Below the pieces are notes generated by a model. The model was not told where the DNA came from, did not search any database, and saw only the letters and a program-made list of their open reading frames with translations. From contig JACOUT010000014.1 in assembly GCA_016177705.1 (NCBI GenBank), positions 186,001 to 250,000 on the forward strand: a stretch of DNA of 64,000 nucleotides, written 5' to 3'. Source of the stretch: Deltaproteobacteria bacterium. GTDB lineage: Bacteria > Myxococcota > UBA727 > VGSZ01. A program made the position numbers and the translations under genes. Positions 1-64,000 of this stretch are shown piece by piece. Position 1 is the stretch's first letter, and every line of letters begins with the position of its first letter.

Positions 1-783
1 GGCGGTGCCCATCTGGAACTGCTGGAAGGCGGCGAGGTTCGGCGCCGGCCCAAGCGTGGAGGAGCCGAGCGCGCCCATCGAGGCGCGTTGATCGAGCGCC
101 TTCTGCACGCCCTCGGGCACGTTGATGTTGACGATCTTGAGGTTCGGGACCTCGAGGCCGTACTCGTCGTCGACTTGCGTCGCGACCTGCTTCCTCACGC
201 TCTCGCCGAAGATCTCGTAGGACGAGAGCAGGTCGAGCGCCGGCACCTTGTTCTGCCCGAGCACCGTCGCGAAGCTCGACTGGATGATCGAGCGCATCAC
301 GTCGTTCACTTCGTTGGTGTCATAGACGCCGTCGGTGCCGACGAGCTGCTTGAGCAAGAGCTTGGCGTCGGTGCAGCGCAGCGTGTAGGTACCAAAGGCG
401 CCCAGGCGAATGGCGCCAAAGTCGGGGTCGCGCATCATCAGCGGGTTCGGCGTGCCCCACTTGAGCGGGCCGATGATCTTGGTCGAGACGAAGTAGACCT
501 CGCACTTGAAGGGCGAGTTGAAGCCGTGCTTCCAGCCCTTGAGCGTCGAGAGGATCGGCAGGTTGTTGGTCGCCAGCTCGTGGCGCCCCTCGGTGAACAC
601 GTCGGCCAGGCGGCCCTCGTTGATGAACACCGCGCTCTGGCCCGGACGCACGATGAGCTGCGCGCCGTTCTTGATCTCGTTTTGGTAGCGCGGGAAGCGC
701 CACACCAGCGTCTGCCCGTTGGTGTCGTCGACCCACTCGATGATGTCGACCAGCTCGCCCTTCAACTTGTCGAACAGACCCAT
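1..783 (-). CDS. SPFH-domain (YdjI / 'virion core'-like) protein, C-terminus cut by window edge
   Basis: About 261 residues are visible before the window ends; the C-terminus is missing. The protein opens MGLFDKLKGELVDIIEW, the usual start of the YdjI-like SPFH family, and the SPFH/band-7 core runs from about residue 30 to 240 (for example a WRFPRYQNEIKNGAQL segment followed by the V-x-PGQ-x-AVF strand). Members of this family are cytoplasmic or membrane-associated scaffolds; in Bacillus YdjI is linked to membrane-stress (PspA/LiaH-type) responses. The ATG is preceded by a good GGAGG ribosome site 5-6 bases upstream. It is transcribed in the same direction as the unknown gene upstream at 896-2647, with a 112-base gap holding three CGTGCC repeats. 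Family assignment is firm, the cellular role is inference. Confidence 0.8.
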   Translation of the reverse strand, partial: MGLFDKLKGELVDIIEWVDDTNGQTLVWRFPRYQNEIKNGAQLIVRPGQSAVFINEGRLADVFTEGRHELATNNLPILSTLKGWKHGFNSPFKCEVYFVSTKIIGPLKWGTPNPLMMRDPDFGAIRLGAFGTYTLRCTDAKLLLKQLVGTDGVYDTNEVNDVMRSIIQSSFATVLGQNKVPALDLLSSYEIFGESVRKQVATQVDDEYGLEVPNLKIVNINVPEGVQKALDQRASMGALGSSTLGPAPNLAAFQQFQMGTA

Positions 784-895
784 GGCGTCCTCCAGAAACG
801 TGCCCGTGCCCGTGCCCGCATGCGTGTACGCACGATCTACCGCGGAAGCGGTTCGAAAAACGAGCCAGCCTTTGGAACGGGCGTGATCGCCGTCG

Positions 896-2647
896 TCAGA
901 CCGAGCCGGCGACCGTCTGCGCGGTCGCCGTCGGCCCGAGCGACGCCACCAACTCGCCCGCGTTCTGCGACCGCTTGGTGTCGACGTCGGCCGGCTTGAG
1001 CTCGCCGCCCGGCATGCGCAGGTTCTTCTCGAGCACGCCGCTCTTGCGCAGCGCGGTGCTCGCGAGCTGGAAGCCCTTGCCGAGCAGCATGGCGATGGCG
1101 CTGTTCACCGAGGTCGGATCCTTCTGGCGCTCCTCGTCCTTGATCTCGCCCAGACGGCCGCTGACGGTCTCGAACACCGAGGTGAGCGCTGCCTGCTGGT
1201 CCTCGCGCAGCTTGCCGAGCTGCTCCGGGGTGACCTCGGGGAGCTTGCTCAACGAGTCGGCCGAGGTACGCAGCCGCGCCACCTTGTCGGCGGCGTCGCC
1301 CTTGCCGGCGCCGCGCAGCGCCGCCTCCATCAGCTCGGCGTTCTGCGCCAGGAACGGCAGCGCCGCGGTGATGTCCTTCATGCTCGCCTGCTCGGTGACC
1401 ACCTCGCCCCGCTCGGCCTTCTTCTTGTCGGAGGAGCGGATGGCCGCGTCGGTGCCGATCTTGGCGAGCGAGCCGCCGAGCGCCACCCACGGGAAGGCGA
1501 TGCCGACCGCCTGCGTCAGGAAGTAGGCGCCCTCGTTGGCGATCTTCTTCATGTCGTGCGGCTTCTTGAAGAGCTGCCCGACGAAGGTGGCGCCCGCCAT
1601 CAGCGTGGTGCCGACAGAGATGACGTTGCCGATGACCGGGATCGCCTTGCCCGCCGTGGCGCCGACGGTGACAGCACCTGCAGCGCCCGCCTGCACGCCC
1701 ACCTTGGCGCCGACGGTGGCCGCGGTCTTGCCGATCTGCGGCGCGAGCCGGCCGGCGGCCTCGATCAGCTTGGCATTGCCGGTGGCAGCGGCGAGCGCCG
1801 GCAGCTTCTCCGAGAGCTTCATGCTCGCGTCGAGCGCGGCCTTGACCGCCGCGGGGTTCATCGCGTCGGTGCCGGTGGCGCGCGTGAACGCGGTGCCGAG
1901 GTCCTTGACCGACAGCTTGAGCGCCTCGCGGAAGCCGGGGGTGCCGAGCTTGGACAAGAGCGACGACGCGTTGGCGAGCAGCTCGGGATCCTTCATCACC
2001 TCCTCGACGGTCTTGCCGGCGAGGTTCTCGAGGTGCGGCAGCGTGGCGGCGAGGGCGGGGCTGCCCTCGGCCTTCTCGTGCAGGTAGGCCGTGCCTTTTT
2101 GCTTCAGCTCGTCGGCGACGATCTTGGCCGCCTTGTACTCGGGCGTCAGCTCGTTCTTGGCCACCGACGTGCCGTTGTGGCTCGCCTGGATGTTCTTCTG
2201 CTTCTCGAGGCGCGCCTCGGAGCCCTGCTTGTGCACCTCGGCGCTGTGGCTGGCCTCGACGGTCTGCGCGGTCTTGTCGAGGCCTTGCGTCACCTCGCGC
2301 GACGTCGTCTCGCTGTGCGCCTGGCGGCGGAAGAACAGCTTGGAGAAGTCGGTGCCGAGGGCCTGCGAGAGCTTGGAGAGCGCGACCTCCGAGATGTCGA
2401 CCGGCTTGCCGGCCTGCTGGCGCTTCTCGAGCTCGGCGGTCAGGTGGGCCGCCGCCTGCTCCTTGAGCGCCTTGGGGGCGTTCTGGATCAGGGCGTCGAG
2501 GCCCTTCTGCTCCTTCTGCGAGAAGGTGCCGTCCAGCAGGGCACGATCGAGCGCGTCGGTGACGTCCTTGAGCCGCAGCGCGGGGGCTTCGACCGGGATC
2601 TCGTGCTTTTTCGAGACCTTGGGTGCTTCGACCTTGCGGATGACCAC
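896..2647 (-). CDS. Unrecognised 583-aa protein with Ala/Gly-rich hydrophobic core
   Basis: I do not recognise a family. The GTG start fits the following MVIRKVEAPKVSKK N-terminus; there is no signal peptide. Residues 1-110 look helical and charged; 110-200 are rich in Lys, Glu and Gln and may form coiled coil. Two long hydrophobic stretches rich in Ala, Gly and Val follow at about 306-357 and 374-397, with small residues spaced as in glycine-zipper helices; the remaining C-terminus (400-583) is hydrophilic and helical. It lies between a polysaccharide-export lipoprotein gene and the SPFH gene, all on the same strand. The soluble-hydrophobic-soluble layout could suit a membrane-inserting protein, but that is only inference. 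Confidence 0.75.
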   Translation of the reverse strand: MVIRKVEAPKVSKKHEIPVEAPALRLKDVTDALDRALLDGTFSQKEQKGLDALIQNAPKALKEQAAAHLTAELEKRQQAGKPVDISEVALSKLSQALGTDFSKLFFRRQAHSETTSREVTQGLDKTAQTVEASHSAEVHKQGSEARLEKQKNIQASHNGTSVAKNELTPEYKAAKIVADELKQKGTAYLHEKAEGSPALAATLPHLENLAGKTVEEVMKDPELLANASSLLSKLGTPGFREALKLSVKDLGTAFTRATGTDAMNPAAVKAALDASMKLSEKLPALAAATGNAKLIEAAGRLAPQIGKTAATVGAKVGVQAGAAGAVTVGATAGKAIPVIGNVISVGTTLMAGATFVGQLFKKPHDMKKIANEGAYFLTQAVGIAFPWVALGGSLAKIGTDAAIRSSDKKKAERGEVVTEQASMKDITAALPFLAQNAELMEAALRGAGKGDAADKVARLRTSADSLSKLPEVTPEQLGKLREDQQAALTSVFETVSGRLGEIKDEERQKDPTSVNSAIAMLLGKGFQLASTALRKSGVLEKNLRMPGGELKPADVDTKRSQNAGELVASLGPTATAQTVAGSV

Positions 2648-2734
2648 GGCGCGGGCCTCCCCTGGGATGTACGGACGCAGAGTATATCGGCTGCGCGAGC
2701 GCTTCGGCGCGGCGAAATGCCGTGATGGATCGCG

Positions 2735-3319
2735 CTACTCCACCACCACCACGTCGCCGTCCTGCAGCTCGAAGGCGACGCCCGCGCCCACTGCGCGCGC
2801 GAGCCGCTGGTAGTCGAAGCGCACGCGCAACCCCTGGCTCCGGCGCACCACGAAGATGGCGTCCTTCCGCGCGAACTCGGAGAGGCCGCCGGCGCGCGCC
2901 AGCACCTCGAGCACGCCCTCGCCCGGCCGGAGCGGGAAGCTGCCCGCCTGCTGCACCTCGCCGAGCACGCTGACGGTGGGCTCGCGCGTGCCCGCGAGGC
3001 TCACCGCCACGTGCGGCTCGACGACGAGGCCGGTGAGCTTGCGCGCGACGGCCTCGGCCGCCTGCTGCGGCGTCACGCCCGCGACCTGCACGTCGCCCAT
3101 CAGCGGGAGCGTGATGTTGCCGTCGGGCCGCACCAGCACCTCGCCCGACAGCGGCGGCTGGTTCCAGACGTTGACCACCAGGCGGTCGCCCGGCGCCACC
3201 AGGTAGGGCGCAGGTTTGAGGTCCTCGCGGTCGAGCTCGTCCACCCAGACGAACTTGCCGTCGGTGGCGCATCCGGACGCGGCGAGAGCAAGCGCGAGCG
3301 CGAAAGCTGGTCGAAGCAC
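2735..3319 (-). CDS. Polysaccharide export (Wza/BexD-like) lipoprotein
   Basis: A 194-aa protein with a signal peptide and lipobox ending ASGC at about residue 17-18, so it should be lipid-anchored. Residues about 38-105 match the Poly_export domain (APGDRLVVNVW, then RPDGNITLPLMGDV and a helix that carries AAEAVA). Residues about 112-160 form an SLBB domain (VSVLGEVQQAGSFPL, then LARAGGLSEFA). Such proteins build the outer-membrane channel for capsule or exopolysaccharide. It is short compared with Wza (about 380 aa) and lacks the second SLBB and C-terminal transmembrane helix, like many compact BexD/GumB-type forms. No glycosyltransferase or Wzc partner is in the immediate neighbourhood; manB and manC lie at 37-40 kb. 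Confidence 0.85.
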   Translation of the reverse strand: MLRPAFALALALAASGCATDGKFVWVDELDREDLKPAPYLVAPGDRLVVNVWNQPPLSGEVLVRPDGNITLPLMGDVQVAGVTPQQAAEAVARKLTGLVVEPHVAVSLAGTREPTVSVLGEVQQAGSFPLRPGEGVLEVLARAGGLSEFARKDAIFVVRRSQGLRVRFDYQRLARAVGAGVAFELQDGDVVVVE

Positions 3320-3372
3320 GGGCCGACCCTACCATCCGTTCGCGTGGTCGTGTACGCCGGACACGATCACGC

Positions 3373-3409
3373 TATACGGGCGACGGCCCGGGGGTCGGAG
3401 CTGACGGCG
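3373..3409 (+). promoter_or_regulatory. Possible nuo operon leader: -10-like box, small hairpin and ribosome site
   Basis: The 90-base gap between the divergent polysaccharide-export gene and nuoA must contain the promoter of the complex I operon. A TATACG box lies at 3373-3378, but I see no convincing -35 hexamer 16-18 bases upstream. It is followed by the inverted repeat CGGGC-gacg-GCCCG at 3377-3390 and by GGAG at 3397-3400 ahead of the nuoA ATG at 3410. Promoter assignment is weak; the ribosome site is reasonable. Confidence 0.3.
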
Positions 3410-3775
3410 ATGGACGCCTATACGTTGCAGTACAGCGCGCTCGGCGTCTTCATCGCGGTGGCGGTGATCTTCCCCTTGGTGCCGCTGTTCCTGTCGTCGT
3501 TGATCGCGCCCAAGAAGCCGTCGTCGGTGAAGCAGAGCGCCTACGAGTGCGGCCTCGAGAGCCACGGCGATCCGTGGGGCGCCTTCAAGGTCAACTACTA
3601 CGTGTACGCGCTGGTGTTCGTCGCCTTCGACCTCGAGGCGCCCTTCCTCTACGCCTGGGCGGTGGTGTTCCACGGCATGGGTGTGGTGGTGTTCGTCGAG
3701 ATGATGGTGTTCGTCGCAGTGCTGGTCGCCGGCCTCGCCTGGGCCTGGAAAAAGGGCGTGTTGGAGTGGAGGTAG
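3410..3775 (+). CDS. nuoA: NADH-quinone oxidoreductase subunit A
   Basis: A 121-aa membrane subunit of complex I with three predicted membrane helices. The loop motif YECGLES and the acidic helix motif [12 protein letters not shown] are family hallmarks lining the quinone-site region next to NuoH and NuoJ. I chose the ATG at 3410, preceded by a GGAG ribosome site; the frame stays open further upstream but gives no homologous sequence. It is the first gene of a twelve-gene plus-strand operon and is separated from nuoB by one base, so translation is probably coupled. Confidence 0.95.
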
Positions 3776-3776
3776 C

Positions 3777-4448
3777 GTGGCGGTTGACGAGGGCCTGAAG
3801 CGCGAGCTGGCGCGCACCGGCGTGGTCACCACCACGTTCGAGGCCATCTACAATTGGGGCCGCCGCTCCTCCATCTGGCCGCTGCAATTCGGCCTCGCTT
3901 GCTGCGCCATCGAGATGATGGCGACGGGCGGCGCGCGCTTCGACCTGGCCCGCTTCGGCGCCGAGGTGTTCCGCGGCTCGCCGCGGCAGGCCGACCTGAT
4001 GATCGTCGCCGGCACGGTGACCAAGAAGATGGCGCCGCAGGTGGTGCGCCTGTGGAACCAGATGCCGGAGCCCAAGTACTGCATCGCCATGGGCGCATGC
4101 GCCATCGCCGGCGGGCCCTTCAAGGAGGGCTACAACGTCTTGAAAGGCATCGATCGCTTCATCCCCGTCGACGTGCACATCCCCGGCTGCCCGCCGCGGC
4201 CCGAGGCGCTGTTGCACGCCATCATCACGCTGCAAGAGAAGATCGACCACCAGCACTTCACGCGGCTGAGTCACCCGATAGCGCGCGAGATCGACGAGCG
4301 CCCGGCCGAGTACCCCATTCCCAGGCTCGGCAAGCACGACCTCGAGCCGCCGGCCAACCCCGTTGTCTGGCAGCCGCCCGAGCCGGTGCGCTCCTTGCCG
4401 ATCGTCGGCCAAGGCGCGCTCGCGCCCGCCAAGGAGGGCAAGGCGTGA
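3777..4448 (+). CDS. nuoB: NADH-quinone oxidoreductase subunit B (cluster N2 subunit)
   Basis: A 223-aa peripheral-arm subunit that carries the terminal 4Fe-4S cluster N2, which reduces quinone. The ligand set is visible: tandem cysteines in LACCAIEMM (42-43), the cysteine in AMGACAI (108) and the one in PGCPPRPE (138). The GTG start lies one base after the nuoA stop. The C-terminal 50 or so residues beyond the conserved core are longer than in E. coli NuoB and rich in Pro. The stop overlaps the GTG start of nuoC (GTGA), typical of tight coupling. Confidence 0.95.
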
Positions 4449-5092
4449 CCGAACCCGCTGCCCCTCCTGCTGCTCCTGCGGGCACGCCGCCGGCCGCACC
4501 ACCGGCGCCACCTGCGCCCGCGAAGCCCGCGCCGCCGCCAGGCCCGCTCGACCTCGGCCCGTTGGTCGCGCGCATCGCCGCCGAAGTGCCGGGGACCGCC
4601 GGCCTGGTGGCGGCCGAGGGCCCCGCGCTCGTCGTCGATCGGCGCGTGCTGCTCGAGGTGATGCGCTTCTTGCGCGACGATAAGACGCTGCGCCTCGACT
4701 TCCTGTCGAACCTGTGCGCGGTCGACTGGCTCAAGCCGGTGGCGGTGCTCGAGGTGGTCTACCACCTGTTCTCCGTCGAGAAGCGGCACGGCCCGCTCAC
4801 CGTCAAGTGCCGCACCGCCAACCGCACCGACGACGCGGTGGTGCCGTCGGTGGTGTCGTTGTGGCGCAGCGCCGAGTACCAGGAGCGCGAGGCCTTCGAC
4901 CTGTACGGCGTCATCTTCGCGGGCCATCCGGACCTGCGCCGCATCCTCACCTGGGACGAGCTGACCGACTTCCCCATGCGCAAGGACTATCGGCCGCCCG
5001 ACAACTTCGAGTGGGAACCCACGCCGCACGACGAGGTGCTCAAGCGCGCCGCCGCCCACCAGGCCGAGCGGCGTGAGAAGGCGGGCGGCTGA
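4445..5092 (+). CDS. nuoC: NADH-quinone oxidoreductase subunit C with Pro/Ala-rich N-terminal extension
   Basis: A 215-aa 30-kDa-type subunit of the complex I connecting module. The signature in the C-terminal half ([20 protein letters not shown], then DFPMRKDYR) is clear. The first ~35 residues are a Pro/Ala/Gly-rich low-complexity tail not found in typical NuoC; it begins at a GTG overlapping the nuoB stop, so it is probably translated, although a downstream start cannot be excluded. It is not fused to NuoD, unlike the E. coli arrangement. The stop overlaps the nuoD ATG in a TGATG junction. Confidence 0.93.
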
Positions 5093-6273
5093 TGCGCGAC
5101 GTCGACGAGCCCGTGGGCGCCGCGCCGGAGCCCGAGCCGCGCTACAAGCTGACGCCGGTCGAGTCGGCGTTCGATCAGCAGCAGCTCGAGGTGTCGATCG
5201 GCCCGCAGCACCCGTCGACGCACGGCGTGTTCCGCATGGACGTCACGCTCGATGGCGAGGTGGTCACCAAGCTCAAGCCGGTGATGGGCTACCTGCATAG
5301 AAACCACGAGCAGATCGCCGAGCGCACGACCTACCTCGGCACCATGCCGTTCACCGATCGGCTCGACTACTTCGGCTCGCTCGCCAACAACTGGGGCTAC
5401 GCGCTCACCGTCGAGAAGCTGGCCGGCATCACCGTGCCGGAGCGCGCCGAGTACCTGCGCGTCATCATGTGCGAGCTGACGCGGGTGGTGAACCACACCT
5501 GTGTCGCCGGCTTCCTGCTGCAAGACCTGGGCGCCTGGATGACGCCGCTCGTGTGGGCCCTGCGCGAGCGCGAGAAGGTGCTCGACGTCTTCGAGTCGGT
5601 CACCGGCGCGCGCATGATGTGCAACTACTTCCGCTTCGGCGGCGTGCGCGTCGACATGACCGACGACGACCTGGCGGTCGTGCAGAAGATCATCGACGAG
5701 TATCCGGCGTTCCTCGACGAGTTCGAGGCGCTGATGACCAAGAACGAGATCTTGCAGCAGCGCTGTCAGGGCGTGGGCGTGCTGTCGAAGGAGCTGGCCA
5801 TCAGCGCCGGCATCAGCGGGCCGATGGCGCGCGCCAGCGGCGTGCCCTACGACGTGCGCAAGGTCGACAAGTACGGCATCTACGACCGCTTCGACTTCAA
5901 GGTGCCGCTCGGTGAGAAGGGCGACGTGTTCGATCGCTACTACATGCGCGTGCTCGAGGTGGCGGAGAGCCTCAAGATCCTGAGGCAGGCGCTCAAGGAC
6001 ATGCCCAAGGGGCCCATCCAGGATCCGAAGACCAAGATCCGGAACTTCCGACCCGCCAAGGGCGAGGCCTACGGGCGCATCGAGAGCCCCAAGGGCGAGC
6101 TCGGCTTCTACATCGTCAGCCAGGGGGACAAGTCGCCGTACCGCTACCACGTGCGCGCGCCGAGCTTCGTCAACCTGACCATCCTCGAGGACATGTGCCT
6201 CGGCCACAAGCTCGCCGACGCCATCGTCATCCTCGGCGCGGTCGACATCGTGCTCGGCGAGGTCGACCGATGA
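5092..6273 (+). CDS. nuoD: NADH-quinone oxidoreductase subunit D (49-kDa, quinone site)
   Basis: A 393-aa subunit that, with NuoB, forms the quinone-reduction cavity. Visible landmarks are the beta1-beta2 loop motif [12 protein letters not shown], the [13 protein letters not shown] segment, the [13 protein letters not shown] region, and the C-terminal [13 protein letters not shown] and [13 protein letters not shown]. Length is normal for an unfused NuoD. Its stop codon overlaps the ATG of nuoI (ATGA). The quinone-site residues appear intact, so the complex should be functional in electron transfer to quinone. Confidence 0.96.
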
Positions 6274-6875
6274 GCTTCGGCGGCGGCATGCTGAAGAGCT
6301 TGGCGATGACGGCGAGGAATTTCGTCGGCAGCTACTTCGACAAGAAGCGGCTCGTCACCGTGCAGTACCCCGAGGAGCGGCTGACGCCGAAGGAGAACTT
6401 CAGGAACATCCCGTTCCTGGTGTTCGACGGCGACGCTGAGACCGGGCTGCGCTGCACCGCGTGCAAGATCTGCGAGCAGGAGTGCCCGCCGCAGTGCATC
6501 TTCATCGAGCTGTTGACCGACGAGAAGGGCATCTCCAAGAAGAAGCCCAAGGTCTTCGACATCGACATGACGGTGTGCATGAACTGCGGCATCTGCGCCG
6601 AGGTGTGCCCGTTCGACGCCATCAAGATGGATAGCGAGTACGAGCTGTCGACCACCGACCGCTTCACGGGGTTGCTCGCCGACAAGGTGCGACTCGGCAA
6701 GTCGAACGAGTACTACCACCGCATCAAGCACACCGAGGCCGTCGGTGTCGACGAGCGGCTGGCGGCGAAGAAGAAGCCGGCGCCCGCGCCAGTCAAGCCC
6801 GCTGCTGCACCCGCAGCTCCCGCCGCTGCGCCTGCGGTGCCGGCGCCCACCCCTCCCACAGAGCCGAAGGGCTGA
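6270..6875 (+). CDS. nuoI: NADH-quinone oxidoreductase subunit I (two 4Fe-4S clusters) with Pro/Ala tail
   Basis: A 201-aa ferredoxin-like subunit that carries clusters N6a and N6b. The two binding motifs are complete: [12 protein letters not shown] at residues 62-73 and [12 protein letters not shown] at 103-114. After about residue 168 the protein runs into a Lys then Pro/Ala-rich tail of some 33 residues, absent from typical NuoI. The ATG overlaps the nuoD stop; in many genomes nuoG and nuoH separate these genes, but here nuoI directly follows nuoD. NuoE, F and G are not encoded in this operon. Confidence 0.95.
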
Positions 6876-6883
6876 GGCCGTCG

Positions 6884-8092
6884 ATGACCGTCACCCTCGA
6901 CCAAGGTTTCGTGCAGGCCTACCAGTGGATCCTGGGCGTGGCGCGCGACCTCGGCCTGCCCGTGTGGCTGGTCACGCTGCTCTCACTGGCGATCCCGGTG
7001 GTGGTGGTCATCGCCATCTACGCCGGCTTCTTCGCCTTCCTCACCTGGCTCGAGCGCAAGGTCATCAGCCGCATCCAGAACCGCTACGGCCCGAACCGCG
7101 TCGGGCCCTTCGGGCTGTTCCAGCCGGTGGCCGACGGCATCAAAGCGCTGACCAAGGAAGACGTCATCCCGGCCGGCGCCGACCGCCTGCTGCATTGGCT
7201 CGCGCCATGCGTCGTCGTCGTCCCCGCCATCACCGTCTATGCGTTGCTGCCGCTCGGCCGCAACATGACCGCCGTCGACACCGACGTGTCGGTACTGCTG
7301 TTCTTCGCCATCAGCTCAGTGTCGACGTTGGCGCTATTCATCGCCGGTTGGGCCAGCCACAACAAGTACTCGATGCTCGGCGCCATGCGCGCCATCGCGC
7401 AGATGATCAGCTACGAGCTGCCGCTGGTGCTCGGCGCGCTGCCCGCCATCATGGTGGTCGGCTCGATGAACCTCGGCGCCATCGTCAAGGCGCAGGGCCC
7501 ACAGGCGACCGGCGAGCTGTTCGGCGGCATCGCGCACTGGAACCTGTGGACGCCGTGGGGCTTCGTCGGCTTCGTCGCCTTCTTCATCGCGGGCATGGCG
7601 GAGCTGAACCGTTCGCCCTTCGACATCGCCGAGGGCGAAAGCGAGATCATCGCGGGCTTCCACACCGAGTACTCGGGCTTCAAGTTCGCGCTGTTCTTCA
7701 TGGCCGAGTACCTGTCGACCATCGCGTTCTCCGCGTTGGCGTCGTCGCTCTACTTGGGGGGCTGGAACGGACCCGCGTTCTTGCCGAGCTGGCTCGTGCT
7801 GTTCCTCAAGATCTTCGGCCTGATCTTCGTGATGATGTGGATCCGCTCGACGCTGCCGCGCCTGCGCGTCGACCAGTTGATGGCGTTCTCCTGGAAGTTC
7901 CTGTTGCCGCTCGCCATCGTGAACATCTTCGCGACCGGCCTGTGGCACGTGCTGCCGCGCGCCACGCTGGCCGACAAGGCCGTCGCCTGGGGCGCGGCCG
8001 CGCTGGTGCTCATCCCGACCTACCTGCTGCTCGCCAAGCTCAACGGCGGACGCGCCACCGAACAGCGGCGCTACCGCTACGCGGACCTGTGA
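6884..8092 (+). CDS. nuoH: NADH-quinone oxidoreductase subunit H
   Basis: A 402-aa polytopic membrane subunit that joins the quinone cavity to the proton channels. Family signatures are present: TWLERKVISRIQNRYGPNRV near residue 55, IKALTKEDVIP near 90, and the acidic loop SPFDIAEGESEIIAGFHTEY around 240-260. It is longer than E. coli NuoH (325 aa), mainly through a loop at about 200-225 and a longer C-terminus. It begins 8 bases after nuoI and is followed 2 bases later by nuoJ. Confidence 0.95.
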   Translation: MTVTLDQGFVQAYQWILGVARDLGLPVWLVTLLSLAIPVVVVIAIYAGFFAFLTWLERKVISRIQNRYGPNRVGPFGLFQPVADGIKALTKEDVIPAGADRLLHWLAPCVVVVPAITVYALLPLGRNMTAVDTDVSVLLFFAISSVSTLALFIAGWASHNKYSMLGAMRAIAQMISYELPLVLGALPAIMVVGSMNLGAIVKAQGPQATGELFGGIAHWNLWTPWGFVGFVAFFIAGMAELNRSPFDIAEGESEIIAGFHTEYSGFKFALFFMAEYLSTIAFSALASSLYLGGWNGPAFLPSWLVLFLKIFGLIFVMMWIRSTLPRLRVDQLMAFSWKFLLPLAIVNIFATGLWHVLPRATLADKAVAWGAAALVLIPTYLLLAKLNGGRATEQRRYRYADL

Positions 8093-8094
8093 CC

Positions 8095-8610
8095 ATGGAC
8101 ATCGCCCAGCTCGGCTTCGTGCTCCTCTCCGCCGTCACCATCGCCGGTGCGCTCGGCGCCACCACCATCAACGACCTGCCGCGCGCGCTCTTGTCGCTGG
8201 TGCTGTTCTTCTTCGGCGTGGCCGCGCTGTTCTTCATGTTGCACGCCGAGTTCATCGGCGTGGTGCAGGTGCTGGTCTACGTGGGCGCAGTCGCCGTGCT
8301 GTTCGTCTTCGCCATCGTGCTGACGCGTGCGCGCTTGCAGGCAACAGAGATCGGACGGCTGGTGCCTTCGCGCGTGCTCGGCATCCTCGGCGCCGCCGTC
8401 GTCGGCGCCGGCTTGGTCGGCGTGGTGGTGCGCACCACCGACGTGCCGCTGCCGGCGGTGGCACCCCTCGGCACCACCGCGCCCATCGGCGAGGCGCTGA
8501 TGACGCGCTACCTGTTGCCTTTCGAGATCGCCTCGGTGCTGTTGACCGCCGCGCTCATCGGCGCCGTGGTGATCGCGCTCGAGGACGGCGAGCAGCGGAG
8601 GAGCGCATGA
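8095..8610 (+). CDS. nuoJ: NADH-quinone oxidoreductase subunit J
   Basis: A 171-aa membrane subunit with five predicted helices. The conserved TM3 region (EFIGVVQVLVYVGAVAVLF) carries the tyrosine and pi-bulge glycine known to matter for coupling. The ATG at 8095 is 2 bases after the nuoH stop. Its final codons overlap the nuoK ATG (ATGA), which argues for co-translation. Confidence 0.94.
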   Translation: MDIAQLGFVLLSAVTIAGALGATTINDLPRALLSLVLFFFGVAALFFMLHAEFIGVVQVLVYVGAVAVLFVFAIVLTRARLQATEIGRLVPSRVLGILGAAVVGAGLVGVVVRTTDVPLPAVAPLGTTAPIGEALMTRYLLPFEIASVLLTAALIGAVVIALEDGEQRRSA

Positions 8611-8912
8611 TCTCGCTCAACGCCCTCTTGGTGCTCTCGGCCATCCTGTTCGCCGTCGGGCTCGCGGGCGCGCTCACGCGCAAGAACGCCATCTTGGTGT
8701 TGGTCTCGATCGAGATCATGATGAACGCGGCCAACTTGAACTTCATTGCCTTCTGGCGCGCCGGCATGGTGGAGCTGACCGGCCCCCTGTTCGCGCTGTT
8801 CACGCTGGTCATCGCCGGCGCCGAGAGCGCGGTGGGCCTCGCGTTGGTCATCGCCATCTACCGCCACCTCAAGTCCGTCGACGTCGGCAACATCCAGTCT
8901 CTTTCTGGCTGA
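8607..8912 (+). CDS. nuoK: NADH-quinone oxidoreductase subunit K
   Basis: A 101-aa three-helix membrane subunit of normal length. Both proton-path glutamates are in place, in VSIEIMMNAANLN (TM2) and IAGAESAVGLALV (TM3). The ATG overlaps the nuoJ stop. A 27-base gap with a GGAG ribosome site separates it from the CTG start proposed for nuoL. Confidence 0.95.
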   Translation: MISLNALLVLSAILFAVGLAGALTRKNAILVLVSIEIMMNAANLNFIAFWRAGMVELTGPLFALFTLVIAGAESAVGLALVIAIYRHLKSVDVGNIQSLSG

Positions 8913-8939
8913 CCTGTCCAACTGAACTTTGGAGCGCCC

Positions 8940-10936
<1,997 letters not shown>

Positions 10937-10940
<4 letters not shown>

Positions 10941-12514
10941 ACCTCCTCGACTCTCACCTGCTCACCTGGTTGACCGCCGTGCCCGCGGTCGGAGCCGTCG
11001 TCGTGCTGCTGGCGCGCAGGCAGCGCCCAACCGTCTCGCGCGGCCTGGCGCTCGCCTTCACGGGCGTGGCCATGTTGCTGACGCTGCGCGTGCTCTGGCT
11101 GTTCGATCCGAGCAAGGCCGGCCCCCAGCTCTCCGAGCGCTTCACCTGGATCCCGACCTTGCACGCCGACTACGTGGTGGGCGTCGACGGCTTGAGCATT
11201 TTGCTGTTGCTGCTGTCCGCGCTGATCGTGCCGCTCGCCATCGCCGCCTCTTGGCGGTCATCGGGGAAGGGTAACGACGACGCGCGCCTCACCTCGATGC
11301 TGATGCTGCTGTTGCAGTCGGGCATGTTCGGCGTGTTCACGGCGCTCAGCTTCTTCCACTGGTTCCTGTTCTGGGAGGTGGTGCTGATCCCCGCCTTCTT
11401 CCTGGTGCGCGCGGGCGGCACTGCGCTGGCGCGCCGCGCGGCGCTCAAGTTCTTGCTGACCACGTTGGTCGGCAGCGTCGCCATGCTGCTCGCGTTCCAG
11501 GCCATGCTGTTCGCCGCCAACACGCTCGACTTCGCGGAGCTGGCGCGCTTGGGCAAGAGCGGCGCGCTCGCCGGCAAGCTGGCGCAGCTCGCCGCAGACG
11601 CCGGGCTCGGCTGGTCCGCGTCGACCTGCGCAGCGCTCGCCTTCGGCGGCGTGCTGCTCGCGATCGCCATCAAGACGCCGATGTGGCCGCTGCACACGTG
11701 GCTGCCCGACACCTACGCCGAGGCGCCCTCGCCGACCACGCTGTTGCTCACCGCCGGCATGTCGAAAATGGGCGTGTACGCGCTCTTGCGCATCGCGCTG
11801 CCCATCTTCCCCGACACGGCACAGCGCCTGGCGCCGCTCTTGCTCGGCTTCGCCGTCGTCACCGTGGTCGCCGGTGCGTTCGCGGCGCTGGCGCAGACCG
11901 ACCTCAAGCGCATCATGGCCTACTCGTCGGTCAACCACGTCGGCTTCTGTCTGGTCGGCGCCTTTGCCGCCGTCGGCGCCGGCACCGGGCTCACCGACGA
12001 TCGCGCCGCCGCCATGAGCGGCGCCGTGTTGCAGATGTTCGTGCACGGCGTCACCGCAGGCGCGATGTTCTTCCTGTTGAACGCGCTCGAGGAGCGCACC
12101 GGCCACCGCGGCCTGCACGACTTCGGCGGGCTGCGGCGCGCGGCCCCCTGGTTCTGCGGCGCCTTCGGCGTCGTCACCTTCGCCTCGCTCGGCCTGCCGG
12201 GACTCGCCGGCTTCGTCAGCGAGCTCTTGGTCTTGCGCGGCACCTTCATGCTGGCGCCGCTGATGGCAGCGCTCTCGCTCATCGGCGTCTTCGTCACGGC
12301 GGTGTTCCTGCTCACCGTCATCCAGCGCGTCTGGTGGGGGCCGCCGCGGCAATGGACCGTGCCGCTGCCCGACCTGACGCCGCGTGAGCTGGTCGTCGCG
12401 GGCGTGTTGGTCGCGCTCATCGTCGCGGTCGGCGTCATGCCCGGGCCGTTCGTCGCGCAAGGCAGCGCCGCCGTCGACGCGCTGGTGGCGACGTTCGCCG
12501 GAGGTGCCCGGTGA
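10937..12514 (+). CDS. nuoM: NADH-quinone oxidoreductase subunit M, first copy
   Basis: A 525-aa antiporter-type proton pump. All three channel residues expected for NuoM are visible: TM5 Glu147 in FWEVVLIPAFF, TM7 Lys246 in AIAIKTPMWPLHTWLPD, and the TM12 glutamate in GLAGFVSELLVL. The ATG overlaps the nuoL stop and its own stop overlaps the GTG of the second nuoM. The two NuoM proteins share only family-level similarity, so this is not a recent duplication. With L, the second M and N it makes four pump subunits in this operon rather than three. Confidence 0.94.
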
Positions 12515-14058
12515 ACGCGCCGCTGTTCTCGCTCGCCCGCCTCGACTGGACCATCTACCTGTCGTGGATCGGCGTGCTCGCGGTCCTGCTCATCCCCGCC
12601 GGCAAGAAGGAGGCGATCCGCTGGACCGCGCTCGCCTTCGCGGCCGCGAGCCTGGTGGTCGCGTGCGTCGGCCTGTTCACCTGGGCGCCGGCGACGGGCG
12701 GCAGCGGCATGGACGCGCTGCGCGCGTCCTTCAAGCCCTTCGAGGTCACCCTGCCGTGGATCCCGGCGCTCGGCGCCAGCTACCACCTGGGCGCCGACGG
12801 CATCAGCCTGCCGTTGCTGGTCTTGACCGGCGTGGTCGCCGTCACCGGCATCCTGTTCTCGTGGAACCAGGAGAACCGGGTCAAAGAGTTCTTCGCCTTC
12901 CTGCTCCTGCTCGTGAGCGGCGTCTACGGCGTGTTCCTGTCGCTCGACGTGCTCTTGCTGTTCGCCTTCTACGAGCTGGCCATCATCCCCAAGTACTTCA
13001 TCATCGCCATCTGGGGCTCGACGCGCAAAGAGTACGCGGCCATGAAGCTGGTGCTCTACAGCTTCGCCGGCAGCTCGCTGGTCTTCGTCGGCATCATCGC
13101 GCTCTGGGCCAAGGCGGGCGGCACCACCTTCGATCTGCTGGCGCTCAAAGAGGTCGCCTTCGCCACCGACTTCCAGGTCTTCTGCTTCCCGCTCATCTTC
13201 GTCGGCTTTGCCGTCTTGGCCGGCATGTGGCCGTTTCACACCTGGGCGCCCACCGGCCACTCGGCCGCGCCCACGGCGGCGTCGATGCTGCTCGCCGGCG
13301 TGGTGATGAAGCTCGGCGCCTACGGCTGCCTGCGCGTCGGCATCTTCTTGTTCCCCGAGGCGCTCACCGCCTACGGCGGCTTCTGGCAGCTCACCATCGC
13401 CGTGCTGGCGGTCATCGGCATCGTCTACGGCGCCGGTGCGGCGCTGGTGCAACGCGACTTCAAGTTCGTCGTCGGCTACTCGAGCGTCAGCCACATGGGT
13501 TTCGTGCTGCTCGGGCTGGTGACGCTCAACACCGTCGGCCTCGACGGCGCGGTCTTGCAGATGTTCTCGCACGGCATCGTCGCCAGCCTGTTGTTCGCCA
13601 CGGTAGGCCGCATGGTCTACGACCGCACGCACACGCGCGAGCTGTCGGAGCTGCGCAGCATGCGGTTGGTAACGCAGCTGCCGTTCGCCGCTGTCGTCTT
13701 CATCATCGGCGGCCTGGCCTCCATGGGTCTGCCCGGCTTCTCCGGCTTCGTCGCCGAGATGCAGGTGCTGGTGGGCGCGTGGCAGCACTTCCCCTGGCTG
13801 ACCATCATCACGGGCGCCGGCATCGTCGTCACGGTCTGGTACACCTTCCGCGCCTTCCTCACCGCCTTCTTCGGCGAGAGTGGTGCTGGCGGCGAGCACC
13901 TTGAGCCGTTGCCGCCGATCACCTGGCAGGAGCGGACGGCCTCCTTCATCCTGCTCGCGCTCCTGGTGCTCGTGGGCGTGCTGCCGTCGATCTTGCTGGA
14001 TCGCATCGACGCGAGCGCGCAGCTGTTCATCAACTCCATCACGCAGGCCATCCCCTGA
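12511..14058 (+). CDS. nuoM: NADH-quinone oxidoreductase subunit M, second divergent copy lacking TM7 Lys
   Basis: A 515-aa antiporter-type subunit of the NuoM family. The TM5 glutamate (Glu155 in FAFYELAIIPKYF), the TM8 lysine (LLAGVVMKLGAYG) and the TM12 glutamate (GFSGFVAEMQVL) are kept. At TM7, where NuoM proteins normally read V-K-x-P-x-x-PFHTW, this protein reads VLAGMWPFHTW, so the central lysine is replaced by Leu236. It starts with GTG overlapping the first nuoM stop. It is either an extra pump with altered wiring or the main NuoM of a variant lineage; sequence alone does not decide. Confidence 0.93.
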   Translation: MNAPLFSLARLDWTIYLSWIGVLAVLLIPAGKKEAIRWTALAFAAASLVVACVGLFTWAPATGGSGMDALRASFKPFEVTLPWIPALGASYHLGADGISLPLLVLTGVVAVTGILFSWNQENRVKEFFAFLLLLVSGVYGVFLSLDVLLLFAFYELAIIPKYFIIAIWGSTRKEYAAMKLVLYSFAGSSLVFVGIIALWAKAGGTTFDLLALKEVAFATDFQVFCFPLIFVGFAVLAGMWPFHTWAPTGHSAAPTAASMLLAGVVMKLGAYGCLRVGIFLFPEALTAYGGFWQLTIAVLAVIGIVYGAGAALVQRDFKFVVGYSSVSHMGFVLLGLVTLNTVGLDGAVLQMFSHGIVASLLFATVGRMVYDRTHTRELSELRSMRLVTQLPFAAVVFIIGGLASMGLPGFSGFVAEMQVLVGAWQHFPWLTIITGAGIVVTVWYTFRAFLTAFFGESGAGGEHLEPLPPITWQERTASFILLALLVLVGVLPSILLDRIDASAQLFINSITQAIP

Positions 14059-15593
14059 ACCCGCTCGCCCTCGCCCAAGCCACCGCCCCCGAGATCGCGC
14101 TGACGACGTTGGCGCTGGTCGTGCTCCTGGTCGACGTCGGGCTGCTGCGCGCCAAGGAGCCCGCCAGCCGCGCCGCCTGGATCGGCGGGCTGACCGTGCT
14201 CGGGCTCGTCGGTGTGCTGGCGCTGCTCGGGCAACACCTGGCGGTCACCGGCGACCTCTACTTCATGGACCGCGACCGCGTGCTCGTGATCGATCGCCTG
14301 GCCATCGTGCTGCGCATCATCATCGTGGCGCTCGCGCTCGGCGCTTCGCTCTTGTCGATCCGGTACCCGTTCACCAAGCACTACGGCGAGTACTTCGCGC
14401 TCTTGTTGTTCGCCACCGTGGGCCTCAACCTGCTGGTCGCCACCGAGAACCTGCTGATGTTTTTCGTCGCGCTCGAGCTCTTGAGCGTCTGCCTGTACGC
14501 GCTCACCGGCATGCACCGCGGCGTGCTGCGCTCGGCCGAAGGCGCGGTCAAATACTTCATGGTGGGCGCGCTCTCCTCGGCGTTCCTGCTCTTTGGTCTG
14601 TCGTGGATCGTGGGCAGCACCGGCGCCACCGACCTGCCCGCGCTCAGAGACGCGCTCGCCGGCGGCGGCAATGCCCTGCGCCTGACGGGCCTGGTCTTCG
14701 TCGTCGTGGGGCTCGGCTTCAAGCTCGCCGCCGTGCCCTTCCACACCTGGACGCCGGACGCCTACCAGGGCGCGCCTACCCCGGTCACCGCCTTCATCGC
14801 TACCGCGTCCAAGGTGGCGAGCTTCGTGGTGGGCGCCAAGATTCTGCTGGTCGGCTTCGCCGGCATGGCGGGCTCGGCGCACTGGCCGTGGCGCGAGCTG
14901 TCGAGCGGCACCTTCGGCGCCGCGCGCATCGAGCCCGGCTGGGTGCTGCTGCTCGCCGTGCTCGCGGCCGCCAGCATGATCTGGGGCAACCTGGCGGCGC
15001 TCACGCAGAAGAACGTCAAGCGCATGCTCGCCTACTCGAGCATCGCACACACCGGCTACCTGCTGCTCGGCGTGATGGCGGCGAACCAAGCCGGGCTGAC
15101 GGCTGTGCTGGCGTATCTCGTGGCGTATGCCGTCACCACGCTCGGCGCCTTCGGCGTGGTCGCCGCGCTCACCCGTCAGCTCGGCGGCGACGACCTCGAG
15201 GACCTCGACGGCTTGGCGCGCCGCGCCCCCGGCATGGCGCTGTTGCTGCTCGTGTTCGTGCTGTCGCTCGCCGGCATCCCGCCGCTCGCCGGCTTCATCG
15301 CCAAGTTCAACCTGTTCGCGGTAGCGGTGCGCGCCGACGCGCAGGAGCTCGGGCTCTTGTGGTTGGTCTTCGTCGGCCTCGCCGGCAGCGCGGTGTCGCT
15401 CTACTACTACGTGCTCATTCTCAAGCACGCCTTGGTGCACGCGCCCCGCCGCTCGGACCCGGTGCGCGTCGACACGCTGTGGATGGTGCCGCTGGTCGTC
15501 CTGGCCGTGCTCGTCGTCGTCATCGGCGCCTGGCCGCAGCCGCTGCTCGAGCTGTTCGGCGCCTTGGTCGAAGGCGCCGGCTTGATCCGCTGA
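14055..15593 (+). CDS. nuoN: NADH-quinone oxidoreductase subunit N, probable CTG start
   Basis: About 512 aa if read from CTG at 14055, which overlaps the preceding stop (CTGA) and gives the family-typical NPLALAQATAPEIAL N-terminus with a complete first helix. The first conventional start, TTG at 14109, would remove 18 residues including much of that helix. Channel residues are present: TM5 glutamate (FFVALELLSVCLY), TM7 lysine (LGFKLAAVPFHTW) and TM12 lysine (LAGFIAKFNLF). This is the last operon gene; a convergent toxin gene ends 12 bases beyond its stop, with no clear hairpin terminator between. Confidence 0.93.
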   Translation: MNPLALAQATAPEIALTTLALVVLLVDVGLLRAKEPASRAAWIGGLTVLGLVGVLALLGQHLAVTGDLYFMDRDRVLVIDRLAIVLRIIIVALALGASLLSIRYPFTKHYGEYFALLLFATVGLNLLVATENLLMFFVALELLSVCLYALTGMHRGVLRSAEGAVKYFMVGALSSAFLLFGLSWIVGSTGATDLPALRDALAGGGNALRLTGLVFVVVGLGFKLAAVPFHTWTPDAYQGAPTPVTAFIATASKVASFVVGAKILLVGFAGMAGSAHWPWRELSSGTFGAARIEPGWVLLLAVLAAASMIWGNLAALTQKNVKRMLAYSSIAHTGYLLLGVMAANQAGLTAVLAYLVAYAVTTLGAFGVVAALTRQLGGDDLEDLDGLARRAPGMALLLLVFVLSLAGIPPLAGFIAKFNLFAVAVRADAQELGLLWLVFVGLAGSAVSLYYYVLILKHALVHAPRRSDPVRVDTLWMVPLVVLAVLVVVIGAWPQPLLELFGALVEGAGLIR

Positions 15594-15605
15594 CCGCCGA
15601 CCGGC

Positions 15606-16037
15606 TCACTGCGCGATGGGGTTCACCCAGCGTAGCTGCGGAAACCGCGCGAAGTCGCTGTCGTTCGAGTGCAGCTCGGCCTGGTGCTCGATGGCGAAGG
15701 CCGCGAGCTGCGCGTCGGTGGTCAGCTCCCCGGCGGAGCCGACGGAGCGCAGGAGGCCGAAGGTGATCTCCAGGTGCCGCGGCCCTGGCGCCAACAGGTG
15801 CACGTGCGGCTGCTCGAGCCAGCGTTCGACGATGCCAAGCGCCAACTCGAGAGGCAGCGGTGGGTTGAGCACGCGGCGGTGCGTGCCGACGCGCAGGAAC
15901 GCGAAGATCGCTACGGGCACGAGGGCGACGTCCTCGTCGCCGTTCATGATGCCGTCGAGCCAACGGCGCGCACGCGGGTGCTCAGCGAACGCATCGACCG
16001 TGGCGTAGAGCAGCAGGTTGGCGTCTGGGATGATCAT
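15606..16037 (-). CDS. PIN-domain toxin (VapC-like ribonuclease)
   Basis: A 143-aa PIN-domain protein. Metal-binding acids are visible in IPDANLLLYA (Asp5), in ELTTDAQLAA, and in the C-terminal HSNDSDFARF. VapC toxins of this kind cut RNA when released from their antitoxin. The ATG overlaps the stop of the upstream antitoxin gene by four bases, the usual toxin-antitoxin arrangement. It ends convergent with nuoN. Which VapC subgroup it belongs to, and its RNA target, cannot be told from sequence. Confidence 0.88.
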   Translation of the reverse strand: MIIPDANLLLYATVDAFAEHPRARRWLDGIMNGDEDVALVPVAIFAFLRVGTHRRVLNPPLPLELALGIVERWLEQPHVHLLAPGPRHLEITFGLLRSVGSAGELTTDAQLAAFAIEHQAELHSNDSDFARFPQLRWVNPIAQ

Positions 16038-16288
16038 CGGCCTGGCTTGCCGAGCAGGGCCTCGTCCTCGAGCTCGTCGGCCAGTCGGTTGAGGTGACCG
16101 GGATCGATGCCGGCCTGCAAACGTGCATGGTGGACCTCGACCTGCAAGCGCTTCTTTCGCTGTGGACGCCGCGTCAGCCCGCGGCGCAGCGCGTCGTTCA
16201 CGACCTGCTTGAACGGCTGGCGCAAACGGTGCGCCTCTTGCTCGAGCAGCGCAGCCACGTCGGGGTCGAGGGTCAGCGTGGTGCGCAT
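16034..16288 (-). CDS. Antitoxin of VapBC-type pair (ribbon-helix-helix)
   Basis: An 84-aa protein starting MRTTLTLDPDVAALLEQEA, the common N-terminus of ribbon-helix-helix antitoxins (DUF2191-like), with a DNA-binding strand first and the toxin-neutralising basic/acidic C-terminus after. The frame is open 17 codons upstream, but the ATG at 16288 matches the family start. It precedes and overlaps the PIN toxin gene. Such antitoxins usually repress their own promoter; the region just upstream (16289-16340) would hold the operator, but no clear palindrome stands out. Confidence 0.82.
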   Translation of the reverse strand: MRTTLTLDPDVAALLEQEAHRLRQPFKQVVNDALRRGLTRRPQRKKRLQVEVHHARLQAGIDPGHLNRLADELEDEALLGKPGR

Positions 16289-16356
16289 GAAAGCATCATG
16301 ATGCCTCACCAGCAAAGCGTCAAGATGCGCCCCCGTCACCGGGCGCGTTCCCGTAG

Positions 16357-17738
16357 GGCCGCGTCGACCTCGCCGCTGACAGCGGCTGGCTACCGGCGCC
16401 GGACCTGGCTCGGCACGTCCTCGACGTCACCCCGGGCGCCGACTGGCCGGTGCGCAAGGCGGCGCTCGAAGTGCTGCTCGCGCGCATCGAGCAGGTCGGG
16501 GCGAACGAGCTGGTAGCGCACCCGCACACGCGCATGCCGGGCCCCGGCTGGTACCGGGTGCGCCGCGCCCCCGGCATGGAACAGATCGCGACCCTCGTGA
16601 CCTCGACCGCGCCCGCGCGCGCGAGCTGCTCCTGCGCCGACTTCCTGCGCAGCTCGCTCGGCCTCTGTGTGCACACGGTCGCGGCTGTGACGGCGGCTCG
16701 TGCGCGCTGCGCGACCGCGGCACCGTTGCGTGCGCGCGCGCTATCGGCTCGCGCTCACCGGCACGCCGATGGAGAACCGCCTCGACGAGCTGGCCTCCGT
16801 GGTCGGTTTCATCGATGAGCAGGCGCTCGAGCCGCGCTGGCGACTCGATGCGCAGCACGCGACCCGCGTCGACAGCAGGCGCGAGGTGGCCGGCGCACGC
16901 AACCTGTCGAGCTTGCGTGAGCGTCTGGCGCCGTGGCTGTTGCGTCGCTTGCGGCGCGACGTGCTCGGTCAGCTGCCGTGTCGGCATGACACCAAGGTGC
17001 CGGTGGGGCTGACCCGCGCACAGGCCGTGGCGCACGACGAGCTCGATCGTCCCATCCGACGCCTCGCGCAGCAGGGCGCCAAGCGCCCGCTCTCCCGCCC
17101 CGAGTTCGTGCGCCTGATGTCGTTGTTGACGCAGCAGCGCATCATCTGCGACGGCATGGCGCTGCGCGAATTCGCGGAGCGCTGGCCACACCTTCGCGAG
17201 CAGCGTCCCGAACCCAAGCTGCTGAGCGCGCTCGACGCGCCCAAGCTCGCCGCCGTGCGCGAGCTCATCGAAGAGGTGGTCGTTCGCCAGCGCCGCAAGG
17301 TGGTGGTGTTCAGTCAGTGGCGTCGCATGCTGCAGCTGCTCGAGTGGGCCACACGCGACCTGCTGGCGAAGAACGGCGTGCGCGCGGTGTTCTTCACCGG
17401 CCAGGAGCGGTCGCAGCGGCGCACCCATAACCTGGTCGACTTCCACGACGACGACGCCACGCGCGTGCTGTTCGCCACCGACGCCGGCGGCGTCGGGCTC
17501 AACCTGCAGCGCGCGGCGGCCACCGTCATCAACGTGGAGTCGCCGTGGAACCCCGCCGTGCTCGAGCAGCGCATCGGCCGCGTACACAGAAACGGCCAGG
17601 CGCGACCCGTGGACGTCTTCCTCGTCACCACCGAGGGCGGCATCGAGTCGCGCGTGTGCGAGCTGGTCGGCAACAAGCGCGCGCTGTTCGACGGCCTGTT
17701 TCGACGGCCTCGCCGGCATCCTTCGTGCCGCGGCGTGA
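16357..17738 (+). pseudogene. Decayed SWIM zinc-finger / SNF2 helicase gene
   Basis: The 5' part (about 16357-16690) reads a SWIM-type zinc finger (SCSCADF, then LCVHTVAAV) after an in-frame TAG at 16354, with no good start. It then switches frame directly into the SNF2 motif III region (RLALTGTPMENRLDEL, about 16737). Walker A and the DEAH box, several hundred residues in intact relatives, are missing. The helicase C-half is well kept: FSQWRRML, TDAGGVGLNLQ, and QRIGRVHRNGQ. Near the end, an extra T in a repeated CTGTTCGACGGC-like stretch (about 17698) shifts the frame; undoing it would end at the TGA at 17736. Internal deletion plus two frame changes make this a remnant, lying beside the VapBC pair. 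Confidence 0.8.
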
Positions 17739-17798
17739 GCTGATCGGGGCGCCGACTTGCTCGGTCACGGCCAGCGCCGAGCATGCTACTGCCGTCGC

Positions 17799-18341
17799 GT
17801 GAAGATCGAAGCCGATGCCCGCGTGGCCTTTCCCCGAGCGATCGCGTTCCACACCTACCGCGACGAGCTGCAGAACCTCGTGCCGCACCTGCCGAACGTG
17901 CGCAGCATCGAGGTCAAGGAGTCGGAGGACGCACCCGGCGGGGTGGCATCTCGCACGCGCAAGCTGAACCTGTGGCGGGCCAAGGCCGACATCCCCGCGG
18001 CGGCGCAGCGGCTCATCAAGCCGGAGATGCTCGCGTGGGACGACCACGCGCTGTGGGACGAGGCCGACTGGACCTGCGAGTGGCGCGTGGTGCCGCACTT
18101 CTTCGGCGATCGCATCCGCTGCAGCGGCAAGAACCGCTACCTCGTCGACGGCGAGCACACCATCCTGCAGATCCGCGGCGACCTGACGGTGGACGCCAAC
18201 GGGCTGCCGGGCGTGCCGCGGCTGATCGCAGGAACGGTCGCTGCCGCCATCGAGCGGTTCGTGGTCGCGCTGCTGACGCCCAACCTCACCTCGGTGAGCA
18301 AGGGCCTCGAGGCGTACCTGCGATCGAAGCAGGCGAGTTGA
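17799..18341 (+). CDS. SRPBCC-like (DUF2505-type) protein
   Basis: A 180-aa protein opening KIEADARVAFPRAIAFHTYRD after a GTG start. The layout fits the helix-grip fold: an N-terminal strand, a helix with YRDEL, antiparallel strands with alternating polar/hydrophobic residues, and a long C-terminal helix (IAGTVAAAIERFVVALL). It resembles the DUF2505/polyketide-cyclase-like group, which bind hydrophobic ligands; no ligand can be inferred. The frame is open 14 codons upstream but the GTG at 17799 gives the natural N-terminus. It is flanked by the helicase remnant and a convergent aldo/keto reductase gene. Confidence 0.65.
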   Translation: MKIEADARVAFPRAIAFHTYRDELQNLVPHLPNVRSIEVKESEDAPGGVASRTRKLNLWRAKADIPAAAQRLIKPEMLAWDDHALWDEADWTCEWRVVPHFFGDRIRCSGKNRYLVDGEHTILQIRGDLTVDANGLPGVPRLIAGTVAAAIERFVVALLTPNLTSVSKGLEAYLRSKQAS

Positions 18342-18365
18342 CCGGCAACAGCCCTCGGACACGGT

Positions 18366-19226
18366 TCAGACGTACGCCAGCCGTCGGCCGCGGCTCGGGA
18401 ACACCGCATCGATGCGCGTGATCTCGCCCGGCGTCAGCGCGAGTTGCGCGGCCATCGCGTTGTCGTCGACGTGTGCGACGCTCGACGCCTTTGGGATTAC
18501 CACCACGCCCGGCATACGCAGCAGGAACGCGAGCGCGACGGCATGCGGCGTCGCGCCGTGCGCCCGCGCGACCTCCTCGAGCACTGCCCGCCTCGCCGTG
18601 GCGTCGCGCCCGGGCCGAACGAGCTGTCCCTGCCCGAGCGGGCTGTAGGCGACCAGCGCCATGCCGTGCCGTCGGCACCGCTCCAACAACGCGCCTTCGG
18701 CGTAGCGCTGCTCGAGGTGCAACAGCACCTGGTTGCAGGCGCAGCGCTCGAGCGGCACCAGCCGCGCCAACTCGTCCAGGTCGTCGACGTCGAAGTTGGA
18801 GACGCCGAAGCTCCGGATCTTGCCGGCGGCGAGCAGCGCCTCGAAGCCGGCCAGCGTCTCCGCCAACGGGTGCTGGCCGCGCCAGTGCAGCAGGTAACAG
18901 TCGAGGCGGTCGGTCCTCAGGCGTCGCAGGCTCTGCTCGCACGCGCGCACCGTACCCGCGCGCGAGGCATTCTCCGGCAGCACCTTCGAGACCAGGAAGA
19001 CCTCGTCACGTCGGTCGGCGATCGCCTCGGCGACGATCTCCTCGCAGGCGCCCTCGCCATACATCTCGGCGGTGTCGATGTGCGTCAGGCCGAGGTCGAG
19101 CCCGCGTCGCAGCGCCGCGATCGACGCCGCTTGGTCCGTTTGCATCTCCCACGTGCCCTGGCCAACGACGGGCACCGCGCCGACGCTGCCGAAGGGACGC
19201 GTGGGCAGCGCCGGCACGCCCGTCAC
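18366..19226 (-). CDS. Aldo/keto reductase
   Basis: A 286-aa (alpha/beta)8 oxidoreductase using NAD(P)H. The catalytic tetrad is visible: Asp in HIDTAEMYGEG, the tyrosine in the same motif, lysine in LVSKVLP and histidine in YLLHWRG. Also present are the FGVSNF strand, the SPLGQG loop and the IPKASS cofactor-binding segment. The GTG start overlaps the stop of the upstream gene by four bases. The substrate is unknown; the sequence is closest in style to the general stress/diketogulonate-reductase type. It is the last gene of a minus-strand group that begins at the lipoprotein gene at 22024. Confidence 0.9.
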   Translation of the reverse strand: MTGVPALPTRPFGSVGAVPVVGQGTWEMQTDQAASIAALRRGLDLGLTHIDTAEMYGEGACEEIVAEAIADRRDEVFLVSKVLPENASRAGTVRACEQSLRRLRTDRLDCYLLHWRGQHPLAETLAGFEALLAAGKIRSFGVSNFDVDDLDELARLVPLERCACNQVLLHLEQRYAEGALLERCRRHGMALVAYSPLGQGQLVRPGRDATARRAVLEEVARAHGATPHAVALAFLLRMPGVVVIPKASSVAHVDDNAMAAQLALTPGEITRIDAVFPSRGRRLAYV

Positions 19227-19909
19227 TTCTTGTCGGAGATGGTCGGGTCGTCGGCCTCGAAGTCGTCGAGGCTCGGCGACTGCGGCGGCTCGCTGCGGAG
19301 CGACGCCCCCTCGCCGCTCATGGTCAGGGCCGGCAGCATGCGGATCAAGGTCAGCTCGCGGCCGTCTGGCTGCACCGCGGTGAAACGCACGCCACGCCGA
19401 TCGAGCTTCTCGAGCTCCTCGACGCGCGTCTGCAAGAACTGGATTCGCGTCGCCAGGTCCTTGAGCGCGGTCTCGCCCGGGCCGAACGGGTCGCTGCGCA
19501 CGAAGGTCTCGCCGCAGAAGTAGAGGGGCCCGCGCAGGTCGTTGTTGTCTATCAGCTCGTCGCGCTCCTGCTCGGCGCGCTGGCAAGACAGCTCGAGCAG
19601 GAAGACGCGATGGCGCAGGTCGTGATCGGTCGGGTTGGCCTCGGACTTCTTGCGGTCGTGGCGCACGCGGCCGAGCAGCTCGCGCACCAGCTCGTTCTTC
19701 GCCTCGATCTCGTCGTTGAGCGCCTTGGGCAGGGCGCCGCTTTGCACCATGCGCTGCACCGCGAGCAGCCGGTCGGCGGGCTTGGCCTTGGCCCACAGCT
19801 CGTCGAGTTGGCGCATGCGATCGTGCATCTGAACGCCAGCGTGCTTGAGGCCGGCGCGGGCCTCGTCGAGCTCGAGGGCGATGCTGGTGGGATCTGGGGC
19901 GCCGGGCAT
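19223..19909 (-). CDS. Unrecognised 228-aa helical protein
   Basis: No family is recognised. The start at ATG 19909 gives MPGAPDPTSIALELDEARAG. The sequence is almost entirely helical and charged, with coiled-coil-like heptads at about 10-35, 65-120 and 150-185, and a short GPLYFCGETFVRSDPFGPGE interruption that may be a turn or binding loop. The C-terminal 35 residues are acidic and disordered-looking. There is no signal peptide or membrane segment. It lies 14 bases downstream of the sirtuin gene and overlaps the aldo/keto reductase gene (GTGA), so the three are probably co-expressed. Confidence 0.7.
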   Translation of the reverse strand: MPGAPDPTSIALELDEARAGLKHAGVQMHDRMRQLDELWAKAKPADRLLAVQRMVQSGALPKALNDEIEAKNELVRELLGRVRHDRKKSEANPTDHDLRHRVFLLELSCQRAEQERDELIDNNDLRGPLYFCGETFVRSDPFGPGETALKDLATRIQFLQTRVEELEKLDRRGVRFTAVQPDGRELTLIRMLPALTMSGEGASLRSEPPQSPSLDDFEADDPTISDKK

Positions 19910-19923
19910 CCGCTGACCCGAGT

Positions 19924-20754
19924 CTAGCGCAAAGCGGTCACCCGCGCGTCGAGCGCGACCAGCGCGTCCTTGGCACCAGACGACAGGCCGATGCTTGCAC
20001 CCTCGGGCTCGCGCAGGTTGATGCGCACCACGACGGCGCCGGCCGCCATCAGGCGCTCGGAGAAGCGGCGCACGCTCGGGATGGCGGTGCCGGCGCCGCA
20101 CTCGACCACCATGGTGCGAGCGCTGCGCGCGCCGCGCAAGAAGCCCTCGAGGCGTGCCCCCTGCTCGTCCGAGCGCGACGAGTCCCAGCCCCAATCGCCG
20201 AACATCAGGATGTTGGGGCGCGCGAGCCTGCCGCACCTCGGGCAGGTCGGCAGCGGCGGGCGGGCGCGGAAGGTCGCTGCGTCGACGTCGACCGTCACGC
20301 CGTCGGCCGACCACAGCCCCGCGCACCGCCCCTCCGTGCACTGCAGCACGTCGATGGCGCCGTGCACCTCGCAGACGCGCGCGGCGTCGAAGCCCGCGCG
20401 CTGAAAGGCGCCGTCGACGTTGGAGGTGAACACGAACGCGCCGGCGGGCGCGCGCTCGGCCCACCGGCGCAGCACGTCGAAGCCCGCATGCGGCGTGGTG
20501 GCGCGGTAGAGGGCGAGGCGATGGCCATAGAAGCCCCAGGCCAGCTCGGGGTCGTCGTGGAACCAACGCGGATTCGCCAAGTCCTCGAAGGCGAGACCGA
20601 GCTTCTGATAGGGCGGGTAGGCACGCCAGAAGCCCTGCGGCCCGCGGAAATCGGGGAGCCCCGAGTCGACGCCCATGCCCGCGCCAGCGGCGACCACGAG
20701 CGCCTCGGCGGCGGCGATGGCCTCGGCGGCGCGCTCCACGTCGAGTTCGATCAC
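19924..20754 (-). CDS. Sir2-family NAD-dependent protein deacylase (sirtuin)
   Basis: A 276-aa sirtuin. NAD-binding and catalytic motifs are in order: GAGMGVDSGLPDFRG near residue 25, TSNVDGAFQRAG, and the catalytic histidine in EVHGAID. A zinc site is formed by CTEGRC and CPRCGR. The FGDWGWD segment takes the place of the usual GE-x-LP loop, a variant seen in one clade of bacterial sirtuins. I start at GTG 20754 since an upstream extension would overlap the preceding gene. It follows the PPC-repeat lipoprotein gene by 13 bases and precedes an unknown helical protein and an aldo/keto reductase. Confidence 0.88.
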   Translation of the reverse strand: MIELDVERAAEAIAAAEALVVAAGAGMGVDSGLPDFRGPQGFWRAYPPYQKLGLAFEDLANPRWFHDDPELAWGFYGHRLALYRATTPHAGFDVLRRWAERAPAGAFVFTSNVDGAFQRAGFDAARVCEVHGAIDVLQCTEGRCAGLWSADGVTVDVDAATFRARPPLPTCPRCGRLARPNILMFGDWGWDSSRSDEQGARLEGFLRGARSARTMVVECGAGTAIPSVRRFSERLMAAGAVVVRINLREPEGASIGLSSGAKDALVALDARVTALR

Positions 20755-20767
20755 GCGGGCCTCGGCG

Positions 20768-22024
20768 TCACGGACAGGTGCTCTCCAGCCGCAGCCGATA
20801 GGTCGCGGTCGCGCCGCCGAAGCCGAACACGCGCACCACCAACCGCGCCCCGCTGGTCGCGGGGAAGTCGACCTGCTCGGTGTTGGTGGTGCCGCGCGAG
20901 CTGGCGAGCACGGCGCCGCTCGTGTCTTGCAGCTCCAGGTCGAGGTCGCCGTAGACGTCATCGAACGCCAACGACACGTGCAGCGTGCAGCCCGCTTGCG
21001 GCGTGGTGTCGAAGAAGTCGTCGTCCGCGCACACCGCGCCCACCACCTCGTCGAGCGCGGCCTTGAGGTCGGGCGCTCCGCTGTTGGTGTCGTTCGGCTC
21101 CCAGGGGTCGTCGCCGGGACAGGCGACCGCGCACACTTCGTCCACGACGAGCCGGTAGACGTTGGCCGGATCGGCGACGCCGAAGTACACGCGGTAGCTC
21201 ATGCCTCCCTCGACCACCACCTTGGTGATGCGCTCGCTGTCGGTGACGCCGCGCGACGCCCCCTGCACGGTGGTGCCGTCGGCGCGGCGCAGCTCGATAT
21301 CGACGTCGCCGTTGGCGTCGACGAACGACAGGCGCGCGTCCGCGATACAGCCGACCGCCACCGGCACCCGGAACCAATCCTGGTCGGTGGCACACACGAT
21401 GGCGTCGACGGAGACGCCGTCCTCCAGCGCGGCCAGCGCGGCCGCGTCGTCGTTCTCCTCGTGGGCATCGTCGGCGGGGCAGATCAGGTCCTGCGGGCAC
21501 GACGCGGTCATGGTCATGCTGTACGGGATGCTGTCGCGCGTGCCGCCGCGCAGGCGTGCGGCGTAGCGGCCGGTGGTGCCGGCCGCCACGTTCAGTGCCT
21601 CGTGGTCCTCCAGGCCGCCCGCGCTCGCGATCAACTGACCGTCGGGATCGAACAGCAGCAGATCGAGGTCGCCACCGCTCGGATCGAAGTCGAGCTCCAC
21701 CAGCACGTTGCAGCCGTCGTCGACGTCGAGCGCGTACCAGTCGTCGTCTTCGCCGCAGTAGCGGCCGTCGGTGGTGGTGCCCGAGCCGAGCACAGTGGCG
21801 GCGTCGCGCGCGTCGTTGTCCTCGTTGGCATCCTCGTCACACACCACCGGGCCTGCGTCGCGCGTGTAGGGATCGCCCGCGTCGGGCTCGTCGATGGGCG
21901 GCCCCTCGCCGATTCGGCCGGCATCGACCGCCGGCTCGGGCTCGCAGCTACAGCGCGCCAGCGCACCGATGGCCACGCCGAGCACCACCACCACCAGCAC
22001 ACGCGCCCTCGCCCGACATTCCAT
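20768..22024 (-). CDS. Lipoprotein with three PPC-like repeats
   Basis: A 418-aa secreted protein. Start ATG 22024 gives a signal peptide ending LARC, so it is probably lipid-anchored, followed by an Asp/Gly/Pro linker. Three modules of about 120 residues follow, each opening with an acidic E-x-ND motif (NEDND, HEEND, WEPNDTN) and containing a D-W/F-x-x-x-x strand and a GD-x-D-L/I-x-L strand; this is the pattern of bacterial pre-peptidase C-terminal (PPC) beta-sandwich domains. Many cysteines suggest disulfides. No catalytic domain is present, so a surface-binding or structural role is likely. It is divergent from the ABC exporter genes across a 67-base gap in which I see no clear promoter. 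Confidence 0.8.
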   Translation of the reverse strand: MECRARARVLVVVVLGVAIGALARCSCEPEPAVDAGRIGEGPPIDEPDAGDPYTRDAGPVVCDEDANEDNDARDAATVLGSGTTTDGRYCGEDDDWYALDVDDGCNVLVELDFDPSGGDLDLLLFDPDGQLIASAGGLEDHEALNVAAGTTGRYAARLRGGTRDSIPYSMTMTASCPQDLICPADDAHEENDDAAALAALEDGVSVDAIVCATDQDWFRVPVAVGCIADARLSFVDANGDVDIELRRADGTTVQGASRGVTDSERITKVVVEGGMSYRVYFGVADPANVYRLVVDEVCAVACPGDDPWEPNDTNSGAPDLKAALDEVVGAVCADDDFFDTTPQAGCTLHVSLAFDDVYGDLDLELQDTSGAVLASSRGTTNTEQVDFPATSGARLVVRVFGFGGATATYRLRLESTCP

Positions 22025-22091
22025 GAAACGGGAGCGTAGCGCCTCTCGCCGCGCTCGACACGGAAGCGCCCGGCGAGGCAGGGTGCGAGAC

Positions 22092-23123
22092 ATGGCGGAG
22101 GCAGGCGCGCCCATCATCGAGGCCATCGGGCTGACCAAGACCTTCAAGGTGGCGCAGAAGCCGCCCGGCTTCGCCGCGTCGGTGCGCCACTTCTTCAAGC
22201 GCACCTACAAGGAGATCCCGGCGGTCACCGATGTCTCCTTCACCATCCGACCGGGCGAGATGGTCGGCTTTCTCGGCGCCAACGGCGCCGGCAAGACCAC
22301 CACGCTCAAGATGCTGACCGGGCTGCTGCACCCCACGGCGGGCCGCTGCGTGGTCGACGGGCGTGAACCGTTTGCGCGCACGCGCGACTTCCTCTCGGCC
22401 ATCACGCTCGTCATGGGCAACAAGCAGCAGTTGCTCTGGGACTTGCCGGCGCGCGACACGCTGCGGCTCAATGCCGCCATCTACGGCATCAGCGACGCCG
22501 ACTACAAAAGCCGCGTCGACGAGCTGTCGGGCATGCTCGAGCTGACCGACAAGCTCGACCAGCCGGTGCGCAAGCTCTCGCTCGGCGAGCGCATGAAGGC
22601 CGAGCTGTTGGCCTCGCTGCTGCACGGGCCCAAGGTGCTGTTCCTCGACGAGCCGACGCTCGGCCTCGACGTCAACGCGCAGGTGGCCGTGCGCGCGTTC
22701 CTCCGGCGCTACAACGAGAGGACCGGCGCGACCATCCTGATGACCAGCCACTACATGGCGGACATCACCGCGCTGTGCTCGCGCGTGCTCGTGATCCACG
22801 AGGGTAAGCTGGTGCACGACGGCGAGCTGGCGGCGCTGTTGCGCCGCTTCGGCACGCGGCGTGAGCTGCGCGTGGAGCTGTCCCATGCTGTCGACGACGC
22901 CAAGCTGCGCACGCTCGGCGAGGTTCTGAGCCACGAGGGCAACGTGGCGCGCCTGGCCGTCGAGCCTGCCGCGCTCGTCGCCGTGGTCGGGCGCGCGCTC
23001 GCCGAGCTGCCCGTCGTCGATCTAACGGTGCACGATCCGCCCATCGAGGAGGTGGTCGGCCGCGTCATCGGCAAGAGCCAGCGCGCCCTGCCCAACGTTG
23101 TTGGCGCGGAGCAGGGCGCGTGA
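22092..23123 (+). CDS. ABC-2 type exporter, ATP-binding protein
   Basis: A 343-aa ATPase. It shows Walker A (GANGAGKTTT), a Q-loop-like region (NKQQLLWDL), the signature LSLGERMKAE, Walker B with VLFLDEPTLGLD and the switch histidine (MTSHYM). The N-terminal ~50 residues before Walker A (FKVAQKPPGFAASVRHFFKR) are characteristic of the subgroup that pairs with ABC2_membrane_6 permeases. The C-terminal 80 residues form a regulatory domain. It overlaps the first permease gene by four bases. Cargo is unknown; lipid- or glycoconjugate-like and drug cargoes are known for relatives. Confidence 0.92.
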   Translation: MAEAGAPIIEAIGLTKTFKVAQKPPGFAASVRHFFKRTYKEIPAVTDVSFTIRPGEMVGFLGANGAGKTTTLKMLTGLLHPTAGRCVVDGREPFARTRDFLSAITLVMGNKQQLLWDLPARDTLRLNAAIYGISDADYKSRVDELSGMLELTDKLDQPVRKLSLGERMKAELLASLLHGPKVLFLDEPTLGLDVNAQVAVRAFLRRYNERTGATILMTSHYMADITALCSRVLVIHEGKLVHDGELAALLRRFGTRRELRVELSHAVDDAKLRTLGEVLSHEGNVARLAVEPAALVAVVGRALAELPVVDLTVHDPPIEEVVGRVIGKSQRALPNVVGAEQGA

Positions 23124-23911
23124 ACGCCGCGCTGCGCAAGATGGGCGGGCTGCTGTCCGTCTATTACGCCTACATGACGGCGTACCGCGCCGAGCTGATC
23201 CTGTGGGCGCTCGCCAACTCGCTGCCCTTCATCCTGATGGGCGCCTGGTACCAAGCTGCGGCCGGCGGCGCCTTCGGCTTCACGCCCGTCGACGTCACGC
23301 GCTACTTCCTGGCCGTCTTCGTCATCCGCCAGCTCACCGTGGTGTGGGTGATCTGGGAGTTCGACCAAGACGTGCAGCGCGGGCGCCTCTCGCAGTACTT
23401 GTTGCAGCCCGTCGACCCGGTGTGGCGCTACCTGGCCGCCCACCTGTCGGAGCGCGTCGCGCGCCTGCCCTTCTCGGCGCTGATCATCGCGCTGTTCTTC
23501 TTGATCTTCCCGCCGGCGCGCTTCGTGCCGCACGCGAGCGACGTGCTGCTCGCCATCACCTTCGCCACGCTCGCTTTCGCGCTGCGCTTCGTAATGCAGT
23601 ACACGCTGGCGCTGTTCGCGCTGTGGACCGAACGCGCCTCGAGCCTCGAGAGCTTGATGTTCATCCTCTACCTGGTGCTGTCGGGCGCCATCGCCCCGCT
23701 CGAGGTGTTCCCGCCCGAGCTGCGCGAGCTGGTGATGTGGACGCCCTTCCCCTACTTCATCTGGGTGCCGGCGCGCCTGTTGATCGGCGGCGCCGACGTC
23801 GATCTGATGCGCGCGACCGTCGTGTGCGTGAGCTGGATCGGGTCGCTGCTCGTCGTCAACCGTGTGGTCTGGCGGCTCGGCCTCAAGCGCCACTCGTCGA
23901 TGGGTGCCTGA
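23120..23911 (+). CDS. ABC-2 type exporter permease (first)
   Basis: A 263-aa protein with six predicted membrane helices, ABC2_membrane_6 type. The stretch VWVIWEFDQDVQRGRLSQYL followed by LQPVDPVWRYL is the diagnostic coupling-helix region of this family. It overlaps both the ATPase gene and the second permease gene (TGATG), so the three are one translation unit and likely form a heterodimeric transporter. Confidence 0.9.
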   Translation: MNAALRKMGGLLSVYYAYMTAYRAELILWALANSLPFILMGAWYQAAAGGAFGFTPVDVTRYFLAVFVIRQLTVVWVIWEFDQDVQRGRLSQYLLQPVDPVWRYLAAHLSERVARLPFSALIIALFFLIFPPARFVPHASDVLLAITFATLAFALRFVMQYTLALFALWTERASSLESLMFILYLVLSGAIAPLEVFPPELRELVMWTPFPYFIWVPARLLIGGADVDLMRATVVCVSWIGSLLVVNRVVWRLGLKRHSSMGA

Positions 23912-24690
23912 TGCGACGGCTCGGCGTGATCCTGTGGCGCTACTGGTCAACGTCGCTGCAGGCGGAGCTCGAGTACCGCTCCAATTTCCTGGTGCAGGCG
24001 TTCGGCTCGAGCCTGGCGCTCGCCGGCTCCATCTTCGCGCTCACGCTCTTCTATCGAGGCGGCGGCTTCCCCGGCTGGACCTTCGAGGAGGGGCTGGTGG
24101 TGCAAGGGCTCTACTCGGCCTTTTCCGGCGCCATCGCGTGCGTGCTGTCTCCCAACCTGAGCCGCATCGTGCAGCACGTCGAGGCGGGCACGCTCGACTT
24201 CGTCTTGCTCAAGCCGGTCGACGCGCAGGTGACCCTCTCCTTGCGCGTCATCTCACCCTGGGGGCTGCCCGACCTGGTGTTCGGCCTCGCGGTCATTGCT
24301 TGGGGCGCCGCGCGCGCGCCCGCGCGCGACGGCAGCGTCTCGCTCGCGCTGCTCGCCGTCCTGTTCGGCGCCCTCATCATCTACGGCCTGTGGTTCGTGG
24401 TCGCCACTACCAGCGTGTGGTTCACCAAGATCTACAACGCCACCGAGGTGCTGCGCGGCCTGCTCGACGCCGGCCGCTTCCCCATGGCCGCCTACCCCGC
24501 GGCCTACCGCTTCGCCTTCACCTTCGTCATGCCGGTGGCCTTCATGACCACGGTGCCCGCGGAGCTGCTGCTCGGGCGCGGCCAGCCGACCATGCTGCTC
24601 GGCAGTGCGCTGATCGCGCTCGTGCTGTTGGTAGCCTCGCGCGCCTTCTGGCGCTTCGCGCTCAAGAGCTACACCGGCGCCTCCGGCTGA
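23911..24690 (+). CDS. ABC-2 type exporter permease (second)
   Basis: A 259-aa six-helix permease paralogous to the first. The coupling region reads RIVQHVEAGTLDFVLLKPVD, again typical of ABC2_membrane_6. It opens directly on the stop of the preceding gene. The protein ends in a short basic tail (FALKSYTGASG). A 62-base gap follows before the asparaginase gene, so the exporter operon probably ends here. Confidence 0.9.
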   Translation: MRRLGVILWRYWSTSLQAELEYRSNFLVQAFGSSLALAGSIFALTLFYRGGGFPGWTFEEGLVVQGLYSAFSGAIACVLSPNLSRIVQHVEAGTLDFVLLKPVDAQVTLSLRVISPWGLPDLVFGLAVIAWGAARAPARDGSVSLALLAVLFGALIIYGLWFVVATTSVWFTKIYNATEVLRGLLDAGRFPMAAYPAAYRFAFTFVMPVAFMTTVPAELLLGRGQPTMLLGSALIALVLLVASRAFWRFALKSYTGASG

Positions 24691-24752
24691 GCGGCGCGCG
24701 CCACGGCCGCTGCCCCCCTTCCCCGAGGCGCGCGTCGCCGTAGGGTGCCGCC

Positions 24753-25292
24753 ATGGATACGGCCAAGCGCATCGCGCTGCTCTCGACGGGCGGCACCATC
24801 GAGAAGACCTACAACGAGAGCGACGGCACCATCACCAACCAGCGCTCGGTGCTCGACATCATGCTCGCCGGCCTGATCTTGCGCGGCGTGGTCATCGAGC
24901 GTGTGCCGGTGATGAACAAGGACTCGCTGTTGATGAGCGAGGCCGACCACGACCGCATCGCCGCCGTGGCCGCCCTCTACGCCGACAGCCACGAGGGCAT
25001 CGTCATCACGCACGGCACCGATCGCCTGCAATTCACCGGCGAGCGCCTGGTGCAGAAGCTCGGTCCCGGCCCGCGCGTGCCCATCGTGCTCACCGGCGCC
25101 ATGCGCCCCTATGAGCTGCGCAATACCGACGCGCTGCAGAACCTCACCGAGGCTTTGCTCGCGGTGCAGTTGGCGGCGCCGGGCGTCTACGTCGCCATGC
25201 ACAATCAGGTGCTGCGCTTTCCCGGCGTCGTCAAAGACGCCAAGGCGCAGCGCTTCGTGCGCTCCGACGGCGGGAACACGGGGAGCGCGTGA
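24753..25292 (+). CDS. Single-domain asparaginase-like protein
   Basis: A 179-aa protein that corresponds only to the N-terminal catalytic domain of type I/II L-asparaginases (usually 320-350 aa). The nucleophile threonine in LLSTGGTIEKTYN, the Thr-Asp pair in THGTDRLQFTG, GAMRP, and a lysine in GVVKDAKAQRF match the active-site set. The missing C-terminal domain in full-length enzymes contributes to the neighbouring subunit's site, so activity is uncertain. Short proteins of this type occur as a family, so this is probably not a broken gene. Its stop overlaps the GTG of the next gene. Confidence 0.85.
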   Translation: MDTAKRIALLSTGGTIEKTYNESDGTITNQRSVLDIMLAGLILRGVVIERVPVMNKDSLLMSEADHDRIAAVAALYADSHEGIVITHGTDRLQFTGERLVQKLGPGPRVPIVLTGAMRPYELRNTDALQNLTEALLAVQLAAPGVYVAMHNQVLRFPGVVKDAKAQRFVRSDGGNTGSA

Positions 25293-26182
25293 CCCGCGTC
25301 GATCCGCGCTTCGAGGCCATCTCGCGCAGGCTCACCATGCTGGAGCTGATGGACCCGGGACCGAACGCCCCGCCCGAGGGCAGCGAGTCGCCATTCGCGC
25401 GCGCGCAGCGCTTCGTGGCCACCTACACCGAGGCCGGCCTGCGCACGGCCATTCGGGAGTTCGGCCTCGACGACAAACTGCGCGCGCTCGGTCTGTCGGA
25501 CTTCGAACTGCGTATCACCGAGGAGGATCCGTTCCGTCACCGCCTCGAGGTGCTGCTCGATGATGACGCGCTCGGCGATCGCCACCTCATGGACCTGCGG
25601 CTGCACCTGTCGCGCGTCGGCCTGGCCGGCGTGGATGAGCGCGCCGACGTCGTCGTGGTCGAGTGGTTGTTGATGCAGAACCCGCGCGGCGCGTTCACCG
25701 CCGAACGGCCTCGCTTGCCCGGGCAGCACTACCCGGGCACCGGCCTCGGGCGCGACATCGCGCAGATGCTGATGCTCTTGTGCCGTCGCGTACAACGCGA
25801 GGCGCTCATCACCATCCCCGAGCGCTTTCACTTGGCCGAGCTCTATCGACGCGCGGGCTGGCTGCCGGTCAACCTCGAGGAGGAGCACGCGCTCGCCGAC
25901 GTGCTGCACGCCACCCGGTCGCTCACGCTGGCTGCGCGCGCCTGGGCCGTGGAGCGGGGGCTGGTGCGCGACGCCGAGGGCGTCCCCTTCACGTATCACC
26001 CCCACGAGCGGGTGTTGCCAATCTCCGAGCGCCTCGAGCACGCGCTCGCGCCCGGCGGCTTCCTGTTGCTCAAGGAGGTGCTCCGTCCGTCGCGCGCCTT
26101 CAGCGTCGACGTGGCCGCGCTGCGCCGTTCGCTGCGCGACGATCCGGTCGATGGGCTCGACGCCGACGCCATCGAGGCGTGA
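25289..26182 (+). CDS. Unknown protein with GNAT-like central region
   Basis: A 297-aa protein without a firm family match. Residues about 120-200 (VVEWLLMQNPRG, then HYPGTGLGRDIAQMLMLL and ERFHLAELYRRAGWLPV) have the order of a GNAT acetyltransferase core: a strand, an acyl-CoA-loop-like GxGLG segment followed by a helix, and a C-terminal 'LYRRAGW' strand. The N- and C-terminal parts are unassigned. The GTG start overlaps the asparaginase-like gene, so the two are co-translated and may share a pathway. The acetyltransferase reading is inference and moderate at best. Confidence 0.6.
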   Translation: MTRVDPRFEAISRRLTMLELMDPGPNAPPEGSESPFARAQRFVATYTEAGLRTAIREFGLDDKLRALGLSDFELRITEEDPFRHRLEVLLDDDALGDRHLMDLRLHLSRVGLAGVDERADVVVVEWLLMQNPRGAFTAERPRLPGQHYPGTGLGRDIAQMLMLLCRRVQREALITIPERFHLAELYRRAGWLPVNLEEEHALADVLHATRSLTLAARAWAVERGLVRDAEGVPFTYHPHERVLPISERLEHALAPGGFLLLKEVLRPSRAFSVDVAALRRSLRDDPVDGLDADAIEA

Positions 26183-26234
26183 CCGCGGTCGAGGTCTCGG
26201 ATGCGCCGGCGTAGTGATGTGCTAGAGACCGCGC

Positions 26235-26864
26235 ATGTCCTTCGTCATCGGCATCGCGGGCGGCACCGGCTCGGGCAAGACCACCATCGCGCGCGCCGTG
26301 GCCGCGGCGCTCGCGCCCGAGCACGTCGCCACGCTGGAGCACGACTGGTACTACCGCGACCGCTCCGAGCTCTCGCTCGAGGAGAAGAGCCAGCTCAACT
26401 TCGATCACCCCGACAGCCTCGAGACCAGCCTACTGATCGAGCACCTGCGCGTGCTCAAGAGCGGCCGGGCCGTCGAGGTGCCCGGCTACGATTTCAAGAC
26501 GCACGCGCGCACCGTCGACACACGGCGCATCGAGCCCAAGCCGGTGCTGATCGTCGAGGGCATCCTCGTGTTCGTCGAGCCGGCGCTGCGCGAGCTGATG
26601 AACGTCAAGATCTTCGTCGACACCGACGCGGACATCCGGCTGATGCGCCGCATTCGCCGCGACATCGAGCACCGCGGCCGCACCTTCCAGCAGATCCGCG
26701 AGCAGTACTACAAGACGGTGCGTCCGATGCACCTCGCCTTCGTCGAGCCCTCCAAGCGCTGGGCCGACGTGCTCATCCCCGAGGGCGGCAACAACGCGGT
26801 GGCGCTCGATCTGGTGACGTCACGCCTGCGCGAGGTCATCGCGCAATCGCCAAACGCCCGCTGA
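26235..26864 (+). CDS. udk: Uridine kinase
   Basis: A 209-aa P-loop kinase that phosphorylates uridine and cytidine in pyrimidine salvage. It has Walker A (GGTGSGKTT), the HDWYYRD substrate motif, NFDHPDSLET, the PGYDFKTHAR loop and the LMRRIRRDIEHRGR lid region. Length and motif spacing are normal. It stands alone after a 52-base gap; the following genes are on the other strand. Confidence 0.95.
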   Translation: MSFVIGIAGGTGSGKTTIARAVAAALAPEHVATLEHDWYYRDRSELSLEEKSQLNFDHPDSLETSLLIEHLRVLKSGRAVEVPGYDFKTHARTVDTRRIEPKPVLIVEGILVFVEPALRELMNVKIFVDTDADIRLMRRIRRDIEHRGRTFQQIREQYYKTVRPMHLAFVEPSKRWADVLIPEGGNNAVALDLVTSRLREVIAQSPNAR

Positions 26865-26875
26865 GCAGGGCCGGC

Positions 26876-27229
26876 TCACTCGCCCTGCTCGAGTACGTCT
26901 TGCTGCTCGAGCAGCGAGACGTGCGCGGCATCCTCTCCGTCGTCGAACACCAGCGCCACCGCCGGCGGCAGCGGCTGACCGCGGTCGCGCCCGGTCCAGC
27001 GCACGCGCACCACCCGGCCCTCGCGCACGATCGATCGCCCACCGCGCAGCAGCGTGGCGCGCGCCCGCGCACCGAGCGGCGGCGGCGCGGTGCCGGCGTC
27101 GATCTCGACGAGCGCGCCGCCCGCCGACAGGTCGACGATGCGGGCGACCGCCAGCGCCGCGCCGAGCACCTCGAGGCGGGCCGAGACGACCGAGCCCGAG
27201 CGTGCATGACGACGGCGCTCACCCTCCAC
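26876..27229 (-). CDS. PilZ-domain protein (probable c-di-GMP receptor)
   Basis: A 117-aa single-domain PilZ protein. Both halves of the c-di-GMP binding site are present: the arginine motif RRRHAR near the N-terminus and DLSAGG about 25 residues later. The GTG start at 27229 lies inside the end of the upstream gene's spacing and gives VEGERRRHARSG; the frame is open upstream but that region belongs to the next gene. It ends 11 bases from the convergent udk stop. Likely acts as a small adaptor responding to c-di-GMP; the partner is unknown. Confidence 0.78.
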   Translation of the reverse strand: MEGERRRHARSGSVVSARLEVLGAALAVARIVDLSAGGALVEIDAGTAPPPLGARARATLLRGGRSIVREGRVVRVRWTGRDRGQPLPPAVALVFDDGEDAAHVSLLEQQDVLEQGE

Positions 27230-27237
27230 GCGCGCGC

Positions 27238-28704
27238 CTAGAACTGCGCCGAGAAGCCGACCTGGTGGAGCTCGCTGCGGTTGGAGAAGCCGATCAGCAT
27301 GCGACCCGACGAGACCGGCAGGAACGCGGACGGTCGATCTGCGGAGCTTTGGAACGCGCCGCGCTTGACGTCGTTGGTGACGTCGTCGGTCTGATCTGCG
27401 GGCAACGGGATGGAGAAGCCGACTGCGGCAGTGGGCAACACGTACGCGAACGCTACACCGTCGAAGTTGGTCTCGCGGAGGAACAGCTTGGTGGTCGCCG
27501 CGGGAATGGTCGACGGCACGTTGGCGCCGCCGAGCGAGACCCGGGGAAAGCCCGACTCCGGCGCGACGCTGTTCAGGTCCTTGCCGTTCTCGGTCTCGTA
27601 GCGGAGGAACAGCGCCTCGCCGCCAGCGCCCTCGGTGGGCAGCGTGATCACGACGTTCGGGATGTCCTCGTCCGCCGCGCCGGTGGTGAGGTTGTGCGGA
27701 TCGGGGATGCCGGGGTTCGTGCGGAACAACGCGCCGTGCGTGCCCTCGGGTAGCGTGATGATCTGCAGGTCGGTTGTGCCTGTGAAGGGTGGCCCATGCC
27801 AATCGAGGGCGCCAAAGTGCCGCTGCACGGGCACCAGGCGCGGCAACGAGCCCCCTGATCCGCGATCGAAGACCAGCACCAGGTCGCCGAGCTGGTTGTC
27901 GCCCTCGACCAGCGGCCAGATGCCGGCGATGGCGTCGAATTGTACGGTGCCGATGAATGGCTCCGAGTAGCGCGCTGCGCCCTCCTGGTCGTCCGGCTCG
28001 AAGCGCACGATCTTCAGCTCGTTGCCCCCGCGCTCGGCGAACACGACGCGCGCGTCGCCGTTGGTGTCGTCGGCGCTGTCGACGAACGCCGCCAGGTCGA
28101 TCTGATCGAGCGCCGTGTCGCGGAAGGAGAGCGCGAAGATGAGGTCGGTGTAGTGGACGACGGCGCCGCCGCCCACCTCACAGGAGAACCAGAATTCGTC
28201 GCCCTGCGGCAACTGCAGCGGCGCAGCATCGGCGAACCAATGCAGCTCGTCGACGTCACAGCCGCCGCTGATGTTGTTGAAGTCGAAGCGCGGCGAGTTG
28301 GACATCTGGTTGGTCGCGATGTCGAGGTCGCCGATCTCGTCGAGCGCGCCGCCGGCGCTCCACGTCGCCACCATGGCCACGCCCTGGTCCTCGGGGTCCT
28401 GCAGGATGGCCGTGACGGGCGCGTCAATCTGCTCCACGCGGACCACGCGCAGGTTGTCGTTCGGCCCGCCGTCGTTGCCGGGCCCGGCGTCGTAGCCCGA
28501 GCCACCGTCGCCGGGCGGGCCGCCGTCGCCAGGGGGCGGCGGCACGAAGTCGTCGACCTCGCACACGCCCGGCGCGACGCAGACCTGGCCGACGGGACAG
28601 TCCGTGACGTGCTCGCACTCGCGCTGCGGGCAGCCTGCGACGACGACGGCGACAAAGGCACCGAGCAACGCGATCAGTACGAACGTGGGACTCAGGGTGC
28701 GCAC
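27238..28704 (-). CDS. Secreted lipoprotein with Cys-rich N-terminus, unknown function
   Basis: About 488 aa from the GTG at 28704. A signal peptide ends VVVAGC, then an EGF-like cysteine cluster follows (CEHVTDCPVGQVCVAPGVC) and an Asp/Gly/Pro linker of DGG and PPGDGG type that is common in myxobacterial surface proteins. The remaining ~400 residues are beta-rich with many Asp/Asn turns and may form a propeller, but no repeat family is clear. The start overlaps the stop region of the upstream lipoprotein gene by 13 bases, indicating coupling. Confidence 0.75.
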   Translation of the reverse strand: MRTLSPTFVLIALLGAFVAVVVAGCPQRECEHVTDCPVGQVCVAPGVCEVDDFVPPPPGDGGPPGDGGSGYDAGPGNDGGPNDNLRVVRVEQIDAPVTAILQDPEDQGVAMVATWSAGGALDEIGDLDIATNQMSNSPRFDFNNISGGCDVDELHWFADAAPLQLPQGDEFWFSCEVGGGAVVHYTDLIFALSFRDTALDQIDLAAFVDSADDTNGDARVVFAERGGNELKIVRFEPDDQEGAARYSEPFIGTVQFDAIAGIWPLVEGDNQLGDLVLVFDRGSGGSLPRLVPVQRHFGALDWHGPPFTGTTDLQIITLPEGTHGALFRTNPGIPDPHNLTTGAADEDIPNVVITLPTEGAGGEALFLRYETENGKDLNSVAPESGFPRVSLGGANVPSTIPAATTKLFLRETNFDGVAFAYVLPTAAVGFSIPLPADQTDDVTNDVKRGAFQSSADRPSAFLPVSSGRMLIGFSNRSELHQVGFSAQF

Positions 28705-29228
28705 GGCTGGTTCTCCTGGCACTTGGCCGCGACGTTGGCACACGACGGCGTTTGCTCATCGGGGAACGACGGCAGCGTCGCGAGCTGCACCTCGACGAAG
28801 CCGGTGACGCCGAGCGCGGCGGCCTCGGGATCGTCGGTCGGATCCGGGTAGACGTCGGCGACGGTGCAGCCGCGCAGCGCCGGCAGGCCTTCGGCGCTGG
28901 TCGCCTCCGCGAAGAACACGCGCCGACCGGTCTCGACCGCGTCGAAGGAAACGCCGCCGTCCGCGAAGGTGCACGCCGGCTGGTTGAGCGAGGTGGCGAG
29001 CGGCTGCAGCCCCGCCGGCGCGACCGACGACTGCACCGAGAGCGCGCGGCAGATGGCGTCGGGGCTCGTGTCACCCGTGCCCTCGCCGTCGTAGACCGAC
29101 AGGGACACCGTCTCGGCCAGCAGGAAGGTGCGCTCCGAGGGGAAGCGCAGGCGCACGCCCACCGCCTCGCTCTGGCAGGCGAGGGAACACAAGAGCAGGA
29201 GCGGCGGCAAACCGCGCGCCGGCGACAT
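28692..29228 (-). CDS. Small unrecognised lipoprotein
   Basis: A 178-aa protein with a signal peptide and lipobox LCSLAC after the ATG at 29228. The mature part starts with an RLRFPSERTFLLAETVSLSV strand pair that resembles an Ig-like beta domain and holds six further cysteines, the last three near the C-terminus. No family is recognised. It is co-transcribed with the larger lipoprotein at 27238-28704 and is divergent from the epimerase gene across about 100 bases without a clear promoter. Confidence 0.7.
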   Translation of the reverse strand: MSPARGLPPLLLLCSLACQSEAVGVRLRFPSERTFLLAETVSLSVYDGEGTGDTSPDAICRALSVQSSVAPAGLQPLATSLNQPACTFADGGVSFDAVETGRRVFFAEATSAEGLPALRGCTVADVYPDPTDDPEAAALGVTGFVEVQLATLPSFPDEQTPSCANVAAKCQENQPCAP

Positions 29229-29329
29229 ACCACCCACAGCATAGAACCCCCGCGGGCGGATGCGAGTTTCCAACGGTCCCGGCCCCCGACCCCTTTGGAT
29301 CCGATGGGGAAATCGGCCATCACCCGGCC

Positions 29330-30430
29330 ATGCGAATCGCCCGCCTCGACGCCCGCCCCCTGTCCATCCCGCTGCGCGAGCCGTTCGTCATCTCGAGCGG
29401 CCGGGTCGACAGCACCCGCGGCGCGCTGGTGGTGGCCCGCATCGTCGACGAGCGTAGCAGCACGGTCCACCGCGGCCTCGGTGAGGCGGCCGCGCTGCCG
29501 GCCGTGACCGGCGTCGACCAACCGGACCTGCTGCGCGCCATTGCGCGCGCCAACGGCGTGCTCGCCGGGCAGTCCGTCGAGGGCCACTCCGACCTGCGCG
29601 CGCTGCTCGACGACGCCTTCGACGATCCGGTGTCGCGCGCCGGCGCGGAAGCGGCGCTGCTCGACGCCTGGGGCAAGAAGGAGCGGCTGCCCGCGCACGC
29701 GCTGCTCGGCTCCGTCAAGAACGGCGCCGGCGCCTTTCACGTCACCACCGACGTCACCCTGCCCATCGCCGAGCCCGCGCACGTGGGCGAGCTGGCGAGC
29801 GGCTGGCAAGGTGCCGGCTTCACCGCCTTCAAGGTCAAGGTCGGCCGCGACCTCGACGACGACGCGCGCACGCTCGAGCAACTCGCGCGCCGCTGCCCCA
29901 AAGCCGAGGTGCGGCTCGACGCCAACGGCGCGCTGGCCGCGCGCGACGCGATGACGCTCATCTCCATCGTGCGCGGCCTGCACCTGACGCTCGGCTGCTT
30001 CGAGCAGCCCTGCGCCGCCGACGATCTCGAGGGCATGGCACACGTGACCTTGCTGGCGGGGGCGCCGGTGGTCGCCGACGAGAGCGTCAAGACCATCGAC
30101 GACCTGTTCACGGTGGCGCACAAGAAGGCGGCAACGGCCGTCAACCTCAAGCTGATGAAGCACGGCGGACCTGTCGAGGCGGGCCGCATCGGCCGCGCCG
30201 CCCAACGGCTCGGCATGAAGATCATGGTCGGCGCCATGGTCGAGACGCGCCTGGGCCTGGCGGCCTCGCTGCACCTGGCGAGGAGCCTCGGCAAGGTCGA
30301 CCTGGTCGACCTCGACACGTCGCTGTTGCTGCGCTGGGATCCCTTCGAGGGCGGCTACGCGCAGCGCGGCGCGGAGCTCACCTTGCTCGAGGGCGACGGC
30401 ATCGGCGTCGGCGAGGCGGCGGCAGCGTAG
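29330..30430 (+). CDS. Enolase-superfamily dipeptide epimerase (L-Ala-D/L-Glu epimerase-like)
   Basis: A 366-aa enzyme with the N-terminal capping domain (to about 120) and C-terminal barrel. Catalytic features of the muconate-lactonising/dipeptide-epimerase subgroup are visible: the FKVKVG lysine pair, the three metal ligands in RLDANGA, CFEQP and VVADESV, and the second base in NLKLMKHGG. It most likely epimerises dipeptides from peptidoglycan turnover, but the substrate motif that separates this from chloromuconate or N-succinyl amino acid enzymes cannot be read with certainty. Confidence 0.88.
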   Translation: MRIARLDARPLSIPLREPFVISSGRVDSTRGALVVARIVDERSSTVHRGLGEAAALPAVTGVDQPDLLRAIARANGVLAGQSVEGHSDLRALLDDAFDDPVSRAGAEAALLDAWGKKERLPAHALLGSVKNGAGAFHVTTDVTLPIAEPAHVGELASGWQGAGFTAFKVKVGRDLDDDARTLEQLARRCPKAEVRLDANGALAARDAMTLISIVRGLHLTLGCFEQPCAADDLEGMAHVTLLAGAPVVADESVKTIDDLFTVAHKKAATAVNLKLMKHGGPVEAGRIGRAAQRLGMKIMVGAMVETRLGLAASLHLARSLGKVDLVDLDTSLLLRWDPFEGGYAQRGAELTLLEGDGIGVGEAAAA

Positions 30431-30436
30431 CGAGCG

Positions 30437-31588
30437 TCAGCGGGGCAAGAACGCGACCAACCGGTGCACCGCGCCCCCGTGGTCGGCGACCCACAGCTCG
30501 CCCTCCTCGTCCTCGCCGAAGCTCGAGATGCGCGCCGAGATCTGGCCGGCCTTCGCCCACAGGAAGCGCGCGCCCTCGCGCTTGATGGTCCACAGCCTGC
30601 CGCTGCAGTAGTCGCCGACGACGTAGCTGCCGACCAGCGCCGGGAACTTCTTGCCGCGATAGACGAAGCCGCCGGTGATGGAGCAACCGTCGTCGCCGTG
30701 GCGGTACTCGAAGACGGGCGTCGCCATGCCGGTGGTGTCGCAGCCGCTCTCCGGCCGGAAGCAATGCGCGCCCTCGGCGACGCTCCAGCCGAAGTTGAGC
30801 CCGCGCTGCTCCGCTGGCCGCTCGACGACGTGCACTTCCTCCCACTTGTCCTGGCCTACGTCGGCGATCCACAGGTCGCCCGTCTGGCGATCGAACGAGT
30901 AGCGCCACGGGTTGCGCAGCCCCTTGGCCCAGCGCTCGGGCGTGACGAACAGCGGCGCCATGGGCAGCGCCTCGACGTCGACGCGCAGCATCTTGCCGAG
31001 CAGGCTCAGCTCGCTTTGCCCCGTGCGCTGCGGATCGCCGCCGCCGCCACCGTCGCCGGTGCCGAGCCAGAGCTTGCCGTCGGGCCCGAAGGCGAGGTGG
31101 CCGCCGTTGTGGTTGCCGGCGAAGTCAGGGATCGAGAAGAGCACGCGCAGGGAGGTCGGGTCGACGCGCGAGCGATCGGCGACGGCGCGCAGCTCGGCGT
31201 AGGCGTCGTTGCCGCTCTTGTCGGTGTAGCCGATGAACAGCCGGCCGTTGTCCTTGAACTTGGGGTGGAAGGCGAGGCCGAGCAGTCCTTGCTCGCCGTC
31301 GGCGCCGCCGAGCAGGGAGCGCACGTCGAGGAAGGGTGCGTCGACCAGCTTGCCGTCCTTCAGCACGCGAACCAGGCCGCGCTGCTCGACGACGAACAGG
31401 CGCCTGCTGCCGTCGTTGGCGGCCACCAGGCCGATGGGCGCGTTGGCGGCGACGGGCGCCTCGACGTCGAGCTGCACCCAGGGCGCCGCCAGCACCGCGG
31501 TGGCGGGCGGTGGCGGCGGTGGCGCGGTGCGCGCGCCACCGCAGGCGAGCAGAGCAGCGACGACGACGGGCAGGGCGGAGAGGCGCAT
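30437..31588 (-). CDS. PQQ-type glucose/sorbosone dehydrogenase, exported lipoprotein
   Basis: A 383-aa soluble quinoprotein-type six-blade propeller. The ATG at 31588 gives a signal peptide ending LLAC and a Pro-rich linker. Family motifs are EQGLLGLAFHPKF, NHNGGHLAFGPDGKLW followed by GTGDGG, KGLRNPWRYSFD, and a C-terminal ITGGFVYRG. The histidine in NHNGGH is the catalytic base of soluble glucose dehydrogenases. It would oxidise a sugar in the periplasm with PQQ. The 3' end lies 6 bases from the convergent epimerase stop. Confidence 0.9.
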   Translation of the reverse strand: MRLSALPVVVAALLACGGARTAPPPPPPATAVLAAPWVQLDVEAPVAANAPIGLVAANDGSRRLFVVEQRGLVRVLKDGKLVDAPFLDVRSLLGGADGEQGLLGLAFHPKFKDNGRLFIGYTDKSGNDAYAELRAVADRSRVDPTSLRVLFSIPDFAGNHNGGHLAFGPDGKLWLGTGDGGGGGDPQRTGQSELSLLGKMLRVDVEALPMAPLFVTPERWAKGLRNPWRYSFDRQTGDLWIADVGQDKWEEVHVVERPAEQRGLNFGWSVAEGAHCFRPESGCDTTGMATPVFEYRHGDDGCSITGGFVYRGKKFPALVGSYVVGDYCSGRLWTIKREGARFLWAKAGQISARISSFGEDEEGELWVADHGGAVHRLVAFLPR

Positions 31589-31683
31589 GGCGCCAAAGAG
31601 AGCACGGCGGCGACCTTGGGTGCCAGCCGGCGCTATCGGCGATTTTCTCGATCGGCGCCGCGGGCTCGCGGACAGTACGCTCC

Positions 31684-31968
31684 ATGAACAGCTTGACCCG
31701 CACCAGCATTCTCTCCCTAGCACCGTCGGTCCGCGCGCCCGAGCTCTCGCGCGTGGTCAAAGTGCTGTTGGCCCCGCCCGACGATCGCCGCGCCAAGATC
31801 CAGCGCGCCCTGCTCGCCAAGGAGGGCGCGCTCGACTGCCCGGCGTGCGGTGTGATGTTTGCCGCGTCGGGGTACCGCGCCACCCGCACCAGCTACGGCC
31901 ACACCGAGAGCCTGTGCTGTTCCGGCTGCCGCACCACCTTCATCGTGGACGAGGGGCAGATCGTCTGA
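31684..31968 (+). CDS. Small zinc-ribbon protein
   Basis: A 94-aa protein with two Cys pairs, DCPACG and CCSGC, spaced about 25 residues apart, which form a typical zinc ribbon; the final residues (TTFIVDEGQIV) complete it. The N-terminal 45 residues are basic and helical. No family name is assigned. It is divergent from the sugar dehydrogenase gene and 74 bases upstream of the sigma factor, so it may be in the same transcript as the latter. Confidence 0.7.
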   Translation: MNSLTRTSILSLAPSVRAPELSRVVKVLLAPPDDRRAKIQRALLAKEGALDCPACGVMFAASGYRATRTSYGHTESLCCSGCRTTFIVDEGQIV

Positions 31969-32042
31969 ACGGCCGGCCCGCGCCGGGGCGCGCGGGAACC
32001 GTCCACCCCCGGCGAGCGGTCTGCTAGCGTCGGAGGGGACGC

Positions 32043-32708
32043 ATGAGCGCCGACGCCGCCGCTAAGCCCGCACCGGCCGCTGCCTTGACGGTGGCGGGAG
32101 CTGCCGCGCGCGGCGTCGACGCGCGTACCGATGAAGAGCTGATGGCCGCCTACCGCGGCGGCGACCCGACCGCCTATCGTGTGTTGGTTGAGCGCCACCA
32201 CGGGCCCGTCTACCGCTTCTGCCTGCGCTCGCTGCGGAACCCCGAGGCCGCCGCCGACGCCGTGCAGGAGGTCTTCCTGCGCGTGGTCAAGAACGCGGCG
32301 TCGTGGGAGCCGCGCGCCAAGTTCACGACGTGGGTCTACACCATCGCCCGCAACCACTGCATCGACGAGGCGCGCAAGGGCCGCTTCCGCAAGACCGAGA
32401 GCCTGAACGAGACCGTCGGCAAGGACGGCGAGGGTGAGGAGAAGATCGAGCGCGTGACGGCCGAGACGCCACTCGCCGATCGCGTGGCGCATGGCACCCG
32501 CCTACGCAAGGCGATCGACGCCGCGCTGGCCGAGCTGCCCGAGGAGCAGCGCGAGGTCTTCTTGCTGCGGGAGATCTCCGGCCTGCAATTCAAGGACATC
32601 GCCGACGCCACCGGGGTGGGTGAGAACACCGTCAAGTCGCGCATGCGCTACGCGCTGACCGCGCTGAAAAAGACCTTGAGCCAGAAGGGGTTCGACGACA
32701 CGGGCTGA
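32043..32708 (+). CDS. ECF-type RNA polymerase sigma factor
   Basis: A 221-aa sigma-70 family factor. Region 2 is clear (YRVLVERHHGPVYRFCLR, then DAVQEVFLRVVKN and FTTWVYTIARNHCIDEAR) and region 4 follows (LPEEQREVFLLREISGLQFK with the helix-turn-helix GVGENTVKSRMRYAL). The first 30 residues are an Ala-rich extension. It is followed after 167 bases by a membrane protein with an anti-sigma-like N-terminus, the usual gene order for ECF regulation. The operon probably autoregulates; no promoter repeat that would prove this is seen. Confidence 0.92.
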   Translation: MSADAAAKPAPAAALTVAGAAARGVDARTDEELMAAYRGGDPTAYRVLVERHHGPVYRFCLRSLRNPEAAADAVQEVFLRVVKNAASWEPRAKFTTWVYTIARNHCIDEARKGRFRKTESLNETVGKDGEGEEKIERVTAETPLADRVAHGTRLRKAIDAALAELPEEQREVFLLREISGLQFKDIADATGVGENTVKSRMRYALTALKKTLSQKGFDDTG

Positions 32709-32799
32709 CCGCTAGATCGCCGCGCGCCGCCGCGCGTTCGTAAAACCAACATCAACCGACCGACCTCCGACGAGACCTACATCACACCGCCAGCCCTCC

Positions 32800-32855
32800 G
32801 AAGACCGCACTGAGAAGACCGCACTGAGAAGACCGCACTGAGAAGACCGCACTGA
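32800..32855 (+). repeat. Four perfect tandem copies of a 14-bp unit
   Basis: The unit GAAGACCGCACTGA occurs four times head to tail at 32800-32813, 32814-32827, 32828-32841 and 32842-32855, in the spacer between the sigma factor gene and its presumed anti-sigma gene. A further partial copy (CGAAGACCGCC) lies just before the ATG at 32876. The unit is not a multiple of three and is not in a gene. It could be a regulatory direct repeat or a slippage-prone spacer. Confidence 0.95.
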
Positions 32856-32875
32856 AGCGAGCACCGAAGACCGCC

Positions 32876-34669
32876 ATGCCCCTCGACGAGACCACCGAAG
32901 CTGAGCTGCTCGCCTACGCCTACGGCGAGCTGCCTGCTGCTGCCGCGCGCGCCTTCGAGCAGCGCCTGCAGGGCGACGTCGAGCTGCAAGCGGAGCTGGC
33001 CGGCATCAAGGCGACGCGCGAGCTGTTCGGCCGCGACCACCGCTGGGGCACGGACGCCAAGGTGGACGTGCCGCCGCCGCACCTGCTCGACGCCATCGTG
33101 CGCGCCGAGGCGCTGGCGCGGCCGGCGGCCATCCGCGACGCGCGCGCCATCGCGCCGAGGCCGACGTTGACCGCGCGCCTGTCGCGCTGGCTGATCGGTG
33201 GCGGCGTGCTGGTGGGCGCCACCGCGGCGCTGTTCATCGTGGTCACGCAGTCCGGCCGCGACGCCGTCATGGTGTCGATGCCGACCGCCGCCGAGCCCGC
33301 GCCGCCGGCGCCGCCCGCCGACCAGCCGATGGCGGCGGCGGACGCGCCGGCGCCTGAGGGCGCGCTCGCCAAGAACGAGGAGACGGCAGGCGACAGCGTG
33401 ACCGAGAAGGCGGACGGCAAGCTGGCGGCGAGGGCCCCCGAGCCGCTGCCCGACTCGTTCAAAGCGCTCGCCCACGCCGACGAGAAGCCCAAGCCGACCG
33501 ACGACGCCACCGACGGCGAGCGCGACCGCGCGCGCGACCTGACGACGGAGGATCGCGGTGGCGAAGCACTCGGGTTTGCCGCCGGCTCCGCGACGTCTTT
33601 GGGCGGCGCCGCCGGCAGGAGCGCTGGGGCCGCGCCGGCCAAAGACGCCGCGGAGCCATCGGCCACGACGGTCGCACGCCCCGCCGACGCGCTGCGCTCG
33701 GTCCGCGTAGACGCTCCCAAAGGCAAGGCGCAGGCGTCGTTCGGCGGCGCCGACGACGAGGCGCTCGGCTTCGACACCGCGGGCGCCGTCGCCAGCACCG
33801 GGAGCATCCCCGCAGCGCCGCCGCCGCCGCCCGCCAAGCCGGCACCGGTGGTCGCGTCGCCGACATCGGTAGCGCCGACGACATCGGCGCCGCGCCGCAC
33901 CAACGCGCCCTCGTCACCGCCGAGCGAGGCGCCGGCGCTGGCCGAGCGGCCGAGCGTGTCCTCGCTCGACGTGATCACGCGCGAGGAGGCGAAGGCGGAG
34001 CGCCGCCGCCTCGGCGACCTGCGCCTCGAGCAGAGCGAGAAGAAGAAGAAGGCCGCCAAAGAGAGCGCGCCCGCGCGCGAGGTCGTCGGGGGCAAGGGCG
34101 CCGAGCAGGAGCGCCAGGCCAAGGCGCCCTCCTCGTACAGCAAGGCCGACGACGCCAAGAAGAGCGCGGACAAGGCGCCCGGTCCCACGCCGGCAGCGCA
34201 GGCCGGCCCAGAGCAGAAGCGCGCGCTGCAAAGCGAGATGGCGTTGATGAGCGGCTATCGTGAGCTGAAGGAAGGCCGGGCGCTCGGCGCCCTCGACGAG
34301 TTCCGCTCCGCGGAGCGCTTCGACGCGCGGCGATCGCTCGGCTCCGATCCGCACGTCGGTCAGATGCGCGCGCTGGTCACGCTCAAGCGGCCGGCCGAGG
34401 CGCTCGCCATCGCGCGGCGCCTGGTGACACGGGACCTGGCCGAGGTGGGCGTCGCCGATGGGCTCTTGCTCGGCGCCAAGATCGCCGAGGACCTCGGCGA
34501 CCTGCGCAGCGCGCGCGAGCTGTGGAGCGCGCTCGTCAAGGCGCCAGCCCACAAGGCGGCGGCGCTCGCCGCGCTGCAGCGGCTGGCGAATCCGCCGGTG
34601 CGCGCGCAGGTCGATGCGGACGCCGCCGCCGAAGCGCCTGCAGCAGCCGCGCCTGCCTCCAAGGAGTGA
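32876..34669 (+). CDS. Probable anti-sigma factor with single membrane helix and long extracytoplasmic region
   Basis: A 597-aa protein. Residues 1-100 have the form of an anti-sigma domain (EAELLAYAYGELPAAAARAF and two helices), without the zinc-binding HxxxCxxC motif. A single membrane helix lies at about 104-124. From about 130 to 440 the sequence is Ala/Pro/Lys/Glu-rich low complexity, and the last ~150 residues are helical, TPR-like (QSEMALMSGYRELKEGRALG, then LDEFRSAERFDARRSLG). It lies next to the ECF sigma gene, so control of that sigma factor is the natural inference. The signal it senses is unknown. Confidence 0.8.
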   Translation: MPLDETTEAELLAYAYGELPAAAARAFEQRLQGDVELQAELAGIKATRELFGRDHRWGTDAKVDVPPPHLLDAIVRAEALARPAAIRDARAIAPRPTLTARLSRWLIGGGVLVGATAALFIVVTQSGRDAVMVSMPTAAEPAPPAPPADQPMAAADAPAPEGALAKNEETAGDSVTEKADGKLAARAPEPLPDSFKALAHADEKPKPTDDATDGERDRARDLTTEDRGGEALGFAAGSATSLGGAAGRSAGAAPAKDAAEPSATTVARPADALRSVRVDAPKGKAQASFGGADDEALGFDTAGAVASTGSIPAAPPPPPAKPAPVVASPTSVAPTTSAPRRTNAPSSPPSEAPALAERPSVSSLDVITREEAKAERRRLGDLRLEQSEKKKKAAKESAPAREVVGGKGAEQERQAKAPSSYSKADDAKKSADKAPGPTPAAQAGPEQKRALQSEMALMSGYRELKEGRALGALDEFRSAERFDARRSLGSDPHVGQMRALVTLKRPAEALAIARRLVTRDLAEVGVADGLLLGAKIAEDLGDLRSARELWSALVKAPAHKAAALAALQRLANPPVRAQVDADAAAEAPAAAAPASKE

Positions 34670-34713
34670 AGCGGCAGCAGCGAACCTGCTAGCGTCCTCG
34701 TCGGAGGCTGCGC

Positions 34714-36765
34714 GTGGTCAAGGGTCGGCGAGCGGCAGACCGGCGGCGCGAGCGTCAGGGCGGCGGCTCGGGCGAGGGCGGCGGCGACGACGAGGGCGGC
34801 GACGGCAAGACCTCGCCTTCGATGGGCGCGCCCAACGCCGAGCCACCTGGCGCGCCGCGCGAGCCGTCGCGCAGCGTCGCACGCGGCCCGCCCGAGAGCG
34901 CCAAAGCCGAAGCGTCCAAGAGCGTGGCGCGCCCACGCTCGGGCGCCAGCGTGGCGCCGCTCGACTCCGAGGTGGCGCCCGACGACGACGACCTGCCCGT
35001 GGTCAGCCAGATCCGCGAGGTCGAGCCAGACCCGCCCACGCGCACCGCCAAGGCGCGCGGCGGCCGCGCCGGCGACACCGACGGCGACGCCGAGGAGTCG
35101 TTCGTCAAGGCGGTGCGCGACGCCTCGGCCGATGCTCGCCGCGGTCCGGGCGACATCACCGTCGATGGTGGCCAACCAGTCGCCGCGCCGCGCCGCGGCG
35201 CGCGCCTGCTGGTGCTCGAAGGGCCGGATCAAGGCGCCAAGCTCGACGTCGCCATCACGCCGGCCCTGCTCGGGCGCACGCGCGACGCCGACCTCAAGCT
35301 CGGCGACGCCATGGTGTCGCTGCGCCACGCCGAGCTGGCGCTGCTCGACGACGGCTGGGTGCTGTTCGACCTGGGATCCACGTCGGGAACGCTGGTCAAC
35401 GGCCGCCCCTTCGGCGCCGAGCAGGTGCTGCGCCACGGCGACGTGCTCGCGGTGGGTCAGAGCGAGCTGCGTTTCCTGCGCGCCGATCGCCTCCCCGCGG
35501 AGCGGCCGGAGCCCGAGCCGGAGCCGCTGCCCGTCGAGCAGGCGCCCATCGAGGCCACCGAGCGCCTCGAGAGCACGCGCTCGCGCCTGGCACGCTTGCC
35601 CAAGAGGGCCGCGCCGCCGCCGCCGCCGCCAAACGTGGCGCGCGCGCGCGTGCGCCTGGCGGCCGTGCGCGTCATCGCCGCCTGCGTGGCGCTGCTCGGC
35701 CTGGCCGTGGCCGGCCGCGTGGTGTGGGACCGCTTCGTCGGCGACCGCTCGGAGGCGCAGGTGCGCACGCAGGTGGCGTCGCTGCTCGCCGAGAGCCGCC
35801 GCCAGCTCGCGGCGCTCGACGTCGAGGGCGCGCGCGCCTCGGCGCAAACCGTGCTGGCGCTCGACGCGAGCAACAGCGACGCCGCCAGCATGCTGCGCCT
35901 CACCGACACCGAGCTCGAGGCCAAGAGCGCGGTCGACCTCGCCTTGCGCCTGGGCGACGAGGAGCGTGACGCCGAGGCGCTGCAAGTGCTCAAGCGCGTG
36001 CCCGACTCGAGCGTGTTCGCGGCCTCACGCGAGCGACTGCGGCGCACGCTCGACGAGCGCGGCGTGCAGCGCTCGCGCCGCCAGATCGCGCTCTTGCTCG
36101 ACCAGGACCGGGTGAAAGAAGCGCTCGCGCTCGCCGAGCAGCACGTCGCGCAGTGGCCGAACGACGCCGAGGGCGCGGCGCTGCGTGAGCGCGCCGCCGG
36201 CGCGGTCGCCGCGCGGCCCAAGAACCCCGAGCTGTCGGCCGCGCGCGCCGCCTTCGCCGCCGGCGACCTGGCGCGCGCGCGCGCCACCGCCCAGGCAGCG
36301 AGCCTGGCCGGCTACCTGCGCGACCTCGAGGAGTTCGAGCGCAAGCTCGCCGCCGGCAAGGCTGCGCTCAAGCGCCTCGAAGGCAGCGAGGCGCTCGAGC
36401 CGCTCGACGACGCCTGGAGCCTGCTCGGCACGCTCGGCGGCAACGCCAGCTCGCCGGTGGTGGCCGACGTGAAGAAGCCCTTCGCCAACGCGCTCTATCT
36501 CGCCGGCACCGAGCTGCTCGACGGGCCCAAGCGCTGCGAGGGCGCGCGGCTGCTGTTTCGCGCCGCGCGCGTCATGAGCGGCGACGCCAAGATCGACGCA
36601 CAGCTCCGTGACATCGACGAGCGCGCCGTCGCCGGCCTCGAGCGCGCCCGCGGCGCGCGCGTACAGGACGCGGCGCGCGCCGCCGCCATCGCGCGCGAGC
36701 ACCTGTGCCTGGCCAAGACCGGCACGCGCACCTACGAAGAGCTGCGCGCTCTCTCCCGTTTGTGA
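34714..36765 (+). CDS. FHA-domain membrane protein with helical repeat tail
   Basis: A 683-aa protein starting at GTG. Residues 1-160 are disordered and charged. The FHA domain (about 163-256) has the phosphothreonine-binding residues in LLGRTRDADLKL, VSLRHAEL and LVNGRPF. A Pro-rich linker leads to one membrane helix at about 316-336, and the remaining 340 residues form TPR-like helices. FHA domains bind targets of Ser/Thr kinases such as the one at the end of this window. The gene's last 34 bases overlap the 3' end of the convergent ykgJ-like gene. Confidence 0.85.
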   Translation: MVKGRRAADRRRERQGGGSGEGGGDDEGGDGKTSPSMGAPNAEPPGAPREPSRSVARGPPESAKAEASKSVARPRSGASVAPLDSEVAPDDDDLPVVSQIREVEPDPPTRTAKARGGRAGDTDGDAEESFVKAVRDASADARRGPGDITVDGGQPVAAPRRGARLLVLEGPDQGAKLDVAITPALLGRTRDADLKLGDAMVSLRHAELALLDDGWVLFDLGSTSGTLVNGRPFGAEQVLRHGDVLAVGQSELRFLRADRLPAERPEPEPEPLPVEQAPIEATERLESTRSRLARLPKRAAPPPPPPNVARARVRLAAVRVIAACVALLGLAVAGRVVWDRFVGDRSEAQVRTQVASLLAESRRQLAALDVEGARASAQTVLALDASNSDAASMLRLTDTELEAKSAVDLALRLGDEERDAEALQVLKRVPDSSVFAASRERLRRTLDERGVQRSRRQIALLLDQDRVKEALALAEQHVAQWPNDAEGAALRERAAGAVAARPKNPELSAARAAFAAGDLARARATAQAASLAGYLRDLEEFERKLAAGKAALKRLEGSEALEPLDDAWSLLGTLGGNASSPVVADVKKPFANALYLAGTELLDGPKRCEGARLLFRAARVMSGDAKIDAQLRDIDERAVAGLERARGARVQDAARAAAIAREHLCLAKTGTRTYEELRALSRL

Positions 36766-37280
36766 CGTCGACGCCGCGGCGCGCGCGGCACCAGCGACAC
36801 CAGCTCGGGGAAGTCAGCGTCGGGCTCGGGCGCCATCGGCGTGCCACCCGCACGCTCGAGGTGCCGCCGCAGCGCGTCGACGTCGACCGCCTCGCAGCGA
36901 CGATCGGCGGTGATGACGTCGCCATCGAGGTAGATCGGGAAGTCGGTACACGAGGGCGGCTTGAGCGCCGTGCCATAGACGGCGCAGCGGTGCGTCGCCT
37001 GGTCGAAGGCCGGGCACGGCTGTCCGTGCGCGAAGTAGCGATCGCCCTGCCGCCGGATGTGCTCGGGCCCGGTACCGGCCGCGAGCCGCGCGTCGAAGGC
37101 GCGCCGCGGCTCGTCGATGCGATAGAGGGCGCACAGGCGCCGCCAGTCGAGCTCGAGCACCACGGTGCGCAGGCGGCAGCAGGGCTCGAGGCAGCCCGCG
37201 CAGTGGGGCACGATGATGCGCGCCTGCCAGTCCGCCGCTGCGCCCGCGAGCACGTCAGCGCGCCGCGGGCGATCAGGCAC
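36732..37280 (-). CDS. YkgJ-family cysteine cluster protein
   Basis: A 182-aa protein. Cysteine pattern CAGCLEPCC near residue 27, then CPAF, RCAVYG and SCTDFP, matches the YkgJ-type Fe/Zn-chelating cluster family of unknown function. The start is GTG (37278-37280), overlapping the end of the upstream manB gene by eight bases. The C-terminal basic tail (RRRRHKRERARSSS) extends over the 3' end of the FHA gene on the other strand. Confidence 0.82.
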   Translation of the reverse strand: MPDRPRRADVLAGAAADWQARIIVPHCAGCLEPCCRLRTVVLELDWRRLCALYRIDEPRRAFDARLAAGTGPEHIRRQGDRYFAHGQPCPAFDQATHRCAVYGTALKPPSCTDFPIYLDGDVITADRRCEAVDVDALRRHLERAGGTPMAPEPDADFPELVSLVPRAPRRRRHKRERARSSS

Positions 37281-38631
37281 GCAACACCGCGAGCACCGCC
37301 TCGGTGCGCTCGCGCATCAGCGCTTCGTCACCGCGCGCCTCGACGTTGACGCGCACCACGGGCTCGGTGTTGGAGGCGCGCACGTTGACGCGCCACTGGG
37401 CGTGCTCGATAGAGACGCCGTCGGTCTCGTCGACGGAGACGGCGCCGGCGGCGAAGGCGGCGCGCACCTTGGCGAGCGCCACCTTGGCGTCGGCCAGCTT
37501 GAGGTTGATCTCGCCAGACGCGGGATACCGCCGCTGCATGTCGGCCACCAATTGCCCGAGCGACTGCTTGGTGCGCGACATGGTCTGCGCCAGCAAGAGC
37601 CACGGGATCATGCCCGAGTCGCAGTAGGCGAACTCTCGGAAATAGTGATGCGCGCTCATCTCGCCGCCGTAGACGGCGTTCTCCTTGCGCATGCGCTCCT
37701 TGATGAAGGCGTGGCCGGTCTTGCACAGCACCGGTCGCCCGCCAGCGCCGTTCACGAGGTCGATGGTGTTCCACACCAGGCGCGGGTCGTGGATCACCGC
37801 CGCGCCCGGGTGCTTGCGCAACAGCTCCTGCGCGAACAGCCCGACCATGTAGTAGCCCTCGACGAAGGCACCGTGCTCGTCGAAGAAGAAGCAGCGATCG
37901 TGATCGCCGTCCCAGGCGAGGCCGAGCGCCGCGCGCTCGCGCGTCACCACGTCGGCGGTGGCGGCGTGGTTCTCGACCAGGATCGGGTTCGGCACGCCGT
38001 TCGGGAAGCGCCCGTCGGGCTCGTTCATCAGCTTGACGAAGGAGAGCGGCAGGCGCGGCTCGAGCTTGTCGATGACGAGCCCGGCGCAGCCGTTGCCCGC
38101 GTTCGCGACTACCTTGAGCGGCGCCAACGCCTTGGCGTCGACGTAGCTGAGCAGATGCTCGATGTACGCGGGCCAAACGTCGTGCTGCTCGAGCTTGCCC
38201 TTCGCCTGGCCCTTTGGCGTACGCCTGCCCTTCTCGGCCAGCGCTTCGATCTCCCGCAGGCCCGAGTCGCCGCTGATCGGCACCGCGCCCTTCTGCACCA
38301 ACTTCATGCCGTTGTAGTCGGCCGGGTTGTGGCTGGCGGTGACCGCGATGCCGCCGTCGACGCCCTCCTTTCGTAGGTGAAAGGCCGCGAAGTAGACCAG
38401 CTCGGTGCCGCCGAGGCCGATGTCGACGACGTCGGCGCCCGCCTCGCGCAGCCCGTCGGCCAGCGCGCCCGCGATGGCCGGCGAGGACAGGCGCATGTCG
38501 CGCCCCACCACCACGCGCCGCGGCTGGAACAGGTCGACGTAGGCGCGGCCGATGGCGCGCGCCAGGTCTTCGTCGAGCTCGCTCGGCACGCGGCCGCGGA
38601 TGTCATAGGCCTTGAAACACGCGAGCCCCAT
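37273..38631 (-). CDS. manB: Phosphomannomutase / phosphoglucomutase
   Basis: A 452-aa alpha-D-phosphohexomutase that interconverts mannose-6-phosphate and mannose-1-phosphate. The active-site serine loop VTASHNPADYNGMK, metal loop WDGDHDRCFFFDE, sugar loop GEMSAHHYFREFAYCDSG and phosphate loop RASNTEPVVRV are all present. The metal loop and sugar loop are those of the E. coli ManB/CpsG type. Together with manC, 34 bases upstream, it supplies GDP-mannose for polysaccharides or glycoconjugates. Confidence 0.93.
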   Translation of the reverse strand: MGLACFKAYDIRGRVPSELDEDLARAIGRAYVDLFQPRRVVVGRDMRLSSPAIAGALADGLREAGADVVDIGLGGTELVYFAAFHLRKEGVDGGIAVTASHNPADYNGMKLVQKGAVPISGDSGLREIEALAEKGRRTPKGQAKGKLEQHDVWPAYIEHLLSYVDAKALAPLKVVANAGNGCAGLVIDKLEPRLPLSFVKLMNEPDGRFPNGVPNPILVENHAATADVVTRERAALGLAWDGDHDRCFFFDEHGAFVEGYYMVGLFAQELLRKHPGAAVIHDPRLVWNTIDLVNGAGGRPVLCKTGHAFIKERMRKENAVYGGEMSAHHYFREFAYCDSGMIPWLLLAQTMSRTKQSLGQLVADMQRRYPASGEINLKLADAKVALAKVRAAFAAGAVSVDETDGVSIEHAQWRVNVRASNTEPVVRVNVEARGDEALMRERTEAVLAVLRA

Positions 38632-38665
38632 GGCGCTCTCCTTCTGAGAAAGAATCAGACGTCGA

Positions 38666-39766
38666 CTACAGCTCGAGGTCGTCGAGCGACGACACCAGCG
38701 ACTTCAATTCCTCGGCGCGCGCGCTCGGCATCACCAGCGTGCGCTTGCCGGCGCGCACCACCACCAGCCCTTCGACGCCGAGCAGCGCCACCAGCTCGTC
38801 GCCGTCCGCGCACCACACCACGTTGTCGCGCGCCGCATGCGCCGTCACCCGGCCGCGGTGCGCGTTGTCGCTCGCGTCCTTGGGCAAGAAGGGCGCGAGC
38901 GCCGGGAAGCTGCCGACGTCGGCCCAGGAGAAGGGCGCCTTGACGCAGCGCGCGCGATCGGTGCGCTCCATCACCGCCTTGTCGATCGAGATGGCCGGCA
39001 GGCGCGCGAACGCGCGTTTGAGCGCGGCGGCACCGCCGCGCCCGTGCACCGCCTGCGTCAGCGCCTCGAGGTGGCCGGGGACGAAGCGCGCCAGCTCGTC
39101 CTTGATGGTCGACGTCGACCAGACGAACATACCGCTATTCCACAGGAAGCCGCCTGCCGCGAGCATCTCGGCCGCGCGCGCCGCCGCCGGCTTCTCGACG
39201 AAGCGCGCCACCGCGTGGTGCTCGAGCGCGCTGTCCACTTCGAGGCGCGCGCCCAGCTCGAGGTAGCCGTAGCCCGTGGCCGGGTGCGTGGGTGGGACGC
39301 CGAAGGTGTAAAGGCACGGCGTGACCGCCGCCTGCGCCACCGCCGAGCGCACGGCGGCATGGAAGGCGGCCGTCGGGTGGATGACGTGGTCCGAGGGGAA
39401 CACCGCCATCACGCTCGGACCGAAACGCTTCTCCACCTCGAGCGTGGCCCAGGCGATGGCCGCCGCCGTGTCCTTCTTCTCGGGCTCGGCCAGGATGTTC
39501 TTCCTCGGCAGCTCGGGCAGCGCGCGCGCGATGGCCGCGCGCAGCGACGCGGAGGTCACCACCAGCACGCGCTCGCGGCCGACCAGGCCGGCGACGCGCG
39601 CCACTGTCTCGGCCAGCATCACGTCGTTCGAGACCAGCGGCAGCAGTTGCTTCGGCCGCGCGCGCGTCGACGCGGGCCAAAAGCGCGTGCCGGTGCCACC
39701 CGCGAGCAGCACCGCCACGGTGTTCGCGGCGCGCGGCGATCGTGTCGACTTCGCTTTCGCCGCCAT
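38666..39766 (-). CDS. manC: Mannose-1-phosphate guanylyltransferase
   Basis: A 366-aa nucleotidyltransferase that makes GDP-mannose. The signature AVLLAGGTGTRFWPASTRAR with RPKQLLPL, then NILAEPEKKDTAAAI, FPSDHVIHP, GYGYLELG, FVEKP and NSGMFVWS are all in place. It lacks the C-terminal isomerase domain of bifunctional ManC/AlgA. The ATG at 39766 overlaps the corA stop by one base (TGATG); GTG codons just upstream could also initiate. It is followed by manB. Confidence 0.93.
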   Translation of the reverse strand: MAAKAKSTRSPRAANTVAVLLAGGTGTRFWPASTRARPKQLLPLVSNDVMLAETVARVAGLVGRERVLVVTSASLRAAIARALPELPRKNILAEPEKKDTAAAIAWATLEVEKRFGPSVMAVFPSDHVIHPTAAFHAAVRSAVAQAAVTPCLYTFGVPPTHPATGYGYLELGARLEVDSALEHHAVARFVEKPAAARAAEMLAAGGFLWNSGMFVWSTSTIKDELARFVPGHLEALTQAVHGRGGAAALKRAFARLPAISIDKAVMERTDRARCVKAPFSWADVGSFPALAPFLPKDASDNAHRGRVTAHAARDNVVWCADGDELVALLGVEGLVVVRAGKRTLVMPSARAEELKSLVSSLDDLEL

Positions 39767-40848
39767 CACCACCACCTCTTGCGCTTGGTGAACCAGGCGA
39801 TGGCGCCGCCGATCAGCAGCATCAGCGACAGCACCACCGGGTAGGCGATGGGCTCCTTCAGCTCCGGCATGTGCTGGAAGTTCATGCCGTAGACGCCGGC
39901 GATGAAAGAGAGCGGGATGAAGATCGCCGTCACGATCGACAGCACCTTCATCACCTCGTTCATCTTGTTCGACAAGGACGCGTGGTAGATGTCGAGCATG
40001 GAGGCGAGCACCTCGCGGGTGTGCTCTACCGACTCGCTCACCTGCACCACGTGGTCGTGGATGTCGCGCAGGTAGGGCTCCACCGACGGCGTGATGAGCT
40101 GGGGGTCCTCGATGCGCGCCAGCGTGCCGATCAGCTCGCGCGCGGGCGTGATCGACTTGCGCAGGAACAGCGTCTCGCGCCGCAGCGTGTGCAACTCGTC
40201 GGCGCGCACCTTGTCGGGCGTGTCGGCCAGGCGCTCCTCGAGCGAGTCGACGATCTCGGCCAGCGCCTCGAGCGCCACGAAGTAGTGATCGATGATGGCG
40301 TCGAGCAGGCGGTACGCCAGGTAGTCCGCTTTCATCTTGCGGATCTTGCCGGCGTTGTCCTTGATGCGGCTGCGCACGGCGTCGAAGACGTCGCCGAAGC
40401 GCTCCTGGAAGGTGAGCAGGAAGCCGTCACCCAGCACCATGCTCACTTGCTCGACGATGATCTGCTGCTCAGCCTCGTCGTAATCGAGCATCTTGATCAC
40501 GATGAAGACGCAGTCGTCGTACTCGTCGAGCTTTGGGCGCAGCTCGGTGTTCATCACGTCTTCGCGGATCAGCGGATGCAGCGAGAATGCCTTGCCGATG
40601 GCCTCGACGGTCTTGGCCTCGTGGATGCCGTCGATGTTGAGCCACAGCACCGACTTCCTGTCGGGGAAGGCGCGCACCGTTTGCAGCACCTCGTCGATGT
40701 TGCCGGACAGCTCGCGGCAGGAGTACGCGTCGTCGACGTACTCGATGGCGGTGATGCGCGGCGCCTCCACCAGGCGCTGGCCGATGTGCACCAGCGAGCC
40801 GGGCGGCAGGTTCAGCTTCTGCGTCTGGTGTTCCTGCCGCGTCGTCAT
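39766..40848 (-). CDS. corA: CorA-family magnesium/cobalt transporter
   Basis: A 360-aa channel. The N-terminal cytoplasmic domain is followed by two C-terminal membrane helices, with the ion-selectivity motif YGMNFQHMPEL after the first. The long stalk helix (SVEHTREVLASMLDIYHASL) is typical. Start ATG 40848 has the conserved length; the frame is open further upstream but without homology. It leads the minus-strand group corA-manC-manB-ykgJ and is divergent from the polyphosphate kinase gene. Confidence 0.93.
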   Translation of the reverse strand: MTTRQEHQTQKLNLPPGSLVHIGQRLVEAPRITAIEYVDDAYSCRELSGNIDEVLQTVRAFPDRKSVLWLNIDGIHEAKTVEAIGKAFSLHPLIREDVMNTELRPKLDEYDDCVFIVIKMLDYDEAEQQIIVEQVSMVLGDGFLLTFQERFGDVFDAVRSRIKDNAGKIRKMKADYLAYRLLDAIIDHYFVALEALAEIVDSLEERLADTPDKVRADELHTLRRETLFLRKSITPARELIGTLARIEDPQLITPSVEPYLRDIHDHVVQVSESVEHTREVLASMLDIYHASLSNKMNEVMKVLSIVTAIFIPLSFIAGVYGMNFQHMPELKEPIAYPVVLSLMLLIGGAIAWFTKRKRWW

Positions 40849-40912
40849 GCGCGCCGCTTCTAGCACCTTGGCGTGGGAAGATCGCGTAGGCTGACCGCGC
40901 CACGGAGGTGCC

Positions 40913-42382
40913 ATGTTCGAAACCGCCGAGCTCGGCCGCACCCTCGACAAGGCGCACTACGCCAAGCGGGTGCCGGCGCTGCGCACCGAGCTGCTCGAGC
41001 TGCAGGAGCGCGCGCGCGAGGCGCGCCTGCCCATCTTCATCCTCATCAACGGCGTCGACGGCGCGGGCAAGGGTGAGACCGTCAACCTGCTGCACGAGTG
41101 GATGGACCCGCGCTACCTGAGCGCCTACGCGTTCGGCGCGCCCTCCGACGAGGAGCGATCGCGGCCGGCCTGGTGGCGCTACTGGCGCGCGCTCGCGCCC
41201 AAGGGCCGCATCGGCGTCTACTTCGGCAACTGGTACACCGAGCCCATCGTCGGCCGTGCGCTGCGCCGCCTCTCCAAGGACGCCTTCGACGCCGAGCTGA
41301 CCCGCATCAAGTCGGTGGAGCGCGCCTTGGTCGACGACGGCGCCTGCTTCGTCAAGCTGTGGTTCCACCTGTCGAAGAAGGCGCAGAGGGACGCCTACCA
41401 CGAGCTGCGCTCGTCCAAGCGCACGCGCTGGCGCGTCACCAAGGAAGACCTGAAGAACCAACGCCGCTACGACCGCTTCCGCGACGTCAGCGAGCGCGCG
41501 CTGCGCGAGACCTCCACCGGCTTTGCGCCCTGGACCATCATCGAGGCCGCCGACGCGCGCTACCGCAACGTCGCGGTCGGCGACACCATCGTCGCCGCGG
41601 TGCGCGAGCGCCTCGACCACCGCCCGGCGGCGCGGCCGTCGGCCGAACAGCGACCGCCGCCGACGGACGGGCGCACCATCCTCGACACCGTCGACAACAC
41701 GCAGAAGGTCGGCGACAAGCGGTACCAGAAGCGCCTCGAGGTGCTGCAGGGCCGGCTGCACACCGCCTTCGAGGAGCTGAAGGCGCAGCGCCGCTCGGCC
41801 ATCGCGGTGTTCGAAGGCTCGGACGCGGCGGGCAAGGGCGGCGCCATCCGGCGCGTCACCGCGGCGCTCGACGCGCGCGACTACCGGGTCATCCCCATCG
41901 CCGCCCCCACCGACGAGGAGCGCGCGCAGCACTACCTGTGGCGCTTCTGGCGCCACCTGCCGGGCGCCGGGCGCATGAGCATCTACGACCGAAGCTGGTA
42001 CGGCCGCGTGCTGGTCGAGCGCGTCGAGGGCTTCGCGCGCGAGGAGGAGTGGCAGCGGGCCTACAACGAGATCAACGAGTTCGAGGAGCAACTGGTGCGG
42101 CACGGCACGGTGGTGGCCAAGCTCTGGCTGCACATCGACCAGGCCGAGCAGCTCAAGCGCTTCAAGGAGCGCGAGCAGACCAGCTTCAAGAAGTTCAAGA
42201 TCACCAAGGAGGACTACCGCAACCGCGCCAAGGCGGGACTGTACGTGCACGCGGTGCACGACATGGTCGAGCGCACCAGCACTGACGTCGCGCCCTGGCA
42301 CCTGGTGGCCGCGTGCGACAAGCGCTTCGCGCGCCTCGACGTGCTCGAGCACCTGTGCCGGCGCATCGAGGAGGCGCTGTGA
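40913..42382 (+). CDS. pap: Polyphosphate:AMP phosphotransferase (two-domain PPK2)
   Basis: A 489-aa class II PPK2, two fused PPK2 domains, that uses polyphosphate to phosphorylate AMP to ADP. Domain 1 (about 10-240) has Walker A GVDGAGKGE; domain 2 (about 265-489) has GSDAAGKGG, the lid residues and Walker B DRSWYGRVLVERVEG. In the characterised enzymes the C-terminal domain is catalytic; here the first domain also keeps an apparently intact P-loop, but its Walker-B-like segment (GNWYTEPI) lacks the aspartate. The ATG follows a GGAGG ribosome site. Neighbours give no further hint. Confidence 0.92.
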   Translation: MFETAELGRTLDKAHYAKRVPALRTELLELQERAREARLPIFILINGVDGAGKGETVNLLHEWMDPRYLSAYAFGAPSDEERSRPAWWRYWRALAPKGRIGVYFGNWYTEPIVGRALRRLSKDAFDAELTRIKSVERALVDDGACFVKLWFHLSKKAQRDAYHELRSSKRTRWRVTKEDLKNQRRYDRFRDVSERALRETSTGFAPWTIIEAADARYRNVAVGDTIVAAVRERLDHRPAARPSAEQRPPPTDGRTILDTVDNTQKVGDKRYQKRLEVLQGRLHTAFEELKAQRRSAIAVFEGSDAAGKGGAIRRVTAALDARDYRVIPIAAPTDEERAQHYLWRFWRHLPGAGRMSIYDRSWYGRVLVERVEGFAREEEWQRAYNEINEFEEQLVRHGTVVAKLWLHIDQAEQLKRFKEREQTSFKKFKITKEDYRNRAKAGLYVHAVHDMVERTSTDVAPWHLVAACDKRFARLDVLEHLCRRIEEAL

Positions 42383-42437
42383 ACATGGTGGAGCGAACGG
42401 GCTTCATTTGCGCGCTCGTTCGTGCAAGGCGGACCGG

Positions 42438-44192
42438 GTGAAGCTCGTCGTCTGGTCGCTGCTCGCCGTGTTGTTGTTCACGTCTGCCTGTCCCGGCAAG
42501 CTCGAGCCGGCGCCCCACGTCGTCGACGCCGGCGCCGCCCCGGTCGCCGTCGTGCTCAAACGTCCACCGTTCCCCAACCTCGCCACCGCCGCCTACGGCC
42601 AGCGCGTGCTCGAGGAGCGCAGCGCCGCACTGCCGCCGGACGCCACCGGCACGGTGGCCGCGACGCTAGCGGCGCTGCACGACGTAGCACCCGGGAGTGA
42701 ACAACGGGCGGCCGTGCTCGGGCTGGCGGCGGCGCGCGGCGCCAAGACCGAGGCGGAGCGCGCCACCGCGCTCGCGCTCGCCTCGGCGGCGTTGGTGCTC
42801 GACCCGGTTGTCGAAGGCTACCAAGAGCGCTTGACCGACGCCTTCGGCCTGGCCGCCTATGCCGCCACGCTCGATCAGTCGGACAACGTGGCCCAAGGCG
42901 CGCGCGCCCTGGTCGGCGCCGCGGCCGGCGCGGTGGCCCAGGCGCGCGGCCTGATCAAGAGCGTCGACGACAACCCGGTGCCCGCGGCCGTATCCGCGGA
43001 CGTGCGGCTGTTGTTGGCGCTGAGCCGCCGTGTGATCGGCGATCGAGGTGACGCGCTGGTGGCCGACCTGCGCGCCGTGCTCAAGGCCAACCCCACATCG
43101 CTGCGCGCGCGCGCGCTGCTCGCCGAGCACCTGCTCGAGCTCGGCCTGTTCGACGAGGCGATCGCGGCGGCGGGCTCACCGCCGGTCGCGCCGTGGCTCG
43201 CCGCGGTCGCGGCGCGTGCCCGCGTGCTCAAAGGCGAGGTGGCGGAAGGGATCGCCGCATTGCGCGACATCGAGGGCAAGGTCGACGAGGGGCGGCGCGG
43301 CGAGGTGATCTATTGGCTGGCGCGCTCGCTCACCCAGACGCCGGACGGCGCCGCGGAGGTGCAGAGCCTCGCGTCGGCGCTCGCGCCGCGCCCCGGCTTC
43401 GCCAAGGAGAGCAAGGTGCTCGAGGCGCTGCTCGCGCAGGTCGCCGGCGACTACACGAAGGCGCGCACGCTGCTCGAGCCGCTCGTGCCGGGGCCGCCTC
43501 GCCTGCCGGTCGACGTCGACGCGCTGTGGCTCTTGGTCGACGCATGCGCGGGCCAGGGCGACCTCCCCTGTGTCGAGAAGGCCGGCGCGGTGGTGCTCGA
43601 GGTCGACGGCGACGAGGGCCGGCTGCAGGTGGCGCGCGCCGCGTCCGTGCTGGTCGGCAAGACGGACGGCGCCGCGCCGGAGGCGGCGGCCAAGTCCGTG
43701 CTGGAGGCGTTCCGCGAGGCGCACCGCCTGACGCCGTTCGACGACAAGCTGGCCGCCAAGGTGGGCGAGCCGGTGGTCGGCGGCGGCGCTGCGGCTGCCG
43801 CACGTGTGCGGGCCGCGCGGCGCGCGCTCGCGCGCGGCGGCGCCGGTGGCCTGGTCGAAGAGGCGCTGGCGCCCGTCAAGGACGCCGCCTGCCGCGCCTG
43901 CCGCGCGCTCGCCGCCGCCGCCACGCTCGACGGTCAAGAGGGCGCGCGGCGCGCGCTCAAGGCGCTCGACGGCGCCGGGCCGCCGCTCGCCGAGTCCGAC
44001 CTGATCCGTGTCATCGACGCGCTCGGCGGCTTCCCGATGGACGGCGTGCGTGCCGCGCTCGCCGGGCTCGAGGTCGATGCCCGCCCGCGCGTCAAGCAGG
44101 CGGTGGCCAAGGCCAAGGCCGATCTGCAAGATCCGAACGCGCGCGCTCGCCGTGGCATCGAGGCGCAGCACCAGCACGGGGCCAAGCCATGA
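42438..44192 (+). CDS. Lipoprotein with TPR-like helical repeats, unknown function
   Basis: About 584 aa from the GTG at 42438, with a signal peptide ending TSAC, so it is probably outer-membrane or periplasmic and lipid-anchored. After a short Pro-rich linker the protein is helical throughout, with repeated 30-40-residue helix pairs of TPR/Sel1-like character (for example LRAVLKANPTSLRARALLAE) and a CRACRA cysteine pair at about 508. No enzyme motif is seen. It is the first gene of a three-gene overlapping operon with a YidD-like and a TPR membrane protein. Confidence 0.75.
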   Translation: MKLVVWSLLAVLLFTSACPGKLEPAPHVVDAGAAPVAVVLKRPPFPNLATAAYGQRVLEERSAALPPDATGTVAATLAALHDVAPGSEQRAAVLGLAAARGAKTEAERATALALASAALVLDPVVEGYQERLTDAFGLAAYAATLDQSDNVAQGARALVGAAAGAVAQARGLIKSVDDNPVPAAVSADVRLLLALSRRVIGDRGDALVADLRAVLKANPTSLRARALLAEHLLELGLFDEAIAAAGSPPVAPWLAAVAARARVLKGEVAEGIAALRDIEGKVDEGRRGEVIYWLARSLTQTPDGAAEVQSLASALAPRPGFAKESKVLEALLAQVAGDYTKARTLLEPLVPGPPRLPVDVDALWLLVDACAGQGDLPCVEKAGAVVLEVDGDEGRLQVARAASVLVGKTDGAAPEAAAKSVLEAFREAHRLTPFDDKLAAKVGEPVVGGGAAAAARVRAARRALARGGAGGLVEEALAPVKDAACRACRALAAAATLDGQEGARRALKALDGAGPPLAESDLIRVIDALGGFPMDGVRAALAGLEVDARPRVKQAVAKAKADLQDPNARARRGIEAQHQHGAKP

Positions 44193-44902
44193 TGCGCGCG
44201 CTCGCGCTTGCCGCCCTCTTGTGCCTGGCCGGCGCGACGCTCGCGGCACCGCCGGCGGCGTCGCCCACGACGCCCAAGGAGCTGCGCGAGGCGCGCGAGG
44301 CCGAGCACCGCCGCGCCGTGAAGGCGTTCGCGCCGTTCGACGGCGGCGATCGGCGCGACGTGGTCCGCCAGGGCGCCAAGGGCAAGAAGCGCGCGGCGCA
44401 CCCGATGGTGGGCGACGCGGCAAAGGTGCCTGGCGAGGGCCCGCCGCCGCCGCCCTTGCGCGTCTCGCCCGACGTGCCGGAAGCCGCACTGCTTGCGCCC
44501 AACGTCGTCGGCGCCGGCCTCTCTGCCAGCCCGCTCTTCCTGTTCTCGCTCGGCTACCAGCACATCTTCACCAAGCTCGATGGCCCGCGCTGCGCCCACC
44601 TGCCCACCTGCTCGCGCTTCGGCTCCCAAGCGGTCGCGCGCCACGGCGCGCTCGGCATCTTGATGACCATGGACCGGCTGATTCAGCCCAACGACTCGAG
44701 CGCGATCCGCCACCTGCCCGAGGTCGAGGGGTACGGCATGGTGCGCGTCTTCGATCCGCTCGAGGACTACGAGTTTTGGAAACCCGAGCGCTTCACCGGC
44801 TTCTTGTTGCCGGCCGCCGAGGTGTCGCTGGTGCTGCCGCCGCTTTCGCCAGCTTCCCTGGCCTCGTTGACCGCCCCGCCCCCGGAGACCCCACGCCCAT
44901 GA
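44189..44902 (+). CDS. YidD-domain protein with signal peptide and flanking extensions
   Basis: A 237-aa protein. Residues about 105-170 carry the YidD core (GYQHIFTKLDGPRCAHLPTC, then SRFGSQAVARHG), including both cysteines. Canonical YidD is a small (70-90 aa) inner-face membrane protein that aids YidC-dependent insertion. Here the core follows a cleavable-looking signal peptide (LALAALLCLAGATLAA) and a ~80-residue Lys/Pro-rich segment, and has a ~65-residue C-terminal extension. The ATG overlaps the preceding gene's stop. The export signal implies a different, extracytoplasmic role. Confidence 0.78.
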   Translation: MMRALALAALLCLAGATLAAPPAASPTTPKELREAREAEHRRAVKAFAPFDGGDRRDVVRQGAKGKKRAAHPMVGDAAKVPGEGPPPPPLRVSPDVPEAALLAPNVVGAGLSASPLFLFSLGYQHIFTKLDGPRCAHLPTCSRFGSQAVARHGALGILMTMDRLIQPNDSSAIRHLPEVEGYGMVRVFDPLEDYEFWKPERFTGFLLPAAEVSLVLPPLSPASLASLTAPPPETPRP

Positions 44903-45927
44903 TTGCCACCCTCGCCCTCGCCACTGTCGTCGCTGCGCAGGCCCCGGCCACGCCCGAGGCGGCGCCGGCTGACAGCCCCAAGGAGGCCGCCGAGGATACC
45001 GACGAGGACGCTGACGAAGCCGCGGTCGAGGCGCCGCCGCCGGCACCGCTCACGCCGGAGCAGGCAACGATGGCGACTCACAGCCTGACCTTTGGCGATC
45101 ACCTGTTCCTCGACGGCGACTGGTACCGCTCCATCAGCGAGTACCGCCGCTTCCTGTACCTGGTGAGGGGCTCCGGCCCAGACGCCGAGCGCGCCGCCAT
45201 GGCCATCGGCGAGGCGCTGTTGCGCGGCGAGCAGTGGGACGCCGCCGGCCGCCAGCTCGACGGCATCGCGCAGCGCGCCGGCCGCCTCGAGCTGCGTCAG
45301 CAAGCGCTGTTCGGCGCCGGTCGCGCCTACCTGCTCGATCAGCGGCCCGAGCTGGCCAAGCCGCGCTTCCGCTTGTTGGTCGAGGACGGAGGCACCGAGG
45401 CCAAGCTCAAGAGCGAGGCGACCTGGCTGCTCGCCTGGGGCCACTTCGACGCCGGCGAGCTCAGCGAGGCGCGCGCCTACTTCCAGCAGCTCGCCGACGC
45501 CAAGGGCGTGCACGCGGAGGCCGCCAAGGGCGTCGTGGCGGCGCTCGACGGCTACGACAAGCTCGAGACCAAGGACCCGCTGCTGGCGGGCGCGCTCTCG
45601 CTCATCCCCGGCCTCGGCCACGTCTACCTCGGCCAGTGGGGCATCGCGCTCACCTCGGCCTCGTGGAACGGCCTGTTCATCTTCGCCGCCGTCAGCGCCT
45701 GGCTCGCCGGCGACTGGGGTGTCGCCACCGTGCTGACCTTGATGGAAGTCGGCTGGTACGCGGGCGGCGTGTTCGGCGCGGTGGCGGGCGCCTACCGCTA
45801 CAACCGCGACGCCGTGCGCAACTGGCGCGACGAGGCGCTCGCCACCTGGGGTGCCACGCGTGAGCTGCCCGGGCTGCACGCCGTCGAGGGCGCGCTGCCA
45901 GGCACCATCGTTCGCTTCGCGTTCTGA
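44899..45927 (+). CDS. Exported TPR protein with C-terminal membrane hairpin
   Basis: A 342-aa protein with an N-terminal signal-like helix, an acidic linker (residues 20-50), TPR-like helices at about 55-215 (GDWYRSISEYRRFLYLVRG, and GRAYLLDQRPELAKPRFRLL), then a hydrophobic C-terminal region with ALSLIPGLGHVYLGQWG and two helices, as in TM2/DUF5683-like proteins. It overlaps the YidD-domain gene (ATGA). Gene order lipoprotein / YidD / TPR suggests one envelope-associated complex; this is inference. Confidence 0.75.
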   Translation: MIATLALATVVAAQAPATPEAAPADSPKEAAEDTDEDADEAAVEAPPPAPLTPEQATMATHSLTFGDHLFLDGDWYRSISEYRRFLYLVRGSGPDAERAAMAIGEALLRGEQWDAAGRQLDGIAQRAGRLELRQQALFGAGRAYLLDQRPELAKPRFRLLVEDGGTEAKLKSEATWLLAWGHFDAGELSEARAYFQQLADAKGVHAEAAKGVVAALDGYDKLETKDPLLAGALSLIPGLGHVYLGQWGIALTSASWNGLFIFAAVSAWLAGDWGVATVLTLMEVGWYAGGVFGAVAGAYRYNRDAVRNWRDEALATWGATRELPGLHAVEGALPGTIVRFAF

Positions 45928-45936
45928 CGAGCGCGA

Positions 45937-48900
45937 CTACTGCAGGAACAGGCAGCTCGTCAGGTCGATGATGCCGATCGATCCGTTGATGTCTGCGGTA
46001 CCGGCGTAGAGCGCGCCCGCGCCGTCACGGAACGCGAAGCGCTGCACGTTGAGGGTCGTGTCGACGGTGCCGACGACGGCGAGGGTGGTCGCGTCGATCA
46101 GCGCGATGCGCATGTCGGTGCCCGCAACGACGATGAACCGCGGGTTGACGTTCGGCACCATGGTGATCGCCGTGATGGGGCTGATCGCCGGCGTGTTGAG
46201 GGCTGCAAAGTTGTAACCGCCGGACGCCGCGCTCGGCGTCGCGGCGGTGATGGCGGCAAGGCCGGCATCGCCGCCCGCGATGAGCACGCGCTGGTTGTTC
46301 GGGTCGAAGACCGCGGCCTCGGGCCCGAGCGGCTGCACGTCCTCGACGGGGCCGAGCGACACCGCGAACAAGTCGGTCGCGTTCAGGCCTACGCGCGACA
46401 CGGTGCCGAAGGCGTTGCGCAGTGCGATCGCCTCGTGCCCTGTCGCAAACGGCGCCGGCACGAACACGCTCGGCGCGTAGAAGGTCGTTCCTCGTACTGC
46501 GCTCACCACGCTGGTGTCCGCGCTCAACGAAATGAGCGCGTCATAGTTGGCGTCCCACACGCGTACGCTCCCTTCGTCGAGGACGATGGGGTAGGTGAGG
46601 CTCGCGTTCACCGTACCGGGCGCGACGCCGAGCGCCGAGGCGTAGCGGGCGTCGTTGGTGGGATAGAGGGTTGTCCCGACGGGGGCGTAGGCGAAGCCGC
46701 TCCGCTGGAACTTCGCGATGCGCGCTCCCGGCCCGGCCCCATCGGCGATCCACAGCACGCCCGCCCCGGGCGAGGCGATGCCCTCCGGCCGCACGTACTC
46801 CGTGACCATGTCCACCTGCTGCGGCGCGAACGGATCCGCCAAGTCGTAGACCCAGATTCCGTCCGCGCCCATCGTGACCATCGCGGGTGGAGCGGCGCCG
46901 TCGATCACGGGGAAGCTCCCTTGCACGGCGCCGACGTAGCTCGGCGTACACCCTTCTCCCTCGCCTTCTCCTTCTCCCTCGCCTTCTCCTTCTCCCTCAC
47001 CCTCGCCGCCGACGAGCACCCGATCGATCTCCGCGACCCACGCGCGCCGCGCGTCGGGCAGCGGCGGCTCGAAGAACGCGCCCCAGGTGGTGACGAACGC
47101 CGCGAACTCGCCGGCGGCTGCGAGCGAGAACATGTCGATGGGCGCGTCGCCCGCGAGCAACTGCCCATCGGCGAACAGGCGGCCGCCCGAGGTGTAGAGC
47201 ACGCGCCCGCCACCCTCTGCGGCGGGCAGGCACGCAGGCATGCCGCCCGGCACGCAATGGGTCCCCGGCGGCGTCACGCGCTCCGCCATGCCCTGCGGCG
47301 GGTAGGCGATGCGATAAAGGTCGATATTGGTGTCGGTGTCCGCGGCCGCGAGCGGCCACTCGGTCCACGTCAGCACACCCGTGCCATCGGGCGTGAACAC
47401 CAGGTCGGTGGGCGCGTCCTCGGGAGGCGCCACCGCGATCTCGGAGCTGAAGTAGACGTCATCGTCGACCACGCCATCCCAGCTCGCGGCGGCGCCCCTG
47501 GTCAAGCGATAGGCGACGCGCCAGCGCAAGGCGACCTCGTCGTGGAACAGCGACAACGACGGGCCATAGGTGAACCCGGTGACCGGCCCGCCCGCGCCGT
47601 TGTCGGTGATGCGCAGCAGGTAGGGCAGGCGATCCGGGTAGAGGTACTGCGCGAGATAGACCTGGGGATCCTCGTCGAGGCGCGCGCCGATGAACGCGAT
47701 CGAGGTCCAGCCATAGTCGTCGGCCACCGCCGCGATGGCGGTGCCGTCGAGCACGCCGAGCGCGGCCGGCTCCTCTGCCGAGGCGAGCGAGAACGCCCGA
47801 TAGCCGTGGTCGTAGAGGTAGGCGTCGCGTGCGCCGTTGGTGTCGGCCGGGTTGAGCGAGGCGGTGGTGGTGAAGGCGATCTGTCGGCCGTTCGGCATCA
47901 GCAGGAGCGGAGCGGTCGGCTCGTCGTCGACGTGGAAGGTCTCGCCGTCTGAGCAGGTGACGCAGGTGAACACCGGCGGCAAGAAGCGGCGGTCGACCAG
48001 CACCACGTCGAGCGTGCTCGGATCGTCGTCGTCGGTGACGCCGGGCAGCACCACGTCGGGGCAGCGCAGCGCGGCGAACATCCCGTCGTCCGAGATCGCG
48101 GCCGCCGTGCAATCGTCGAGGTCGGGGCCGGCGGCCAGGTCGATGGGCCCGTAGGCGGGCCGCTGGAACGGATCGAACACTTCGGTGGACGACAGCGGCG
48201 CGCCGCCCGGCGCGTCGCGACCGCCGACCACGAAGACGCGGCCGTCGCCGAGCTCGACGGCGCGGTGCGCGCCGCGGCCCGCCATCATGTTGGCGGCGGG
48301 GGTGAAGGTGCGGGACACGGGATCCCAGAGCTCGGTGCTCGCGATGGCCTGCCCACCCGAAAAGCCGCCGATGATGACGACGCGCCCGTCGGGCAGCACG
48401 GTGGCCGAGTGCCCCTCGCGCCCCTGCGCGAGCGTCCCGGCCGGCTGCCACGCGGTGCCGTCGCGACTGATGATCTCGGCGGTCGCCGGCGTGTCGGCGT
48501 CGCCGCTGCCGCCGATGACCAGCATCTCCTCGGTCGCCGGCAGCCAGCTCGCGGTGAAGTTGACGCGCGGGTGCGCCATCGTCGGCCCGGCGGATGGCGT
48601 GAGCGTGCCGTCGACGTTCAGCACCAGAAGGTCGACGCCGGCGAGCGGGGCGCCGCTCCCGTCCTCGCCGCCGATCAGCCACGCGGTATCCGTCAGGCAG
48701 ATGCTTCGGTGCCGTGCGCGCGCGGTCGGCAACTGCTGTGACGTGAGCGCGCCGCCGCCCCCGAAGAAGACGGAGTTGTCGCCCGACTCGAGCAACGCGG
48801 TGGCTGCGCCGCCCGCATCGACGCCGCCGGCGAAGAGGTACCGGTACTGGCTGTCGCCGGCGCTCAGGAAGTCGAACGATCCATAGGCGCGGCCGGTCAG

Positions 48901-50727
48901 GCCCGGCGTGTAGCTGGTGACGTGCAGCTCCTCGGGCGTCATGGGGAAGAACGACAGCACGTCGCTCCGTACGAAGCCGTCGCCGTCGAAGCCGCCGGCC
49001 ACCAGCGAGTCGCCCTGGTAGCGCGCGAAGCCGAAGTGCGCCGGGTAGTCGCCGGGCACGTCGTCGACGGTGACGCCCGCCACCGTGAACTGCCCGCCGG
49101 CGAACGGGTGGGTCACCAGCACGTCGCCCGAGGCGGCGCCAGCGCCCATGCGCAGGTTGACGACGAACAACGCGTCGTCTGCCGGGAAGAACAGCACGTC
49201 GGCGTCGCTCGCGTCGTAGCCGCTCGGCACGAGCGGCCCCGGCTCCCACCGCCCAAGCCCGCCACCGCCGACCACCACGCGCGGCGTGACGTCGTTGGTG
49301 CCGGCCTGGCAGACCACCGGGTCGTTGGCGCGGCACTGCGGGAAAGCGTCCGAACCCGAGCAGGCGCCGTCGCCGTCGAGATCGGTGCCCTGCCCGAGGC
49401 CGTAACATGGCGGCGGCTCGGTGACGTCGGGCTGGCCGTCGCCGTCGTCGTCGCAGTCATAGACCGCGTCGGCGCCGTCCACGGTCGCCTCGCACGTGGC
49501 GTCGCCGATGGCCTCGCCGAGCGTGACGCCGTCCCAGCACTGGGGCGCGCACGCCTGCCACAACGGCGTCGACGCCGTGGTCAGGGGCGGCAGCGCCTGG
49601 TCGTCGTCGTGGTCGCAGTCGCGGATGCCGTTGTCGCCCTCGCACGGGTCGAAGCCGAAGGTCAGCACCGTCCACAACGGCGGCACCGTCTCGTCGGCCG
49701 GCGGCGGCAGCGCGAGCAGGCCGGTGGTCACGCCCGCGCGATCGTCGTCGCACACGTACAGGTCCCACGCGCCGATCGGCACCTCCACCTGCGCGTCGCC
49801 GCCCGCGAGCGAGCTGAGCGCCACGCGGCCGGGCGTCGTGGTCGGGTCGTCGCACGAGGCTTCCCGTCCCTGCGGCATCAGGAAGGCGCTGCTGGTCGAG
49901 CCCGGCTCCGGCGTCACCTGCACCTGCACGCGCCGCGAGGCGAGCACGCCGATGGGCGGCAGGTGGATCTCTGGCACGGTGACGGTGTCGCCGGCACGGC
50001 CCTCGACCGAACCGGCGCCGATCGCCGCGCGCGCGGCGCCGATGCTGTTGCCATCGACGTCATAGAGCACGGCGCTCAGGTCGACCCTGCCCTCGATGAG
50101 CGCAGTGAGCTGCCAATCGCCTTCGGCGTCGGCTGCGGTCTGCGCTTCGGCGCCGCCCTCGATGCGGTCGGCGAGCGTGTCGGTGTCGGCCGGGTCGCAG
50201 TCGGCGGCGGCGGTCGCGATCGGGTCGGCGGCCGTCAGGCCGAAGCACTGGCCGCGCGAGGCGTAGAGGATGACGCTGGTGCCGGGCGGCGGCGGCACGA
50301 AGGAGCCGGTGCCGTCGTCGATGAGCACGCGCCCCTCGACCTCCATGGTGCCGGTGAGGTCGACCTCGCCGAGCAGCACGAAGCCGACGGTCAGGTCGGG
50401 GTGCATGGGCAGGATGGCGCCGGCGAAGCCGCCGCGCTCGGGCCAGCCATCGCCGTCGGCGTCGTCGGACAGGCGCAGCGACGCAGGGCCGGCCTGCAGA
50501 CCCTTGACGGCGAAGCCGCCGCCGGCGAGCGCGCGCGTCACGCGCCGCGAGCCGAACAGGTCGATGCGCGCGAACGCCGCCGGCTCGTCGGCCGAGGCGC
50601 GCACCGCCGTGCCCGACAGCTCGCCGGGCAGGTGGCCCTCGGCGCGCGGGAACTCGTAGAAGCAGGCGGTGCCGGCCGCGACGAGCGCGGCGGCGGTCAG
50701 GGCGAGGCGACGGACGTTGCTGGCCAT
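45937..50727 (-). CDS. Very large secreted Kelch-type surface protein with Gly-Glu repeat
   Basis: A 1596-aa protein whose signal peptide ends GTAC and may be a lipoprotein signal. The N-terminal ~350 residues contain transthyretin-like beta domains; a Ca-binding-like Asp-rich region follows (CDDDGDGQPDVTEPPPC). Kelch repeats occupy about 660-870 (for example HSATVLPDGRVVIIGGFSGG and HRAVELGDGRVFVVGG), then a TolB/WD40-like propeller to about 1240. Nine Glu-Gly dipeptides and a cysteine (residues 1242-1260) precede a second propeller-like C-terminal region. No catalytic motif is seen. It is convergent with the TPR gene and divergent from the caspase-like gene. Confidence 0.85.
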   Translation of the reverse strand: MASNVRRLALTAAALVAAGTACFYEFPRAEGHLPGELSGTAVRASADEPAAFARIDLFGSRRVTRALAGGGFAVKGLQAGPASLRLSDDADGDGWPERGGFAGAILPMHPDLTVGFVLLGEVDLTGTMEVEGRVLIDDGTGSFVPPPPGTSVILYASRGQCFGLTAADPIATAAADCDPADTDTLADRIEGGAEAQTAADAEGDWQLTALIEGRVDLSAVLYDVDGNSIGAARAAIGAGSVEGRAGDTVTVPEIHLPPIGVLASRRVQVQVTPEPGSTSSAFLMPQGREASCDDPTTTPGRVALSSLAGGDAQVEVPIGAWDLYVCDDDRAGVTTGLLALPPPADETVPPLWTVLTFGFDPCEGDNGIRDCDHDDDQALPPLTTASTPLWQACAPQCWDGVTLGEAIGDATCEATVDGADAVYDCDDDGDGQPDVTEPPPCYGLGQGTDLDGDGACSGSDAFPQCRANDPVVCQAGTNDVTPRVVVGGGGLGRWEPGPLVPSGYDASDADVLFFPADDALFVVNLRMGAGAASGDVLVTHPFAGGQFTVAGVTVDDVPGDYPAHFGFARYQGDSLVAGGFDGDGFVRSDVLSFFPMTPEELHVTSYTPGLTGRAYGSFDFLSAGDSQYRYLFAGGVDAGGAATALLESGDNSVFFGGGGALTSQQLPTARARHRSICLTDTAWLIGGEDGSGAPLAGVDLLVLNVDGTLTPSAGPTMAHPRVNFTASWLPATEEMLVIGGSGDADTPATAEIISRDGTAWQPAGTLAQGREGHSATVLPDGRVVIIGGFSGGQAIASTELWDPVSRTFTPAANMMAGRGAHRAVELGDGRVFVVGGRDAPGGAPLSSTEVFDPFQRPAYGPIDLAAGPDLDDCTAAAISDDGMFAALRCPDVVLPGVTDDDDPSTLDVVLVDRRFLPPVFTCVTCSDGETFHVDDEPTAPLLLMPNGRQIAFTTTASLNPADTNGARDAYLYDHGYRAFSLASAEEPAALGVLDGTAIAAVADDYGWTSIAFIGARLDEDPQVYLAQYLYPDRLPYLLRITDNGAGGPVTGFTYGPSLSLFHDEVALRWRVAYRLTRGAAASWDGVVDDDVYFSSEIAVAPPEDAPTDLVFTPDGTGVLTWTEWPLAAADTDTNIDLYRIAYPPQGMAERVTPPGTHCVPGGMPACLPAAEGGGRVLYTSGGRLFADGQLLAGDAPIDMFSLAAAGEFAAFVTTWGAFFEPPLPDARRAWVAEIDRVLVGGEGEGEGEGEGEGEGEGEGCTPSYVGAVQGSFPVIDGAAPPAMVTMGADGIWVYDLADPFAPQQVDMVTEYVRPEGIASPGAGVLWIADGAGPGARIAKFQRSGFAYAPVGTTLYPTNDARYASALGVAPGTVNASLTYPIVLDEGSVRVWDANYDALISLSADTSVVSAVRGTTFYAPSVFVPAPFATGHEAIALRNAFGTVSRVGLNATDLFAVSLGPVEDVQPLGPEAAVFDPNNQRVLIAGGDAGLAAITAATPSAASGGYNFAALNTPAISPITAITMVPNVNPRFIVVAGTDMRIALIDATTLAVVGTVDTTLNVQRFAFRDGAGALYAGTADINGSIGIIDLTSCLFLQ
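46951..47004 (-). repeat. (Glu-Gly)9 coding repeat followed by Cys
   Basis: On the minus strand, 54 bases encode nine Glu-Gly dipeptides directly followed by Cys1260 of the surface protein. At DNA level an 18-bp unit (46964-46981 and 46982-46999) is repeated almost exactly, with partial copies at both ends. The mixed GAG/GAA and GGA/GGC codons show it is not a simple dinucleotide slippage tract. Such (EG)n-C linkers are a style I recall from myxobacterial and other exported proteins. Confidence 0.95.
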
Positions 50728-50837
50728 GGTGGCTCCAGTCGAGATCGTCTCAGGCCATAGCAGGTGTGCAGCGACGTTGGACCGGGGTTGAACTGGGGAC
50801 CACCTGCCGTCGTATCGTCGTGGCCCCGGAGGTCCGC

Positions 50838-53165
50838 ATGGGTCGTGGTCGCCCCCCCGCTCGTGGCCGCTCGCACGGCGCCAGTCTGCTCATGGTAGCG
50901 CTGGCCGCCGCCGCCGCCACCGTGGCGGCGTACCCGGCGCACGCCCAGTCGTGGCCCTCGGTGTCAGGCGAGCTGCCGCGCACGGGCGGCGGCGAAAACG
51001 ACGTTGCCGTGGTGGTGGGTATCACCGACTACGCCTTCCTCGACGACATCGCAGGTGCGGCCGACAACGCCAACGACTGGTACCAATATCTGGTGCGCGT
51101 GCGCGGCGTGCCGCCCGAGCGCGTGCGGCTGCTCACCAACAACACCGCTATCGACTTCGCCATCACCAAGGCGCTCAAGGAGTCCGCCGCGACGTCCAAG
51201 CGCGGCGGCGTCGCCTGGTTCATCTTCGTCGGCCACGGCGCGCCCTCGCCCACGGGCGACGACGGCCTGCTGCTCGGCGCCGACACCCAGCCCGACATCG
51301 ACGCCATGCAGGCGCGCGGCCTGCCACAAAACAAGGCGCTCGAGCTGCTGCGCGCCGGGCAGCAGGACGCGACCGTGGCGCTGTTCGACGCCTGCTTCTC
51401 GGGCAAGACCGCGGACGGTGAGCGCGCGCTCTTTCCCGGCATGCAGGCGACCCCGCCGGTGCGGCGCGCGGGCCCGGGCGCCAAGAGCGTGGTGCTGTCG
51501 TCGTCGGACAGCTTCGCCGGCCCCCTGCCCGGCCAGAAGCGCCCGGCCTTCTCGTACCTGATGCTCGGCTCCTTGCGCGGCTGGGCCGACGGTGATCGTG
51601 ATGGCGCCGTGTCGCTCTCCGAGGCCACCGGCTACACCACCTCCACCATGCGGGCCGCGCTCAAGGCGAGCGACCGGCTGCCGAGCGTTCGCGGCGAGGC
51701 GCCCGGCCTCGTCCTCGCCAAGAACGTCGTCGAGACGAGCCCCGAGGTGGAGGCGATCCTGGTCGGCCGCTGCCCCGAGGGCACGCGCTGGGAGGAGCGG
51801 CGCTGCAAGACGGTGGCCTGTCCCGCCGGCATGAAGTGGAGCGGCGAGGCCTGCGTGGCCACGCAAGCGGCCATCCAGTGCCCGCCCGGCACGTCATGGG
51901 ACGGCACCCACTGCGCCACCGGCGCCGTGCAGTGCCCGCCCGGCACCACGTGGGACGGCAGGGCGTGCGCGGCCGCCACCGTGCAGTGCCCCGCCGGCAC
52001 CACCTGGAACGGCTCCTTCTGCGCGGGCAGGAGCGTCGTCGTCGACAGCGTGGCGCCGACCGATCTGTCGCGCCTCAACCTCGAGGCCGAGCGCGCGCGC
52101 GACCGTGCGCTCTCGTCCGAAGACGGCAGCTCCATCGAGGAGCGCAAGGCCGCCTGGTGCGCGCTCGCCGAGGTGAGCGGCGACAACCGCTACCGCGACG
52201 AGGCCAAGGTGCGCTGCGACCAGTACGATCAGAAGCTGGTCGCCGCCGCCAACCTCGAGCAGCAGGTGGGCCGCGACTACGAGAACCTGGGCGGCTTCCT
52301 CGATCTGTCGCGCCGCACCTCGACCGAGAAGATCCAGGCGGTCGACGTCTTTCTCGACACCTACGGCAAGCTCGACCGGCAAGAGGTGCACGCCGCGCGG
52401 AAGGCGCGCGAGGAGCTGGCGGCCAACGGCTCGGCGAGCCTGCTGCGCGACAGCGACGGCGATCGCCTGCTGATCGACGCCTGCCCGAACGAGGCGGAGG
52501 ACTACGACGGCGACAACGACACCGACGGCTGCCGCGACGTGCAGGCGGGCGAGATGATCGGCGACGTGGTCGACGACACCGGTGACTTCTTCGGCGACAT
52601 CTTCAAGGGCATCGCCGGCAGCACCGTGCTCGACGAGTACGACGACAAGGACGAGCTCGGCTTCATGGGCTTCGGCGTCAGCGGCGCGGGCACGCTCGGC
52701 GCCGACGTGCCCGCCATCGGCACCATGGACATGCGCCTGTCGTGGGGCGTGATCGAGGGCGGCATGGGCATGGCGACCGACTTCAGCACCGATTCGGACA
52801 AGACCTTCAAGACGCTGTTCCTCGACGGCTACGCGGGGCTGCAGCTCTTCGAGATCCCGCACGAGGACGAGTTCGGCCTGATCAAGCCGAGCGCCGGCGT
52901 GTACGCGCTGTGGAACCCGGGCGCCTCGGACGCCGGCCAACAGGGCCTGCTCGGCTCGCTCTACCTCGCCAACACCAGCCGCATCGCCAACATCGTGCAG
53001 CTACGGTTGTTCTACCGGTACAACCTGTTCGGCCAGCTCGACGGCGCCTCGCCGGGCGAAGACCCCAACACCTTCGAGGCGCTGCCGCCCGCCTGGACCA
53101 TGCGCACGGGCACGCACGTGGTCGGCGCCGAGGTGTCCATCAACATGTTCTCGCTCATGGAGTAA
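50838..53165 (+). CDS. Secreted caspase-like (C14) protein with EF-hand, Cys-rich repeats and barrel-like C-terminus
   Basis: A 775-aa protein. ATG 50838 with GGAGG upstream gives a signal peptide ending AHAQS. The caspase-like domain (about 53-295) has the catalytic histidine in IFVGHGAP (His133) and cysteine in LFDACFSGK (Cys186). A canonical EF-hand loop DGDRDGAVSLSE lies at 251-262. Five CPxGTxWxxxxC repeats follow (312-323, 328-339, 348-359, 366-377, 384-395), then helices, a thrombospondin-3-like calcium segment (DSDGDRLLIDACPNE) and a ~145-residue aromatic beta-strand-rich end that resembles an outer-membrane barrel. It is divergent from the Kelch protein gene. Confidence 0.85.
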   Translation: MGRGRPPARGRSHGASLLMVALAAAAATVAAYPAHAQSWPSVSGELPRTGGGENDVAVVVGITDYAFLDDIAGAADNANDWYQYLVRVRGVPPERVRLLTNNTAIDFAITKALKESAATSKRGGVAWFIFVGHGAPSPTGDDGLLLGADTQPDIDAMQARGLPQNKALELLRAGQQDATVALFDACFSGKTADGERALFPGMQATPPVRRAGPGAKSVVLSSSDSFAGPLPGQKRPAFSYLMLGSLRGWADGDRDGAVSLSEATGYTTSTMRAALKASDRLPSVRGEAPGLVLAKNVVETSPEVEAILVGRCPEGTRWEERRCKTVACPAGMKWSGEACVATQAAIQCPPGTSWDGTHCATGAVQCPPGTTWDGRACAAATVQCPAGTTWNGSFCAGRSVVVDSVAPTDLSRLNLEAERARDRALSSEDGSSIEERKAAWCALAEVSGDNRYRDEAKVRCDQYDQKLVAAANLEQQVGRDYENLGGFLDLSRRTSTEKIQAVDVFLDTYGKLDRQEVHAARKAREELAANGSASLLRDSDGDRLLIDACPNEAEDYDGDNDTDGCRDVQAGEMIGDVVDDTGDFFGDIFKGIAGSTVLDEYDDKDELGFMGFGVSGAGTLGADVPAIGTMDMRLSWGVIEGGMGMATDFSTDSDKTFKTLFLDGYAGLQLFEIPHEDEFGLIKPSAGVYALWNPGASDAGQQGLLGSLYLANTSRIANIVQLRLFYRYNLFGQLDGASPGEDPNTFEALPPAWTMRTGTHVVGAEVSINMFSLME

Positions 53166-53176
53166 CGCGCGCGCCG

Positions 53177-54778
53177 CTACATGCCCTGCACGCCGGGCGC
53201 GAACGCCATCACGTAGGTGAGCGACAGCCGCATGCGCGACGCGCCGGGCAGCGTCATCTTCCAGGTGACGATGCCGTGCTCGTTCAGCTCGGGTGCGCCG
53301 CTGGTCTTGTCCGCCACCAAGGTGACCTCGACGTGCTCGATCTCGCTCACCGGGATGCGCTCCGACACCTCGAGCGTCTTGTCCTCGGCGCCGAGGTTCG
53401 ACAGGAAGATCGAGACCGCGTGGGTCTTGCGGCGCCACTTGTCGACCTCGTCGACCTCCTCGGTGGTGTCGACGGTGCGCTGCACACGTACGTCGCTGTC
53501 CGGCCCGAAGCCGAGCGCGAAGCGCTCGCCGGGTGCTACGTAGAGCGTGCGCGTGGTGCCGACGAACCCCGAGGTCCGTAACAGCTCGACCGGACCGGCC
53601 AACACCGGGTGCTTGCCCGTGTGCGTCTGCACGCTCTTGAACAGCGCCTTGCCGTCGAGCTCGGGCATGGAGACCAACGAGCTGGTCGCCTCGCTCTCGA
53701 AGGTGAAGATGGGCACGAAGCTCGGCCGGCCGTCGGACGGCACCGTGACCGGGTGCAGCGCACGCAGGTTCTGCACGTCGCCGCCGTCGTCGACGCCGGG
53801 GAGCTGCACGCCGCCCGGCGGCGGCCCGCCGCCGCCCCCGCGCCCAAGCCCGGCGTTTTGCACCGCCACCTCGCGCGCCTCCACCACCACGCGCTGCTCG
53901 CGCTTCTTGGCCTGCAGCTTGTCGTCCGTGAGCTTGGGCGGCTCATGGCCGAGCGAGCTGCGCGCCGTTGAGAACACCAACTGCGCGTCGGTCCAGTCCT
54001 CACCCGTGTTCTGCCACACCGCCGCCTGGCAGGTGAAGCGCAGCGCGCGCGCCATCAGTTGCGCCGTGTGAAACGGCCGCCACAGCGCGTTCGGCACAAC
54101 GTACTCGAGGCCGAGCGTGACCGTGCCCGCGGCTGCCGCGTCGAGGTCGATCTCGGCCACGCACTCGAGGCGGTGGTCGGGTCGATCGATCAGGCTGCGC
54201 TTGGTGACGACGTGCGCTGCCTCCTCGGCGAGGCGCTCCATGGTGGCGCGCTGCACACGCTCGTCGGCGAGCAGCGCGCGCGAGGTGCTCGACAGCGACT
54301 CGAAGGTGTCTTCCCAGGTCTTCGGGTGCCCGAGCCCCCAGCCCGCGTCCTCCGGCACCTCGGCCATCGCCTTGTGCATCATGTCGTCGACCACGGCGGC
54401 GCGCGTGGCGGCGCGCTGCCGTTGCTCGGCCGCGTCACGGTGCTGGCGTTCGAGCGCGAGCAACTGCTGCTCGAGCGCCGCGGCGGCCTCGGGCTTCTCG
54501 GCGTGGCCGACGCGCATGGCGCGGCGCACGCGCGCGTCGACCACCTTGGCGCCGCCCTGCACGTCGACGCGCAGGCTGACGTCTTGCGCGACCGGGGCGA
54601 GGCCCCACAGCGCCAGCCGGTTGCGCCCGGCCTGCAGCGCCACCGCGGCCTCGCGGCGCACCTGGGCGCGGTCCTCGAGCAGCGTCACCTTGATGACCGG
54701 CAGCGCGACCTTGACGCGCGTCTCATCGAGCGCGGGGTGGTGGGTGATGAGCGCAGCGGTCAGTGACGTCGTCGTCAT
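53177..54778 (-). CDS. DUF4139 (mucoidy inhibitor A-like) protein, first copy
   Basis: A 533-aa protein. The N-terminal DUF4140-like strand region (VIKVTLLEDRAQVRREA) is followed by a coiled coil and the DUF4139 C-terminal domain with LEYVVPNALWRPFHT, TGEDWTDAQLVFSTA and GFVGTTRTLYVAPGERFALG. A Gly/Pro-rich linker lies at about 315-335. Function of the family is poorly known; MuiA was named for a mucoidy phenotype. ATG 54778 lies one base after the stop of the second, larger DUF4139 gene, so the two are co-translated. Confidence 0.85.
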   Translation of the reverse strand: MTTTSLTAALITHHPALDETRVKVALPVIKVTLLEDRAQVRREAAVALQAGRNRLALWGLAPVAQDVSLRVDVQGGAKVVDARVRRAMRVGHAEKPEAAAALEQQLLALERQHRDAAEQRQRAATRAAVVDDMMHKAMAEVPEDAGWGLGHPKTWEDTFESLSSTSRALLADERVQRATMERLAEEAAHVVTKRSLIDRPDHRLECVAEIDLDAAAAGTVTLGLEYVVPNALWRPFHTAQLMARALRFTCQAAVWQNTGEDWTDAQLVFSTARSSLGHEPPKLTDDKLQAKKREQRVVVEAREVAVQNAGLGRGGGGGPPPGGVQLPGVDDGGDVQNLRALHPVTVPSDGRPSFVPIFTFESEATSSLVSMPELDGKALFKSVQTHTGKHPVLAGPVELLRTSGFVGTTRTLYVAPGERFALGFGPDSDVRVQRTVDTTEEVDEVDKWRRKTHAVSIFLSNLGAEDKTLEVSERIPVSEIEHVEVTLVADKTSGAPELNEHGIVTWKMTLPGASRMRLSLTYVMAFAPGVQGM

Positions 54779-54779
54779 G

Positions 54780-56975
54780 TCAGGCCTCCCGGCGGTTGCC
54801 GCCGACCAGCTCGTTTTGCGCGTAGATCTTGACCACGTAGCGCGCGCGCAGCTTGTCGGCCGCGCCCTTGCCGACCTTGACCTCCCAGCGGCGGCCACCC
54901 TCGATGATCTGGCCGCGCTCCTGCTGGTCGTAGGGCTGCCAGGGCGGCGTCACTTGCAGCTCCTCGACCACCACCTCGGCGCCGGGCGCGGGCACGGGCA
55001 CGCGCTCGCGCACCTCGATCTCGATGTCGCGCTCGAGGTGATTGACCACGTCGATGTCGACGTCGTGCACCAGCTCGGCCATGGCCACCACCTTCTCGCC
55101 GCTGCGCGCCTCGGTGAAGCGCGTGTTGCGCGCCACCTTGATCGCCTGCTCGGCGCCGAGGCCGAGCTTCAGCTCGCCGCGCGCCGGCACGGTCGGCAGG
55201 CGCGTGGTCAAGACGTACTCGCCGCCGACGTAGACCTCGGCCGGGCCGGGCAAGAGCGGCGCCGGGATCGGGTTCATCAGCATGGCGACGCGGTAGACGC
55301 TCGCCTCCTCGCGCGGCACCGCGACGTAGCGCATGCGCGCCTCGCAGGCCCGGTCGCCGAGCGCCACCGAGTGGAAGCCGCCGTCGCCGACGATCTCGAC
55401 GGTGCCGTCGGCCTCGTAGGCGAAATCGAAGTGCGAGGAGATGTCGTCGGCGTCGACCGCGCCGTCCGGCAGGGCGACGTCGAGCACGCCGCGCGCCTCG
55501 TCCTCGGCGCTCGCCACCGCGCTCATGATGTCGAAGCGCAGCGGGCGGCCGGCGCGCGCTGCGGTCGCCTGGTAGTGCTCGCGTACATCCATCGGCACCA
55601 GCCGACCGCGCCCGCCGAGCTGGTCGGCCGAGGGCAAGCGCAGCAGCGGGTAGGCGTAGATGCCGAGCGCCTCGTCGACACTGGCGCCACCAGTTGGCCC
55701 GCGCGCCGCCTTGGCCGCCGGCGCCGAGCGGCCGAGCACGATCGAGTCCATGACCATGGAGGCGGCCGGCGCAGGCGAGCGCGGCGAGGGTGGCGGCGCC
55801 ATCGAGCGCTCCATCTCCATGTCGCCGAGCTCGGCGGCGTCGGCGTCGTCGAACAGCTCCTCCCTCGCCTCCGCGGCGGGCTCCTCTCGGAGCGCACGCG
55901 CGCGGCCGCCCAACTTCTTCGCCTTGGCGTGTACCTGATCGCGCCTCGGCTCGGGCAGCGGCGGGGGCTCGGGCTCCTCCTCGAACGCAGGCGCATGCCA
56001 GGAGCGCGGCGGCGGCAGCGCCTCGGTGGCCTTGCGCAGCTCGCGATCGAAGTCGCGGAACAACACGTCGCCACCTTGGGGCGGCGGGCGGAAGCCGGGC
56101 TTCTTGGCCGGCGGCTGCGCGCGCCCGATCTTGATCGCGGACAGCTCGGGCAGCTCCGAGAAACGCAGCGGCGAAGCCGTCGAGAGCTTGAGCGAGACGC
56201 CGCGCCAGTCTTCGCCGCTGCGCTGCGCGATCCAGGCGCGAAGCTGGATCTCGGCCTTGCTGCCGTCGCGCGACAGCTTGCACTGGTAGGCCGGCGCCCA
56301 GCGCGCGCCCGGCACCACGTACGACAGCTCGAGCGTCACCTTGCGCGCGGCGGCACCGGCGCCCTTGAGCCGCACCACGGCGCTCTTCTTCAGCTCCGGC
56401 AGGTGGACCTCGGCCGCCGACGAGGACGCGGCGATGCGCTCGACGATGCGCGCCTCGGCCTCCTCGAGCTCGCGCGCCTGCTCGCGCAGCGCGCGCCGCT
56501 CGGTCAGGCGCCGACGGGTCGCCTCGTCGACGAACTGCTCGAGCTGCAAGCGGGCCGCCATCGGCGAGGCGGGCGGCGCCTTTCCTTCCTCGCCGCTCGG
56601 CCGCTCCGGCACCGGCACGCCCTGCAGGATCGCCACCTCGGCCTCGAGCACCGCGAGCTGCTCGCGCGCGCCGCGCAGCCGCAAGCGCACCTCCTCCAGC
56701 TCGCGCTGCTCGGGTGCCTTGGGGGGCGGATCACCGGGTCGCACCCACAGGCCAACCCTGACACCCGCGGCCACCACCTCGGCGCCGGCGGGCTCGACGG
56801 CGAGCACGCGCACGCGCGCGGTCGGGTCGACCAGCGTGAGCGGCAGGTCGGCCAGCTCGATCTCGTCAGGCAGCGCGCCCTCGAGTGTCAGCTCCGCGGT
56901 GCGGACGACGGTGGCACCGCGTCGGTACACCTGGACACGGTCGATACGGGACGGCAGGACCGGAGGCGACGGCAT
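54780..56975 (-). CDS. DUF4139 (mucoidy inhibitor A-like) protein, second, larger copy
   Basis: A 731-aa paralog of the neighbouring protein. It has the N-terminal IDRVQVYRRGATVVRTAEL strand, a coiled coil (about 95-190), the core LSYVVPGARWAPAYQCKL and SGEDWRGVSLKLSTASPL, then an acidic/Pro-rich insertion of some 130 residues (about 300-430), and the C-terminal beta domain with VYVGGEYVLTTRLPTVPARG. The ATG at 56975 has a GGGAG ribosome site. Neither copy has a signal peptide, so both are presumably cytoplasmic. It is divergent from exbB. Confidence 0.85.
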   Translation of the reverse strand: MPSPPVLPSRIDRVQVYRRGATVVRTAELTLEGALPDEIELADLPLTLVDPTARVRVLAVEPAGAEVVAAGVRVGLWVRPGDPPPKAPEQRELEEVRLRLRGAREQLAVLEAEVAILQGVPVPERPSGEEGKAPPASPMAARLQLEQFVDEATRRRLTERRALREQARELEEAEARIVERIAASSSAAEVHLPELKKSAVVRLKGAGAAARKVTLELSYVVPGARWAPAYQCKLSRDGSKAEIQLRAWIAQRSGEDWRGVSLKLSTASPLRFSELPELSAIKIGRAQPPAKKPGFRPPPQGGDVLFRDFDRELRKATEALPPPRSWHAPAFEEEPEPPPLPEPRRDQVHAKAKKLGGRARALREEPAAEAREELFDDADAAELGDMEMERSMAPPPSPRSPAPAASMVMDSIVLGRSAPAAKAARGPTGGASVDEALGIYAYPLLRLPSADQLGGRGRLVPMDVREHYQATAARAGRPLRFDIMSAVASAEDEARGVLDVALPDGAVDADDISSHFDFAYEADGTVEIVGDGGFHSVALGDRACEARMRYVAVPREEASVYRVAMLMNPIPAPLLPGPAEVYVGGEYVLTTRLPTVPARGELKLGLGAEQAIKVARNTRFTEARSGEKVVAMAELVHDVDIDVVNHLERDIEIEVRERVPVPAPGAEVVVEELQVTPPWQPYDQQERGQIIEGGRRWEVKVGKGAADKLRARYVVKIYAQNELVGGNRREA

Positions 56976-57047
56976 GGCGATCTCCCGTTGCGGGGTCGGC
57001 AGCATCCCACATCCCGGACGCGGATCACGATCGTCGCCGACCACGCC

Positions 57048-57076
57048 TTGACCAGCGACGAGGGAGCACCTAGGCC
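57048..57076 (+). promoter_or_regulatory. Possible promoter for exbB-exbD-tonB
   Basis: In the 133-base gap between the divergent DUF4139 gene and exbB, TTGACC (57048-57053) is followed after 17 bases by TAGGCC (57071-57076). The -35 is good, the -10 poor. Start of exbB is at 57109 with TGGAGG 10 bases upstream. No Fur-like box is apparent. Confidence 0.3.
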
Positions 57077-57108
57077 AGCAGCTCCACGTTTCTGGAGGCG
57101 CTCCCGCC

Positions 57109-57756
57109 ATGATTACCGAGCTGATCGTTCGCCTTTCCCGCACCGGCGCTGGTGAAGCGGTCATGTGGTTCACCGTCCTGCTGAGCGTGATCTCCGTGGC
57201 GGTGATGATCGAGCGCCTGATCTTCTTCACGACGCACAAGGACGACGTGCGCTCGCTCGCGGCCGAGCTGAACAAATTGCTGCTCGGCAACGACTACGTC
57301 GCCGCGCAGAAGCTGCTCGAGACCTGCAAGGGCTTCGAGACGCGCGTCTTGCGCGCCGCCCTCGAGGTGGCGCCGCTCGGCAAGCACGCGGTGCAGGAGC
57401 TCGCCGCCAGCGCCACCAAGATGGAGCGGCTGCGCTTCGAGCGCGGCCTCGCCTTCCTCGGCACCGTGGGCAACAACGCGCCCTTCGTCGGCCTGTTCGG
57501 CACCGTGCTCGAGATCATCTCGGCGCTCTACGAGCTCGGCACCCAGTCGGGCGGCAACGTCGGCGCCGGCGCCGTCATGGCCACGCTGTCGCAGGCGCTC
57601 GCCGCCACCGCCATCGGCCTGTTGGTGGCGCTGCCGGCGGTCGCGGTCTTCAACTACTTCAACCGCCGCATCAAGACGCTGCAGACCGGCGCCGAGGCGC
57701 TGGTGCACGTGCTGCTCGCGCACATGGGCCCGACCGAAGGCAAGAAGGTAGGCTAA
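57109..57756 (+). CDS. exbB: ExbB/TolQ/MotA-type proton channel protein
   Basis: A 215-aa inner-membrane protein with three helices, the pentameric proton channel part of the Ton/Tol motor. The last two helices (FVGLFGTVLEIISALYE and SQALAATAIGLLVALPAVAVFNYF) with the proton-path threonine and the ALAATAIGLLVA motif are typical. It is followed three bases later by exbD. Assignment to Ton rather than Tol or gliding machinery rests on the tonB gene two places downstream. Confidence 0.9.
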   Translation: MITELIVRLSRTGAGEAVMWFTVLLSVISVAVMIERLIFFTTHKDDVRSLAAELNKLLLGNDYVAAQKLLETCKGFETRVLRAALEVAPLGKHAVQELAASATKMERLRFERGLAFLGTVGNNAPFVGLFGTVLEIISALYELGTQSGGNVGAGAVMATLSQALAATAIGLLVALPAVAVFNYFNRRIKTLQTGAEALVHVLLAHMGPTEGKKVG

Positions 57757-57759
57757 GGC

Positions 57760-58194
57760 ATGGCGGGCACCACCAAAGGCAGCGACGACGGCGACGCGCT
57801 CATCTCCGACATCAACGTCACGCCGCTCGTCGACGTGATGCTGTGCCTGCTGGTGATCTTCATGGTGACCACGAGCTACGTGGTGGCCGACTCGCTCAAG
57901 GTCGACCTGCCCGAGGCCGCCACCGGCGATCACACGGAGCCGTCGATCGTGATGATCACCTACGTCGTCGACAAGGCGACCAACGCGCGCCAGTTGTTCC
58001 TGAACGGCGAGAAGGCCGACGAGGCGGGGCTGCGCGCGCACATCCAGAAGGTCAAGGCCGAGGGCAAGAAAGACGTGCAGGCCGTGATCGCGGCCGACCG
58101 CACCGCCAGCCACGGCGAGGTCATCCACATCATCGACGTGGTCAAGCAGGAGGGCATCCTCAAGTTCGCCCTCAACATCGACTCCGGCGCGTGA
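57760..58194 (+). CDS. exbD: ExbD/TolR-type motor protein
   Basis: A 144-aa protein with one membrane helix near the N-terminus. The family motif ISDINVTPLVDVMLCLLVIF carries the essential aspartate facing the ExbB channel. The C-terminal periplasmic domain is normal. It partners the ExbB encoded three bases upstream and the TonB downstream. Confidence 0.9.
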   Translation: MAGTTKGSDDGDALISDINVTPLVDVMLCLLVIFMVTTSYVVADSLKVDLPEAATGDHTEPSIVMITYVVDKATNARQLFLNGEKADEAGLRAHIQKVKAEGKKDVQAVIAADRTASHGEVIHIIDVVKQEGILKFALNIDSGA

Positions 58195-58212
58195 GGAAGA
58201 CCCGCGGCCGGG

Positions 58213-58233
58213 CCTGATCGCAACGCGATCGGG
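58213..58233 (+). terminator. Hairpin in exbD-tonB spacer (possible attenuator or processing site)
   Basis: CCTGATCGC-aac-GCGATCGGG forms a nine-base-pair stem (one G-U) with a three-base loop, just 19 bases after the exbD stop. No T-run follows, so it is not a classical intrinsic terminator; it may stabilise the exbBD message or weaken read-through into tonB. Confidence 0.4.
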
Positions 58234-58295
58234 ATCAACGGGCTGGATCGGCAGCACCCCTGATTCGTTGGCATACTCGCGGCACCCGATCGCCC

Positions 58296-59093
58296 ATGGC
58301 CGACAGCACCACCTCCCAGGCTGCGCTGCACAACGAGATCCTGCTCGCCGGCTTCGGCGATCGGGACGCGGTGTGGCCCTTCGGACTCGGCCTGCTGTTC
58401 GCGCTGGTGGTGCACGGCTCGCTCGGCGCCACCACCACGCTCGCCCCGACAAGGAAGCTCGAAGAGCGCGTGGAGATGGCCATCTACCACCCGCCGCCGC
58501 CGCCGCCGCCCGAGACGCCGCCGCCGCCGCCGCCCGAGCCCGAGAAACCCAAGCCCAAGCCGAAGGAGCCGCCACCGCCGCTGCCTGAGACGCCGCCGCC
58601 GCCGAACCAAGAGCCGCCGCCCGAGACGCCCAAAGAGCCGGTGCCGATCGTCACCGGCATCTCGATGGCGAGCACCGTGCAGGGCAACACCGGCTTTGCC
58701 GTGCGTGTGGGCAACACCACCTTCGGCGACCCGAACAAGGAGCAGTTCGTCGACCCGAAGGACATCAAGCCCTACGCGGGCGGCAGCACTGACTTCAAGG
58801 CCGCGCGCGCCTCCACCATCACCAGGGAGGCGCGCGTCATCAAGGACTACAAGGGGCCCTACCCGCGCGACCTTGCCGATCAGGGCATCGAAGGCGCCGC
58901 GGTGCTCCTGATCGAGATCGCCAAGAACGGCGACGTGCGCAGCGTGCGGCTGGTCAAGACTTGCGGCAACGCCACGCTCGACAAGCTGGCGGTGGAGTAC
59001 GTCAAGCGCGTGCGCTTTGCCCCCGCCGAGGTCGACGGCGCCGCGGTCGACTCGGTGCTGCGCTATACCTACCGCTTCGAGCTGTACGACTGA
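58296..59093 (+). CDS. tonB: TonB energy-transduction protein
   Basis: A 265-aa protein with an N-terminal membrane helix (PFGLGLLFALVVHGSLG) preceded by a cytoplasmic segment of ~28 residues, a Pro-rich spacer (about 62-125: runs of PPPP with ETP and KPKPK) and a C-terminal TonB domain (about 185-265) with GAAVLLIEIAKNGDVRSVRL and VKRVRFAPAEVDG. The TonB helix histidine (VVHG) that contacts ExbB is present. It energises outer-membrane receptors, none of which is encoded in this window. Confidence 0.9.
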   Translation: MADSTTSQAALHNEILLAGFGDRDAVWPFGLGLLFALVVHGSLGATTTLAPTRKLEERVEMAIYHPPPPPPPETPPPPPPEPEKPKPKPKEPPPPLPETPPPPNQEPPPETPKEPVPIVTGISMASTVQGNTGFAVRVGNTTFGDPNKEQFVDPKDIKPYAGGSTDFKAARASTITREARVIKDYKGPYPRDLADQGIEGAAVLLIEIAKNGDVRSVRLVKTCGNATLDKLAVEYVKRVRFAPAEVDGAAVDSVLRYTYRFELYD

Positions 59094-59192
59094 CGCGGGT
59101 TCCTTGACCCACCGCTCGTCCGATTCGAGACGCCTTTGTCTCAGTGCGACGGCGCGTTGGGAGCCCGCTGTGACCCGGGTCATACTGCCGGC

Positions 59193-60335
59193 GTGAGCGC
59201 CGGCGAGCACCGCCAACACCCCCGTTTCCGCGTTGCGCTGCGCGCGCACCTTTCGCTGCCGGGCGGCGTGGTGGCGGCGCAGACGCAGGGCGTCTCGCGC
59301 AGGGGCTGCAGCGTGCGGCTGGTGCCGCCGCTGCCGGACGTCGGCAGCGAGCTGCCCATCACGCTCGAGTTGCCGTCGGGCACCAGCATCGACGGCCGTG
59401 CCACGTGCAGGAACCACCTGCAGGGCGGTATCTGCGGCATGAGCTTGGCCCTCGCCGGCGACGCCGCCCTCTTGTGGGAGTCCTTCGTCGACGAGGAGGA
59501 GCAGACCGGCAGCCTATGGCGCATGATCGGCCGCATCGCGCGCGCGCCCGACGACGCCATGGCGCCACGCGGCGTGCACGCGCGCGTGGCACACGACGAG
59601 GTGCGCTTCCACACCGTCGGCGAGAACGGCGAGGCCTACCGTGTCGCCTTCGAGCGCCACCCGGCCGATGCGCCGGAGAGCTGCGACCTGGCGGCGCGCC
59701 TGCCCGCCTTCCTCGAGGTGGCGCGCCAGCAGGTGACGCGCATGCTGCGCGAGCCGCTGCAGCTCTCCTTCGACGATGGGCAATCGGTGGTGAGCGCGCG
59801 CGTCGGCGAGCTCGCGCGCGGCGGCTACGCCTACGTCAGCGAGGCCGACGGCGTCGGGCTGGTCGCGCTGTGCGTCGGCGAGCTGGTGCTGGTGTCGAGG
59901 AACGGCCAGACAGTGTTTCCCCACCTGACCGGCGACGACCTCGAGCGCGTCGCCTGCGACACCTTCCGCCGTGACCTGCAGCGCCAGGTGTTCGCGCGCC
60001 CGCGCGGCTTGCGGCCGGCACCGGTGACGCTGCCGCCCCTGCCGGTGCGCCCCACGCCGCCCGCCAAGTTCAAGGAGGGCCTCGGCGCCGTGCGCTTCGC
60101 GCAAGCGGCCGCCGAGGACGTGCAGATGCGCGTCTACGGCGATCGACAGATCTGGTTTCACCCCACGGTGTGGGCGCGGGTCGACGACGAGGGCACCGAG
60201 CTGATGGGCCCCACGCTACAAGACGGCGACCGCGTCTGCGTGCTCGCGCTGGTCGGCCCCGGCGCGCCGCGCGTGGTGCGGCTCGAAGAAGACAGCCGGG
60301 TCAAGCTGCTCAAGCCACCGGCCAAGACCGGCTGA
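59193..60335 (+). CDS. PilZ-domain protein with long unassigned C-terminus
   Basis: A 380-aa protein from GTG 59193. The N-terminal ~95 residues form a PilZ domain: the arginine motif RQHPRFR and a second motif GVSRRGC (Asp of the usual D-x-S-x-x-G replaced by Gly), so c-di-GMP binding may be weak. Residues 95-300 are an unassigned alpha/beta region, including a VARQQVTRMLREPLQLSFDD stretch; 300-380 may be another beta domain. No signal peptide. It follows tonB by about 100 bases and could share its transcript. Confidence 0.72.
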   Translation: MSAGEHRQHPRFRVALRAHLSLPGGVVAAQTQGVSRRGCSVRLVPPLPDVGSELPITLELPSGTSIDGRATCRNHLQGGICGMSLALAGDAALLWESFVDEEEQTGSLWRMIGRIARAPDDAMAPRGVHARVAHDEVRFHTVGENGEAYRVAFERHPADAPESCDLAARLPAFLEVARQQVTRMLREPLQLSFDDGQSVVSARVGELARGGYAYVSEADGVGLVALCVGELVLVSRNGQTVFPHLTGDDLERVACDTFRRDLQRQVFARPRGLRPAPVTLPPLPVRPTPPAKFKEGLGAVRFAQAAAEDVQMRVYGDRQIWFHPTVWARVDDEGTELMGPTLQDGDRVCVLALVGPGAPRVVRLEEDSRVKLLKPPAKTG

Positions 60336-60341
60336 GCGCGC

Positions 60342-61592
60342 TTACGGATAGGTGCTGACGACGGCGTTCGGCGTGTCGCCGTCGCCGTCCACCACGGTGC
60401 GATCCTCGTAGCGCTGTAACTGATCGAGGAAGCTCTGCGGCTGCTCACGCCCGCGGCCGCCGGTGAAGAGCGTGAAGTCGCCGCGGCCCGGATCGGGGTT
60501 GTAGAGGTAGGCGGTGCCGTCGGGGCGACGACCGATAGTGACGAAGTGATCGGCCTGCGAGCCCGAGTCGTCACCCGAGACGCGGATGGTGGCCGACTCG
60601 CCGGGCTGCATGCCGTCGAGCAACTGGCGCAGCGAGGTCTGGTCCATGCGCACGTCGCGGCCGCCGGCGCCGCCGAGCGTGCCGAGTCGGCGCAGCTCGT
60701 CGTCGCCGAAGCCGGAGCGATCGGTGCGGCGCAAGGCACCGCCCACCTCGACGCCGACGAAGCGGCGGCTCGCGTCGCCCGGGTGCTGCGGATCGTCGTA
60801 GCCGCGCACCGTCACCTGCTGGCCGAACGCCTTGGTGAGCAGCCGCGACAGGGTGGCGCCGTCTTGCGTCGTCATCGAGCCGCCGTTTTGCAGCGAGGTG
60901 CGAAAGCCGTCGACCTGGCGACGCTCGGCGGCGCTGAGGCGGCCGGTGCGCACCGCCTGGTTGCACGCGTCGACGACATCGGTGCGCGAGTTACCCGCCT
61001 GGTAGAGCAGGCCCTGCGCGCGAGAGAGCTGCTCGAAGGTGGCGGTGCGGTTCTGTACGGCGTCGGCGATGCCGCGCAGCTCGGTCTTCTCGGCGGCCGA
61101 CAGGCGCGAGTCCGGCGTCTGCTCCGCCGTGCGCCGCAAGAAGCGCGCGGTTGCGTCGGGGCCGTTCATCACCGCCTGCGCGAGCATGTTCGACGGCCCG
61201 CAGCGATAGACGCTGTTGCCGCGGCCACCGCCGGCCGGCGTCTGCGTCAGGCGGCCGACGATCTGCTCCGGGTGATCCCACGCCGAGGCGGCGATGCGCC
61301 CGCGCGCCGACGCCAGGTGGCCGCTGCCGTTGTTGAGCCCGCGCCCCGAGCCGTTTCGGTCGAGGCCGCCGAGCACGTCCTTGGTCACGCGCCCGCTCGC
61401 CATCGACGTCGGCAGCGTCAGGCTGCCCTTGTCGAGCGCGACCGCGCTGGTGGCGCTGCCGACGCCGAAGTCGTCGCGTGGGCCGATCGGCGTCGTCTCT
61501 TCCACGCCGCCCGCCTCGAGCGTCTGCTCGACGGGGACGGTCTCTTTGACGTTGTTGGTCTGCTGGGCGGAGGAACGTGTGACGCGCACCAT
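60342..61592 (-). CDS. Papain/C39-fold candidate protein, unknown role
   Basis: A 416-aa protein without a signal peptide, opening MVRVTRSSAQQTNNVKETV. The centre and C-terminus have the order of a papain-like (C39-type) cysteine peptidase: Cys131 in YRCGPSNMLAQA, His349 in QADHFVTIGRR and Asn365/Asp367 in YLYNPDPGRG. The ~215 residues between Cys and His are unusually long and carry helical segments. The N-terminal 120 residues are disordered and Gly/Ser-rich. It could be an exported enzyme or toxin; the export route is not visible. No immunity-like gene is adjacent. Catalytic reading is inference from residue order. Confidence 0.65.
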   Translation of the reverse strand: MVRVTRSSAQQTNNVKETVPVEQTLEAGGVEETTPIGPRDDFGVGSATSAVALDKGSLTLPTSMASGRVTKDVLGGLDRNGSGRGLNNGSGHLASARGRIAASAWDHPEQIVGRLTQTPAGGGRGNSVYRCGPSNMLAQAVMNGPDATARFLRRTAEQTPDSRLSAAEKTELRGIADAVQNRTATFEQLSRAQGLLYQAGNSRTDVVDACNQAVRTGRLSAAERRQVDGFRTSLQNGGSMTTQDGATLSRLLTKAFGQQVTVRGYDDPQHPGDASRRFVGVEVGGALRRTDRSGFGDDELRRLGTLGGAGGRDVRMDQTSLRQLLDGMQPGESATIRVSGDDSGSQADHFVTIGRRPDGTAYLYNPDPGRGDFTLFTGGRGREQPQSFLDQLQRYEDRTVVDGDGDTPNAVVSTYP

Positions 61593-61652
61593 GTGGGAAG
61601 CGTAGGCCGCGCGACCACCCGGGCGCGTGTGAGCCGCGTCGTGCTGTGACCG

Positions 61653-62342
61653 CTACCGATCGAGGTGCGCGGCGAAGAAGGCCCAGGCCTCGGACGGGCC
61701 GTCGAGATCGTCGGAGGTAGGACCGACGGCGTCGATGTAGGCGTCACAGAAGCTGGTGCCAGGAGTGCAGCCGTAGTCGGTGCCGGGCCAGGTGTGACCG
61801 GCGCCCTCGATGGTGCACAGCTCGACCTCGGCGCCGGCGCAGCCGTCGCCGAACTGCACGCAGGTGGCGGCGCCGTCGGCGGTGCTGCGAGTCTCGACGT
61901 CGGCGCAACCGTTGCGCGCGCGCCAGCCGGCCGCCTGCTCCGGCACGGCCTGGCAGGGGAAGGTGTCGCTGTCGTCCTTGGCCTCGCTCCCCGTGATCTC
62001 CTCGATCGCCTGCGTCCAACAGCCGCCGCACACCTCACCGCCGTCGTAGAGCGCGCACGGATCGGCGGTGCCGTGGAGGATCTTGACGGGCACGGGGCGC
62101 GAGGGCTCGCACGGTTCGACGACGACGGGCGCACCCACCGGCACCACGGCGTCGATTCGCTCGGCCAGCTCGCACGCGAGCCGGTGGCTCATGTCGCCGC
62201 CGTTGCTGATGCCGGTGGCGAACACGTGCTCGACGTTACCGCCGTGCTCCGCCGCCACCACGTCGAGGAGCTGCGACAGGAACGCCACGTCGTCGACGCC
62301 CTGCTCGTGTGCGGTGCAAGGCCGCAGCGCACGCGCGCTCAC
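61653..62342 (-). pseudogene. 5'-truncated esterase (PHB-depolymerase/feruloyl-esterase type)
   Basis: A 229-codon frame with the C-terminal two thirds of a CE1/LpqC-type esterase: the nucleophile elbow FATGISNGGDMSHRL, the HGTADPCALY acid strand, and catalytic histidine in GAGHTWPG. It has six paired-looking cysteines. The signal peptide and the N-terminal strands with the oxyanion HG motif are missing, and the frame is stopped by a TGA 12 bases before the GTG that overlaps the kinase stop. It may still be translated by coupling, but as a remnant. Intact relatives are around 300-330 residues. Confidence 0.7.
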
Positions 62343-64000
62343 CGCGCAGCGCCCTCACGGCATCGGACCGCACACTCCTTGACCGCCGCGAAGAACTCCG
62401 CGGTCTCGTCCGTGGACATCGCCGCCAACCGCTCGTGCGCCTTCACCAAGGGTGGCGCGCACGCGATCTGCAGGCAGTACCTGGCAAGGAACCGCGCGCG
62501 CTCTGTTCCGGTGACTGGGAGGTCGGGCAAAGGGGCTGGGCTTGGCTTCCGGGGAGAGGCCGCCGGGCGGCGGCGCGGGACCGATCCGGTGGCCTCGTCG
62601 ACGGTACCCTCCAGGGGTTCGACGGGCATTTGATCATCGCGTGCCGTGCTCGGTGGCTGGGCGTCCGGTCTCGGCTCGACGATCGGCGCGAGGGGCGACG
62701 TGCGGTCCTCCGCAGGTTTCACCGAGGCCGACTGCGCCACGGGGGGTGCCGGCGTCGAGATCGACGTCGGCGGTGAGCTCCGTGACCATGCCCACGTGAG
62801 CGCGACGGCGATCGCCGCTGTCGTGAGGCCGATCGCGAGCGCCGCGCGCAAGCTGCGCGGCCGCAGCGGCAGTACCAAGGTGGCCGCGCGCGCGGCGGCG
62901 GCCGGCTGCTGTTTGCTGGTGACCGTCGAGGTCTCCGCGTCCTCCGTTGGCGTCGCCTGGATCCGCTCGTGCGCCGCGGTGGACTCGTCGGACGACTGCT
63001 GCGTCGACGTGGCGAAGCGCACGGTGCGAGTCACCTCTCGTGGCGCCTCAGGCGGCGGCGTCGCGATCAGCTCAGCGCGCGTCCGTCGATCCTTTGCCTC
63101 CTCGTCGGGAAACAGCTCTGCCATGAGCTTGCGCAGCTCGGCCGTGCTGCCAACCCGTTGTCGCCGCAACTGGTACTCGTGCAGCGCAACCTTGAGCTCC
63201 CCGCACGAGGAGAAGCGGGCCGTGGGATCGGCGGCGACGGCGCGTTGGACGATGTCGCGCAGCTCGACGGGTAGCCTCGCCAAGCCCGGCGCCTCGTGCG
63301 TCCCCTTGCCGACACAGAGCCACACATCGTCCATCGAGAGACCCTGGTAGTACCGCTCGCCGACCAGCAGCTCGTAGAGCAGCACGCCGGCCGCGAACAC
63401 GTCGGTGCGGCGGTCGATGGGATCGCCGCGGGCCTGCTCGGGAGACATGTACTGCAGCTTGCCGAGCACCACGCCCGGCTCGGTGCGTTCGAGCTTGTGC
63501 GTCGAGGTCGCGAGGCCGAAGTCGATGAGCTTCACCTCCCCCTCGAAGCTCACCATCACGTTCTGCGGAGAGACGTCCCGATGGACGATGCCGAGCGGCT
63601 TGCCGGAGCGCGCATCGACCATGCGATGTGCGTAGTCGAGCGCCTCGAGCACCTCTCCAATGATGTGCAGACCCAACGCGGTCGGCAGCTCGCGCTGCTG
63701 GTTCTTCGCACACTCCGCGATGGTGCGCAGATCGCGACCGGCGATCAGCTCCATCGCCAGGTAGTACTGGGCGCCGACGGCGCCGACGTCGAGCACGGGG
63801 CAGATGTTGCGGTGCGCGAGCTGCACGACGGTGCGAGCCTCGTCGACGAATCGCCTCACGTACTCGTCGTCGCCGAGCAGGTTCGCCCGGATCGACTTGA
63901 CCACGCACAGCCGCTCGATGCCGGCGACGCGGCCGACCTTGGCCAGGCAGACGTCGCCCATGCCGCCGCGCGCGATGCGCGAGAGCAGCAGGTAGGGGCC
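62339..64000 (-). CDS. Membrane Ser/Thr protein kinase, N-terminus cut by window edge
   Basis: About 553 codons are visible; the start lies beyond 64000. The kinase domain begins at GPYLLLSRIARGGMG and shows the ATP lysine (VVKSI), catalytic loop IVHRDVSPQN, DFG in LIDFGLA and the YMSPEQARGD activation-end motif, as in Pkn1-type myxobacterial kinases. After about residue 340 comes a Thr/Ser/Gln-rich linker, one membrane helix (ALAIGLTTAAIAVALTWAW), a Pro-rich segment and a small extracytoplasmic tail with two Cys pairs (YCLQIAC, ECAVRC). It could phosphorylate FHA-binding targets such as the protein at 34714. Confidence 0.9.
   Translation of the reverse strand, partial: GPYLLLSRIARGGMGDVCLAKVGRVAGIERLCVVKSIRANLLGDDEYVRRFVDEARTVVQLAHRNICPVLDVGAVGAQYYLAMELIAGRDLRTIAECAKNQQRELPTALGLHIIGEVLEALDYAHRMVDARSGKPLGIVHRDVSPQNVMVSFEGEVKLIDFGLATSTHKLERTEPGVVLGKLQYMSPEQARGDPIDRRTDVFAAGVLLYELLVGERYYQGLSMDDVWLCVGKGTHEAPGLARLPVELRDIVQRAVAADPTARFSSCGELKVALHEYQLRRQRVGSTAELRKLMAELFPDEEAKDRRTRAELIATPPPEAPREVTRTVRFATSTQQSSDESTAAHERIQATPTEDAETSTVTSKQQPAAAARAATLVLPLRPRSLRAALAIGLTTAAIAVALTWAWSRSSPPTSISTPAPPVAQSASVKPAEDRTSPLAPIVEPRPDAQPPSTARDDQMPVEPLEGTVDEATGSVPRRRPAASPRKPSPAPLPDLPVTGTERARFLARYCLQIACAPPLVKAHERLAAMSTDETAEFFAAVKECAVRCREGAAR

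Follow-up and report, generated by a model that had tools for sequence, protein, structure and literature searches.

The gene and its surroundings

The window, i.e., the whole stretch of 64,000 nucleotides analysed here, comes from a relative of the myxobacteria and contains, at 50838-53165 on the forward strand, a single uninterrupted open reading frame encoding 775 amino acids plus stop. A ribosome-binding site (GGAGG, 50828-50832, forward strand) was read directly five bases upstream of the ATG at 50838. The left neighbour, a gene for a kelch-type protein (45937-50727, reverse strand), is divergently oriented and the right neighbour, a DUF4139/DUF4140 gene (53177-54898, reverse strand), is convergent, so that the gene is probably transcribed alone; scans for promoters and terminators returned nothing for it. 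The GC content at third codon positions stayed at 0.93-0.98 from the part encoding a caspase domain through the part encoding a predicted barrel, and this steadiness speaks against a frameshift or a misassembly. Both the gene and its stated position are confirmed. The DUF4139/DUF4140 gene on its right is itself one of two adjoining genes of this type (53177-54898 and 54780-57290, both on the reverse strand).

Export signal, caspase domain and cysteine repeats

All features described below are encoded on the forward strand. The protein starts with a Sec-type signal peptide (residues 1-36, 50838-50945), identified by a hydrophobic core at residues 14-32 with a mean hydropathy of 1.83 and by a cleavage site between AHA and QS (residues 34-38) as read from the sequence, in agreement with the preliminary description of an exported protein. 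Besides the catalytic cysteine, the remaining 14 of the 15 cysteines form seven regularly spaced pairs (312/323, 328/339, 348/359, 366/377, 384/395, 441/460 and 549/565), a spacing which suggests that they pair into disulfides. Such a layout is as expected for a protein in an oxidising compartment.

The caspase domain (residues 56-273, 51003-51656) was recognized by profiles from Pfam and NCBIfam and by its place in a tree. Pfam Peptidase_C14 covered residues 56-194 (E 1.7e-5) with 25.0 bits, above the curated cutoff of 21.4, which supports the earlier assignment to the caspase-like proteases. The best profile over the whole domain was NCBIfam NF047832 (caspase, EACC1-associated type; residues 57-273, E 1.3e-15), yet its 57.5 bits fall below the cutoff of 140, as do the scores of the relatives. 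In an alignment of 28 caspase sequences, including that of the window, the catalytic residues His133 (51234-51236) and Cys186 (51393-51395) were each kept in 27, and the His/Cys dyad is thus intact as first described. Asp184, two residues ahead of Cys186, was present in all 26 of the closer sequences. This position is tied to basic P1 specificity in metacaspases and orthocaspases, and its invariance would fit cleavage after Arg or Lys. The exception to the dyad, L035:3706-5844 (reverse strand), has Tyr and Ala at the His and Cys positions and lies beside L035:5106-6533 (reverse strand), whose dyad is intact. The two are tandem paralogues in the same genome as the window, and the former is likely a pseudo-enzyme adjoining an active partner.

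Near its end the domain carries a calcium loop of the EF-hand type, DGDRDGAVSLSE (residues 251-262, 51588-51623). The pattern occurred in 24 of the 28 aligned sequences, even in the distant L051 and L115, and the loop therefore belongs to the caspase family itself. An acquired extra domain was ruled out on the same grounds; of the earlier reading, which counted the EF-hand among the fused segments, the canonical loop remains but the added domain does not. EF-hand motifs have also been reported for archaeal orthocaspases (PMC6426788). Calcium control of the protease is plausible.

The domain is followed by five CPxGxxWxxxxC repeats (residues 312-395, 51771-52022), with starts at residues 312, 328, 348, 366 and 384. 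The five repeats noted previously are real; when the protein was shuffled, 5e-5 such repeats were obtained on average. In the caspase tree, the window protein forms a clade with L033, L037, L038 and L039 (support 100/98), and all five members bear one to five repeats. The repeat also occurs in L048, where a typical C14 caspase is combined with FGE-sulfatase, as well as in L047, indicating a mobile general spacer rather than a clade-specific element. In L047:1949-3532 (reverse strand), for which no caspase match was obtained, the repeats lie between a preceding hydrophobic segment and a subsequent domain that seems to be FGE-sulfatase-like.

Exchangeable C-termini and the C-terminal module

Among the relatives, the same enzyme is followed by other C-termini. 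FGE-sulfatase domains were found in L038, L045, L097, L099, L100 and L101 by Pfam and in L039 by similarity, C-terminal hydrophobic hairpins in L035, L036, L037, L100, L104 and L105 with a single segment in L102, Sel1 in L103, and PDZ together with Sel1 in L106. On the tree of 28 caspase domains the C-terminal type switches at least 12 times, where the helical, DUF1566-like and other types were assigned by eye and L108 was counted as PDZ by its similarity to L106. The exchangeable C-termini, like the family assignment, the conservation of the dyad and the repeats, were computed directly. Since relatives swap C-terminal modules on the same enzyme, the C-terminus probably sets the enzyme's place or contacts. 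In two exported caspases, L099:3105-6944 and L114:1-2670 (both forward strand), FGE-sulfatase-like domains follow in series, with four stretches recognized by Pfam in L099 and those of L114 assigned by eye.

In the window protein, the C-terminal 379 residues (397-775) constitute a separate, mobile module of a helical domain, a thrombospondin type 3 (TSP3)-like segment and eight predicted beta-strands. Homologues of this module, sharing 33-40% identity with it, are present in L040, L043 and L044. In L040 and L044 the place of the caspase is taken by an N-terminus that matches DUF3280 (TolB-like) weakly, and the N-terminal end of L043 is cut by a contig edge. A search with the module alignment recovered three related MAGs in which the module stands apart from any caspase, while a single-sequence scan of genome contigs yielded no relatives. 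The named records bearing the module are Myxococcales or Deltaproteobacteria MAGs, so that the family of the window falls within the myxobacteria and their relatives. Among 195 genomes from the phylum, only this one and others of its own family gave matches that extend into the barrel part, and the fusion of caspase and barrel occurred in this genome only among those searched. Found once, the fusion may represent either a stable lineage or a single recent event. No synteny that would point to a replacement in place was found between the window and the loci of the barrel module.

The helical domain (residues 409-530, 52062-52427), which was absent from the preliminary description, was modelled by AlphaFold2 with pLDDT values mostly of 72-93; it occurs with other partners, and all sequences of the module alignment keep its Cys441 and Cys460. 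L098:1939-4179 (reverse strand), from another family of the phylum, combines a caspase with a related helical domain, followed by a TPR region. The Asp-rich putative calcium segment DSDGDRLLIDACPNEAEDYDGDNDTDGC (residues 538-565, 52449-52532) matches in pairwise comparison the TSP3-type linkers of OmpA-like proteins, e.g., L062 and L063, but a Pfam search gave no TSP3 match, so that the earlier label of a TSP3-like segment holds as pairwise likeness and not as a Pfam assignment.

A barrel-like end had also been proposed. AlphaFold2, run on the C-terminus with a four-sequence alignment, produced eight strands at low-to-moderate confidence (mean pLDDT 58), and a second model, restricted to the final 180 residues, again gave eight (pLDDT 60, pTM 0.56), corresponding to a predicted eight-stranded outer-membrane barrel at residues 606-769 (52653-53144). 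In a Foldseek search against solved structures, OmpA ranked first, and a designed barrel, OprH, NspA, OmpX and Ail were also among the top matches. Nearly all top matches were outer-membrane barrels, small ones first, with a best E of 2.6e-3 and none below 1e-3; this supports the class of outer-membrane barrels, short of proof. By hydropathy, no transmembrane helix was found past residue 300, and only some of the barrel strands were clearly amphipathic; C-terminal hydrophobic hairpins are present in four relatives from the same genome and its family. The protein ends in NMFSLME, without the usual terminal aromatic residue, and phmmer against the PDB returned only chance matches to PapD. The refuting outcomes named in the preliminary description, a soluble C-terminus and unconserved catalytic residues, were not obtained: the C-terminus modelled as a barrel, with modest confidence, and the dyad is kept in nearly all aligned sequences.

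Predicted placement in the envelope

We consider it rather likely that the gene encodes an exported orthocaspase whose C-terminal module serves as an outer-membrane anchor. The chain would be exported by Sec, its cysteines would pair into disulfides, and the last approximately 165 residues would form a small barrel seated in the outer membrane, with the TSP3-like segment and the helical domain forming a stalk. As an even number of strands, here eight, keeps both ends of a barrel in the periplasm, the protease is probably tethered inside rather than outside the outer membrane, a topology which, like the barrel itself, is a prediction from the models. This would place the caspase domain at the periplasmic side of the outer membrane, where it would cleave envelope proteins within its reach, probably behind Arg or Lys, the preference of orthocaspases. 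Calcium bound at its own EF-hand would be needed for it to fold or to be active, and the C-terminal module probably determines the enzyme's site of action or the molecules that it encounters. Proteolytic activity and specificity, the dependence on calcium and the choice of substrates are inferred. We also regard as a long shot that the enzyme is a calcium-gated sensor and executor of envelope damage in the periplasm, in which lost outer-membrane integrity would shift calcium at the EF-hand and the TSP3-like segment and lead to cleavage of envelope proteins, the enzyme being one of a set of paralogues placed by exchangeable anchors at different envelope sites.

The preliminary description had instead suggested display at the outer membrane, i.e., a caspase domain that crosses to the outside and acts on other cells. 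The part in predation, development or self/non-self contact that it raised for the protein is conjecture. The order of passenger first and barrel last is that of an autotransporter, and the calcium segments would suit an extracellular setting, but eight strands are predicted where a classical autotransporter domain has 12, the Pfam autotransporter profile gave no match, and an even strand number without a translocation device would leave both ends periplasmic. In addition, relatives carry the same C-terminal module behind DUF3280/TolB-like domains, which are usually of a periplasmic type. Based on the predicted strands we do not maintain surface display, which appears improbable. Some more weight, although still rather little, is due to a C-terminus that is a soluble or peripheral beta-domain, which would make the protein a free periplasmic or secreted caspase; the low model confidence, the structural matches short of significance, the mixed amphipathicity and the missing terminal aromatic residue are all in line with it, whereas the count of eight strands in both models and the overwhelming share of outer-membrane barrels among the matches are not. 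It is very improbable that the fused parts serve no common function, the gene being a product of accident or decay or two genes wrongly joined during assembly. The architecture does occur in one genome only, but the frame is open throughout with an even codon composition from caspase to barrel, the catalytic, calcium and cysteine residues are all retained, and L098 independently joins a caspase to a related helical domain.

The proposed outer-membrane-anchored orthocaspase shares with other orthocaspases (C14, bacterial p20 caspase homologues) the caspase domain, the His/Cys dyad, the invariant Asp before the Cys and C-terminal accessory modules, and differs in being exported and in carrying cysteine repeats, a helical stalk, a TSP3-like segment and a predicted outer-membrane barrel. 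With OmpA/OprF-type proteins it has in common, by prediction, a small eight-stranded barrel and a TSP3-like linker, but the predicted barrel stands at its C-terminal end, and a protease takes the periplasmic position that the peptidoglycan-binding domain has in OmpA. Prokaryotic caspase surveys, in their accessible portion, describe many partner domains with FGE-sulfatase among the commonest (PMC3501461), and that portion names neither an outer-membrane barrel partner nor such a full architecture. A barrel-anchored caspase was not found in the openly accessible literature nor in the other genomes searched, and to that extent the architecture is undescribed, as had been supposed. What is new is the arrangement with a predicted membrane anchor, on an enzyme whose bacterial family is already known. 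Gingipains (C25), likewise caspase-fold proteases that bind calcium at the outer membrane, leave the cell by type IX secretion and are then fixed to its surface; they belong to a different family, and the likeness is one of possible working mode only.

Most discussion of bacterial caspases concerns enzymes that act inside the cell in death, stress or immunity. Members of the family described here are exported and vary chiefly in which C-terminal module they carry. If an outer-membrane-tethered form indeed exists beside forms with transmembrane hairpins in the same genome, caspases would be put at chosen sites of the envelope, and such a placement would point to where their substrates should be sought.
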